A stretch of 64,000 nt of DNA from Stromatinia cepivora (lineage: Eukaryota; Ascomycota; Leotiomycetes; Helotiales; Sclerotiniaceae): positions 310,001 to 374,000 of the forward strand of contig RCTD01000027.1 in NCBI GenBank assembly GCA_014898415.1. The letters are read 5' to 3'. The notes under the pieces were generated by a model. That model searched no databases and had not been told where the DNA came from. It saw nothing but the letters and a program-made list of their open reading frames with translations. Below, piece by piece: positions 1 through 64,000 of the stretch; position 1 is the first letter of the stretch, and the number at the start of each line of letters is the position of its first letter. A program made the position numbers and the translations under genes.

Positions 1-990
1 GCTAAGCCCCTCCCTCATATTGATGTCAGTGGAATGGTACCTAGTAAACCTTTTGTTGATCCTTAAAAAGGTGGCCATCAAATCATTTGATGAAGCTTCA
101 ACCCCACCAAGACTAAATCGACCCCATGAGAGGGGACTTTCATAACGTCAAGTAGGCCATAAAGAATGACACCTACATAGTCATTAAAATAATACATTAA
201 AATAATACTGTCAACTGAACTCAAGTCAACCGTCACACCCAATTTTTATCCTTTCATTCTACCAACAGCACCTAATTCTTGCATACTTTGCATATCTTGC
301 ATACACATACCTACCTACATACACATACCTACATACACATACCTACATACACATACCTACATACACATACACCTACATACACATACACCTACACCTACAC
401 ACACCTACCCACACCTACACTTACACCTACACTATACTAACAACTACCAACCAACCCACCAACCTCCTCGAAATCCTAACCAATTTTCAATTCTTATTAA
501 TCCATGTATCATTAACCTCAATATCCTCAATTGATAATTCGGTATAATCATTGCTCTAAAATCGTTCCTCCGCAACCATTAATTCACTCTAATATTGAAT
601 CGTTCAAACCAAATTTCCTTGTCTTTGTCACAACGGACACAGTTCATAAATCATAACTGCAACGATCCGCATCCTACGAAGCCTATTCTCAACTATCAAC
701 TTGCGGCTCCTTCCTTTACCCATGAAATCAAAGTTCAAGAGAATCGAGAAAGACTTCTAAATCGTTAAATCTTATAACATACCTTCTCTTCCGGGTAAAT
801 CCAACAAGACACAATCATCTTGTTTTCCCCAATTAGGCTTTGTCTATCAGGACTACTGGGGTAGCTTTACCTACCCAACTACCTTTCATTATCCTCCTGC
901 ACTCGGCCTACACACCCGGTCCTGCTTTTGCTGACTGTCGATCCATCGATCCATCACACTCGACAAGCAGCAACTTACCATTTTCATTCT
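1..990. other. Upstream/5' leader region of the PKA gene
   Basis: No gene is recognised here. It holds a CATACCTA/CACCTA-type microsatellite (about 286-440) and then AT-rich sequence that is probably promoter and 5' leader of the downstream kinase. An open frame runs through 928-990 into the kinase frame but begins at a non-ATG codon, so it is not used. Confidence 0.6.
286..440. repeat. CATACCTA / CACCTA microsatellite
   Basis: Imperfect tandem copies of ACATACCT, grading into ACACCT units, read directly from the sequence. It is a simple repeat with no coding content. Confidence 0.9.
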
Positions 991-2762
991 ATGCCGACAC
1001 TCGGATTTTTGAAGAAGAAACGGACGAAGGAGTCTCCGGGTATAACCTCTCCAACATCTAGTCAAGCCACAAGTCCGATAACCCCCACATCATCAAGAGG
1101 CTTCGATAATTCGATAGCTTCTATCTCTACCCAATCTACTTTACCCCAATCCCACGAGCACGAGGTTCTTCAAACTACAACCTCTCGCACAACAGACCAG
1201 CCTGCTGCCGTGGGCAAAAAAGCCTCAATGACACAAGGAATAACTCAACAGCAGCAATCTGCGCAAATCCATTCCGATCAACATCAACATAGACAAAACT
1301 CCCCAAGTATTAGCAATTTGATCCATCCACCACAGCATGACGGCGCGAGCCAGTCATATCCAACCCCACCAACCTCCTCGCAAACTTCGCTGCATCCTGT
1401 CGTTAGTAACACCAGCACACTTCAAATGGATGCCTCGCACCGACATTCGCAGCAATCACAACAGCAGCCACAGATCAGACAAACTAAGGGCAAATATTCA
1501 TTGACGGACTTCGAAATCCAGCGCACATTAGGTACTGGAAGTTTTGGAAGAGTTCATTTGGTTCGATCGAAACACAATCAACGATACTATGCCGTAAAGG
1601 TGTTGAAGAAGGCTCAGGTGCACAAGATGAAGCAGGTCGAACATACCAATGATGAGAGGAGAATGTTACAAGAAGTCAAACACCCATTCCTCATCACTCT
1701 ATGGGGTACATTCCAAGATTCGAAGAATTTATACATGGTTATGGATTTTGTAGAGGGAGGTGAGCTATTCTCTTTACTGAGAAAATCACAAGTATGTTCA
1801 ATGACACCAATTTCTTGATATATACTAATTGGTTTCTTTCAGAGATTCCCCAACCCAGTAGCCAAATTTTATGCCGCTGAAGTTACATTGGCCCTTGAAT
1901 ACCTCCATTCAAAACAGATTATCTATCGAGATCTGAAACCGGAGAATTTACTTCTTGACAGGCATGGACATCTCAAGATTACTGATTTTGGATTTGCCAA
2001 GAAGGTCCCGGATATCACATGGACATTGTGCGGGACCCCAGATTACTTAGCACCAGAAGTAGTATCAAGTAAAGGTTATAATAAGTCTGTAGACTGGTAA
2101 GTTTTGGCCCCCTTCATTCCCCTTGCTATCAATTTCCCTCCAGAGCGGAGCAAAAATGCCTTCACGACAGTGGCCCAGCGGAGCGTCGTCAATTAAACCT
2201 TCGTTTCTTCATATTTTCTCTTATGGGGGCAAGCCCCCAAGCCCCCATCCTCGCTGCGCTCGATTGAAATCTTCTAATCCCAGAAGGTTGTTTACTAACA
2301 TTTCAAATCAGGTGGTCGCTTGGGATATTGATTTTCGAAATGCTTTGCGGTTTCACACCATTTTGGGATGGTGGTTCTCCTATGAAGATTTATGAGAATA
2401 TCCTCAAAGGGAGGGTCAAATATCCTCCTTACATTCACCCAGATGCACAAGATTTATTACAACGATTGATTACAGCAGATCTTACCAAGCGTCTTGGTAA
2501 CTTACATGGAGGTTCTGAGGACGTCAAAAATCACCAATGGTTTGCCGAAGTAACTTGGGAAAGGTTATCCAAGAAAGATATTGATGCACCTTATGTTCCT
2601 CCTGTCAAGGCCGGAGTTGGAGATGCTAGTCAGTTTGATAAATACCCCGAGGAAACGGAGATATATGGTCAAGGTGGGCTTGATGAGTAAGTAGATTTCT
2701 TGAACCTCTTCAAATCTAGACTAATAAATATTAGATTTGGGCACCTATTTGTCGATTTCTAA
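991..2762 (+). CDS. pka1: cAMP-dependent protein kinase catalytic subunit (PKA)
   Basis: Exons 991-1791, 1843-2096, 2312-2686 and 2735-2762 give 485 residues. About 170 Gln/Ser/Thr-rich N-terminal residues precede the kinase domain. Visible motifs: glycine loop GTGSFGRV from residue 181, catalytic Lys203 in [12 protein letters not shown] with Asp297, DFG Asp315, and activation loop [13 protein letters not shown] with Thr328. A 28-nt last exon supplies the C-terminal EFGHLFVDF, the hydrophobic tail motif (F-x-x-F type) typical of AGC kinases. The ATG at 991 is chosen because the open frame upstream has no ATG. By family knowledge it phosphorylates Ser/Thr targets when cAMP releases it from the regulatory subunit, and controls growth, nutrient sensing and virulence in filamentous fungi. 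Intron 2 (215 nt) is four times longer than introns 1 and 3 and contains a dispersed GC-rich element. Confidence 0.95.
2161..2265 (+). repeat. Dispersed GC-rich inverted-repeat element, copy A (inside PKA intron 2)
   Basis: It contains CAGTGGCCCAGCGGAGCGTC and, 50 nt later, GGGGGCAAGCCCCCAAGCCC followed by CTCGCTGCGCTCG. The first block recurs near 10431 and the second, inverted, near 6973. It lies wholly within the intron spanning 2097-2311. Confidence 0.75.
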
Positions 2763-5700
2763 ACAAAAGTTCATTCTCGGAGTCTCGGAGCTAGGCCATT
2801 TTACTTTTAAGAAGGCCATATTTCTTTTGTACTTTGCAGTTTAAAGTATTCTTCTGCACATATATTACAGTACGGACAAGAAAACCTTCCGTAACATCAT
2901 CTCTTTGATTCACAAGCATTGGATTGGAATATTAGGTGGTTTGCTCTGGCTTACAGCTCTTTGATGAGGGGTGGCGGACGGTGTTGGTATGGTTGGTACG
3001 ATGGGACGTGGGATTCTAGTCCCACTCATTTTTTTGGAACCGAGAACGTGATGATGTGGTCCCCCTTTGACGTGTGGGGAATGAATGGCTCGATATCGAT
3101 ATTGTTTGTGACGAAACGATATTGATGCCCCGTTGTATGGAATGGAATGAAATGCGGGTGATGTGGCATGGATGAACGGGACTTGATATTAGTTATGTGT
3201 CCAAGATGAATGAAGGGTAATGAAGTCAATGAAAAGAAAGGAAAGGGAGAATTATAAATCCAGTTCGTAGTAGTGAATAGGATATTATATTCTTCTTGAC
3301 ATTTGTGTATGTGTTTGTTGTGAAGGGGGGGGGAGGGGGGGTGAATAAGTGTGATTAAGCGAAGTGAATTGGATGATAGAGCCGTTCAATGTTCGATCGA
3401 GGTTGAGTGGGATAATAGGGGTTGAATTGTTCGAGATCCAATGGCATAGAATATTAATGTTTGAGGTTGAGTGGGATTATGAGGCTTCGATATTCAAAAC
3501 CTATTGATACATTAGAGTTTTGGTGTTTGAGATAGAGTGGGACGATAGGGGCTGGATGATTTAAATTGGGTGGGATAATGAAGAAGAAGAAGAGGAGTTA
3601 GCTCTGGATTTTGTTGATTGATTGAATGATTGATTGATTTCTTGAATGGTTGATGTAAATGTAGATGATTTTTATTACTTGGTTGGTTTGCTGAGATAGA
3701 TTTGGGGGGGGCGAAGCTCGAGTTATACGAGAATGAGTAAAAGGAGAAGACTTGGGGATTAAAGGGGTGTGGAGTGTCAATTTAGAAGTGAGAAGTGAGG
3801 AATGCTGGTGAGTGGTGGAAACTTTGGGTACCTAGTTGGTAGAGAGGTAAAGAGGTAATGAGATATAGATGTAGATATATGGGGTAAATGGGGAGCTATA
3901 CTTTGAAAGAGGGGGCAAATATATCAGGGGGAATCCGGGAATTAGAGAAAAAGATTCTTAATTACTAATTTGTTATATTCTGAGGATGGTAGATTGCTGG
4001 GATTGGGTTGGGTCGGTGGGTTGGGTATGTGTGGTTTTGAATGAGAGGTGAATAAGTATTTGGTTTGTCTGGCTGCGGGGATGTAAATTTGGAGTGCAAT
4101 TGATGGATAATTGAGAAATGGAATAGACGGGCGTGTGCATGTATTTATGTTTGGGACTTGGATGCTGCGGTTGGAGTGGGACTTTAACGAAGCCTGGAGG
4201 CGAGGCGAGTGGAGGATTGGGTTCATTTTAGGAGTGGAATCATTCAGAGAAAATTTAATGTATGTGAAAAAGCTTGGAGATTTGAAAGTCGAAAGACGGT
4301 TACGGAACGAGAACGGGAAGGAGATGGGGATTGGAGGCAGGAGTTAATGGGTGGGATGTTAGGTCCAAGAGAGTGAGAATGTAGATACCCTCTCCTCTCA
4401 TCTTAGCATTGAAAAGTATCCATTAACTTGGTACCACAACGATTCAAGAGAGCGTATATGCGAGTAAGTATTTTTCTCCTGCTCGAAGTGTTTAGAGAGG
4501 TTGATTTTTTAGAAAACAGTAAAAGAGGGGATAAGATGATGTGGGATGAGTTGGGATGGGGTCAATGGATCTATTTGCGTTTAGATGGAGAGATTATTAG
4601 TGGGTGATGTGCTAAATAAGAGAAGTAGGTTGATATTTGAAGTAGATTGACTAGTCTAATGATGGAGAGAGATATAAGTTAGCTATTATTGTATCGGGAT
4701 TTTTGATACATACCTAGATATACATGAATTAGAGCATCTTGTCCGACAGTTGATTTCTTGTATGTGTAGATTAACCTGAGGAGGAATTTCATGGTTCGAT
4801 GCTAATGCTGGACTACTTTTCTGTTTTCTGTTCAACTTAATAGAGGTTTAGACTAAGATGAGGAAGATAAGTGAGGGATTTAAAATCTTCCAATTTTTTA
4901 TTACCAGGGGAGAACTGAGGTATATATAGCATGAAGGCCTATCAAGTCCCATGACTTTCGCTGATATCGATTTATATCCAGCCACAAGCCTTAAAAACTT
5001 TCAATTGTCCTCATCTAATTACGGCTTCCTTATCTAATATTTTCATAAACTCTTGAACTCCACAGCTAATCACTGACTTTTCTCCAACATATAGATATGA
5101 TATAACGCACAGCACCCATCTGCAACTTTAGTGACCCCTTCACTTACCTTAACCTACCACAAATCCATGGGATCATAATAATCCACAATCTACTTTTTCC
5201 TAGATACTCCTTTACCACACCCTAACTTAAGCTATTTCCGAGTAGTCAGCCAATGAAAATTCCCTCCCCTCCTCCTCTCCTACGCCCAAGGAGAAACTAC
5301 TATATCCTGTCGATTTTTCACTTATCCTCTCCTCCCCTCTCCCTCAATAAAGTCATATTTATCCTCATTCTCCTGATGAGAGGACATAACAGAAATCACA
5401 TGATTCGTTTCTGAAAAGAAGGACGTTCAATATGATCTCAATAAATTTGATATTATCACATGAAATGTCAGTCTCCTTTCCTATCCCCTGCTCTCCCCTG
5501 CTCTCCTAATCAACTTATATATCCTCCTATCTCCCGGCGGATCCTCATTTATCCCCTCCTCTCCTCTCCTCTCCCTCAGGTTAATGAACTCCTTCTTCTC
5601 CTTTATTCGAGGAGAGGAGAGGGGGGTGCTTTTAAAATGCTGTGGGACGTACTAGACACAGCAAGATACCTCGAAAACTCCCAATTTGGGTCATTGTCAG

Positions 5701-6640
5701 CGATCCAGCTTCGAAAATTCATTGCTCTATCCAGCACATGCATAGCTTAGGCAATGATATTACTAGTAATCTATTCCATGACCCGCTACACTTGTAATGA
5801 TCCCTATTCAAGAATCGATATACATATCGCTATTCAATTTTCGAATGTTGGAGAGGTACGCAAAGGATGTTTTGATCATTTGATGATGAATCTTTGAATA
5901 TTCGAATATTTCACTTGTGAATATTACATCAAGTAGACGATCCTTAGCATCTCTATTATGAAAATCACAGGTCTGGTCTGGTTACAACTGCTATAGGTCG
6001 ATACTTTCGTTTTATCTTCATGTAAGACGATGGAGAGTTGTATGTACTCCAAAGTCCCAATGAGCACAGGATACAAACTGAATGAAACAGAATAAAAGAT
6101 CGGATTTTCTTCCTATTTCCATTATTGAATGTGCAGAATCCAATGGGATATTGAAGTATCAATGCAAACTAATATCAAAGAATCAAAAGAGGAGGAAGAC
6201 TGAACACTCAAGGCTGTATGAATATTATGAATATATATATCTCCCCAAGTCTCTCTCCCTTATAATAAGAAAATCGATACCAAGTAAACTCCCTTCCGTC
6301 TTCTCACTTTCGGAAAACTTAAAAGTATAATAAACGCCATGGGAGTATTCAGTGATATGCGTAGGGAAGTGTGGATGACTTTTCACACTTTCACGTATAT
6401 ATTTTAGTATAGCATGTAATTAATCTGCATCATCAACCATTCCTTTCCACCAAAGAAACCTAAAATAATCACTTCAACAACACCTAATCATAATGCCAAA
6501 ATAGAATTAAATACCAAGCTATCCCTATTAACCATTTTCCGTTGACAATTGACTATACACTTTCCTTTGCTACTATACGTCTTATATAAATAACTCTCTA
6601 TATTCATTCATTCATATCACTCCCCAACTCATCCCCTACC

Positions 6641-6670
6641 CATCCACCTCCACCTCCACCTCCACCTCCA
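6641..6670. repeat. (CCACCT)n microsatellite
   Basis: About four to five tandem CCACCT units are seen directly, in pyrimidine-rich intergenic DNA. Confidence 0.8.
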
Positions 6671-6972
6671 TATCCATATCACACATCACAACAAATCTCC
6701 CTCAAATCTCCTATAATGCATTTCATCACACTTGCTCACTTCATAGCACTCCTCACATACTCACATCAAAAAGCCCTGATACTCTAACCTCCATTGCACC
6801 AACTAAACACCCCCACAAACACAGCAGGCATATCAACAATCCAAAGCAACACTCCATATCCCCATTCTCACCAATACAAGAAATACCATATTATCCACTA
6901 TCAGATATCTAATATCAAAATCAACCATCAAACATCAACTTCGATATGATGTAATAATCTAACTTCCGTCTC

Positions 6973-7018
6973 TGACGAGCAAAGCGAGCTATGGGGGTTT
7001 GGGGGCTTGCCCCCATAA
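6973..7018 (-). repeat. Dispersed GC-rich element, copy B (inverted fragment)
   Basis: The complement of this stretch repeats the second block of the element in PKA intron 2: a TTATGGGGGCAAGCCCCC-like palindrome followed by CTCGCTTTGCTCG. It stands alone in intergenic DNA. Confidence 0.7.
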
Positions 7019-7132
7019 TATATGTATGATATATCTGTATGATATTGCCCTTATGATGTATGATATGAGTAAATGCTAGATAGGTAATTGAGATGATATG
7101 AGGAAATACCCTAGTAGGTAATTAATTAAGAT

Positions 7133-7165
7133 GATATGATATGATATGATATGATATAATACGAT
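7133..7165. repeat. (ATGAT)n microsatellite
   Basis: Five to six tandem ATGAT units are seen directly. Confidence 0.85.
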
Positions 7166-7724
7166 ATGATGATGATTGGGTTAGGTTAGGTAGTTCGGGA
7201 GGGGTATTGGAAATTCAACCTTCTACCGATAATTGAAATGATTGAGGTTGAGATTAGATGAATTTGAAGATTTTAAAAGCAAGATGATGGAAGGTTCTTG
7301 ATCAGCAGCATATACAATGTATATAATGAGTTAGTTGGCCAATAATAGAGATCATGGTAGTATCACATGTATGCATATGATGGGTCCGGTTGGGGGGTGC
7401 TCACTCTGGTAATGAAAATTACAGAATACTCAAGTATCGGGTATCACAAATCAAGAAAGTCAATATATATATGTTCATGTCATGGTATTAATTATCAATG
7501 CAATGCAATACAATGCATGCAACTAAGTACAACGCGCCCATTTGCAACCCAATCAATCCCATTCGTTCCTAACCATCATCATTACGATCATCGGTTTAAC
7601 CTTTCCGATCCATCATCATCTCAGTAGTATTTCTTTCCACCCCGAATGATGAATCGCCACTTGTAATTGTATTTGTATGATTCAAGAGAAAGAAAATCTT
7701 CCAACCAACCAATCAATCAATCAT

Positions 7725-8298
7725 CTACAAAGCAGCAGCAAAGATAGCGGCACCACCCAAAAGAGCAGCAGCTCCCATAGCACCAGTTTGAATAGCCGCA
7801 CCACCTGTAGAAGTAGAAGTAACCGTCGAACCGGCCGAGTTGGTAGTAGTTACGACAGAGGCACCAGTAGAAGCAGCCTTACTAGCCGAAGAAGACAACG
7901 AGGAAGTTTTCGAACTCAAGCTCGAAGCAAGAGAGCTGGAAACGGAAGAGAGAGATGAAGAAGCGGAAGTGGCAGATGAACCGGTGAGAGTAGCGGCCGA
8001 AGACTCGACGCTGGAGAGAGACGATTGAGCAGAAGCTTGGGCGGAGCTGATGGAAGATTCGGCTGAGGATACGGAGGATGAGAGACTTGAGGCAGAGCTT
8101 GATGCTGATGAAGTGGCGGAACCGAGAACACTGCCTGCTTCAGATGAGGCGGCAGAGAGGATAGAGCTGACTGAGGATTGACCCTAGGATGTTGGTGTTA
8201 GTATTTCCATTGATGAAGTTGATATATACCCAAAAGTGAAGAAAACATACCATAACAGCACCGGCCAAAGCCAAAACGAGAATGTTCTTGAATTGCAT
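7725..8298 (-). CDS. Small Ser/Ala-rich GPI-anchored-type secreted protein
   Basis: Exons (complement) 8298-8251 and 8183-7725, with a 67-nt GTATG...CTAG intron, give 168 residues. The first exon encodes a signal peptide (MQFKNILVLALAGAVM) and the second starts GQSS. The body is almost only Ser, Ala and Thr, as in heavily O-glycosylated wall proteins. The C-terminus is a Gly/Ala-rich hydrophobic stretch ending in FAAAL, consistent with a GPI attachment signal. There is no catalytic motif, so a structural or surface role is inferred. A TATA-like CTATATAAG lies about 200 nt upstream. The phase-0 exon join and signal peptide make the model likely; the function is unknown. Confidence 0.8.
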
Positions 8299-8501
8299 AT
8301 TTGCGGTTGAGTTGAGTTGAGTTGATGATTTAATAACTTGAAGAAGTAAAGTAAAAGTATTGGAGTTGACGAAAAGAGATGAAGACTTTTGTTCTGGGTA
8401 TCAAATGTAGAAGTAGACGTTAAAGTTGAAAGTGTAAGTTATTCATGTATTGTAATGTTATAGAGAAGAAGAAAAACCATCAAACAAACCGGAAGTCAAT
8501 T

Positions 8502-8511
8502 CTTATATAGC
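8502..8511 (-). promoter_or_regulatory. TATA-like box upstream of the GPI-type gene
   Basis: On the minus strand this reads CTATATAAGA, about 205 nt before the start codon at 8298. The sequence matches a TATA box; transcription from it is inferred. Confidence 0.45.
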
Positions 8512-9126
8512 CATCTAGGACAACAAACAACCTTTCTTTCCATGTACTACCTATTAGGTAGGTATGATGTACTACTGTTTATTATGGCCCCACAAGGGAT
8601 CCATCTTTCCTTTCCTTGCTTTGGTTGATTGGTTTGTTCCATGGCAGACTTACATATGGGGTAGGTATGCAGTAGGTAGGCAGTAGGTAGGATTTTAATT
8701 CACGTCATGTCTGTTTGGGCCGTGGCACTGGGATCCTGGTATTAAGCTAAATCTCCTAGTTTTCTCCAAGTTTTTTTTTTTTTGGTGGCTCTGGTGCAAT
8801 TTTAGCGAATGAGCGTTGGAGGTGGGAAGTCTGTTCAATGTTCCCGTTTGTTCTAGGTTGTACTTGGTTGGTGTCTGGAGTAGTATTATTTGGGTATTTC
8901 CGTTTGTTTGTACTAATAGTGAAAGAACGCGTATTCCCCCAGAGTATTAGTAAATATAGAAGAAGTTATTTGGTTGTGCAGTATACTCCCTAGTCATAGG
9001 AAAGGTGCAGCGCAGCGAACATGAGTAGTGAAAATGATACTATAATAAGTAATTTACATCAATAATTTGAAATAATAGCTAAGAAACTCCAACCAACTTT
9101 GTTCCTGCAGTAACAAGTGAAGGATT

Positions 9127-9154
9127 CACATTCACATTCACATTCACATTCACG
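9127..9154. repeat. (CATTCA)n microsatellite
   Basis: Four to five tandem copies of ATTCAC/CATTCA are seen directly. Confidence 0.85.
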
Positions 9155-10362
9155 TGCTATGACAACATTGATGTTTCCGATAGACAAGCAAGAAGTGAGT
9201 GAATCACTGATCCAATTCTGATATGATATCATATCATACAAACGGAGAAAGACGAAATAAGATGACATGACATAATTTTGACATAATTTGCCATAGGTAG
9301 GTTATCGATCGATTTAACCTTAGCAGAATCCTAGTAAATAAACATATTAATGTAGTACTAAGAGGCCGGGACCCGAAACATTCTAGGCAGTGCAACGATG
9401 TACGAGGATAACCGGTAATGCATGTTGGTTAATTGGGTGTTTCATAAAGTTGTTTTTCATAAAGATATATACATAGTAGGTATAATTTGAGAGTAGAATA
9501 GAGAGTAAAGAATACAGCTGAAATATCCTATGCAAATTGTAGATCCTACCTATCCTCATCCTCATCATATTTTATGTAATGAAAAATCCCCCAGTGCAAA
9601 TCTTATTCTTGGCATATACTTATTCAGCTTATCCTCTCATGCCGATTCCGAGTTCTAGAGAAGCAAACCAAACCAACTCCAAACCAACTCAAAACAATTG
9701 TATTTGAATTAACCGGAGAAAGAAAATACATATTGTATTCTAGTATATTCATTTCCTCCTCTTTCAACTTTTGATCAATTTCAAATAGAATCGAGTTGCA
9801 CTCAAACATCCATCCATCAAACCATCCCCGCACTTGGCACCCCTAGCTCCCACCCCATGTACATATCCCATCCCAGCCATCTCATTCGCCAACCCTCACA
9901 TCAAACCACAAAAATCACAGAAAATCACCAGCCCCAGCCGCGCAATGGCGTCATCGAATCTTGGTACCTTTTCATTAGCACATAACCTACCTAGTAATAT
10001 AATGATCAGCCCCAGGATCCGAAAAATAGGGAAAATATCAAGTTTTATATTTTCTAGGATTTATTCGGGAGTATATATCCGAGAGCCGTGTTTTCCATCT
10101 TTTTCTGGTCAGTTAGTCAGTTAGCCTTAGTCAGCCGTAAAATAAAATATCAAAGGTTGAGAAAATGCCACCTGCTTTTTTATTTCTTGAAGATCTATGC
10201 AAGATTGTTGGATTATAATGAAATTGAACTTTTTGGTTAACTACGGAATAATTATCTAGGTAGATGAAAAATCAAAGTGGCTGGTGCGAGAAGGAGGATA
10301 GAAAACTTGCATTATGAAATTTAGTCAGGTTTCACCGCCACCGCTTTGTGTGGCTTCTCAAG

Positions 10363-10391
10363 CATTTTGAACATTTTGAACATTTTGAACA
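10363..10391. repeat. (CATTTTGAA)3 tandem repeat
   Basis: Three perfect copies of a 9-nt unit are seen directly. Confidence 0.85.
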
Positions 10392-10430
10392 TCAAGAAAT
10401 AGTGAAATTATCAACAAAATAGTCGGCCTC

Positions 10431-10468
10431 CACGGCAGTGGCCCCCGGAGGGCCAGCGGAGCGTCATA
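10431..10468 (+). repeat. Dispersed GC-rich element, copy C
   Basis: It shares the CAGTGGCCC...CCAGCGGAGCGTC block with copy A in the PKA intron, but has an extra palindromic CCCGGAGGG inside. It lies about 60 nt beyond the SIN1 stop codon, so it may be part of the 3' UTR. Confidence 0.7.
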
Positions 10469-10528
10469 TTCAAATCAAATCATCCAAATCTTGTCTTGAG
10501 TTCTTTCTCAAGGTAAATAAACCTTCAT

Positions 10529-13095
10529 TTAATTATTTGTTTGATATGGAGCAATTCCCTTCTTAATCTCATACACAATCTCCGCCGCTTCATCTGCACT
10601 CTTGGTCTCAAAATCATATCGTTTTTCCTCTCGTGATTTGTATACAACAAGCTGTATTCATTATTAGCTTCAATGCATCGTGAAAATGTAACCATACGTT
10701 GTATTCAACAACTAACCTTAAAATTAGTTGGGTGTCTTCGTGTTACTTTGCAACCAACCACATTACTAAAATGAACCGTTGTTGTTTTGCCTTGTCCTTC
10801 AAACATTGTCTTTCCTGTAGATGCAGGAAGAATATGTAAATATTCTCCATCTATCGCAATAACCCTTTCATTCATTCCCACAAATCTCATTGGTTGTTTT
10901 CTCCATACTATATACCTTCGATAATTGGCACATCCAAGTTCATCTTGTTTGACACTCTCCATAAGAGGATGTGGGACTAACATTTGAGTTCCCTTGCGAG
11001 TTTTTCGAGGATCGGCTCGATCTATCATTAATGAATTGGGTGTACTACTTGATGGTGAACCAGTCATAGTTAATGGTCCATCAGTAGCAAAACGACGTCG
11101 ATACAAATCTAGTTCTGATGAATTACCAATTGATCCAACTGTACGATCAAGATAGACAACAGTTCCAGATCCAGTAAGTTTGAGAACGTGTCCTGCTTTG
11201 TCTAATTGCCTCTTCTTACAAACAGTATCGAGCACATCGGCCAAGTAAGTATCGGTTGTGACTTCTAAAGCGACCAGTTGTCCAGGTGTAGCGTTATTTG
11301 AATGAATATGAATACTCAATATCTTTTTAGTACCACTACCTCTTGAAGTAGGTTGAGTAAGAGCTGTTCCAATCGTAGGTGCATCTGCTAATGTAGAATT
11401 CTTTCGTAGTGCAGTCATAGTTGTAAGGAGGGGATTTTGATGAGGCTGGGTACCGAGTGGGAATGAGTTATTAGGCTTAGGTGTATTGATAGGAGTAAAC
11501 TCTTCTTCCGCTTCAGATGAGGCAACAGCTTCTTGTTTGAATTGAGGAGTGAGTTGTTGATTTTCTTCGAATTGTTCATCGGTCGCTTCAACCAAAGCAA
11601 ACTCATCAAAAGTTTTGGAATTTGATCTCGCTCTAGGTGCAGCTCGATTGTTGGCGAATGTAAATGATGTTACTGGCTTGAGACGATCAAGAGGGGGAAA
11701 ATCGGTGTCTACTTCCCCATCATCGACCATTCGTAAAATCCATCGATTAACATTCAACTTCTCAGGCGGTATCGTGGGCTCTAATTTTTCCTCAAAATAC
11801 CTCCATAGACTCAACCCAATCAAATCAGTAATAGCTACTGGTCGATTGTGTGATTCATCTTCATGAACTGTTCTTCTAATCAAAACCTCGTAAGGCTTCG
11901 TCGTTGAAGTAGCAAATGGTGCCAATATACGAATATTGATAGGATTAGGATCTCCTTGTCCAGAAAGAGAAGCAAAACTTTCGAATGGCATAGCGGCTTT
12001 CGTTCGCTTGGCCGAAATCATTGCTGACAACAAACTCTTAGGTTGTATCGTACTAATAGGACGAGGGGGTGGTAAGGCTTGAAGTACTGGAGGTGCTGGC
12101 TTTGATCTTTTCGTCGGTGATCGTATAAGTTCTCGAGGTATAGTATTACCAATATGCTCTGGTGCGGCAGTTATTGGTCCATCAACACTATCTAATATAG
12201 ATGCACTGTCGATACTACCACCAAATGCTGAAGACATATCTGATCCCGAGTCTTCATCTTCTTCCTCTTCTTCCAAGAGATCACTTACTTGTCTCTTTAC
12301 GCCGACATCAGGATCAGATGGATGAGTTCGAACCGTTCTACCGGCTCTCGCAGCATTCCTATTTGATTCTCTCTGTCTTTGAAAAGCAGAAGCATCAAAC
12401 TCATTATCAGATGACATCTCACTACTCGTAACAGTATCCCTTCTCGCTCTTTCTTTCACAACCTCTACAGCAGATTGAGAACCTCTTCTTATGCCGGGTC
12501 CTAGAGTACGTGATGGAGAACTCGCAGTTGTAGATTGTCGAAGATTGGATCCACGAATAGGAGAAGAACCAGAACGATTTCGTATAGGCATTTTAGAGAA
12601 TTTGATTTGTTGAGCTGCCCTTTGATCTCCATCATCATCACTATCATCACTCAAATCACTACTATCTTCCTCCTCCATTTGTTCTCGTCTGCGCCTCCTT
12701 TTCGTCGCGATTCCTGGTCCAACAGTATCCCCTGCTCCTCCTGTGAGCAAACCCCCTTCGTCAATTTCATCCTCAAGACCAGAAGGTGGCAGACCAGCTG
12801 ATCTAGGTGGTGCTTGAAAATATTCTGATGCGATAGCTGTTGGTATTGGTGGGGAATGTGTTCGTTTTATATTTGCGGCATTCGTACGCCATCCAGCAGC
12901 TTTGAATCCAGCAGTATTTAAAAAACCATCGTTAATTGTTATAAGTCGCTCTCCAACACCATCCGCGATTGAGTTTAAATAATTTGATCTCAATTGATAA
13001 GAGACGAGACTGTGTAACGCGTCAATTAGATTAGGGAAGAGGGGGATAATTGGGGAATCAGGAAAATCTTACTCTTCCACTTGAATGACCGACAT
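10529..13095 (-). CDS. sin1: TORC2 subunit SIN1/AVO1
   Basis: Exons (complement) 13095-13073, 13009-10717 and 10651-10529 give 812 residues. The 23-nt first exon plus exon 2 reads MSVIQVEDLVSYQLRSNYL, the conserved SIN1 N-terminus; starting inside exon 2 would lose it. Regions in order: disordered Ser/Asp-rich stretch to about 340; CRIM domain at about 345-465; Ras-binding-like ubiquitin fold at about 567-646; PH domain from about 694, with GCANYRRYIVWRK. The PH domain is completed only by the last exon, which ends EIVYEIKKGIAPYQTNN. By family knowledge SIN1/AVO1 holds TORC2 together and presents AGC kinases (Ypk/Akt type) to TOR at the plasma membrane. It is divergent from the PRCC-family gene with a 290-nt shared upstream region. 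Confidence 0.93.
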
Positions 13096-13385
13096 AGTAG
13101 AAATAAAATGTGAATAATGTAGAAGTACGATCACCGGCTCGTAAATATGAAAGGAGAGTAAGGGGGTTTAGGAAGTACGATTGTTCAAGTCATTATCAAG
13201 CTTTCATTATTAATTTCAATCAGAATGAATGAAGTTGCAATACATTATCTATCAATGCTCAGCCTTACAGTATCTGGGGTACACTAAAATTGGCGACTAT
13301 TTACTTTTCATCAGGCTGTAGCAACAGCCTTTTCATCAACTCACAAACCATCACAAAACAAAAGTATCAAAATCCATCAACAACA
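13096..13385. promoter_or_regulatory. Shared divergent promoter region of SIN1 and PRCC genes
   Basis: Only 290 nt separate the two start codons, which point away from each other, so both promoters must lie here or overlap the leaders. I see no clear TATA box. Confidence 0.6.
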
Positions 13386-14567
13386 ATGGGACTTGTCGAT
13401 TATTCAGATTCGGACGATTCAGATGTCCCAGAGATTACTGCGCCAAAGCAATCATCATCAACATCTACAACGAGTAAACCAGAATTTCAAAAAGTTGTCG
13501 ATAGATCAAATCCTGGCAAAATTCGAGTTTCATTGCCACAAACATCTAAGGACGATACCAAAACTGATGAGCCTCCAACAAAGCGCGCAAAGACTGGTGG
13601 TGGAGCTTTCAGTGGATTTAATTCATTCTTACCAGCTCCAAAGAGAACAGGACAATCTACAAATGCGACATTAGGTGGTGGAAATGCGGCACGAAAGAGT
13701 GGTTTAGGAGCTGGAGTTAGTTTGAAGACTGGAGCTACTCCTGCTTTTAGTCGAGAACCGGAGCCTGTGAGGGAATATACGGAAGAAGAGTCTGTAGGAT
13801 ATGAAGAGGCAGGTACTGGATCTGGAATGAATTTACCTCCTGCAAGCTCCTTGGTTGATGAACAGAAACCAGCAGACGAAGTCAAATTAGTTGGAAAACC
13901 ATTAATGTTCAAACCATTATCCGTCGCAAGAAAACCAGCAAAAAAGAAGCTTCAAAAATCAAGCTTAAATACATCCACACCTACTTCTACTTCAACACCA
14001 CAAATCAGCACACCAGCCACTCCACAGAATTCTGGGAAAGCAACCCCAAAACCAAAAGTATCATTATTCTCCCTCGAAATAGAATCAGCAAACACAACTC
14101 CAAACACAACTTCCACTGGAGAATACAAACCAATGCTTTACCAACCCATCTCCGACCAAGAACCGACCTACGAAGAATACACCCCCACAACCACACACAC
14201 TCTTCCATTCGTCCCCACTCCCCCAGTCAACACCCATAACACCGAATCCCTATCCTCCATAGCTGATACCCTTCACCTCTCCGCCGCCGAACGGCGCCAA
14301 TTATTTGGACGCCAAAAAGGTGGTTCTGGTCCACAAGCAGCAACTAAAATCATAAATTTCAACACGGATCAAGAATACGCACATAACGAAGAATTACGCG
14401 CATCAGGTGAACAAGTGGTTCATAATCCAGTTAGATCTATTGCTCCTGGTAAACATAGTTTGAAACAGTTAGTTGGGGCGGCGCAGAGTCAGAAGGAAGC
14501 GTTGGAGGAGAGTTTTGCGACGGGAAGGAATAATAGGAAGGAAGCGGGTAGTAAATATGGGTGGTAG
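13386..14567 (+). CDS. PRCC-family nuclear protein
   Basis: An intronless frame of 393 residues. The ATG at 13386 (MGLVDYSDSDDSD) is preferred because the frame upstream has no ATG, and because PRCC-family proteins begin with a similar acidic LVxYxSxSD motif. The middle is Pro/Ser/Thr-rich with a basic KRAK patch near residue 68. The C-terminal 75 residues carry the PRCC signature: NFNTDQEYAHNEELRASGE, then HSLKQLVGAAQSQKEALE and ending NRKEAGSKYGW. In animals PRCC is a nuclear protein linked to mRNA splicing and a mitotic checkpoint; the role in fungi is not established. The family call is strong and the function is inferred. Confidence 0.88.
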   Translation: MGLVDYSDSDDSDVPEITAPKQSSSTSTTSKPEFQKVVDRSNPGKIRVSLPQTSKDDTKTDEPPTKRAKTGGGAFSGFNSFLPAPKRTGQSTNATLGGGNAARKSGLGAGVSLKTGATPAFSREPEPVREYTEEESVGYEEAGTGSGMNLPPASSLVDEQKPADEVKLVGKPLMFKPLSVARKPAKKKLQKSSLNTSTPTSTSTPQISTPATPQNSGKATPKPKVSLFSLEIESANTTPNTTSTGEYKPMLYQPISDQEPTYEEYTPTTTHTLPFVPTPPVNTHNTESLSSIADTLHLSAAERRQLFGRQKGGSGPQAATKIINFNTDQEYAHNEELRASGEQVVHNPVRSIAPGKHSLKQLVGAAQSQKEALEESFATGRNNRKEAGSKYGW

Positions 14568-16329
14568 ATTGGAGATTTTGGGGATGAGTTTGGGGGGTAG
14601 ATTGGTCAGGTTTTTTGATATCGAGGATAAGGTTGGGGAGGAAAGGGATGGTAAGGTAGAATTCATGATAGACTAGAAATGTAATAGAAATACGAAAAAA
14701 TTTGATCCTCATATATTTCATACTTATCAGCAAATCTCCTTATTCATGCCTTCAATACATACTATTGCGCACGCATACAATAGGAGAACTCCAATCCCCC
14801 CTCTCATCCCCCTGGTGGTAGGAAGGAGAGAAAATCCCAGAAAATCCGATAATAAGCGAGGAGACCCCCTTAATCCCCAACCAAGATTCCACAAACTCAC
14901 CTCATGATAACTCATCACTCATCATTCCTCACCAGCTCTACAACCTTTCTCCCATGACATACCGTACCAAATCCACCCCCTCAAAACCATCTTCCTATCT
15001 TCTTTTCAACTTTCAACTTCCAACACATAAATTAAATTAAAATCGCTCACCCATTATTTCTAACACATGGTACTCTTACAACTATATAAAATAAAATATC
15101 GATTAAAATTACCGTTCCTCAAATAAATACCCATATTCATATTCACACTCTAGCTTCTAACTAGATAATAAATAATAATTATCGATATATAATCTAATTT
15201 TCTTGTTCAAACTCAATAAGAATATCGAAAGTTGGTGTATGCATACATAGTATCTAGGATAAGGATGAAGGGGATTTAGATACACATAAATTAAATGAGC
15301 TTAAGGGGTTCATTTGACATTTTCTGTGAATCATACCTAGCTAGCTAGCTTATTTCTTCGGGGGATTAGGATGATATGGTGTTTATAGGGTTGGTTGGTG
15401 CAGATATTCTCGATTATTTGTTTGCGGGGAAATTTGTTGGGAATGAGAAGGTGTTTATAAGATAGATATAGATATAAATAAAATAGAAATTAAAATAAAA
15501 GTAGAAATAGAGAGAGAAATAGAGAGAGAAATAGAGAGAGAAATAGAGAGAGAAATAGAGAGAGAAATAGAGAGAGAAATAGAGAGAGAAATAGAGAGAG
15601 AAATAGAGAGAGAAATAGAGAGAGAAATAGAGAGAGAAATATAAATAGATAATGATATATATACTTAATATTGAACACTTAATTTAACACGACCAAATAT
15701 ACCATATAAGTCAGGTACTTAATACTCATATGAAAACTTCCAAAAACTTTCCAGCTATAAATTTCATAGAGATATACATGTGATTCATTCATGATATACT
15801 AGAATAGATATAGAGATGTTGAGAGAGGAATGGAAGACTTTTGTTATAATTTATAGGCTGTTTGGTTGGAGAAGGGAAAAAGGGGGATGAGGTGTTGAGT
15901 TCTTGTTTTCTGGGGATTAGGAGAGAAGGGAAGAGGGATGGTAGAATGTGTGCAGAGAGAGGGAGAATAAAAAGCAATAGAATAGCCGAATATAATCTAT
16001 GAATGACAAGTATTGAGATAGATGAAAAGAAGAGGAACGCAAGGTACGAAAGTGGGAGAATGAATGTAGATAATATGTAATATAGAAATAATTGTATGTA
16101 CAAATTTTAATGAGTTTCCCTGTTCCCTGGACCATCATCCCGAATGATACCCATCCAAGACGAGCCCAAAATCAAACCAAACCAAATAAACTCCACCCGA
16201 TCACAGCTCTTGTTCTCAGGAAATATATACGCCATAACACCACTTAGTCCAGACTCCAACCTATACCAGACCAAATCAGATCAGAACAAACACCCCAAAA
16301 TAATCATCCAATCAAAAGTACCAAACCAC
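14568..16329. other. Intergenic region between PRCC gene and the DUF-type gene
   Basis: The region lies between two convergent genes and probably holds both 3' UTRs. It contains a 10-nt AGAGAGAAAT tandem at about 15503-15640. No gene is seen. Confidence 0.65.
15503..15640. repeat. (AGAGAGAAAT)n minisatellite
   Basis: About 13-14 near-perfect copies of a 10-nt unit. A frame reading Leu-Phe-Leu-Ser on the minus strand is only a by-product of the repeat. Confidence 0.93.
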
Positions 16330-17649
16330 CTAACAATCCACCTCAACAAGCGTAAATCTCCTCTCCCCCCTCATCAAACACTCCCACTCCCCCCTCGTCC
16401 CAGGACTAAAATCCTCCACTCTATTCGGAGTTCTCTCCCCTCTAAAAAACGGCCCCCTATCCTCTTTCTCTCCATTCCCTCCATCTCCCCTCCCCCAAAT
16501 AGGACTTTCCCCATCCCTCCCCTTAGCACTCTCACCCACCTCCACCAAATCCTCTACCGCTCCTCCCCCCACAAACGACGTCCTCACCGATAAATTCCGC
16601 ACACACCTCCCCTCCTCATTCACAATCGCTCCCTCCCTCATACACCCCCCATAAAATCCCCTATACCCCTCCTCAACATCACATAAAGCACTAAGCGAAA
16701 TCCCCAACCACTCATAACACCTCACCAACTCCCCTCTCCCAACCTTCTTCCCATCCCGTACCAAAACCAACCGTCTCAACTCATCAACCGCAATCCTCAT
16801 ATCTTCCGCCGAAAGACTACGAGAATAAACATGCAGCGCACATTTAAACGTATACAAATAATCGAGAGAATAGAGCGATAATCCCGCACTTGTAAAAACA
16901 AGTCGATTTTGAGAAAGAGAACGATGGATTAAATCTTGAGTGGGAAAATCGGTTATGGGTTCCGAGAGTGATGATGTAGATAACCAGTTTCCACCGATGG
17001 AGGGGAATTTTTTCTCGGCTCGGGATATGGTGGCGCGTAAGATGCGTTCGGCGCGCGGTGTTAGGGTGGTGGAATGCATTAGTGTGATGCCGTGGCGATT
17101 TGGTGTATCTGGGGCTGTCCATTCTGTGGTTGGGGTGCAAGAGGTTGAAGGGGGAGAGATGGATGTGCGGATGTGGTGGGCCATGGTATCTTTTGGGGAA
17201 GAGGGGAGTCCGGAGTATCTTGTGCGTGAGAGATAGATTGTGGATGTGGAGAGTGTAGATGCCGTTGTAGAAGTTGAGCGTTCGGAAGGGGAATTGGAAA
17301 AGATCGTGTTACTTGGACTTGCAGCACGGGAGCTCAATGGGGAAGATCTTCGACTGGAAGGTGAAATATCACGAGTGTGAGATGTAAGTGGTGCATTATT
17401 GTAAAGAGGTGTTGATGGTGAAGTAGTGAGAGAATGAGAACCGGGTGCAGTTATAGATTTGGATATAACAGAACTTTGAATTTGATTGTCTCTCTTAACG
17501 ACAATTAATGATAGGTGAAGTCTTTTTCGTACCAAACGTTTTGATACGTAATCAAGAGCTTCGAGTAATTCGGATGGTAGTTGCATTGGTTGAAGCAATG
17601 ATGTACCTGCTTCCAATGGAGAAGATATGCTATTCTTTGAGATAGGCAT
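16330..17649 (-). CDS. Uncharacterised conserved-looking fungal protein
   Basis: A single open frame of 439 residues from the ATG at 17649 (MPISKNS). An in-frame ATG at 17901 would add 84 Cys- and aromatic-rich residues that look like translated leader, so the shorter start is preferred. The N-terminus has an amphipathic segment (LDYVSKRLVRKRLHLSLIVV). A Ser/Thr/Pro-rich linker follows at about 60-190. The C-terminal half has a hydrophobic/charged region including RIAVDELRRLVLV and CYEWLGISLSALC. This layout resembles an uncharacterised fungal family (DUF7582-like, from memory and not verified). No enzyme motif or signal peptide is seen, so no function is proposed. It is convergent with the PRCC gene. 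Confidence 0.7.
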   Translation of the reverse strand: MPISKNSISSPLEAGTSLLQPMQLPSELLEALDYVSKRLVRKRLHLSLIVVKRDNQIQSSVISKSITAPGSHSLTTSPSTPLYNNAPLTSHTRDISPSSRRSSPLSSRAASPSNTIFSNSPSERSTSTTASTLSTSTIYLSRTRYSGLPSSPKDTMAHHIRTSISPPSTSCTPTTEWTAPDTPNRHGITLMHSTTLTPRAERILRATISRAEKKFPSIGGNWLSTSSLSEPITDFPTQDLIHRSLSQNRLVFTSAGLSLYSLDYLYTFKCALHVYSRSLSAEDMRIAVDELRRLVLVRDGKKVGRGELVRCYEWLGISLSALCDVEEGYRGFYGGCMREGAIVNEEGRCVRNLSVRTSFVGGGAVEDLVEVGESAKGRDGESPIWGRGDGGNGEKEDRGPFFRGERTPNRVEDFSPGTRGEWECLMRGERRFTLVEVDC

Positions 17650-19304
17650 ATTGATGATAGCGAACAGATTTGCAGTAGATAGATGATTCAAAAACTGTTG
17701 ATTTTCTATCTGTATATCCAATATGAAAGTTGAAGCCGATGAACAGTTACTTAACTTGAAGATCCAGCAAACAGATATACAAATATCAAGACTCCCAAAA
17801 CAAAGACGCCAATACCCAAAATAAACTCTCCGATGCACAATTCCCGCATGGCGCGTAGCGGTTAGCCTTAAGATGCAACTAACATGAAATATGCAAGACA
17901 TTTTTGTTCATGTAGTATGATTGGTTAAAAGTGTTTCCCGAAATAAAATCCTGCATTCATTAAGTTCTAAGTCGATGTGGATAGTTTTATTTTTGGGATT
18001 GATGATTACTATATCGAGCCAACAAGTGTATAAGTCCACCCCCTTTTAGCCGCTGTGAATTCTCGAAGGTTTGTATGTAGTATTCCAGAGCTAGAACTTT
18101 ATCAAAACTACTCCAGATGTGAAGAACTCCCGGGCGCCTAGCACCAACCCACCAATGATATATTATATTTCAAGTTATTTTTGGATGTGAGGAAACCATG
18201 GGAATTTTTAAATATAGAAACAAAATACCCCGCATCTGGATCTCTGGCGTTTATCTTCTAAAATCATCATCTACTGTAGCTATTGACACAAACAAGAATT
18301 TTCTCCCGATTAAATGTAAGCCCACCCCTCACCCCTCTAATCCTCAAAAAGACCACCTCAATATACAAATCCGAACAGATATTGAAATCCCTAATATCAT
18401 ATTTCCATCTTATCATCCAGTTGTCCATCTACTAAGAATAGTAATCGCTATGCGCTTTCGTCATTTATATTAACCAGTGTATTTAGACCTTATTCTCTAC
18501 GTACGTATCTACCTATTCGAGTACATCACATCACAATACATTAATTAACAAAGCAGAAACAATTAAGGATTACGTATAGATATTTACCAATAACATCTAT
18601 AGTTTCCCTGGGCATATTCTCTTCGCTCGCAAGTACTTTTCTTCTCTCGCTTATAACTAAGTAATTCCTCACCCTATCAGCATAATATCATAATTTCTTC
18701 TCCCTTATCAAACGCTCGTTTTTCCTTTGCGTCATTCACTCCTGAAAAACATATCCGATAGACTTCATAACGCCATCCATCATCTAATCATCCATCCATC
18801 TTCCCATCCCATTCCCATCCATTCCATTCCAATCCATTCCATCCCATCCGCCCATCCATAAGATAAAAGAAAACTAAAATCACAGTAAAAGAAACACAAA
18901 ATATCATGAGTGATTTATCCCATCCACTGCACCAACTCCGTTCACTCCAACCCAGTCCAGTCCAGTCCAGCCTAGGGCAGCCCAACCCACCCCAATACCA
19001 ATTCCCAATGTTCATAACCAAACCCCGACTGAGCCAAATGCATTCCATCAAAACTAGTAAAAGCCATTCGCCAGTATCGCTAAGTTATAGGTCTCCGAAA
19101 ATATTGCGCCAGATGTAACGCCCTTTTTATGACTTGTCGCAATTAACAGTGGGAACATCCGGCCAGTGTTTGATCCCATCGTTTAATAACACCATACGCC
19201 AGTGGAGACTGAAGAATTCGAAAGCTTTAACAGCTTATAATCAAAAGATGAAAAAGATGAAAACCGAAAGTGATAGTATCACAGAAATCATTTGGGCAAT
19301 AAAA
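17650..19304. other. Intergenic region
   Basis: Upstream of the uncharacterised gene and downstream of the ubiquitin protease. It includes CCATTCCATCC-type simple sequence at about 18787-18850. Small frames at 18198-18473 and 18906-19118 have no family features. No gene is called. Confidence 0.6.
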
Positions 19305-22300
19305 TTAGAGCTGTCCCTCTAACTCACTATCCATAGGTTCACAAAGTTCCGTTATGTTGTCCATAGGTTCATCAGAGACATATTCGTCATCAGAATTTTC
19401 CCATGCTATGATATGGTTAGCATGTTCAAAATGGTCTAGGATGGGATATCTTACCAGAACCATCGTCTACTTCTTCAACCATGTATCTTCTTAAGTGATT
19501 CCAGAGATCTAAAATATTTTAGTTGCTTTTTTATTACCAATCAAAATGACATTGACTCACTGTCCATGTTCAGCTTGTATCGATCGGCTGCTTGTCCGGG
19601 CTCAAAATATTGAAGACAAAGACCAACAACATGCTCGATGTTAATCATAACTGTCCTAACGGCTTGCACACGTTGTCGTATATAAACATCTTGTAAATAT
19701 TCTAAACAAGCGTTGCCTAACCTTCGAGTCTGTTCTCGCCTGTAGTCTGCCAGGTTTTGTTCATTTTCTGGTGATGTATCGTCCTCTTCGACACCGATAT
19801 TGAAGATAAGTTCTCCAAGGAAATCTTCAGTATCAGATCTGACAGTGCTTTGGTGATGAGTAAGAAGTGCAGGGACCCATTGAGTAAGTGTAGACAAGAC
19901 AATCTTTGTAATTTCCTCTTGGGGAATATCGTTGCTATTGCTTTGCAAAGTGACGAGATCTTTAAAGAATTGAAGATACTCTGATCCATCGTTATTTTCA
20001 AGATTGAACGAATGCTTAGCAACATGAAAAGCCATCTCCGGAATTGCTTTCGGGTTTTCTGAATGCTCACAATACAATATGGCAGCTCTTAAAAATGGAC
20101 CCCACAGTGATTGACTGTTCCTTCTAATGCCGTGAGTGATTGCACAATACATATATCGGTCAAGATCAAGATCATCTGGATGCGGAAAGTGTAATAGTGT
20201 GGCGATAATTAATTTCGTTGCGTGCTGGTTCTGATTAATCATGAGAAGCTTTTCGGTGAGGACATGGGCGTTAGTCCTCGTCCAGTGGCAATTAACTCTG
20301 TTTCTTTCATCATACGTGAAGGGTATTCTGCGATCACCAAGTGATAGTTGCAGTCGCGAACTAGATTGATCGATTTCGGCAGCTACCGGGTCGCAAACTG
20401 AGATGAGTCGAGCTAAGAGTTCGATGACGCTATCATACGAGACTGGTCTTTGCATCAAATTCCTCTTGGCAATCGCTTGAAGCATTCGTGTTAATTGAGA
20501 ATCGTTGTCTATCGTATCCGCGCAGATGATATCTATAGTTTTCATGAGAAATCCAGAGTCGAGAAGAACTGCTGCTTCGTGATCCCCGAGGTTGGCGATG
20601 CTGGCGAGCAGGCCGAAGTATTCAGGCCAAGCCCTTATACTGCTGTGAAAGTTTTCGTATAGCCGGATCAAGGCGGCAACCACATCTTGAAGCAAATTTG
20701 GATCGTCAGAACGAACGCGGCCACCATTACTAAGACCGTATGCATATCGTATCCCATTCTTTACCGACAGTAAGGCCCCGAGGGCTGCAATACCTATCTC
20801 TGAACGGACCGTGGCTTCAGGACACTTCAGAAGCAAGAAACGGAAAGAATCTGTACATCTACAAAGGTAGTCAAGAAAGTCCCGGCTGCATTCTCCGCAG
20901 TATTGACATTGTGCTCGCAAGGAATTTACGTATGTTCCGAGGTCTGGGACATCTTTTGAACGTGCGACTACTTGGTCTAGATGACACATTGCAACCCACA
21001 TGGCTTGCTTTTCGAGTTCGTGCGAGTCTGTGCATTTCCCATTGTGCAGAAGCTTATTCAGGTGCCTTGTGTTTTCAAACATATTCCGAACGAGGAGGAC
21101 ATGGGCAGGGTCGTGGAGACAATACTTGCGCATTACAAGCTCGTTCTCCAGAGTTATGTGGTTCGCCTGTCGCGGCTCGACAGCTATCTTCAATGGATTG
21201 CGCACCGTAGGCTTGTTCCTCATGTTTATGCAGCTCGCCTGTAGCGGATTGACAACTGCCTTCGATAAATTTCCATTCTCCTTTTTGGCCAGTTCGTCGT
21301 TTGCGACGGTCAATGTGGAAGAACGTTGATAAAACAGCATGTAGGCACTAAAGTTCTTTTCAAACGGAATGTTATCAGCAGTCCCATGCTCAAGGCCACC
21401 AAAGCAGGCTGACTCCATGAAGGCTGGCTCCCAAGAAGTTACCGAGTCATCATTGAACTCCACCCAATTTTCTTTGACACCAACTTGTGGCCGCTCTCGG
21501 ATGTAAGAATAGTAATGGCCGGTTTCTGCTGTTCCAGAATGGACAAGAACGCCAACAAGCTCAAACATATCCTCTTCAACTTCACCGGATTCGTTCATGA
21601 GGTATTCAACCTTGTAAGGCCGCATGTCTATCGATGGTGGAAATGTGAAGTGGTCGTTGATCTTATTACGTGTCATTGTGCGAAGATTGTAATCGAATCT
21701 TTTCAAATGAAAGATCAAATTATCCGGCACATCCGTGAGACACGCCCGTTTGACTGCATTGACATGACGATCACAAGCCTCGCATTTGTACTTGTTTTCC
21801 CCTTCCATGGCTTCGCCCTCGACATAAGCCTGCAGACTATCTTGGAGGGATTTTTTCCCCTTGATATCACATTGAATGGCGGAGAAGTCTTCTAGTCTTC
21901 CTGAGATATGAGGGCATTCTTGCGACTTGATCTGCTGTACCAATTTGCCTCCATAAAATGATCGAACTTTGCGTTTATCATCGTCTGTTAAATTTTCACG
22001 TTCGAAACGATCGAAGAGAAGGTTGTAAAATTCGTCAACATCCATTTGGACGGTGACATCAATCTCAGCCTCCTCAAAAGTTGTGATAGACGCAGCAAAA
22101 TTAGTTGGATCGATGAATCGGTGCATACTATTTTGCATGAAAGAAAACAATTGTTGAGTCTCAATGAGTAGCTTTTGCGAACCTGGAACAGTGATATGTG
22201 AATGGAGAATGAACTCCCTAAATGACAAATTCATGAATAGCTGCGTAACCAGAGAGTTGAGATAGCACGTATTAGAAAGATTTTTCAGGCCAACATAACC

Positions 22301-25300
22301 GGTTGGAGATCTGACAGCCTTCGATCTTTCATATACAATTTGCATGTCGAAGAGATAAGGGTCAATGGCCCTGTGCTCATAAGGAGCGACTTCTGACAGT
22401 AGCTGCAATAATTCTTTGTACTGGGTAATGTCGTCTTTGACTAGAGCCAATACAGTCTCTCCCATGGTATTTCGAGTTTTAGAATTTATCACTGGGATTT
22501 TTTGGGCAATAAGTCCATCAATTCCAATATCATCTTCGGTCGAGATGGTAGGAAACAAACGTCTCTTGAAAATTTGAACTCCTAGACCTCCGCAGGACAA
22601 CTTTTGTTCTGGTTGCTTCATGCTAATCACGGCATGATGCAACAGATTGACTAAGCCTTGAGTAATCATATCAACGGCTTCGGGTACGCCGACGTCTTCA
22701 CAGTTGTCGTGATGGAGGAGTAGCTCACCCCACTCTTGTGCGACTGTGGCAAGATCTACATCGACTGGTGTCTCTAACAATCTTTTAAATATCGTCAGTG
22801 CAAGTAGAAACGTCTCCTCACACTGTTCAGGTCTCTTGATAGCCTCGGGAATCAATTTGGCTACTATCGGCCACAATGTGATAGCAACCTCCGATGTGGA
22901 AACATGAGCTGGGTTGGGATTGAAGGTACATTTGCTCGTGATGTGTTTTGAGATGGATTTTCGGACAAATGGTCGAAGATCCTCCAAGAGAAGGTTTTGA
23001 AGGAGATCACTGCCATTGAGATGGCGAACAAAGGTACTCCACAAAGCAGAATTCTGAATGGCAACCTCAAGTAAAGCCTCAACACTAGTCCATATCAGAT
23101 GAACCGAGGTTTCTGTAGCCGTTACTAATTTGGCAGCATATAGTAAGTCTAGGAGACGTTTCAAAAGCTTGTCGTTGATGCCAACCGTCGATGATGCAGG
23201 TAGAGCCGGGTCTATGAAGTATTAGCTGATGATTTCTCGAGGGAATAAATTATCAATACCTTTAAGAAGTGATGCCAAGCTGCTGATAAAATGCATGGCT
23301 AGAGTTTCTCTAATTGCTTGCGGTGCACAACTCTCAAGGAATTTCGGATCTGAGATCGCAGCGACGAGTAAAGTCATCGCTCGATCAAAAACAGCATTAT
23401 CAATAGATCCCTGTATGAGTTAGTCAAGACCTTCTCAGGAAGATGGATTGCAAACCTTTGAAGACTGAGAGGAAATGTATTGCTTCAATCCATACAAGCC
23501 ATACAGAGCTTTGTATGGTTGCCCGAGTGGGAATATTTCGGTATATGGGACCGTAGGATTGCTAAGATCCTGTAGCACTCTGTCATAGACGGGAAATTGA
23601 ACGAGGAATGAGTAGATCTGAGAAACGTTAGGGATTATAACAGCCCGTTAAATGTCGATTACACATACCTTTTCCGCCAAATTTTCTTGCATGCCAAGAT
23701 AATTCCAAATTTGATCGAACTTTCTTATAATTTCCAATTGGAGAGGGCCATTTTTGCTCGGCAATGGAGGATCTGTTTCATCACGGCGTTTGACGAGAAC
23801 AAGGCCATTCAAATTGAGACTCTCCACAGACTTACACAATTCAGCGTCATCGTGCATGAACTCCTTACCACTGTAAAATACCCTGCAAGAAGTAAAATCG
23901 GTCTCCTTTTGCAGTTTTGCAACTAATGTAGCAGCTGTGTCTTTCGCGCCTATCGTGAGTCTCCTTATGCACGAAGTAGTTTCATCAAATGCTTGGTACA
24001 TGATCGTAAGAGAAGTTCCCTCTACGGTATCTGATGGTATGCTGACAGCGGACCGCAACTTTGGAGTGGCAAAGTGTGCGTGGCTTGAATATGCCGCGAG
24101 AAATGTTTGCAGAGCTGCAAGTGATCGAATGAAAAGCAACACCTGTTCTTGAATCTGAAATTCTGGAATCACTATAACCATATCTTCATCATCTCCCCTA
24201 GCTCCATCAGTACTAGATGTCTTCAATTTACCTGCAGCATCTGCCAATTTGTCCAAACACCTCGTGAGAAATGCTAAATGTAGTTCCCGTGTCTTGAAGT
24301 GGGGCAGACTACGGATAAAGGGACCCACGTAAACAGCGACAAGCTCTTGTATGGCCTGTTCATAGACTGTTCCTTGAGGGGCACTCTCGATTATCCGCCA
24401 TAACTGCTCCATGGCGAGGAAGTCAAAGGATAGATCTAGCTTAACATTCTGATCTTCTTGAGACTCCTTTTCTTTCTCCTCTAGCCAGAAATAGACCCCA
24501 CTCTTCACAAACAGTAAAGTTCCATCTAAGAAATGATTAGGTTCCAGATGTGGCAGATAGTTCTGAAAGCAAATGGTAAGGTATCTGTTGGAGAACTTTG
24601 CTTTCTGGAAAGCCTTGTTCAAGATTTGCCATCCTGCTAGGCGGTCGGCTGTGTCATTTGATTGGGATCCCACCAACAAATTCCAAAGTCGTGTGCCAAG
24701 TTCGGCATTGATAGTGTCCGGATCCATCAGAATGATTTGCAGTAAGATCTCACGACGGGCAATGTTGGCAGGGCTATCATAAGCAAGGGAGCGATTTCCA
24801 GCTATGTTCGATTCAAGTTCATCGACCATCAATCTTGTAAGGCCATGTTGAGTGGTTAGTGTGTGAAGATCCGGCATCAAACTTTGATGAAGCAATGCAC
24901 TGACGACACATATACTGCCAGGGGCGGTGGCTGTTTTGTCAGAGATGTCCTTGATACAACTCAGGTAGATATCTGTGCGTGCTTCCTGACCAGGCCCATG
25001 AACAAGCAACTCGCGTAGGTGGCTTGCAGCAAAATTTTGGATCTCAGGATAACCGTTCGGGCAGTCATCGCTGATAATTGATGAATCGCGAATCAGACGG
25101 ACGCATATGTCATAAGGAGGAGCGTCGAGATCCCTACGACCTCCCTTGCTTGAAAGTTCTCTGAAAAGGTGTTCGCAGAACTCTCTCATTGCGACAGTGA
25201 ACGCTTGTATTGGTAGGGCAGCAACTTTCTGACAAATGTAGAGGCACGCTGGGTACTCGTGTAAGTTTAGGACTTTCTTCATCATTCTGAGAATGGCCTC

Positions 25301-27288
25301 CACAACCCTTGGATCCTGGCTCGTTATCACCGTTTGCCAGATGATGTCGGTTTGCTCGTCCTCGTACGTTTTCGTTACTATTAGAAAGCCAACGATGTTG
25401 CTGCTTTCATTGATAATTTCGGGGTGAGATCCAATACCGACAATGTAGTTAATTAGCTTATGTTGTAATACTAACTTCGCAAAGTGAAGTAGAACTAAGC
25501 CACCACTTGGGGGTGCTTCCTTTGATCGATAAGTACTATGCAGATTTAAGAGATCTGCACACATAGTTGTTACACCAACCACTCGAAGTTGCATCTGAGT
25601 TGATGTGATAAGTTTTTGAAGGACGAAAAACTTCCACTCGAGAGCCATGGCCTTGGAAAGCTGTGCATCTGGAAGATCGGGGCAGATCTTTCTATGTATT
25701 TCAATTCGAACTTTCGCTATCCGAGGGTTCCAGGATGCCGAGTTCCACAATATCTGCGTTAGACATTGAAGATGCGTATTTGCGGCTTCAGGAGTGAGAA
25801 ACGTGACATTTTTCTCAATGATAGACTCCAATGCTGAAGACATGAGATTGAAATAGTCATATCCATGGGCGAGTCTCCGGCTAGCGTCGTCATAAATATT
25901 GGATGCTGATTGTCTCTTAAGCACCGCAGCAACAGAATTCATCCTATCCATCAATTTTGACGGCTCGGACAAATTCTCAAATAGTCTTGGACAGTTTGGG
26001 ATGAACCGCAACTGCCCTTCGACGAACTTGGTCAGAGCAACCATCGATCCACCCCCATCCTCAAAATAAGTTTGAAGCTCGGCAGTATCTTCATCCCACT
26101 TCCAGTTATAATGGGTTTCCAAACTTCTTCCAATATGATTTGGCTCTGAAGTGATCTTTTGTAGGTGAGAATAAGTGTGAAGAAAATGTGGGGACACGAG
26201 CTCCGGTATTTGGTCTGTATCATATGATAATGATTTGACGTCCATTGCGAGGAATCTCCCGGAAAGTTTGGCGTATCGGTATAAGAAGTGGGTTAGAGCT
26301 TTGCAACGTGAGTTAAGTCTGTTCATGAAGTTTCCAAAATAACGACTACCATAAAGTTAGCTCAGAGCGCCCTCCGTCATTGCAGGTATGGCATTACTAA
26401 CCTCCGACAACTCAATGCCCATATCATATCTGGAAATGCAAGCCAAAAGTCTCTATGTCTGGTGAATGCGTTATGCAAGCGATTATCTGAACCGGCGAAA
26501 CGCAGAAAATCGTCTATCCAGTCTCGGAGTCGATCAAATAAATCCTCAGTATCAATGGCATCTACAATGATTGTTAGATATGTCCTCTATCTCATGATTG
26601 CGCAAAATTCCTTACCGAATTGCAAAATCTGTAAAACCTTCCTGAGTGCCTGAAGCATGCTTTCTCCGCGACGTTGAGTAGGAAAGTGATTTAGAGGGTC
26701 AGGGAAGACTTCCTCCTCGTCAATAATACCGAGAGTTGGGCTTCGCTCAGGATCATCAGAACTGATAGGAACGAGTTCAACCTCTGGACTTCCTTCCATC
26801 GCAGAAGGAGAGGAAGAGGGGGTTTCAATAACTGAAGCTGGCACAGTTGAAAGTACATCGCTTTCGGATTCAATACTAATTCTGGCACCTTCATCTTCCA
26901 CAATGTGTGTCATTTTCGATGGAGTATTAGGAGAAGGCGAGTTGGGGGATATCGATTCTAGAGGAGGCTGAGGAGTTCGCAGGTTAATTGTAACTCGACT
27001 GGATGTTGGTCCAGTTTGTGATTGCGCCGTGGTAGGTCGCGTCGGAGTGCTTGGTGGAAGAGGATCGTGAAGAACATCTGAATAATCTTTATGTGACGAC
27101 ATCGAATCGGGTGGAATATCTGAAGCTTTAGTCGTATCGACCGACCTACTTCTCGAGCCACTTCTGGAAGTCTTTTGTCGCTTTCTCGCAGAATGTTGTT
27201 CGTTATCATCGAATGGAAGTGGATGTGTCGAACAAGGCTCTGATGAGACCGCACGTTCTGGCGACGACTCTACTGGATCTTGGTCCAT
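19305..27288 (-). CDS. Giant ubiquitin carboxyl-terminal hydrolase (USP9X/USP34 type)
   Basis: Eight exons (complement): 27288-26616, 26561-26402, 26345-23669, 23617-23456, 23410-23260, 23211-19561, 19508-19455, 19405-19305. All phases agree and give 2,542 residues. The N-terminus is disordered, with a basic RKRQKTSRSGSRSRS stretch. A long helical-repeat-like region follows, then a ubiquitin-like segment at about 1055-1130. The catalytic domain has the Cys box GLKNLSNTCYLNS (Cys about 1590), VQMDVDEFYNLLFDRF, a Cys-x2-Cys pair (CPHISG...YKCEAC), and the His box HSGTAETGHYYSYIRE (His about 1840) followed by NDDSV. More helical repeats and an acidic tail complete it. The family removes ubiquitin from proteins. 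The very large size and order of parts match USP9X/24/34 rather than the short yeast Ubps. The substrate cannot be told from sequence. Confidence 0.92.
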
Positions 27289-28662
27289 TTGGTAAGGTTG
27301 AGAAATTGAATGAATGCGATGGAAGCTGTCTAGAACAGCAGGAGCCGTAGCGACCGAAAGCTCTCGTAATCCTTCACGCAACTAACAGCCAAGGAAGTCG
27401 CATATGATTATAATTTATTGAATTGACATTCCCCGCACAAGGTGGTGAATTTGGGAAGTATTTGAGAATTAACCTTGAGGTACACCAGTATGACGAGGTG
27501 AGAGGGGTAAATTCCGTATGACGAGAATTATAAGGTTGAAATAGTTTATGCGATTAAGATGTAGTATTGGAAGTGGAAGCTACACGTATTAAACTTTTCC
27601 TGGTAAAAATCTGTTGGTGGTATGTGAAAAGAAAAGAAAATAATTATGGTGTTGTGATGTGTGTTAAATGTGTGTGTACCTAGAGAGAGGAGGAAAAGTA
27701 AAGGTACGAGTTACGTAGTTTTACGATCAACCGATTGATTGATTTGAAGTTAAGGTAGGTAGGTAGGTAACGGGCAACTCTAGGTTACAATTAAGGATGA
27801 ATATCAAAGAAAAAGTGTTCTCGTTTTCCTTATCGAACAAATCAATCCTTTTAAATATAAATTAAAAAGATTCGAAACACCAGAAACTTGGGAATTAAAT
27901 TATTAACAGGAAGTTTTTGGTGTGAATTAATTTTTGGGGTTTTTGATGGAAGATGGAAGGTCTTGTTCTTGATGATGATGAATGGTTTTGCTCTTATCGA
28001 AACTAAATTTCGAGCTTACACTTTAAAGCCCCACCAAATTCATGATAATGTATATTAAAGCGGCAACGTTGAATCGAGGCGGCAGTTTTCCATTAGAAAT
28101 TGATAGGTAGGGATAAATAGGAATTCATTAATATTGTCTGTCAGTTGGTAATAACTTATTAATGGATGATGATTAAATGATATATATATATATAATGTTT
28201 CGAGAACTGTGAAATTATTTAAGTTCAATTATCCTTCCATATCATAACGCGTTTTGTATGTTTTGGTATGGGATTCACTTAAAAGTGGCAAGGAGTTCAA
28301 ACTTCGCCGCCCGCCATATGTTATACTTTCGGGTTTTGACCAATCCCACTAAACCTAATTTTGTTTGGTCTACAGCTAACCTTATTTTACCCCTCCAAAT
28401 TTTGATATTAAACGGTTTCTAGTTTCTCGGTCATTGAGATTTGAAAAGTCGGAATCATAATATCAATCAAAGCTTCACTATATACAAAGATCACATGATT
28501 GAATTGATTTCGATCCCTTCAACAAAATATTTACCTAGTGCCCTAGTAGTTAGTCATAAGACATCAATTTTCACAATCGGTCCTATCCACAGCTTAAGAA
28601 AAGCTTCCGCTAGCTACCTTCCTCCAATACTCACTCCCATTTCTCTGGAAATAAAAAAGGAA
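27289..28662. other. Divergent intergenic region between the ubiquitin protease and POP3
   Basis: About 1.4 kb of AT-rich DNA between divergent genes, including a GTAGGTAGGTAG motif (about 27754-27769) and a short TA run (about 28180-28193). No gene is seen. An open frame from 28441 enters the POP3 frame without features of its own. Confidence 0.6.
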
Positions 28663-29653
28663 ATGGATAATAAGAAAACTAAAACTATTTATCAGTTGGA
28701 TACTCCATTCACTACAATTCAATGGTTGGTAAATATTCACCATCACTTTGTATTAATACTAATCTGAAATCCTAGGCCGCAAATATCCTCCAAAGACCAG
28801 GAAACCATAGTTGAACTTCTATGCAGGTGTGTAAATATTCTGATGCATAAGCACACCCTGGAATTATCTTTCAGTCACTGATTTCTGTCCCAAGAGAATT
28901 CTTAAGATTAATCAATTGAGACGTAAAGGCAGAGAGTTCTGCAATCCATCCAGGAATCTTCTGCGGCAATCTTAAGCTAATCGCAAGGCTGACCATCTTT
29001 TTAGTATATTATCACCAATTGGGTCATATCGTTCTAATCACATTATTCCCTCTAAAGGAAAGCGAAGCAAAAAACGCAAGAGAAGAGACTTAAAGGCAGG
29101 AAATGAGAAGTCCTCAGAAACTCCTCCACCACCCGAAATATCTTCCTATATCGTTATAGGGCTGAACAGTATCCATCGAATGCTAGAAGGATCGTCCAAA
29201 AAAGGACTGGACACCAAAGCAAATCCCGATAACCCAGAACCCGAAATTCGCCCCCAAACCAACGGAGTCCTTGGCCCCAATCCTCAAAATTCGCCCCCAA
29301 CACATTTCTCAGCCATATTCGTCGCCCGCTCCAACCAACCCCCAATCCTCAACTCACACCTCCCACAAATCATTGCCACAGCCTCAAAAGCACATCCTAC
29401 CAAACCATCCACAAGATTATTACAACTACCTAAAGGATCCGAAACTCGAATAGCCGCAGTACTCGGTCTACCAAGAGTATCATTCCTTGGGATTCTCGAC
29501 GATGCACCAAATTCTAAGGCTTTGCCTGATTTAATTCGAGACTGTGTGGAGGAAATACAGATACCTTGGTTGGATGAGGCAAAGAAGGCAGAGTATTTGG
29601 AGACGAAGATTAATTCGATTCAAACTTCAATAGGGGCGGCGAAGGCTAAATGA
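28663..29653 (+). CDS. pop3: RNase P/MRP protein subunit POP3
   Basis: Exons 28663-28724, 28776-28826 and 29005-29653 give 253 residues. Exon 1 reads MDNKKTKTIYQLDTPF; the first join gives IQWPQISSKDQ and the second ELLCSILSPIGSYR. A basic stretch (SKGKRSKKRKRRD) follows, then a region with HLPQIIATA and AAVLGLPRVSFLGI, which match fungal POP3, an L7Ae-like RNA-binding subunit. By family knowledge it is part of nuclear RNase P and RNase MRP, which process tRNA and rRNA precursors. Intron 1 starts with an uncommon GTTGGT donor; the alternative in-frame donor GTAAAT leads to a stop. Intron 2 is long (178 nt), with GCTAATC near its end. Confidence 0.85.
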
Positions 29654-30540
29654 AGGAGGAGGATAGGGAAGTTGAAACTGTATTATGAATGTCCAGATTC
29701 AGTAGGCAGTTTCGGACTACACTTATTGAATATTTGGCACGACTCGAACAGTCAGCAACCTGTTCGCCCATGCCACTCAGCAAACATTGGTATTCCCCCA
29801 TCCCAAGGACTTCACAACACCCATCAAAAGTAACTAAGTTGCAGGATGCATAACTTAATTTTTCAATCTCAACAACAACAACAACCATACTGCAAAACCA
29901 TAAATTGAGTCAAAGCCCTCCGGGAATACTCCTCAAAAATAGATACCACATTCTAATTCAAAAACATAACAAACGCACTCCAAACGAGCACTGTAGAAAA
30001 ACCCACACTGAAAAAATCTCCTCCATTACACCATCTCATGCTCTACCCAAACATTTGCCAATTTTCATTCTCATATTCATTCATATTCATCCACTTCTTA
30101 GGTCCTATTATCCAGCTTCTAGTATTCGTGACATTGATATATATAGTGAATTATAGATTGAGATTAAGTTTGATTTCATTCATTCGTTTCTAGCTAGATA
30201 TTCACGTATTCTTCTTTTCTTTCCTGTTGTTTGTAGATGCTTGTGACTTCATAATTTCCATCTTCCAATGAGTTGGTGGTTTTTTTGCAGATGCTCATGA
30301 CTTCATTACTTACATTTTTCTTTGGTCATTTCGTCATTTCCTCATTTTGCTATTTTGCTATTTCGATACAAAGTAATACAACAACCTAATCCTATCCTCT
30401 GATCAACAATTTCCCGTTCAACTCAATTCATTTTTGATCAAAACTCGTCCATTGAAACTTTTAAGTCAACGATTCACAATTTTCCCATCATTCCTCTCTC
30501 CCCACCTCCCTCACCCTCTCCTCCTCCATCACCCACCCAT
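29654..30540. other. Intergenic region between convergent POP3 and ECM15 genes
   Basis: About 0.9 kb holding both 3' ends. AT-rich, with ACAACA and ATTCAT simple stretches. No gene is seen. Confidence 0.65.
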
Positions 30541-31293
30541 TTACTCATCCCCAGCAAGTAAACTCTCCACTTTACTAACCTTCTCCTCAAAACGTTGTTC
30601 CTTATCCGTTCGCGTCCCTGCTCTAATATCCGTCTGCACGCGCACAACTCCGTTTTGATGGACCAGCGTGTGCGCTTGACCTATTACGCGCATTACTTCG
30701 TCCCAGGTACCTTCTATGTGTGTGTTAGTTTTGTTTTTTCAACGGAGGGGGCTAAGTAGATGGTGGAAGGGAAATAAGGCAGATGAGTGGTGTAGACTAT
30801 CAAGATAGTTTGCATAGATGCGTGGTGGGATGTTCACATATATAATTAAATAGAACCATCTATCTGCACTTGCAAAAACTCTTTCACCGCCTCTCAAGTC
30901 TTTCACGTTTAATTTCCAACCCCATATCTATCACATGAAAATAAAAAATATAAGAAATAAAAGAATGAAAAACATACCAACAGTAGTACCAGCCGAATGC
31001 ATACTATAACTCAATCCACTAGCCTTCATCAATCTCTGAACAGCAGCTACTTCTTTGGATACTGAGGCTGAGGTGGTACCGATCTTGGTGGTGTTAGTAT
31101 TATCTCTTCGTGAAATTGGACGGAAGATAGTATTGGGATAAGCGAAGGGAAAAGGAAGAAAAAAGGGAGAAAGAGAAGAGAAGAGGCGGAGAAAGAAAAG
31201 AAGACTTACAGGAATCAAACAAAAATCCGCAATGGCTTTTGGGGGTGTAGGAATATTTGCATAATCGGTAGTACTAGAGGTTGACGAAGACAT
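30541..31293 (-). CDS. ECM15: ECM15-like UPF0045/MTH1187-family protein
   Basis: Exons (complement) 31293-31210, 31083-30978 and 30713-30541 give 120 residues; all phases fit. The joined protein reads IADFCLIP then IGTTSASVSKEV, followed by LMKASGLSYSMHSAGTTVEG, then WDEVMRVIGQAHTLVHQNG and a final VRVQTDIRAGTR with an acidic tail. This is the ferredoxin-like fold family of yeast Ecm15 and archaeal MTH1187. Some relatives bind thiamine or related small molecules; the fungal role is unclear. The length matches the family (about 100-120). Intron 2 (264 nt) is much longer than most in this window. Confidence 0.88.
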
Positions 31294-32106
31294 TTTGTGT
31301 ATGTATTAACGTCGATTGAGTTGATTCTTGATATTTATCCTGGATATTCGGAACAGTTAAAGTTTTAGAACAGAGGTGAGTTTCTAGGAAATATGGCGGT
31401 GGGATATTGAAGTGAGTGAAGATGAGAAAAGATGTTGGGATCTGGAGATAGATAGAGATAATGGAGAGAGATTAGGCACGTGATGCGATTCGATGCGGGG
31501 TATTTTCATCTGGATGGGATTTGATTTGATGAACCCCGCTATTCTTTTCTTGGAGTGTTCTGATATCCCTTCGATTTTTATACATCTATACATCTATAGA
31601 TATAGACCGTTATATGAGTATATTTGTTGGAGTCTCTAAATCCCTGTAGCATATCTTGTAAGATTCATGCCAACATTCCCGAGCTATTTCCTTCACAGAA
31701 GTTGGAAAGATGCTGAAGGAATCTTTCCGAGTCATGACCTACATTCCCGTTGAATCCTCTCAGTATGAGAGTATAACACTTCAGTACAATATCATTAACT
31801 GCATATGTATTCATGCTAGGCGTCTTCCTCCTATTTCTCCTCCTTTCCCTTTCCTTTTCCGCTTTAACTCTAGCTTCAACTTCTTCATTGCTCGGTTCTC
31901 ACCCCAGTGTGTCCGATAATTCGGACTGCAGTTCGATTTGAGATCTTTCAGATTGGGGATCTTTAATCATTTTTTGGGCATCAATAAGTTTATTATGTTT
32001 AATATTTGAAGTCATTTCAAGGTTCGAAATTATTTCAATATCCAGGAGCCGCTCATGATTGAACTACAATCCGCATTATTGGACACACTGTCTCGCCCTT
32101 CTGTTC

Positions 32107-32268
32107 CTCCTTCCTCCCCTTCCTTCTCCCTTCCTTCTCCCTTCCTTCTCCCTTCCTTCCCCCTTCCTTCTCCCTTCCTTCTCCCTTCCTTCTCCCTTCC
32201 TTCTCCCTTCCTTCTCCCTTCCTTCTCCCTTCCTTCTCCCTTCCTTCTCCCTTCCTTCTCCCTTCCTT
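32107..32268. repeat. (CCTTCTCCCTT)n minisatellite
   Basis: About 14-15 copies of an 11-nt pyrimidine-only unit are seen directly. Because the unit is not a multiple of three, every frame stays open as Ser/Leu/Pro/Phe repeats, explaining two spurious overlapping frames. Confidence 0.93.
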
Positions 32269-33188
32269 TACTCCATTACCTCAAAAACCGAATTCTCACC
32301 CCTCACCCCGAATCCAAATAGTCACTTTAAAAATCTTCAACAGTACTGGCGGCTGTCTAAACTATGACTCTCTCCACGGATGGTTTACTTCTTGAGCAAC
32401 ACGGTTACCATTTTAGAAACTGTGAGAGTCAAATCCGATCATGTTGGGTTGAGTGCTGTGTACGGAAATTGGATATGTAAAGGGTTCGGTGATACCGAAG
32501 CTTGTAGGGATGGATGGAATTTTTGGGGGTATCTCTTTGGCTATTAAGGGAACATTTGGGAGCAGATACATTGTAAAGGGGTATGTTGGACATTTTAGAC
32601 AATGGATTAACCGGTGATATCGAGTGCTAAAACCTTCAAATGATTTAATTTGATTCAAGGTTATCACTGAGAGTCGCAACAGGCGACAGTATATATAACA
32701 CAGTACAGAATACCCTAGCTTAGTTCATGTATGAAGAAGAACATGGAGGAAAGCACTGCCGCCATCCAATTGCTGGCATCGACTTTGTACTGTAGAATCC
32801 AAGCACAAGAATCTTGTACTCCGCTGCGCCGGCAGATAGCCACACATTCTGAGGGAATTCAGGATTTAGTAGGAAAAATAACCATACGAATGCTTCAATG
32901 TATACTCAAAAATATCAATATCGCATGAAAAACACGATGTTTTCACTTTTCAACAACATAAATGCCTGAGACTAGACACTAAGGTATGCTCGTAATACTC
33001 CAATAGTAAGTAAATAGGAAAGATGGGAATATCATGAACCGAAATTGCCACATTTCATGCTAATACAAAAAATGCTCGGCGAGCTTATAGGGGTGTGAAA
33101 AGAAGGATTTCCAGCTTGCGCCCTCAACTCGCCCTTAACTCACTTGGTATCAATAACTCAAGTACAGAGCCAAGTGACGAGACATATA

Positions 33189-33423
33189 GCGGTCTATTCG
33201 GATGTTTTTAGATAAGCTCTTGTTGTATCTTAAAAAATCGATATCCTAGTATCTAGAACTTAAACTGAAAGTTTGAAGTTTTATTCGAACCTCTTAAAAA
33301 GATTAAACCCACAAGATAGATTGAATCGATTGAACTTTATAGATCGTTCTGATTTCTCAAAACGGATCTAGTATTAAAAATTGTAGAACAGACTTTTGTT
33401 TTAAAAACTCCGAATAGACTGCC
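33189..33423. mobile_element. MITE-like element with terminal inverted repeats
   Basis: The left end GCGGTCTATTCGGATGTTTT and the complement of the right end GGCAGTCTATTCGGAGTTTT match over about 20 nt with three differences. Looser complementarity runs further inward (CTAGTATCTAG against TACTAGATCC). ATA lies next to both ends and could be a target duplication. About 235 nt, AT-rich, no coding capacity. Confidence 0.55.
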
Positions 33424-34839
33424 ATACAAAGATATTCATCGAATGCATTTCATAAAGTTTGATATGTTTTTTGAAATCCACACGTGATAAGGGGTAAATT
33501 TCATTTCACTAGAAATGACATGCTGTCGGTGCGTGATCTTAACTTTATATCATGGATTTTCCTACCAAAGTTGTCCTGGCGTTGATTATCGCAATCCTAG
33601 ACGATTTTTATCTAATCTCCTTGCGTCTTGCCAGTGAGTTATTTTTGATCCGCCTGGATTTAAAATCGCACTTCATATCAACCCATAAGCTAAACGGAAA
33701 ATCGTTCATGACATAGGTACCTAACACCTCACCCCACGAAAGAAAGAATCATCGAAACTCGGGATCCGGAGGAAAAGCTTGAAGCAGACATTGTTTGATG
33801 AATTGTGGATTGTCTGATCTGATCTTAGATTGGGATATGGCAGACTCGGAATGGAGTGGAGAAAAGGAAATTCTTAATCTCTTACGTTTGTTGATAGGGA
33901 TAAGAGGTGCGGACGAGGCAGATTCGTAAGGTTTTCATCATTTGAAAGGTCTGACATACGGTAGATGATTGATATTGTTAAGATTATTGATCTTTATCAA
34001 TGGGTTTCCCGTCGGCCTATTTGATATCCGCGTGAATTGGGTTTTCGGGAAAGGGTAACATCTTCGGCCTTCTTCATTCCAGCTTCAACCAACTCGTTGC
34101 TTTGGCAGGTGAGCAGCTCAAGGCGATCTACATCTTTGAAGATCATTCTCCATTGTTGCGTGATAAAAGAAGCTGTCCTCGTCATCTTTTGAAACTTCAT
34201 GAGGCCGACTTGTTACTCTGTTGGTCAATGCATTCATTTTCAACGCCCCGTTTAAGGATAAAAATAGAAATGACTAGGAAGATTTTCATCACCTCACAGC
34301 TTCCAGCCAACTTATTTTTTAACATCCTCGTTCTCTCACCAACCTCAAACTTCAATATATATAAACGATTTAACTACCGATATATACAAGCATTACCCGG
34401 TGTGCCATCCTTTCCCATCTTAAAACCTAGGCTTTTATATCGTTTCATGCAGATCTAGAAGAAGTATTGATTGGAAGTTCTCCTTTCTAGCTCTTACTCA
34501 AATACGGATATGGTCCACTTTTCCAAGACTCGTAATGTTGCTTACGACAATCTCAAGAGAATTGAAAGAGGCAACGAGGCGCAGTAATACGTAAAGTTTT
34601 CATATATGGTCAATCTATTTACTTTGATCAAAAGTTCTCCATACTTTTGAAGCCTCTTTCTTTACGAGATTTTATTTATTTTTAAGCATTTAATTTTTTT
34701 TCATATATTTATTGTTGAGCACATGGGTTATTTTCTTTGTCTTATTTTTTGAAAAACAACACGTTTCATAGCTTGCCACTCTTTCGAACGAAGGATTCCT
34801 ATCTACTTATCGCGATATCAATCCTTTACTCCATCAAAT

Positions 34840-36084
34840 ATGCGGTCCTTCCTTGCTGCCGCAACGGCACTTCTTTCTTTGGCCAGCTCTTCGCAGGCCA
34901 TTCCTCAAAATAATGGTGGATATGGTGGAGGGTATGGTGGTTATGGAGATCAACAATCATCATCGTCATCATCATCGATAGCTGCTGCTACACCATTTTC
35001 ATCATCATCAACCAGTCCTGTATCCGTCACAGAAGCAGCAGCATTAACAAGCACAGTTGCCTGTAATAATTCACCAGAACTATGTAATCGAAATTATAAC
35101 AACATAACACATATGGGAGCCCACGATTCAGCATTCCTTAGGGACCAATCAACAGGGTTTTCAACATCAGGAAATCAATTCTATAACGTCACAGTCGCTT
35201 TATCCGCAGGTATTCGATTACTTCAAGCACAAGTTCATAACTCGAACGGAACCTTGGAACTATGCCACACATCTTGTCTACTTCTTGATGGAGGTAGTCT
35301 TGAGACCTTCCTCACTGAAATCAAAACCTGGATGGACGCCAATACTAACGAAGTTATCACTCTCATTCTCGTCAATTCCGACGATGAATCAGCTGCTACC
35401 TTCGGATCTGCTTTCTCATCTTCCGGTATTGATACTTACGGCTATACACCCACTTCCACCACCTCACCTATCGCTACTTGGCCTACTCTTCAAACTCTCA
35501 TCACCGCAAACACCAGATTGATTACTTTCATCGCAAGCATTGATTATGATTCCAAATATCCATACCTCCTCCCAGAATTTACATATGTTTTTGAAACGTA
35601 CTTTGGAGTTCTCTCTCTGGATGCATTTAACTGTACCCTGCAACGTCCCACCTCCGTCGATTCCGCCTCAGCCGCCGTTTCATCTAGTTACATGGGTCTC
35701 ATAAATCATTTCGCCGACACGGCTCAGTCATTTGGTATCACGGTCCCAGATGTAGGAAACATCACTACAACAAACTCAGCCTCTACAAATACGACAGGAG
35801 CATTGGGAACTCAGGCAGAGCAATGTAAGAGTGAGTGGGGCATTAAACCAACTTTCATATTGGTAGATTTCTTCAATGTGGGACCCAGTATCGACACAGC
35901 GGATATCATGAATGGAATATATGGAGAAACGACAGGAAGGACAGACGTTAGTACGAGTGTTTTGGCCGCTAGTAGTACTTCCAGTAGTGGTGCTAGCTCG
36001 CTAGGTTTAGGGTTGTGGAAGAATTGGGATTGGATGTGGATCATGATTGGAATGGTTGCAGTGGGGAACTGGGTTTGGTTATGA
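34840..36084 (+). CDS. Secreted PLC-like phosphodiesterase (TIM-barrel), GPI-type
   Basis: An intronless gene of 414 residues. Residues 1-20 form a signal peptide (MRSFLAAATALLSLASSSQA). A Gly/Tyr-rich and Ser-rich linker follows, then the PLC-like barrel. Visible parts: NITHMGAHDSAF with His91 and His95, the usual N-terminal catalytic motif (H-N/G-S/A-H-D-S type); IRLLQAQVH; LELCHTSC; and WMDANTNEVITLILVN. The last 20 residues are hydrophobic and Trp-rich (NWDWMWIMIGMVAVGNWVWL), fitting a GPI or membrane signal. Fungal members of this family are secreted; their substrate is mostly unknown, although bacterial relatives cleave phosphatidylinositol. Confidence 0.88.
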   Translation: MRSFLAAATALLSLASSSQAIPQNNGGYGGGYGGYGDQQSSSSSSSIAAATPFSSSSTSPVSVTEAAALTSTVACNNSPELCNRNYNNITHMGAHDSAFLRDQSTGFSTSGNQFYNVTVALSAGIRLLQAQVHNSNGTLELCHTSCLLLDGGSLETFLTEIKTWMDANTNEVITLILVNSDDESAATFGSAFSSSGIDTYGYTPTSTTSPIATWPTLQTLITANTRLITFIASIDYDSKYPYLLPEFTYVFETYFGVLSLDAFNCTLQRPTSVDSASAAVSSSYMGLINHFADTAQSFGITVPDVGNITTTNSASTNTTGALGTQAEQCKSEWGIKPTFILVDFFNVGPSIDTADIMNGIYGETTGRTDVSTSVLAASSTSSSGASSLGLGLWKNWDWMWIMIGMVAVGNWVWL

Positions 36085-37090
36085 GTGATGTGAAGGGGGA
36101 CGCCCTCACCTTCTTCGTTGGGGGATATTCTTCTATTTATGGAACTATGATTGAAGATTTGCTTTTACATTTACATAGCGATGGCGTTCTGGAAATTTGG
36201 ATCTAGGGAGGCAAAACTGCATTCGCATAAGCGTAGGAAAGCTTGAGAAAAGAGATTACCTATGCATTGGATGGAATATAGAACGAGATGGTAGTTGATT
36301 TTGGAAAGAGCTACGTCTAGACATCACTCAGTTGAAGTAGAAACCCTTGAGTCGTACATTCATGTACACACAATACTCGGACAAGAATTATATTTGTCTC
36401 AAACAATTCTGATATTTATGTACAGTGAAGCATCCACTCATTTTAAACTGGCTTTAATATCTAACATCTCTTCATTCCATCTATATATCAAATATTCAGC
36501 CCATTATCCGTCTCCTTTTTAGATTTTCCGAAAGATAACTTCATGCCAGACATCGTAGAAACTTTAACCAATCACCAATCTCAAACCGACCCACTTAGAG
36601 CTGGTAATAATTTAATGAACCTCACTTCATGTATGCCCTACAACTGACATCACCGACAAAACATCCCACATGCATTTGGCTTTCATGATTTATCAATCCA
36701 AATGATTAAATATAATTGCAACTACTATAGACAGGTCCCGATCTACTCCCTTATACGGATGATGAAATAGCAGCGATAACCAACCTGTACATCTTGCTCA
36801 TAGGTATGCTTACGACTAGATATCGCTCAATTGAAGCTAAGAGACCTTTCTCTTCTTCACTCTATGTCACAAATCGACCTCAAATATTCTAGGAAATATG
36901 TGAGCCATCATATATAAGAGTCAAGGCCTTAATGTAATCATTGAATAGTTATCACAAGCAATCGATGAGTCATTTTGTTCATAACTAGGTAAGTAAGATC
37001 AAACGCGGTAGCATAGTTAAGTATTCAACTCCTTCTCAATTTCTTGTCATTCTTATCCTTCATTCCCAATAACCCCCCAGACCTACAACC
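36085..37090. other. Intergenic region
   Basis: About 1 kb between tandem genes; AT-rich with no recognisable gene or repeat. The last 60 bases before 37091 are probably the leader of the GNAT gene. Confidence 0.6.
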
Positions 37091-37896
37091 ATGACCATAC
37101 TACCCAGCAAACCCTCTCCCAAGTTCTCAAAAGTCGATCTCATCCCCTGGGACCCAGACTCCCCATCCCACATCGAGAGACTATTTAATCAACGAGTAGC
37201 CTACACATGGAATTCAGATTATGTAGAATCATGGCGGGGAAAACAGAGACAGGGCGCTATTATTCTTCAATGGATTGTACGTATCCCATAACCCATATTC
37301 CATCATCCATCGAAACACATCTAATATTACCCTAATAGGTCCTCCCGATTAGCTCCCCCACTCGCGATGAGCTTCATAACCTTCATATAATGCGCTATCC
37401 GCTAGAAGCGGAGTCTTTAATTGATTCAGCTACCACTTTCAATGCACTGCCTCGTGCTCCTCCCTCTCCACCTCACTCTTTCCTACCTATCGGTCACATA
37501 GCCCTCGAAGTGCAACCATCCTCCCCGCCTTCCTCCCCCACTACCACTACCACTCCACTCCTCCCCACCTACAAAATCTCCGGCCTCTACACCTCCAGCG
37601 CCCTGCGCGGCCACGGTCTGGGCCGCGCAGCCATGGATACAATCGAAACCCTCGCATGCTCTCCCCGTATCTCCGCCCAAAAACTCATTCTAGAAGTTAT
37701 AGCAAATGAATACCCTGGGAAAGAGGAACGAAGAATTGCGTTGAAGGCTGAGGAGCTGCAGGTTGAGAGAGAGGATTGGTATGTTAGGAGGGGGTATAGG
37801 ATTGTGGGGTTCAGGGATGGGATGTGGCCCGAGAGGGATGAGATGGGACGGGTATGGACGGCGAGGTGTTTGTTTATGGAGAAGATTATCAAGTAG
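37091..37896 (+). CDS. GNAT-family N-acetyltransferase
   Basis: Exons 37091-37276 and 37339-37896 with a 62-nt GTACGT...TAATAG intron give 247 residues; the phase-0 join reads IILQWIVLPISSPTR. The GNAT signature is present: a beta strand (YKISGLYTSSALRGHGLGRA) with the acetyl-CoA-binding R-G-H-G-L-G at about residue 150, then LILEVIANEYP, and a final WYVRRGYRIVGF typical of motif B. The N-terminal FNQRVAYTWNSDYVESWRGK resembles uncharacterised fungal acetyltransferases. The acceptor substrate is unknown. Confidence 0.85.
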
Positions 37897-39602
37897 TTGG
37901 GAGCCGGGATGGGATGGGGGAGGGGGAGAAGTATGGGGGTATGATGTATATAGAGTTTGGATAGTGGATAGTGGATAGTGGATGCGGATAGAAGTGCTGA
38001 AAGTGATGAATATAAAAAGCAAGCTACTAAGGAGCGTACAGGTAAATAGATATAAGATCTTACTCCAATCACATACAAGACTTCGAAACTACAATCCCTC
38101 CTCTGCTGCATATCTGCAAAATTATCATGGCAGAATATCCCATTTTCGAATTTTAATCTTTCGTTATATATCTGAGAAATTGCCATGGTAGTAAATGACA
38201 TAATTTTGGACTTTTGTTGCATATCTCCTGTTCCATGACGAAATTGAAAAGGTTTGGAGGGAGGTTTTGTTGCATGACTGAAATATCACTATGACGAAAG
38301 GGAGTTGTTATTTATTTCATGCCTTTACTGTAAGACTTACAACCTACTATAACCCTTTCATCATGAAACATCCATCCCTTTACTCCCGAAAACCCCCATT
38401 TGCACGAATTGAAGGTCGCAATGCTAATCTTTCATACTGTTGTGTACCTAGTAGATTAAACATGTTGCCAGTAAGAGAAAGCAGAAGATCGAATTTCAAT
38501 AAGGAAAGCTTGATTAAAGATCAAAGGAGCTCGCAGATGGTAGAATCATGTTGTGGTAGGTACTAGGTATCGTCAGAGCTAAAAATAGAGATGAACTTGC
38601 TCCGGTTATACATTAATCCGATAGAACCTCAAATCGGCTGCAATCTCCTTCGACATTTATCAAAAGCTTACACCCCAACAAGCCATTTCTAGCCATCGTT
38701 ATTCTGGTAACACAATTATTGGAGTAATCAACTATCCCGAGGAACCAAGTGTAAAGACTGAATCCTTTCGCGAATGCATTCCTTCCCGTCTTCCAGTTCA
38801 TGCAAGCAAACAGTCTGTCCACTATTCTTTGCATTTACGAACACACACTCACGGTAAACGAGGGATCCTCCAAAATGCCTTTCTAGATACCTCTAGATCT
38901 ACGTCATTATCAATTCCAGCTTCCCGCAAAATATATGCCATATCTGGACAATATAAAAGCTTTTTCCTTCGGTCGAGTTTGTGGTCATTGTTGACCCTTA
39001 GCCTCGATATCACAAATCCATTAAGAAAAGGAAAAACTATTGAATGCACAAGGGAATTTCTATTTTCTTCTCCGGACTATTGATTATTAGATGTAATCAA
39101 TATACATTACTTCAACTGCAGCCTCAAAGTAGCTCTTTGGGGAAGTGGTAAGCACACCAAGTAAATTTTATCATCTGTCATAGGTAAGCCTTACAGATTG
39201 TCCCTCTACAAACTTCTGCATACATTTTAGCCTAATGGTTCTTCAACTTTTTACATATATCTGACGTGCATCCACTGTGCCTATAACATTTCTAGAATTT
39301 TTCGTGTGTTATCCCGCTCTATTTACTCTATTATTGGGCATAAAGCTTATAATTGTGCGCCGAACCGCAGCGAAGCGCTTAACCGATCTTCATGGAGGGG
39401 TTGCTTTTAAGGAGCCGGTGGGATGATATCTAAAGAGGCTCAGCCAGTTTTGAAAATATGTTTGATGTTTTTCTTCTCTGTTGTATTGTTTCCTTCAAGT
39501 AATGCTCACCTTACTTCTATCTTTCTTGTATGTATTTTCAAATTTTGATCTTGTTTATTCACCGTTCGGTTCTTTCGATTGAGAATTTCGTCGAGAGATA
39601 TC
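37897..39602. other. Intergenic region
   Basis: About 1.7 kb. No gene called. Two adjacent minus-strand frames (39049-38849 and 38834-38613) have mixed amino-acid composition and could be a decayed gene, but no family is recognised. A CGCAGCGAAGCG motif near 39366 recalls the dispersed GC-rich element but is too short to assign. Confidence 0.5.
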
Positions 39603-40813
39603 ATGGTCTATATCGAGTCCGGAGTTTCAAATCTATCATATTCTACCCTTGGCTGTGGCAGGAGGGATTCTCCAACGTTTATCGATGATTCCCTTACTCC
39701 CATATCTAGAATTGGAATTGCTATTCCATATCCAATTTTACAACGAACATTTCTTTTAGATCCTACACCTCCACAAAGTCCGGTGAGACCAAAATTCAAA
39801 TGTCCCTCATTTGCCCCTTCATCAACAACACAAGAACAATACAATCTTATAACATTCGATCAACTTCCGAAATGGAGTCAAGATAATCCTCATATCCAAT
39901 CCGGATATCGACCGATTTCCCATTCTACTTCCACTTGTCTTCATCCCTGTTTTCAAATCCATAATGAAGCTTTCAACATTTGGTCTCATTTCATTCCTTG
40001 TATCTTCTTCATTATTCTCGAAGGTGCAATGATATGTTATCTCAATACTCGATATCCCAATGCTACAACTAAAGATCATATCATTTTCGCATTTTTCATT
40101 TTCTGCGCAGCCATATGTTTGGGCATCTCAACAATTTTCCACTCTGTCATCTCTCATTCTCGAAAAACTCGCGATCTCTGGTTAAAACTCGATTATGTGG
40201 ATATTATTTTCTTAATCGTTGGGTGTTTCATTTCCGCTGTATATATGTCTTTCTTCTGTCATCCAACTTTACAATATGCTTATTGGGGAATGGTGAGTCA
40301 TTGTCAATCTTTCTCTTCTAATCTTTCTTTACTCATCAAATATTAGATACTGGCAATGTCAAGCACGGCATTAGTTTTTCTTGTTCTCCCAGCTTTTCAA
40401 GATCATCAATCGCGTTCTTTTCGTGTAACGGCTTTTTGTGCAACAGGTGTTTCAGCCCTCATACCCTTCGTTCATGCAATTATGCAATTTGGATAAGAAA
40501 AGACGATGAATCAATCGGGGATGCCATATTATTTTGCAGAAGCTTTATTACTATTAATCGGAGTTGTTTGTTTTACTGTATGTCCATCTCTTCCTCCCAA
40601 TCTAATCAATGTTTCAGGTTTCCGAGGAAAACTAAATTAGAATAGAAACGATGGCCCGAATCGTGGATACCTGGCTATTTCGATCTCCTCGGTAATTCAC
40701 ATCAGATATTTCATCTCTTGGTTGTTTTGGCTCTGGCGTTACACTTAATGGGTCTTTTACAGGCGTTTGATTTTAATTATGGGGAAGGGGATTGTGGGGG
40801 AATTGGTTCATAA
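39603..40813 (+). pseudogene. PAQR/haemolysin-III family heptahelical protein, interrupted by an in-frame stop
   Basis: Exons 39603-40292, 40347-40577 and 40646-40813 join in phase and would give 362 codons, but codon 279 is TAA (40494-40496), between FVHAIMQFG and EKTMNQSGMPYYF. Family motifs occur on both sides: SGYRPISHS, HNEAFNIWSHF, ISTIFHSVISHS and LDYVDI before, and WIPGYFDLLGNSHQIFHL after. The predicted product would stop at 278 residues and lose the last membrane segments and the conserved C-terminal His motif. PAQR proteins include adiponectin/progestin receptors and yeast Izh proteins, linked to lipid and zinc homeostasis. No GT-AG intron can remove the stop. A sequencing error, strain-specific nonsense mutation or pseudogene are all possible. 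Confidence 0.75.
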
Positions 40814-43273
40814 ATTTGGTATATAGTTTATGGATTGGTTTGAAGGGGGAGGGGTTGGTGTATATATTTGGTGATGTGGCTTTGGATTGTGTTTATGAGT
40901 TTATGTGTTTGATAGTAATGTTGTTAATGTTGATAATGGGTTCATGAGGAAGGAAGACGTGGAAATTGGATTTTGGATATGGGAATGGGACAGGAAGAAA
41001 TGGATAAGATACGGGATGGGAGTGAATTGAAGTTTTGGGGTGGATGTATATATATTGATCTGAGAGGAAAGAGGGAGGATATATATCGGCGAAAAATGTT
41101 GTTTTATAAGATGAGGATGGGGATGGCATATAGAACCCAAATATCCAAATATTTTCCATCTGATACATAAATCAATACAATACGATGATCTCATAGCATA
41201 TATGTTCAATCCTTCAACCTAGCAAATCTCAGCCGATTATTTATATACGCAGTAACGATTTGAGAAAAACATACTGTTAATCTCAAATCTTAATCTTTCC
41301 ATTATTCTATTCTTAATCGTATCTTCTATCCATCTCATTTAAAAACCCCGGAACCCAATACCAACATACATACGAGTACAAGTAATCCCAAGAACGAACA
41401 TCATTTCGATTTTCTCCAACATCTATATCATAAGTGTATACCGCTAACGGAAGTATATTCCCCGCGGGGTACAGATTGATAATCTAATTTATGTAAATAA
41501 GTAAGTCTTTATTTTCCAACCACGGATCCGAATATAGAATATAGATTTTCCTTCCTTCCGTTGATTCCGTAGACCGGCTGTTGTAACTTGTTGTTCCGTA
41601 ATGAAATGTAATGAAATGAGGCTATGAGTTACGTACCGGTAATGAATGTGTTTTGGCAAAATAAAATGTGTAAATTGAATAACTCCGTAAAGTCATGCCA
41701 CGTTTTCATTATGTGTTGGGTTCGTTAAACTTATGTTGTGTTATGTTGTATTGTATTGTGTGGTGTTGTGTTTTGAGATAGTTGGGTTTTTAAGTGCAGG
41801 ATCTCTGTATCGATATTATGGAATGAAACACGAAGAGGAGGAATTTAAAGAGTTGTGGTACTTATTACGTGCTTGTTTAACGTTCAATTACATTGGGATA
41901 CATGCATGTATGCATGTATGTATGTATGTATGTATGTATGTATGTATGTATGTATGTATGTATGTATGTATGTATGTATGTATGTATGTATGTATGTATG
42001 TATGTATGTATGTATGTATGTATGTATGTACTCCGTATGTATGGACACAAATTGGGCGCGGAGAAACTTCGTATTCATATGTTTTGGATGGTTCGATTAC
42101 CGTTCTAGAAAATATAACGATAAGGCTACCATACATTTCACAGTGTACATGCATGCATATATGAAGGGTGATTCAGAGAGGGGTAAGTAAGTACCTAGCT
42201 GAGGTACAGAGCAAGGACCAAAACGCCTTACGCCTTAAGCCTTAAGATATCACGAACCAATCTCTCCACTAACCATTTAACTAAAGATTTGGAATAAAAC
42301 TCCCCATGATCAATTAATCATCCATTACCAGTATATCATCATTTTATATGTATCACCACCAATACAAAACTTCAGGTCATTCCCATCATTCCATCAGCAA
42401 ATTACGTAACTATTCTCGTTTTGCCTCCGATCCTAATTCATATCCCCTCCTCTCGCCCTATGGCCAAGAACTACAAGTAAAGTTGAGTTACATCTCATAA
42501 CACAAATACCGTACATCCTAACTCTCAACCCCGGATTTTCAAATATCATATCATGCCATATCACACCATGCTGTATCTTTTTCATCAGGGGATAGATATC
42601 TTATCCATCCAAGCGACACACGTGCCAAATACCACCCACACCTATAGAACTACCACCTATTACTCTCTCCCTCCACAGCCAACTCCGCAGCTGAAAAAAA
42701 GAACCCCCTGATCTAGATTTCTTGGCTTCGAACCCTGAAATTCCTTACTGATAATATCGATATCACACAACGTAACACAACAACACGCACATGTTATCCA
42801 AGTGCTTCAAGACACATACACAATTAGCTAAGAAATAAGGACAACAGATATTCACTGAGGGATGATAGCCAATTCTTTCTTCTGGGGCAAGATTTGCCTC
42901 TGGATTGAAAGAGGTATGCATGTATGCTTATGGAAGATCCGGTTGCACATGTGTGACTAACCAATGGATGAGGTGTAAGGATGGGCTTTTCTGTATTATG
43001 ACATATTTATATATATATGTTATACTCGATACTCGATATCTTTGAAAACATGAATGAAACTTCTTTGTGATAGGTGATATTATATTTTATATACCTACAT
43101 ATCTACCTACCTAGTGGTATTAATTTATTTTATTTGAATATCTTGTTATATCAATTGCAATTCATTTTCCGAATTTTGAGGTTGAGGTTAATTGTTGGTC
43201 TTGATATTGAGTATTCAAGCATACATACACACATACATACATAAGGAGAGAAGCCTAAGTACCCAAATACATT
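40814..43273. other. Intergenic region
   Basis: About 2.5 kb. It carries a TATG tetranucleotide run (41912-42029) and otherwise AT-rich DNA. No gene is seen. Confidence 0.6.
41912..42029. repeat. (TATG)n microsatellite
   Basis: About 29 uninterrupted copies are seen directly. It produces Met-Tyr-Val-Cys open frames on both strands, which are not genes. Confidence 0.97.
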
Positions 43274-43608
43274 ATGGCGAAATCATCATCTCCATCCTCA
43301 TCAGTATCCAAATCAAAATCCCACATACAACCATCACCCTCACCATCATCCTCAAGGTATTTCCTCCCCTTATCTCCTCCCTATCCCTTCATCTTCCCCC
43401 TCAATAAACCACAACTAACCCCCCCAGCACCCACAAAATCCTCTCAACACTCCTCTTCCCCACCCCACAAAAACATCACACCATTGGACGGGGTACACCC
43501 GGTCAAGGTATTACGCCTTGGATGAACAGTGGTGATCTACGGATTTTGGGGGGTAGAAGAGGAAAATTGGATCAGGTGGATCCGGAGAGTTTGACGAGTT
43601 TTTGTTGA
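43274..43608 (+). CDS. Small hypothetical protein
   Basis: Exons 43274-43356 and 43428-43608, with a 71-nt GTATTT...CCCAG intron, give 87 residues. Reading straight through the intron gives a Pro/Ser-rich frame that ends early. Splicing gives a protein of ordinary composition: a Ser/Pro/Lys-rich first half, then KILSTLLFPTPQKHHTIGRG, TPWMNSGDLRILGGRRGKLD and a final ESLTSFC. I do not recognise it. Support is the balanced composition after the join and a clear pyrimidine-rich acceptor. A signal peptide or transmembrane helix is not evident. Confidence 0.45.
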
Positions 43609-44910
<1,302 letters not shown>

Positions 44911-47304
44911 CTACAAAAGAGCATCATCCCCTCTATCCCCAAGAATCTTCGCCCTCAACATTTCACTCTGACCCGCCACCTCCTCACTCCCCACCGTAGC
45001 CAAATACCTCTTAAAATTATCACTCATCTCCACCACCTTCTCAAAATGATCCTGTCTCAACTCCACCTCCAATTTCCCCTCTTTCCCATCACCACCCTCC
45101 CTCTTAATCTCCGCTTCATATTCCGCCAACGCAACCGCCGTCTGAAAAGCATTTCGTATCTCTCGTCCATTCCACTCAATATCTTTCAATACGTCATCGG
45201 AGAGAATATACCGTTTCGCTGCACTCTTAATAGTAATTTCATCCGCGCGTTCTTTTTCCAGTTTCTGGAAAAATTGAAGCCAGATTCTCTTGCGGCCTTC
45301 GTTGTCCAATGGTCGATATCCAATATACACGTGGATTCGACTGAAGAACGCAGGATCGAAATGGCCCACGCGGTTGGTGGTTAGGAATAAAATACCGCGG
45401 TAATATTCCATCGCGCGGAGGAACACGGATACGAGACCATTGCGTGTCAGTTCGGAGACTTCTCGTCGCTCGAGATATACATCTGCTTCGTCGATTAACA
45501 TGACGGCGCCCCAGATCTCGGCGAGTTTAAACCATTTGCTGAGGGATTCTTCGACGCGGAATTCGTCGGTTCCGATGTCTCCGCATGTGAGGGATAGAAG
45601 GGGTCGTGATGTGAATTCGGCTACGCATTCTGCTGTGTAGGTTTTTCCTGCACCGGGAGGACCATGCAATAGGAAGATTTGACCTTCGCCTTTGTTGGGG
45701 ATAGGATCGGCGGACCAGGTCATCTCGCTCTTGCCGGCTTTTTTGGATGATGTATATTTATGCACGAGTGCTTTGATCATTTCCTGTTTTTCGTTTGGTA
45801 GGACCAGATTCTCGATAGCTGAAGTGTAAAATTTGGGGGGTTGACAGCAATCGACGTCGAGAGCTTGCCATTTCTTAGACTTGAGATCGAAACCCATGAT
45901 ACGACGAGGACATAAAAAGTACTTATGACGAGAAACATTTCCATCTGCGTCGGTTTCGGCAAGGGAAGGAGTTTCGCGAGGTTCAATGTTCTCGTATTTA
46001 CCCCAGCGAGTATTGGCAGATGCAGCGAGACGCTTGGAATTACAATCCGAACAACTGCAATTATAGTGCAAGTCTGCCAAGATACCCGAATCATCATCAT
46101 CGATACCGAGAACCGGAGCTGGATGTTTCTGCGTTTCCTGCCAGTCGGCGTACGTGTAAAAAGCACTTTGATCAACCACCACACGGCCTTCGTGGAAACG
46201 TTTGGGCTTTTGCTCAACGGGCATGCTGAACCCTCTATAATCCATTTGTTTGCCCATCAACATGCTGTAGAATTTCTCGCCACGATCTTCAAGTTGTGTT
46301 CGTGGAGAGAGGATGGGATTTCTATCAATGTAATGCGCGGGAACGACTTTCAATGATGTAATCTCGCGCTCGCCTTCAAAAGGTGCAATGGTCACATCGT
46401 GAGATCGACGTCCGACGAATCGGCCATCGAAATCAAGATACCACATTTTAACTTTGAGAGGAGATGGCTGACCTGGTCTAGTATTCTCGGTTGAGGTTTC
46501 ACAACCTTGGAGAACGAAACCAGCGCGTTGTTCGTCAAATTGAGCGTAGACATCCATTCCGGGCTTGAAAAGCATCCATAACATCTCGAATGTTACGACT
46601 GGATTGGCTCTCGCATGTCTGTCATCCTCCAACTTTAACTTATCCTCAAAGTTATCCTCGAGATACTTTTGAAGGACACTGATATGGTGAGCAGCTTCTG
46701 CATCATCACAATTCTCTTTGTATTCTTGAAGTTCTTTTCGGTAGTGAACAAGAATGCCATAAGGTTCCTTGATCGAGATGGTGTCTCCGAGTAAAGATTG
46801 TCCTGGGTAATATTCGACCAGAGATCTCAAGGCCTTCATGATATGTGGAGAATGAATGATGAGTTCTTTCTCTTCCATAGATCGTTCATCGAAATCATTC
46901 TCATCTCTCATCTCTGATGATATCGCATTGTCATCATCCTTATCCTTCTTTCCCTTCTTCTTGCCATAAATGGTAGGGAACCAAATAGTGACACTGTATA
47001 GGACTTCTAGAATTGGTATCTCTGAATCACGATATCTTGAAGATGTTAGTATTTGGTTAGGAAAAGACTGACGGTGATTCACTTACGTGGTCTTCTTCAA
47101 CTTATATGGTGCTGCCAACTCCTTTGTTCCTTTGATCTCACCACCTACATCCTTATACTGGACTTTGTATAAAATCTCTGGACATTTGATATCTTCATCC
47201 TTGCCGGCATCACTTGATGCCTGAGTGGGAGTGGTGGCATCTTTTTCGGCTTTAACGACGACATATTGTTCGCCGTCCTTACCTGGGGTCTCGTTGGTAT
47301 GCAT
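44911..47304 (-). CDS. AAA+ ATPase family protein (fungal DUF7025-type)
   Basis: Exons (complement) 47304-47087 and 47035-44911, with a 51-nt GTAAGT...TTCAAG intron, give 780 residues; the join reads LKKTTYRDSEIPILEVLY. The N-terminal half matches the domain found before many fungal AAA ATPases (MLWMLFKPGMDVYA, VKMWYLDFDGRFVG, EITSLKVVPAHYIDRNP). The AAA core follows: Walker A HGPPGAGKTYTAE at about residue 530, Walker B VMLIDEADVYLERRE at about 586, then sensor-like LFLTTNRVGHFDPAFFSRIH. Such ATPases unfold or remodel proteins using ATP, but this expanded fungal family has no assigned substrate. There is no signal peptide, so a cytosolic location is inferred. It is convergent with the small hypothetical gene. 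Confidence 0.88.
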
Positions 47305-48865
47305 GATTGAGAGTATGGTGAAGAAGGAAGAAGTAATATGATTTTGGTAAGAGGAAGAAGAGGATGAAGAAGGAGGGAAGAAAGGATGGGAAACGATATG
47401 AAGATTTGAAATAAATGAGAACTAGAAACAAGTATATAAATATTCCAATCTAGACAGCTCACGAAACGAGGATAAAGGAGATATAGAAATTTGGTGGAAC
47501 TTTGATCACATTTGTGGAGTACAACGAATGGTAGCATAGGCAACACTCGCCGCAGCAGTCAGCCTGCAGATCAACACGACACCAAACTTCTCCCATTCGT
47601 TAGAGATAGCAATACATTGCCGATACACTCTACTGCCCTATCCCGCATGAATCCTCTGACTCACCATGTTGTAGATGCATACTCTAGAGTCTAGGCAAAA
47701 GGTAAACGTTTTGATCAGTATGAGTGAAGACGTAAATGTGGAGGTCTCTTTATATGCAACTAGTAGCCCTAGATATTTGTAATGACGTTTGATTGGCTAA
47801 AACTTGTTTGGCGAGACAGATTGGTGGATAAGTAGCTAGGATCCCCGCCATAAGCTCACACAGCTGAATATTTACGTGGGGTACTTACGGAGTACTGTAA
47901 GGTTAAGGTTATGTGGCTCCAAATCCTTCATGATGAGTACATCCGGTCAGGTCAGTGGTAGGTAGAATTACGAGGAGAAACCGGGGCTGTGTTAAATCTT
48001 GGAGTAATGTAATGTATAGCAGCATGAACTGGCAAAGAAAAATTACCTTTCGATCACAATAAATGAATGAATGAATGATATATATAAAACATTTTTTGGT
48101 GATACATATTGAACAATTCATCATCCGAAAAGCAATCAAATTTTCGATCCAAATTTTAGAGAGAACTCGATGCGCTCACTCCTCTTGTGAATAAAGACAG
48201 TTGATAAAGAATATCTAGCTTCGACCTTTCAAACAATCCACACATTACCGCAACAGGAGATGTTTTCCACCAAATTTCCGTGTTGTGAGTCTGCAGAAAA
48301 GCCTCTGTTCGACACAGAGATTTGCATAACATACATCCAGATCAGTTTCGCTGGTTCCACTGGCTCCTGTTTCTGTTCCACTTTAATATCCATATTGATC
48401 TGCGCCCATTTGGCGTTTGAAATGCCACACGACACTAATAGATCTAAGATTGAGTTGTATGTCTGAGATGTTCCTGTTCTGTAGTGATAGAGGGTATTGG
48501 TAGAGGGTATTGATCTAGAAATTCGTTGTAGATATGTAGTAGATTTATTTCATTTAGGAGTATATTCCATAGAGTCATGTTTTGATTTACTTCACAATTT
48601 TGGATGGATGGATAAGCAAGAAGTTTTACAGTTTTAAATGCATCTCAACAGCTCAAACGACAAATGACAAATAACAATATCAGCTCCATTATATCGCATC
48701 ACTCACTCACACACTGACTCGCAGCAAATTCCAATATTTCACCCCCGAAAAAATAATCATCAATTCGCCTATCGCTCTAAAACCTGAAAACTACCTGCAT
48801 CATGCAATATCATGCAATGTACTCTTTTTCACGCAGAAGACCACACAGACACTCACGCCACATCT
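47305..48865. other. Intergenic region
   Basis: About 1.6 kb upstream of the AAA ATPase and downstream of coronin. AT-rich, no gene or notable repeat apart from short TGAA and TA runs near 48061-48088. Confidence 0.6.
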
Positions 48866-51077
48866 TTAAGACTTAGCAGCCTCCAACTCCAGCTCCAATT
48901 GTCTAATTCTTTCACTCTGATCACCAGGACCAACTCTCATCTTCAATGTATCAACCTCTTGAGTCAGTAGGCCAATTTTTTCCGTTTGTGCCGTGATAGT
49001 TTTGGTTTGAGCTTCCAAAAGTTTCTTGATTTCTTCTAGAGAATCTTCGACGCCAGCTGCAGTTGGGGATAGTTGAGGAGCACCAACGGCGGAAATAGGT
49101 CCAGAAGAGATAGGGATGGCGGCTGGAGTAGGCTTTACTGCGGGCTCGAATGATGTTGGTGTTGCTTGAGATACAGGAGATGGCTTTGGTGGTGCAGTTT
49201 TTGTTGAAGCGACGTTGACTGGTTCTACCTTTGCTGCAGCTGGAATTGATTTTTGAATTGGCTTTTGAATCTCCTCAAAGCTAGAATTATCATCGGTGTC
49301 ATCCTCATCGTCATCTTGGAACTTAGAGGCCATAGCAGAAATGGAACCCTTTTGCTCGGACATGGTTGGTGGAGTTGCTCTTTGTACCATTGGAGCTGGT
49401 TCAGACTCTGCCTTAGGTGGTGCTGTCTTTGTTGGGGGTGGGTTTGGCGCCGGTGCAGCGGTGGGTGGTCGATAATCAGCTGGCACTTCAACTGGGGCAT
49501 TTCCTTCATATACACTTTCCAAATCGATCTTGGCAGGAATTCCATCTTTACCAGCGAGCCATTCCTCGGCAGTGACCGCAGGTTTCAAACCAATAGCAGG
49601 TGGGTAAATATCAGATTGGAAGACTTCGGCTCTTCTAGGAACTGTGAAAGAGATAGGTTCAACATATTGGTCGTTGACGGTTTTGAATGCCTTCATAACT
49701 TCGTTCTCGTGAACCTGTATTTTTGTCAGAATAGATATGCGAAAGACATAATGACAATCACTTACATTAATACCACGTCTTGGGAGGAATGCGAGACCAC
49801 GTTGTTGATCACTAGACTTGTATTCGGATAAGAATTCGAACTTGTCGTTCTCATATTCGTAGTATCGAATGTTGCCATCACTAAAACGAGTTAACTAGTT
49901 TTCCGGTGACATCTGCCAATCAACTTACCCTTTGCCTGCCAAATACAAACATTGTGTTCCATCATCTAAGTCAAATTAGAATAGATCAACCACAATCAAT
50001 TAATGTAACCTACCCCAGAATGGCATGCAAACACCCGAGATAGAGTCCAAAACAGTGAACCCGCCAATTGGTTGTTTGGCATTACCAACATCCCACAAAG
50101 CCAATTGACGATCACTCATCTTGGAGAATCCGGTAGTAGCCACACGATTGTGTTCTCCCATCCATACGACTCTGCTATTCTTTGCGCCGGTATGTCCAGG
50201 TCCTTCATGCGCGGGTCTTTCTTGTCGAGTATCCCAAATACGTAACTTCTTGTCACGAGAGGTGGTGGCCATAAGAGCTCCATTTGCGCTCCATGACAAA
50301 CTTTGTACAATATCTCCGTGCTTCAATGTCAAAGCTGCCTTCCCAGTGCCTACATCCCATAGCTTGATCGTGTAATCGCCAGATGCGGATGCGAGAATGT
50401 TGTTCGCGGCGGGGTTGAATAGAACCTGTCCGACTTTCCTACAGGTTATTAGAATTGATTAGAATCTTCAGGATAGCTGGCACATACCTAGAATGTCCTG
50501 CCAATTTGCTGACAGGCGCAACATCGACAGGTTCTTCAGAATCCTGATAAAGAGAAAAACCTTGAGGAACCTCCCATATAAATACCTTTCCATCATCAGA
50601 TCCAGAAGCGATAATGCGATCATTGAAAGGGTTCCTAGTTCAAAGGTGAGAGTTTATTCGATCTGCCACACATTGAATACTCACCAATCCGTATCAAGGA
50701 CAGGTCCAGTATGACCTCGAAACAATGGGATTTGTTCTGGCAGACGTCCTTTCTCATTCAAAGGAATAACAGCGAATGCGCCTCCACCACTGGCTTCCCA
50801 ATTGACCGAAAGATATTCAGGATTGGCCTATTTAAATGATGAGTTGCCTTATTCCTTCATTCTATATCACTTTCCAAGTATTTGGTATCCCACCTTGATT
50901 AAATTGGTATCCCATGCATTGCGACTGATATGTAAGTTATCGTAACATGCCTCCTTCTTCGATGATTTACCAAAGACATGTCCTATTTCCTCGTCAGCGA
51001 TTGCTCTCGTGCCTCTTTCTCGCGATGTTGTAACAAGACTTACGATATTTCGACGCGCGCACAAAACGACCTGCCAT
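48866..51077 (-). CDS. crn1: Coronin (actin-binding WD40 protein)
   Basis: Eight exons (complement): 51077-51044, 50982-50894, 50827-50685, 50634-50488, 50438-50014, 49965-49929, 49880-49766, 49714-48866. All phases agree and give 612 residues. The N-terminus MAGRFVRASKYRHVFGK is the coronin signature, followed by beta-propeller repeats with WD/WE motifs (SGSDDGKVFIWEV, SGDYTIKLWDV, SRDKKLRIWDT, DRQLALWDV) and the C-terminal extension VMKAFKTVNDQYVEPISFTV. A Pro/Ala-rich acidic linker leads to a leucine-heptad coiled coil over the last 55 residues. By family knowledge coronin binds F-actin and Arp2/3, works at cortical actin patches and affects hyphal growth and endocytosis. Length fits fungal coronins. 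Confidence 0.95.
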
Positions 51078-51683
51078 CTGGGCTCATGCAAAGGATTTGA
51101 AAGAAGAAGAAGAAGAAGAAGATTGTGAGTTATTGAGTGTAATTAAGAATGTTGAGGAGGGTTGTCAAAAAAGAATGTTTTTATTTCGTTTTGTTATTGA
51201 GTTGTTATTTTTGAGTTTATGCGAAGCTCATCCAAAAAGTCTTGATATCAAGGTGGCTATCAATAACTTTTTGAATTACCTTGTAGGTTGACTGCTGTAG
51301 GTAAGAAATGGTGAAACTCAAACTCAATCTCTAGACGCGAGGCTTTTACGCCAATGGTTACGGATTGGTTATAATTTATAAAAGTCTACTCTGCTACAAA
51401 GGGAAATCACGGCCCGTGTCAATCAATATTCATCTCAGATTAGGAGATCCTTATTTTCTATTTTCTTTGTTCCAACCCCTTTTCAATATTCATTATGTTC
51501 CTCCGTATATTCGTTCACGATTGCATTAATTTTATCTATTCCATACCAACCAAGGACGGAATACGGAGGACAGGACAGGACAGGCTCATGCATATGGCCC
51601 AGGCTTATCCGCTGCCCACCCCACCAGACCACACCGTTTATTGATTCTAGATAATTAAATAGTTGCACGCTGAGCAACAAACA
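51078..51683. other. Intergenic region upstream of coronin and the tRNA locus
   Basis: About 0.6 kb with an AAG trinucleotide run near 51099-51120. A frame at 51097-51291 lacks features. No gene is called. Confidence 0.6.
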
Positions 51684-51833
51684 GGCCGGGTGGTGTAGTT
51701 GGTTATGTGAGTAAACACTTCTCTTCAACTTATCCCTCCTCTACAGTCACTAATATCTTCATAGCACGTATGCTTCACAACATCTCAGTATGTCAAACGC
51801 ATAAGGTCCTGGGTTCGAACCCCAGTTTGGTCA
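51684..51833 (+). tRNA. tRNA-Val(CAC) with two inserts: D-stem and anticodon-loop introns
   Basis: Three mature segments (51684-51706, 51765-51779, 51798-51833) join to a 74-nt cloverleaf. Acceptor GGCCGGG pairs with TTTGGTC (four G-U pairs). T8, A14, G18G19 and A21 are in place. The D-stem is GTG/CAC; the anticodon stem TATGC/GCATA has loop T-T-CAC-A-C. The T-arm is CTGGG-TTCGAAC-CCCAG and the discriminator is A. An 18-nt insert (51780-51797) sits at the canonical position after nucleotide 37. A second, 58-nt insert (51707-51764) splits the D-stem between positions 22 and 23; it begins GTGAGT, has CACTAATA near its end and finishes ATAG, like a spliceosomal intron. A-box TGGTGTAGTTGG and B-box GGTTCGAAC are intact, and a T5 run follows 6 nt downstream. 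Whether it is processed is unknown. Confidence 0.7.
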
Positions 51834-51839
51834 TGTACA

Positions 51840-51844
51840 TTTTT
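51840..51844 (+). terminator. Pol III T-run terminator of the tRNA-Val gene
   Basis: Five consecutive T residues begin 7 nt after the tRNA discriminator base. This matches the usual RNA polymerase III stop signal. Confidence 0.6.
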
Positions 51845-53379
51845 GCCTTTTCAGCGGATCTTTTTTTGGGGGGAGGAGGTGATATATTTTTGAGTATTAG
51901 ATACCTACCTAGTATCTCTTATACCGCGTTCGACTTTTCAGGCTGAGTCTTCGGCGTGTAATATATACACAATAATCAAAGACTCTTCCACTCACCATTG
52001 CACCAATGAGGGGTATCAGCATTTCGTTATTTATTTCACGTGCCCTTCACAGTTATATCTTCTTAATACCAGATCGGACAAGATCCCTGGTTCGAGCCCG
52101 GGTTCAGTCAATCATTTTGTTACCCATGACGCTCTTTTTTGATGACGTCTACAATCCATATCTCGATAGCTTCATATCTAGATGCATTTGGAGGTCTGCA
52201 CTGTTCTCTTTTGATTGACCTCGTAATGATGGAAAGGGGATGTTTCTATTATGTAATAATATGTGCACGGTACATAACCTAAAATACTTGAAGCAACAAA
52301 TATAGAACGATAATCTACAATTGCAAGAGTCTATCATGCTAGAAGTTTCGCATCACCTGCTGTTTCAAAAGTTCATTTACCTTGAGAAATGCAAAGGATA
52401 TCTTTCAAGGCTGACGAGTATTATACCAGTCAATGTTCGAAGTTGAACATTCAACTATTTCATCTGAAGCATATATGGTGGTATCTATGTCGTTGTTGCA
52501 CAATATCTCATACTATATGCTCGTTTTATAAATACAAATTGTTTTGGAAGAAGATGTCAGAGCAAGTATACTGATTGTCAAATATCGATTGAGTTCTTGA
52601 GTCTTCCCTGCCACCTCCACGAGTGTGGTCTTACGATCTGAGTGTAATCAAAATTCCAACATCCCATTTCATAGACATGAATGGCTTCTGATACCAGCTT
52701 ATCAGATTTCTCGTTGGCAGCTTCTCGCCGTCCGAAGATATGCAAAACCTTTCTATGCTGAAAAATAACACAAAGTCGTCTATAGCACGCACATTTTTGG
52801 TGATAGATTTATTAATGATTCTACACTCAAGTACTATTCCAAGTCTCGTCAGTAAAGAGTCTATTTGGGTAAGTGTAACGCAATATCACCAGTATCGGGA
52901 TCTATGTTAAACACTTGGCCTCTGTCCGGGAAGGCACGTAAGAGGTCAGTAAACTTCCGTCGGAAGAATCATTACTTATCCCTTTGAATTAAATCTCACC
53001 AGTAGTAGCGGAGATGTTTGACTTGATTGCATCTAGGCTGATTATAAGCTTCATTCCTCATGGAATGTCTTGTAGATCACGAACATCTTTTCTATGTTTT
53101 CTTGGTTGTCGCGCTCCAAGAATGCTTGGATATGCACATTGCATATTTCGCGAAAATCTTGAGTATGCACGCGCTTGAGGGAGGGGGGCCAGGCCAAAAT
53201 CTCTGCTTATAACCGGACCCATCTACTAGACTATGGTGATTTTCTATACTTGGCAAGATACGGTGCTTCGTGTGCTTTTTTCTTCTTCGTTGCGCTCTCT
53301 CATTTGCGCCTCTCTTTTCATAGTCGGTCATTCATTAAACTGTCCTCTCTTGGACTGTCACAATCTTTTAACGTTTAGA
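51845..53379. other. Intergenic region (outside the second tRNA-like locus)
   Basis: Apart from the tRNA-like locus, I see no gene here. The final 200 nt are probably the promoter and leader of the modular secreted protein gene. Confidence 0.55.
51941..52110 (+). tRNA. tRNA-like locus with a clear 3' half and unresolved 5' half
   Basis: A good T-arm is present (CCTGG-TTCGAGC-CCGGG, 52086-52102, containing a B-box), then TTCAGTC-A. A T4 run follows at 52115-52118. GGCTGAG at 51941-51947 can pair with TTCAGTC and is the only such match nearby, but no A-box or D-arm follows it. ATCGGACAAGATC before the T-arm could be an anticodon-stem 3' strand (TCGGA) or a long variable arm (GATC...GATC). It may be a second tRNA with large inserts, or a decayed tRNA. 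The 5' limit is uncertain. Confidence 0.35.
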
Positions 53380-56300
53380 ATGTTTCTTCGCAATGCAGCG
53401 GTTTGGGCTGCAGCCCTGAGTATTACCGTTTCGACGGTTTTGAGTGAGAATTCTGGTCTTGGTGATAAGGTAGCGAGAGCGAAAGGAGAAGCAGACGTGT
53501 AAGTTTGGTTTTGAACGTCCAAGTTCTGGATGGAGACGTGAAGCATCTAGGGGGAGATAGTTGCTAATAATGACTTGTGTTGCATAGAGCGAAACGCTTC
53601 CTGTTTTCCCCACGTTCCGATGATTCAGATGATCCTACAATCGGCAACCTTGGGAACACGCAAGGAGGTTTGGATGATGACTCTCTCTCTGACCTTATCT
53701 CGCAGTTCTTTGGCGGCAGAGGGGGTAACTCGGGCTCGGGAGGTGCTTCTGGGGGATCAAACAGTCCTGGTGGTTCCGGCAACAATAATCCAGGAGGTAA
53801 TAATCCAGGAAACAATAACCCAGGCAATAATAACCCAGGCAATAATAATCCAGGAAACAATGGCCCTGGAAATGGGGGATCAAACGGATCTCCTAACTTT
53901 CCCGGCTTCCCTGGCTTTCCCGGCTTTGGAAATGGTGGTGGTTCAAACAATAACCTGGGGAACAACAATCCAGGGAACAACAATCCAGGGAACAACAATC
54001 CAGGGAACAACAACCCTGGGAACAATAACCCGGGGAATAATGCCCCTGGAAATGGAGGCTCAAACGGATTTCCCAGCTTTCCCAACTTCCCGGGCTTCCC
54101 TGGCTTTGGTAACAATGGCGGTTCAAACAACACCCAGGAAGTAATAACCCAGGAAATAACAACCCAGGAAACAATAATCCAGGAAACAATAACCCCGGCA
54201 ATAACAACCCTGGTAACAATAACCCAGGGAACAATGGTGGTGCAAATGGTGGAGAATGGTCACCCCTACACTCCACTCTTCCAATTTCTTCAAGGCGAAG
54301 GAGTCAATCCATATTACAGCTCTCAGTATCTTAGAGGATTGAATGCTACTGCTCTTGCCGATTTCTTACGCAGAGCCGGATTAGCCTCCATCTCTGATTT
54401 TGAAGAGGAAGCCGCCAATGATGAAATCTCAATTGGTGATTTCCTTCGCTTCCTGGATGCGCTTTCACGCTATGACTTCCTACGATTGTTGGGTTTCCCC
54501 TGGATTATTGGCTTTCCAAACCCGCCTATATCTCCAACGGTATCGAATCCAATAAATACGCGAACATCATCTTCCACGACTAATGTTGGTCTTGGAGGTC
54601 CTACAACAACGACTAGACCCACGTCTTTCATTCTTCCAAGCCCTTCAACTACGACTCGGACCAGTACAACAAGTCGAACAAGTACAACAATCGGCCTACA
54701 AGGCCCTTCAACTACGACTCGGACCAGTACAACAAGTCGAACAAGTACAACAATCGGCCTACAAGGCCCTTCAACTACGACTCGGACCAGTACTACAAGT
54801 CGAACTAGTACCACAATCGGCCTCCAAGGTCCGTCAACTACAACCCGAACCAGTACTACAAGTCGAACTAGTACCACAATCGGCCTCCAAGGTCCGTCAA
54901 CTACAACCCGAACCAGTACTACAAGTCGAACTAGTACCACAATCGGCCTCCAAGGTCCGTCAACTACAACCCGAACCAGTACTACAAGTCGAACTAGTAC
55001 CACAATCGGCCTCCAAGGTCCGTCAACTACAACTCGAACAACTACAACAAATCGAACTAGTACTACAATCGGCCTCCAAGGTCCATCAACTACAACTCGA
55101 ACTAGTACCACCAATCGGCTTACAAGGTCCCTCAACCACAACCCGAACCAGTACTACAAGTCGAACTAGTACCCACAATCGGCCTCCAAGGTCCATCATC
55201 TTCTTCCTCTTCCTCCTCTTCCTCCCGCAGTACCTCGGTGACTGCAGCTCTAGGTGCTAGTACTACAACGACTAGGGTAAAATAATCTTCATCTTTCTGT
55301 GTTGTTATTTATGTTAAGCGAATGCTGATAGTCCTATAGACTTCTTCCTCTTCCTCCAGTAGTGCTTCAGCATTGGGCCTAGGGGCTAGCTCTACAACTT
55401 CTAGGGTAATGCAAATTTTTCCTATTTAACCTTTATTCCCAGTATAAGCCTGTGAATGCTAATGTTTCTGTAGACTTCTTCTTCTTCTTCTTCTTCCTCC
55501 TCAAGCAGCACTTCAGCAGTAGGTTTAGTGGCTAGCTCTACTACATCTCGGGTAAAAATTCTTCATTTCACATTGTCTTCTAATATTGTTACATAAGTGA
55601 TGTTATTTCTAACATAATATAGTCATCTTCCTCCACTTCACGTACTTCGTCTTCATCCCAGCTGGTATGTTTTCTCCAAAATTTGCATTTCACAATTACC
55701 GTTTTACCATGATAATATATAACACATTTTCAAGGGCTTGGATACCTCCTCCACTACCTCTAGATCTACTACCCTCTTCTCATCCACCCGAACTTCATCA
55801 TCTAGTTCCGTTAGTCCAACTACCAGTGTCGTTGCTGCTTTGATAGTATCACCTGATGGAACTTGCGGATTTCTTTCTTCCTTCCGGTATACGTGTCAGG
55901 GAAGTGCTAATGGAAACTGTTGTTCGAGATTTGGATATTGCGGAGCTGGAGCTGAGTGGTGTACCGCTGGCTGTAACCCTGCATATGGAACTTGTGGACT
56001 GGGGCAGTATCAAGGCTCGACGCTTTCGAGATCTTTAACCTCTTCAACCTCATCTGGGTCGTCTTCGGGATCTATTGCGGTAAGTATTGCTTCTGTTATT
56101 GTTATGATAAATGCTAAAATATCAAATAGGGCCAGGGACAAACTACCAGTACTACATCAAGAACAACGACATCGACTACCACTTTGGCAGCACAACTTGC
56201 CCCAACTTCCAGTTCCACTTCTAGTTCTAGATCATCTTCATCTTCTACTTCTAGGTCTTCCTCAACATCAGTTTTGGTAATTCTTTCTTATTCAAATTTA

Positions 56301-57497
56301 TACCATGCTTCCGCTTTTCTCATAATGAGTATTAATATATTTATAGGGTCAGGGATTGAGTACTAGCTCCACATCAAGAACGTCTACGCTGAGCACCAGT
56401 TCTACATCAAGATCAAGTACATCCAATACCAACTCGGCGGCACAACTTGCTCCAACTTCCAGTTCCACTTCTAGTTCTAGATCATCTTCATCTTCTACTT
56501 CTAGATCTTCATCAACATCAGCTGTAGTTAGTCTTCCTTTCTCGGAGCCTAGTTTCACCTCTGTTTTATATATGTGATGGATATTGACTTGATATTTAGG
56601 GACAGGCTTTGACTACCAGTTCCACAAGAACATCTACATCAGCTGTCAGTGCATCTGCCAGCGCTTGTAAAACAGTGGCAGCCCCTGCTGCAACCCTTGC
56701 TTTAACCGCCAGAGACTGCTGTCAATACTACATCACAAGAGCCGGCGATACATGTGCTAGTATTGCCGCCCGCCCTGATATTCTTGGCTTGGATATCGCC
56801 GTTCTAGCCCTCCTTAATCCAACCTTGAGGTGCAATGGGCCAGGACCCCAAGTCGGTGTCGCCGTTTGTATCCAAAATGTTGAATTATCCCTCATAGGTT
56901 CTTTAGTTGATCCTCCTGAAGTTTCAACTTCATCGACTGTCCCGACCCCAAGCCCATCTCAAGCTGTTCCTGCAAGCTTCTTCATTCAGGCTAGAAATTC
57001 GGGAACGGGCGCTGATGGAACTAGCCTCATGATTTCACAAGCTCCGGAATATTTCGCTGGCTTTAATTTACCTTATGGTCAACAGGTTTTCCCATTTACT
57101 TACGACCCTGCTACCGGATATTTGACATCGGGTCTGTATATTCTATGGGCTACCGCATCATATACACCTCCGTCTGTCAAAGTCGCTCCCGTAGGCTACA
57201 CAGGATGGGTGGTACCAGCTTGGCCTTTGGTTTGTAGCGTGGATGGAACATTGAAGGTGTCGTGTACGGCCAATGGAAATATTTATGGGACATTCTTTCT
57301 CATCAATGGTGTGTTACTATTCTTCGGTAATCCTATCATGTGGCCAAGACGCATAAGAAGAAATATAATATACTAACAGATTAATAGCAAATAACGATGG
57401 GCAAACCGAACTCGCAATTGGAAATGCTGCCACGGCGACTAGTTCACTTATTGTTGGGACAGTTGATCTCTACCTTGTTGCGAATGAGGAGGATTAG
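53380..57497 (+). CDS. Large modular secreted protein: NPG repeats, Thr/Ser repeats, chitin-binding type 1 and LysM domains
   Basis: Exons 53380-53498, 53588-55276, 55340-55405, 55474-55551, 55623-55664, 55735-56079, 56130-56276, 56347-56526, 56600-57308 and 57388-57497. Introns 2-8 are all phase 0. Order: signal peptide (MFLRNAAVWAAALSITVSTVLS); acidic segment; Asn-Asn-Pro-Gly repeats; a helical-looking domain (LRGLNATALADFLRRAGLAS); 63-bp Thr/Ser repeats; Ser-rich exons; a hevein-like chitin-binding domain (CQGSANGNCCSRFGYCG, about 55860-56010); duplicated Ser-rich exons; a LysM (YYITRAGDTCASIAARPDI with NPTL, about 56725-56885); and a C-terminal domain ending VDLYLVANEED. Chitin binding at the cell surface is inferred. 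Exon 2 carries two single-base shifts near 55111 and 55172, so as written the frame breaks unless 55105-55169 is spliced out. A shifted stretch also occurs at 54130-54255. Confidence 0.75.
53779..54240 (+). repeat. 15-bp AACAATAACCCAGGN coding repeat (Asn-Pro-Gly)
   Basis: Two blocks of tandem 15-bp units encoding N-N-N-P-G are separated by a Phe/Pro/Gly-rich spacer. From about 54130 the same repeat is read one base out of phase, giving Thr-Gln-Glu-type residues. Confidence 0.85.
54641..55200 (+). repeat. 63-bp coding minisatellite (Thr/Ser/Arg-rich, 21 residues)
   Basis: Eight to nine copies of a 63-bp unit encode PSTTTRTSTTSRTSTTIGLQ plus Gly. Neighbouring central copies are almost identical in DNA, suggesting recent amplification. 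The last two copies each carry an extra C (about 55111 and 55172) that shifts the frame. Confidence 0.92.
56190..56270 (+). repeat. Exon-internal direct repeat, copy 1 (copy 2 at 56440-56520)
   Basis: An 81-bp Ser-rich coding segment (AQLAPTSSSTSSSRSSSSS) in exon 7 recurs in exon 8 with three base differences. The two exons are both phase 0 and both start Gly-Gln-Gly, indicating exon duplication. Confidence 0.9.
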
Positions 57498-58885
57498 ATG
57501 AAGAGATTGAATAGATAGATAGGTCGGTCGTGTTCAAGTGTGTTTGTGGGAAAATCGTCTTGGTGCTATTTTTCATTTGGCACTTCGTATTTCCTTCTCA
57601 GGCTTTCTTTGAATTTGGTCAGGCGGGTCCGTTTTCGATTAGAGTACCTATGGTTGGTTGGATGAATGAATGGATACAAGATGTACGGATGAATACCTTC
57701 TAGGGCTATAAAAAATGATGCGTCAATGTTGTTTGGTTTTTTTAAGTAGTTAGTAGTTAAAATGAATTTCTGTGGTCTATGGTCTATGGTCTGATTTTTG
57801 TTTTTGTTTGAAATCCTACTCCCCTATAATTACCGAGTCGTGCGTGTGTATTATTTACATCCCATACCCCAAGTTTGAGAGACTTTTTCATATCGGAGAA
57901 AAATTTTTATCCCCAAATCTTGCATATCTATTCATGATTTATTGTAACGTAACGAGAATACCCAGCTCAATACTGTAGCTCAGCATTATCCAACTCCCAT
58001 CTGTGAATCTCTGATTCTATCAATCTTCGTAATGGAAACCAGAAGTAGAATCCTTGAATTCTCTGAAAATTTACAAACACCCTGTCACAGAAACCCGTCA
58101 AATTGTTAAGTACCAACCCTAAGGAAGGTAGTAACTCTTCTTGTGTATATATTTTTTTATATAAATGAGGAATATAGAGATCTTATTAAAGAATAAGTAG
58201 GTCGAAAATGAACTTTGAAATTATTTATGTTTTTCGATTAATATTCTTTAAAATTAATATATTAAAGAAGAATTTTATAAGCTTTATAGAATATATTAAT
58301 ATCTATATGGAGAATCTATATTTAAAATTTTACCCAATTGTATTGATTCGTTGTAAAATTATTAATGGGTGAAAATCATGGTTTTTGATATAAAGCGGTG
58401 GCCCGAAACAGAGGTGGCCCGAAAATAGAGTAGTTGACTTATTTACTGTTCTTCAAATATTGAGAATTTCAGTTTTTGATATTTACCTAGTAAAAATATA
58501 TACATGATATTCTTCCCATATAAATTTAAGCTCCTTCCAGAAAGAATTCGAAAGTTCGCATAGGAAGGATTTTAAAGTTCCTTAAAGGCAAGCCAACCAT
58601 GCACCCCGCGCTCCTTTCGACCCACACCTCGTACGTAACACCCCGGACGAGTTAAAATTACTATTTTCGAACTAATTCAAGCACGCCATTGTATCACGAA
58701 ATTTTCTGGGTAAATTTTTTTCATCATCAGTGTGAATTATTTCAACGAGATTTTTGTTCAATATGGAGACTCTACAGATTTACTTGCATGTGGATTTGAA
58801 TCGATCAATCTATTCTCTGCGACCTCCATTGCTTCAGCTCCACCTGCATACTTTCTGAAGACGAAATAAATAGGTCAACATCAAA
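57498..58885. other. Intergenic region with an AT-rich island
   Basis: About 1.4 kb. Bases 58140-58520 are very AT-rich (TTAATAT, TATAAA), with GGTGGCCCGAAA repeated at 58397-58408 and 58413-58424. This could be a decayed element. No gene is seen. Confidence 0.6.
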
Positions 58886-60678
58886 ATGTCAAACCCTCAC
58901 CTCCAATCAAAAAGGGATATCCACGTGATCAATCACAACAGCGACACAGAAGCAAACAAACCACATAATAACGACCACCATGAGCGCCCAATTCTCGCCG
59001 ATAAACTCGCGCGTTCCCTCTCAGCCCGCCAAGTCCAAATGATAGCCATCGGCGGCACAATCGGCACGGGTCTCTTCCTCGGCACCGGAAAATCCCTCGC
59101 AACAGGCGGACCAGCCTCAATTCTCATCGCATACCTAATCGTCGGTTGCATCGTCATGCTCACTATGCTCTCGCTGGGTGAAATGGCAGCCTATGTACCC
59201 GTAGCAGGTAGTTTCTGCACGTTTGCGGGGAGATATGTAGATGATGGGTTGGGATTCGCATTAACGTGGAATTATTGGTTTAATGATGCGGTGAGCACGG
59301 CGTCGGATTTGGTGGCTCTTCAGTTGGTTTGGGCGTATTGGGGGGATACGGGATTACCGGGGTGGGGGCTCGCGTTGATTTTTTGGGTGCTCTTGGTGCT
59401 GGCTAATATTATTACTGTGAAGGCTTATGGGGAGGTGAGATTTTTCTTTGGTTTGAGGAGGGTGTAGGGAGAGGCTGACGCGTGATTGTAGCTTGAATAT
59501 TGGTTGAGTCTCTTGAAAGTTGTTACTATCACGGTAGGTTTTTTCCTGTTTTCGTATGTTTTTTGGGTCTATGCATGTACTAATCTCCTAGTAGATCTTC
59601 ATAATTCTTGGAATAGCAGTTAATTGTGGAGGTAACACCTCTCACACATATCTCGGTGCACACAATTGGTACATAGGCGACGCACCCTTCGTTGGAGGAA
59701 TCGGTGGATTTGCCTCCGTCTTCGTAACCGCATCTTTTGCATGTGGGTTTCAACCCTCCCCTCCCCAAAAACACAAATCCTAATCCGCTTCTAGACGGCG
59801 GTACAGAATCCATAGCCATAACAGCAGGCGAAACCAAAAACCCGACGAAAAACCTCCCGCGCGTGGTGAAAAATGTCTTCTGGCGTATCCTCATCTTCTA
59901 CATTCTTTCCGTTCTCCTGATCGGCCTCAATATTCCTTACAATTACCCCAATCTCTCTAGCAAATCAACAACCACTTCTCCCTTTACCCTCGTATTCCAA
60001 ATGGTGGGAGCCAAAGCAGCGGGTTCTTTTATGAACGCTGTAATACTCACCTCTGTTATTTCAGCCGGTAATCATGCTTTATTCGCCGGAACCAGACTTT
60101 TATATACTCTCTCCGTTGATCGACACGCTCCTCAATTCTTCGGTAAATTGAACAGAAATCGGGTTCCTTGGGTAGCAGTTCTAGCTACCAGTGCGATTAG
60201 CGGGCTCTGTTTCGGAGCGAGTTTTATCGGTGCAGGTCAATTGTGGAGTTGGTTGCAAAATCTCGTGGGTGTCAGTAACCAGTTAGCTTGGATTGCTATA
60301 GGTGTTACATCGATACGTTTTCGTGGTGCATTAAAGGTTCAGGGGAAAACACATCTTCTCCCGTTTAAAAATTGGACGTATCCGTGGGGGCCATGGATTT
60401 GTGTCATCTCGAATGTGGTGATTGTGTTGGTGCAAGGGTGGAGTTCATTTAGTCCGAAGTTTAGCGCGGTCGATTTTGTTAGTTATTATATTGAGCTTCC
60501 GGTGATGGCGCTTATGTGGTTGGGGTGGAAGTGGGTGAAGAAGACGAGGGTAGTGAGTTATGAGGATATGGATTTACAGACGGATGTGCATGTTGTGGGG
60601 GAGGAAGATGAGAAGGAGAAGGAAAGGGAGAGGACAGCGAGAGGAAGGGTGGAGGGGGTGTTAAGATGGATTTTTTAG
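58886..60678 (+). CDS. Amino-acid permease (APC superfamily, fungal AAP/YAT type)
   Basis: Exons 58886-59434, 59492-59533, 59595-59742 and 59795-60678 give 540 residues with all phases in agreement; joins read VKAYGELEYWLSLLKVVTIT and ASFAYGGTESIAITAGE. After a hydrophilic N-terminus comes the TM1 signature QMIAIGGTIGTGLFLGTGKS, then about 12 hydrophobic segments. Conserved GGTESIAITAGETKNP lies after TM5-6, and a charged Lys/Glu/Arg-rich tail follows. By family knowledge it imports amino acids across the plasma membrane by proton symport. The substrate range cannot be fixed from sequence. The last exon is long, as usual in this family. Confidence 0.92.
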
Positions 60679-61543
60679 GGTTCGGTTTGATAATGGATGG
60701 TTAGATTCGGAGTTTTAGATGGGCATTCGTGCTCTTTTACATTTTAACTGTGATTTATATGCATTCATGTACTTTGCCATTCTCTGAAATTTAGGTATTT
60801 AAATTCTAGAAAAGTAGGGGGGGTTGTAGACTCATAATTTTCTGATGAACAAATAGAAGAATATTGGATGTTTTGGACGGTATAACTCTCGAGTTTGGTG
60901 AATCCAAGATAAACATCCTCAAGTAGTCATCCTAAATTTTGAGACGATCATTAGAGATATATAATGTAAATAATCGCAGGCAACAATGGAGTGAAAGAAA
61001 AGAACGGGGATAGTGTCTGGAATCATTCTACTAGAGATTCCAGGGAGAAATTCCGTAACAATATTGTAAACATGCAATTAAAAAGTAGATGGAGAACTTT
61101 GGAGAACTTCGGAGTTTCTTGATAGAGTAAAGTGAGATAACATAACGATGAGTTTTTAAATCTGGGAGAATAATCAAGAACACTCATCAGAGCTCTTAAG
61201 AATATCATCACAATTAATATGTTTGTATCGAAAGAGCAACAGGAAATATCACCTCATAAGTATCATCTAAAATATCACATATTCACTTCACACAGCAAAA
61301 TCGAAACGATTGACTTTTTTAAATAGTAAATTAAACATTGGATTCAACCAATTCATCGCAAGATTTTGCGTTTTCTTAAAGTTATACATAAAGGAGTGAC
61401 AAGAAAATTCGTCCCAGTGAGACATTACCAACATTAAAAAATCCACTTTTCCATTCCCTTCTTCCATCTCCGTTTTCAATCCCCTTTTCTTCTCTCCCGT
61501 CCCCAATCATCTCCCATCCCCTCACGCCTTACCAAACAATACC
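60679..61543. other. Intergenic region between convergent genes
   Basis: About 0.9 kb of AT-rich DNA holding the 3' ends of the permease and the PAN-like protein gene. No gene or repeat is seen. Confidence 0.65.
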
Positions 61544-62821
61544 TTAATTAGAGATAGTGTAAGAGTAGGAGCTCTCGCAAGTCCAGCTATCAGACCCCGA
61601 CACACCAGGGATATAAGTAGCCTGTCCACTGGAGTATGATTGAGCGAACAAAGAGCAATAAGTACCCATGGGCTTTCCATTCTTCTTCAACATATAAGAG
61701 TTAAAGAATTTGCACTGCAAAGGAGAGTAGTGCAAGAACTCGTAGATTATTTTTAACCAGCCGGGGGCGAGAGCAAGATTCTTAGCATTCTGAGCAACGG
61801 CGTAGCCGGCGCAGACAGCTGGGTTGTATGGACCGGGGAAGAAGGCTTGTCCCAAACAGGTAGATGGGTGAGAGTGTCCCTTGGATCCTCCACCGCATGA
61901 TTGAGGTGGTTGCCAACCGGGTTGGTTTGGAGGAGGAACGGTCTTGGAGTAGCCGTTGGATCCGGTGATAACGACTTGAAATTGATCACGGTATTGACCG
62001 GTGTTAGTGGCGGAAGCAGAGTCAACTCCTGATCCCCAGAGTGTGCACTTGTAGTTGGTGATGGAGGCTGGGTTGGGGCAGCCGTCGGATGGGTTGACGG
62101 ATGGATCGCGCTCAACGTAGATGTTGAAACCTGTGCAGAGGTTGGTGTTGTCGCAAAGAGTACCGCATTGGGCAACGTCATAGCTGGTGAAGGTGGTGAG
62201 TCCGAGGTAGGTATTGGCAGTTACTGCGGCGTTGAGATCAACAAAGGTTTGATAATAACCGGAAGGAGTTTTGGCGTTCTTTGACTCAGATGCGAACTCG
62301 GGGTAGGCGAGGAAAGCATCAACGGTATCTGGTTGAACCTTTGGTCCGTAACCATCTGGTTGAGTGGCACATGGAGTGCTGACGTATGGGGTGGTTGCTG
62401 GTGGGGTATCAGTGGTAGTGGGGGGAGGGACGTTGGGGCTGGTTGCAGCTGCAGAGGTAGAGGTGGTGCAGATCGAGGTGGAAGTAGCCCTGGCGGTAGT
62501 AGAACTTGGAGCTCCCCATCCTCCCCATCCTCCCGCACCTCCGTATCCTCCCCATCCACCTCCCCAACCGCCACCCCAGCCGCGCTTATTGTTCTGGGCA
62601 ACAGTTGCCAGAGCAGTAGCAAGACCAGTGGCCTTGGCAGCTCCTGAAGCAGACGCTGAGGCAGGATTGATGTCAACAACTTCCTTGGTGGCAGTTAGAG
62701 CTGGACCAGTCAAAGCTGGAGGAGGAGCGGCATTGACTGCGGCGAAATCAATGTTTTGAGGAGCTGGGCTGGCAGCAGCAAGCGCGGCTAAGCCTGCAAT
62801 GAGGAGTGCGTGATGATGCAT
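61544..62821 (-). CDS. Secreted protein with PAN/Apple-like Cys-rich domain and Kex2-type site
   Basis: An intronless frame of 425 residues. A signal peptide (MHHHALLIAGLAALAAASPA) precedes a propeptide-like stretch ending in Lys79-Arg80, a Kex2-type cleavage site. A Gly/Trp-rich segment (WGGGWGGGWGGYGG) and a Thr/Pro linker follow. The central part (about 185-290) has the Cys pattern of fungal PAN/Apple-like domains, with FTSYDVAQCGTLCDNTNLC, GFNIYVERDPSVNP and YKCTLWG. The C-terminal part has paired Cys residues (ending SWTCESSYSYTISN). Similar secreted proteins are common in plant-associated ascomycetes; no function is known. No GPI signal is seen. A wall or extracellular location is inferred. 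Confidence 0.85.
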   Translation of the reverse strand: MHHHALLIAGLAALAAASPAPQNIDFAAVNAAPPPALTGPALTATKEVVDINPASASASGAAKATGLATALATVAQNNKRGWGGGWGGGWGGYGGAGGWGGWGAPSSTTARATSTSICTTSTSAAATSPNVPPPTTTDTPPATTPYVSTPCATQPDGYGPKVQPDTVDAFLAYPEFASESKNAKTPSGYYQTFVDLNAAVTANTYLGLTTFTSYDVAQCGTLCDNTNLCTGFNIYVERDPSVNPSDGCPNPASITNYKCTLWGSGVDSASATNTGQYRDQFQVVITGSNGYSKTVPPPNQPGWQPPQSCGGGSKGHSHPSTCLGQAFFPGPYNPAVCAGYAVAQNAKNLALAPGWLKIIYEFLHYSPLQCKFFNSYMLKKNGKPMGTYCSLFAQSYSSGQATYIPGVSGSDSWTCESSYSYTISN

Positions 62822-64000
62822 TTTGAACGAGTGAATGCGATTTGATTAGAGAATAGAATGAAGAGTGAATGAGGAGTGAATGTGACTGTCGGATGGTGAG
62901 AAAAAGAATATGGAGAGAAACATCAACCTAGATATATAATTTTTCGAAGCATCGGAAGGGTCCTCGAGTAACTAAGAAAGTAGACTAATGCATGCAGAGT
63001 AGGATTTTAGAGAATTGACATGGTCCGTTTCACAGTGAGCTGAACATCGTGCAGAAAGACTCTCGAAGAAGTAGGGACCCTTAGACAGGAATCCTAGTCT
63101 AGCCAGAATAGCACCCCTCAATCTAGAATATTCATTCTTTAGTGCTTTGATGCTAAAAAATCGCTTGTCTTTGTCACGATCTTGTTAACCTGCCAAATTC
63201 TCAAATCTTCCCTCAACATCAAATCATGTATGATTCAATCGCAAATAACCAATGAGTACAAACTGTAGACGAAAGAATGATCAGACGCTTTGAGCAATTA
63301 GCGCTCATACTATGTTGACCTCAGTAATATTAATCCTTGGTACATCCCTTGGTCAATTCCGATGCACGCAGTGAGGTACCCGTCGCTTTGAATTTCCTTA
63401 ATGCAGGTACTAGAACACTTCCATGTGGGCCATTTCAATTTCGGACGGGAGACATGAGTAGTCAATAAAAAGAAGCTCAATTAGGATGTGCACCCCGCTC
63501 CATTAGGTGTAATGTTAGCGAGGGGAAAGGTTTTCTGATCAATGAAGTTTAGTGCACGGGATAAACTTTGTAGCCGTGCCACAACAAGCTAGTTCTAATG
63601 CAACCCATCCCATATGTTGATTTATTTGTAGTTGAAATCTTGGAAATTGGAAATCTTGGACATTAGTAAACTTCCTCGTATTTGAATATCGCTTTGATAC
63701 CAGACTTTATATTCTTAGTGACATATTTAGGACACGGACATAAAAATTCATGTATGCATCCCTTTGAGATCAATCAATCCAGGCGTGCATGTACTATATT
63801 CCGTTTAGTCTCTAATTTTGGTACGTATGTATGAATCGGAAATATTGTAGTGTAAACGTCCTTAATATTGATGGTGACATGCTAAACTTGTAGGTTGTAT
63901 CAGGACGTGGAGGTATTCATGTAGATCGCCTGATCATTTACCTTCGGCATGCTTAGTTCTAATTAAGTTTAGGTAATGACAGCATCTGGCATGGCAATGC
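62822..64000. other. Upstream region of the PAN-like gene, to the window end
   Basis: About 1.2 kb. A TATATAT-like stretch on the minus strand (about 62933-62941) lies about 115 nt before the start codon and may be a TATA element. No other gene is recognised to the end of the window. Confidence 0.55.

Follow-up and report, generated by a model that had tools for sequence, protein, structure and literature searches.

Two tRNA-Val genes of Stromatinia cepivora with a D-arm intron of apparently spliceosomal type

Splicing of tRNA, by an endonuclease and a ligase, and splicing of mRNA, by the spliceosome acting on RNA polymerase II (Pol II) transcripts, are treated as separate pathways. The locus described here raises the question of whether the two can meet in a single gene. 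In a 64,000-nucleotide stretch of Stromatinia cepivora DNA (the window), a tRNA-Val(CAC) gene is interrupted within its D-arm by an insert with the signals of a pre-mRNA intron, and the matter to be decided is whether this insert is an intron, which machinery would remove it, and whether the gene that carries it yields a tRNA.

The gene occupies positions 51684..51833 of the window, on the plus strand. Exon 1 (51684..51706) supplies the 5' strand of the acceptor stem, the 5' strand of the D-stem and the D-loop through position 22, ending ...GGTTAT, and contains an unbroken A box, TGGTGTAGTTGG (51691..51702). Between tRNA positions 22 and 23 lies the 58-nt insert (51707..51764), with the location and sequence given in an earlier note on this DNA; it begins with the 5' site GTGAGT (51707-51712), carries the branch block CACTAATA at 51748-51755, and ends ATAG, with the 3' AG at 51763-51764. 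Exon 2 (51765..51779) consists of the 3' strand of the D-stem, CAC, and the anticodon arm through A37, with anticodon CAC. It is followed by a canonical 18-nt anticodon-loop intron after position 37 (51780..51797), called by ARAGORN, and then by exon 3 (51798..51833), likewise delimited by ARAGORN, with the 3' strand of the anticodon stem, the T arm and the 3' strand of the acceptor stem. The B box region, GGTTCGAACC, is at 51812..51821. A T5 run at 51840..51844, presumed to be the terminator for RNA polymerase III (Pol III), comes next, followed by T4 and T7 runs; intact boxes and a T5 terminator, both claimed previously, are in place.

Recognition of the tRNA depends on the D-arm insert. When the 58-nt stretch is omitted, ARAGORN reports tRNA-Val(cac) and places an intron of 18 nt behind position 37; when the 18-nt stretch is omitted as well, it reports a 74-nt Val(cac). 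Applied to the excised gene with the D-arm insert retained, with or without the 18-nt stretch, it returns no tRNA, and applied to the window, whether with its defaults or with the intron limit set at 200 nt, it returns none. A single loose setting, permitting overlays and pseudogenes, places a tRNA-Glu(ctc) with a 66-nt intron over the stretch, a call that we take to be spurious. The gene scores 15.7 bits with the Rfam tRNA model, whose cut-off is 29.

Paralogues elsewhere in the genome (55.67 Mb in 48 contigs) show the D-arm in its joined form. A pattern search with the 5' half of the Val tRNA matched 21 places, fewer than the 124 matched by its reversed control. Ten of these were exact, and all ten are tRNA-Val genes: the window gene, a second interrupted gene described below, and eight Val-AAC genes. 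The other 11, each with one mismatch, were judged by eye and include no tRNA. Exon 1 of the window gene differs from the eight Val-AAC genes, whose D-arm is unbroken, only at position 7, and all eight have the joined sequence GGTTATCACG (read as TGGTGTAGTTGGTTATCACG) without interruption. The exon junction is thereby fixed, leaving GT/AG as the sole possible register, and the proposal that removal of the insert joins GGTTAT to CAC and restores the D-stem agrees with both the ARAGORN call and these genes. Six of the eight Val-AAC genes have an anticodon intron after position 37 and two do not. In one (L077), altered letters in the anticodon stem weaken that stem. In all eight (L077-L084) the T-loop is ATCGTGC where TTCGANN is usual, as if the T54/A58 pair had been swapped.

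A DNA search of the genome with the 150-nt window gene returned two places, the gene itself and a locus on another contig, C34:370524-370674(-), 71% identical to it along the full length. This second gene is a tRNA-Val(UAC); its D-stem is interrupted at the same nucleotide, by an insert of 54 nt, and a further insert of 23 nt follows position 37. ARAGORN calls it Val(tac) when the D-arm insert is omitted; its call of Leu, made with both inserts retained, is regarded as spurious. The D-arm insert reads GTGAGT...CACTAATA...ATAG in the window gene and GTAAGT...CACTAATA...ATAG in the C34 gene. Compared with each other, these two sequences, the sole carriers of the D-arm insert, are identical at five of six bases of the 5' site (GTRAGT), at nine of nine bases of TCACTAATA and at seven of the last eight bases, while their interiors have a similarity score of 0.5 against a null mean of -0.3, a value matched or exceeded in 38% of 2000 shuffles. 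Kept signals around a diverged interior are the pattern expected of introns selected for splicing only. The intron would most simply have been gained in a common ancestor of the CAC gene and the C34 UAC gene, and kept thereafter. RNAalifold has, for both genes, the CACTA of the branch site paired to the tRNA bases U8-G12; such pairing could mask the branch site, or could be a second cause of its conservation.

The signals themselves are those of U2-type introns. Both inserts have GT...AG ends that conform to the fungal 5' consensus GTRNGT (GTGAGT...TAG and GTAAGT...TAG), and both have, as CACTAATA, a CTRAY branch sequence shortly before the 3' AG, with 11 and 12 nucleotides after the presumed branch A. 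The earlier note had likened the insert to the introns of neighboring pre-mRNAs, and the neighboring coronin gene bears out the comparison. Its reading frame requires three introns, of 49, 48 and 48 nt, with 5' sites GTATGT, GTAGGT and GTAAGT, branch-like sequences CTAAT, CTAAT and TTAAC, and TAG at the 3' end. A fourth candidate there (51 nt; GTAAGT, CTGAC, CAG) can be read through in frame and gains no support from it. By their sequences, the D-arm inserts, at 58 and 54 nt, fit the type of these mRNA introns. Intron type and protein families in this DNA point to a filamentous ascomycete.

That such a combination of signals should be an accident, or the insert an assembly error, is extremely improbable. 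A single assembly was examined, but the inserts are found on two contigs, at the same site, and with different sequences. The motif GTRAGT-N25-60-CTAAY-N3-18-YAG occurs three times on the plus strand of the 64-kb window and not at all on the minus strand, with 0.8 per strand expected from 20 simulated sequences; with CACTAATA as the branch sequence, it occurs once in the 64 kb and in none of the 20 simulations. The paralogue with an insert at the same site, together with the simulation count, led us to reject chance resemblance. Pattern scans for relatives covered a set of genome contigs, in which none of five stretches had a B-box motif within 220 nt, and, in three scans, viral contigs, which gave 0, 84 and 14 stretches, with a B-box motif at none of the 98 loci from the last two.

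A true intron might still fall to the tRNA endonuclease and ligase, as in red algae, the GT-AG ends being coincidental. PMC4090602 lists 22/23 among the ectopic positions of archaeal introns and describes D-arm introns in algal and nucleomorph tRNA genes. According to the same source, the non-canonical tRNA introns of Cyanidioschyzon merolae go with bulge-helix-bulge (BHB) motifs and the endonuclease, and those of nucleomorphs are of unknown mechanism. According to PMC4090602 and PMC3978253, the ectopic introns of C. merolae and of nucleomorphs resemble the present case in being D-arm introns of eukaryotic tRNAs, sometimes with further introns in the gene. They differ, however: in the nucleomorph of Guillardia theta the introns span 3-24 nt and are of unknown mechanism, whereas those described here are 54-58 nt long with GT-branch-AG signals, and C. 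merolae introns are tied to BHB motifs, whereas the fungal D-arm inserts have no strict BHB. In the single register possible at the junctions, the central helix of a strict BHB forms just one of four pairs in the CAC gene and two of four in the UAC gene, and on this count a BHB-type intron, in its strict form, was rejected. The conserved parts of the insert, moreover, are its spliceosomal signals. PMC4090602 describes the eukaryotic enzyme as measuring from the tRNA body, its Sen54 subunit in contact with the D-arm, and it is the D-arm that the insert splits. Excision of the D-arm insert by the endonuclease is accordingly judged unlikely, and the earlier description of the insert as spliceosomal-looking is supported by the C34 paralogue, with its conserved signals at the same nucleotide, by the uninterrupted Val-AAC genes and the likeness to coronin introns, and by the lack of fit to a strict BHB. 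Canonical fungal tRNA introns lie after position 37, and both interrupted genes have one, of 18 and 23 nt; the D-arm insert differs from these in lying at 22/23 and in having pre-mRNA splice signals.

A spliceosomal-type intron could nevertheless sit in genes that are silent or whose transcripts go unprocessed, the interrupted genes being pseudogenes or sources of non-decoding RNAs while the AAC genes and a gene on contig C30 serve the Val codons. Short D-arm insertions in eukaryotic tRNAs have mostly been taken as marks of pseudogenes (PMC4090602), the C30 gene reads as a Val-UAC gene without a D-arm insert, and an apparent decayed Val-like copy adjoins the window gene. The stems of the two interrupted genes speak otherwise. 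Each of the 20 cloverleaf stem pairs is formed in the one gene as in the other, as the earlier note's claim of a full cloverleaf after both removals would have it, and five pairs are changed on both sides. Of the stem pairs that differ between the CAC and UAC genes, four are in the anticodon stem, one is in the T stem and two are in the acceptor stem; the anticodon and T stems show double-sided changes. In a control for this covariation, which rests on two sequences, 17 of 500 shuffles reach the observed values, and registers slid out of place pair in 27.5-44.7% of cells. The boxes are intact, a T5 run follows each gene, and splice signals are kept in two diverged copies; broken stems or boxes and decaying splice signals, by which tRNA pseudogenes are known, are not seen in either. 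Genome searches found no other CAC gene.

The suspicion of decay had come from four G-U pairs in the acceptor stem of the window gene. The four pairs are real, but the UAC and AAC paralogues share two of these (2-71 and 5-68), which for that reason are not marks of decay. What decay at this locus looks like may be seen about 105 bp downstream of the CAC gene, where alignment detects a probable decayed tandem copy (51939..52110, plus strand). In it the T arm and the anticodon arm, the latter with CAC, can be recognized, but the A box and the splice sites cannot. Its local alignment score against the gene, 23.5, is only moderately above that of 500 shuffles (mean 12.8, maximum 24.0). Its acceptor-like strands, GGCTGAG and TTCAGTC, are still able to pair. 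This relic is probably an example of function loss at the locus. For the interrupted gene itself, decay was rejected on the kept stem pairs and the shared G-U pairs; silence of both interrupted genes we regard as improbable.

How much would depend on the two genes is a matter of the Val tRNA set as a whole. A T-arm pattern search of the genome found 12 places (control, 0): the same ten Val genes exactly, and two places with one mismatch, of which one is an Ala(CGC) gene and the other the gene at C30:457096-457209 (L142/L143). The latter has a D-arm without an insert. ARAGORN calls it Ser(tga) unspliced, but Val(tac) when given a joined form from which a 41-nt stretch after position 37 is left out. 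As Val(tac) it has one mismatch, 27-43, and the D-loop TAGTGG, and it is a probable Val(UAC) gene of another lineage. The Val genes found by these genome searches thus number eight AAC, one CAC (interrupted) and probably two UAC (one interrupted). Searches of the genome for further CAC genes returned either the window gene alone or three places, none of them a tRNA. Two other pattern searches came back empty, the Val-AAC T loop ATCGTG having escaped both patterns, and the one that bears on CAC genes is a weak test for that reason; a pattern that proved too loose matched 199 places against 173 for its reversed control; one of these, read among the matches listed (L102), is not a tRNA. Several uninterrupted Val-CAC genes, which the earlier note had named as evidence against its reading, were therefore looked for and not found in these searches; what they turned up was the one C30 reading as Val-UAC.

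GUG lies outside the decoding range of inosine-34 in AAC tRNAs and is left to the CAC and UAC tRNAs. In five window ORFs, GUG accounts for 37 of 230 Val codons. The idea that the D-arm intron sits in every GUG-reading tRNA was dropped on account of the C30 gene, which reads as Val(UAC) without the insert. For the same reason the interrupted genes may be dispensable: the decoding of GUG need not depend on them, nor hence on the D-arm intron.

In the wider tRNA set, 63 of 3161 candidates for the tRNA family RF00005 were scored, giving 62 matches, and ARAGORN reported 61 tRNAs in 60 fetched stretches, in which the presence of D-arm inserts was judged by its own calls only. One 150-nt tRNA match missed by ARAGORN in the fetched set (L071, C25:688697-688846, minus strand) carries a long insert (77-81 nt), which interrupts the anticodon region and leaves the D-arm whole; its ARAGORN reading, His(gtg), is doubtful. 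For a tRNA-like sequence at C12:624580-624714 (L032), ARAGORN proposes the anticodon CTA, which would decode UAG, together with an intron of 64 nt whose placement is uncertain. Another, on the minus strand of C23 near 526767 (L149), reads TCCGAATTAGTGCAGTGG... and has a long intron and the anticodon TCA or TTC.

If the interrupted genes are working genes, the question becomes which polymerase makes the RNA from which the D-arm intron would be removed. The spliceosome may act on a Pol II transcript, either read-through or dedicated, with the usual end-processing enzymes making the tRNA ends. Spliceosomes do normally work on Pol II RNA, and the D-arm intron of the C34 UAC gene contains an internal T5 run that might end Pol III transcription early, as does one other of the 71 tRNAs examined, a Met gene. 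In general, the first downstream run of at least four Ts is T4 or T5 in 57 of 71 tRNA genes examined. Against a Pol II origin, which we consider unlikely, each interrupted gene retains its A box, its B box and a T5 run, and U6, which Pol III ordinarily transcribes, also seems to carry an intron of the same kind. The box starts are 121 nt (CAC) and 122 nt (UAC) apart; in the two Val-AAC genes for which it was measured, this spacing is 45 nt and 63 nt.

A genome search for the U6 snRNA family (5334 candidates, 47 scored) gave one match, the only U6 gene detected (L152, on the minus strand of C6 near 2125355-2125540). A GCC-UUCG-GGC stem-loop, which we take to be the U6 5' end from its expected shape, precedes the conserved TGGTCAATTTG by 53 nt, which read GTAAGT...ACTAAC...CATAG. 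The folding energies of the joined and unjoined 5' ends, -3.6 and -2.4 kcal/mol, are little apart. The Rfam U6 alignment covers the whole model at 83.9 bits without an intron, although the 5' stem is then a weak one, formed by A-U pairs only, with one mismatch. An mRNA-type intron appears, then, to be present in the only detected U6 gene. Such introns occur in the U6 snRNA genes of fission yeast and other fungi. If the U6 intron is real, the spliceosome of this fungus already acts on an essential transcript of the Pol III type. The tRNA-Val genes resemble these in having a GT-branch-AG intron in a short gene, here presumed to be transcribed by Pol III; they differ in that the host is a tRNA, which must fold and undergo a second splicing pathway.

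A further precedent for spliceosomal removal from RNA not made by Pol II is a 57-bp spliceosomal intron of lichen rDNA, which yeast splices out of Pol I rRNA when the intron is placed there (PMC8527467). As in that report, the present intron would be a spliceosomal one in a non-mRNA gene; the lichen-fungus introns involve rRNA and Pol I, and ours tRNA. In the open-access literature, no report of a spliceosomal intron in a tRNA was found in titles and the starts of abstracts, among the matches listed. The string 'spliceosom' does not occur in PMC4090602 or PMC8450103, and PMC6726248 and PMC5709842 gave nothing decisive on the question.

On the reading that we favor, both interrupted genes probably yield functional tRNAs, the spliceosome removing the D-arm intron and the tRNA endonuclease the anticodon intron. 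Pol III would transcribe the tRNA-Val(CAC) gene by way of the A and B boxes, which are intact; the spliceosome would excise the 58-nt D-arm intron, using its GU-AG ends and the branch site CACUAAUA; and the tRNA endonuclease and ligase would excise the 18-nt intron after position 37. We infer that this last step probably follows removal of the D-arm intron, since the endonuclease apparently locates its cuts by reference to the folded body of the tRNA. It seems rather likely, if less assuredly so, that two splicing machineries work in series on a Pol III pre-tRNA, and that the only detected supply of tRNA-Val(CAC) depends on the spliceosome.

A conserved spliceosomal intron in tRNA genes would, if true, break the division between tRNA and mRNA splicing. 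It would mean that the spliceosome is able to act on a short and highly structured pre-tRNA, and it would provide a case of intron gain in tRNA, with tRNA supply linked to the capacity of the spliceosome. It would also mean that tRNA finders overlook such genes, as the Rfam model and ARAGORN did here, and that more may hide in fungal genomes. The two tRNA-Val genes suggest that the mRNA splicing machinery may help to make some of the tRNAs of this filamentous fungus.
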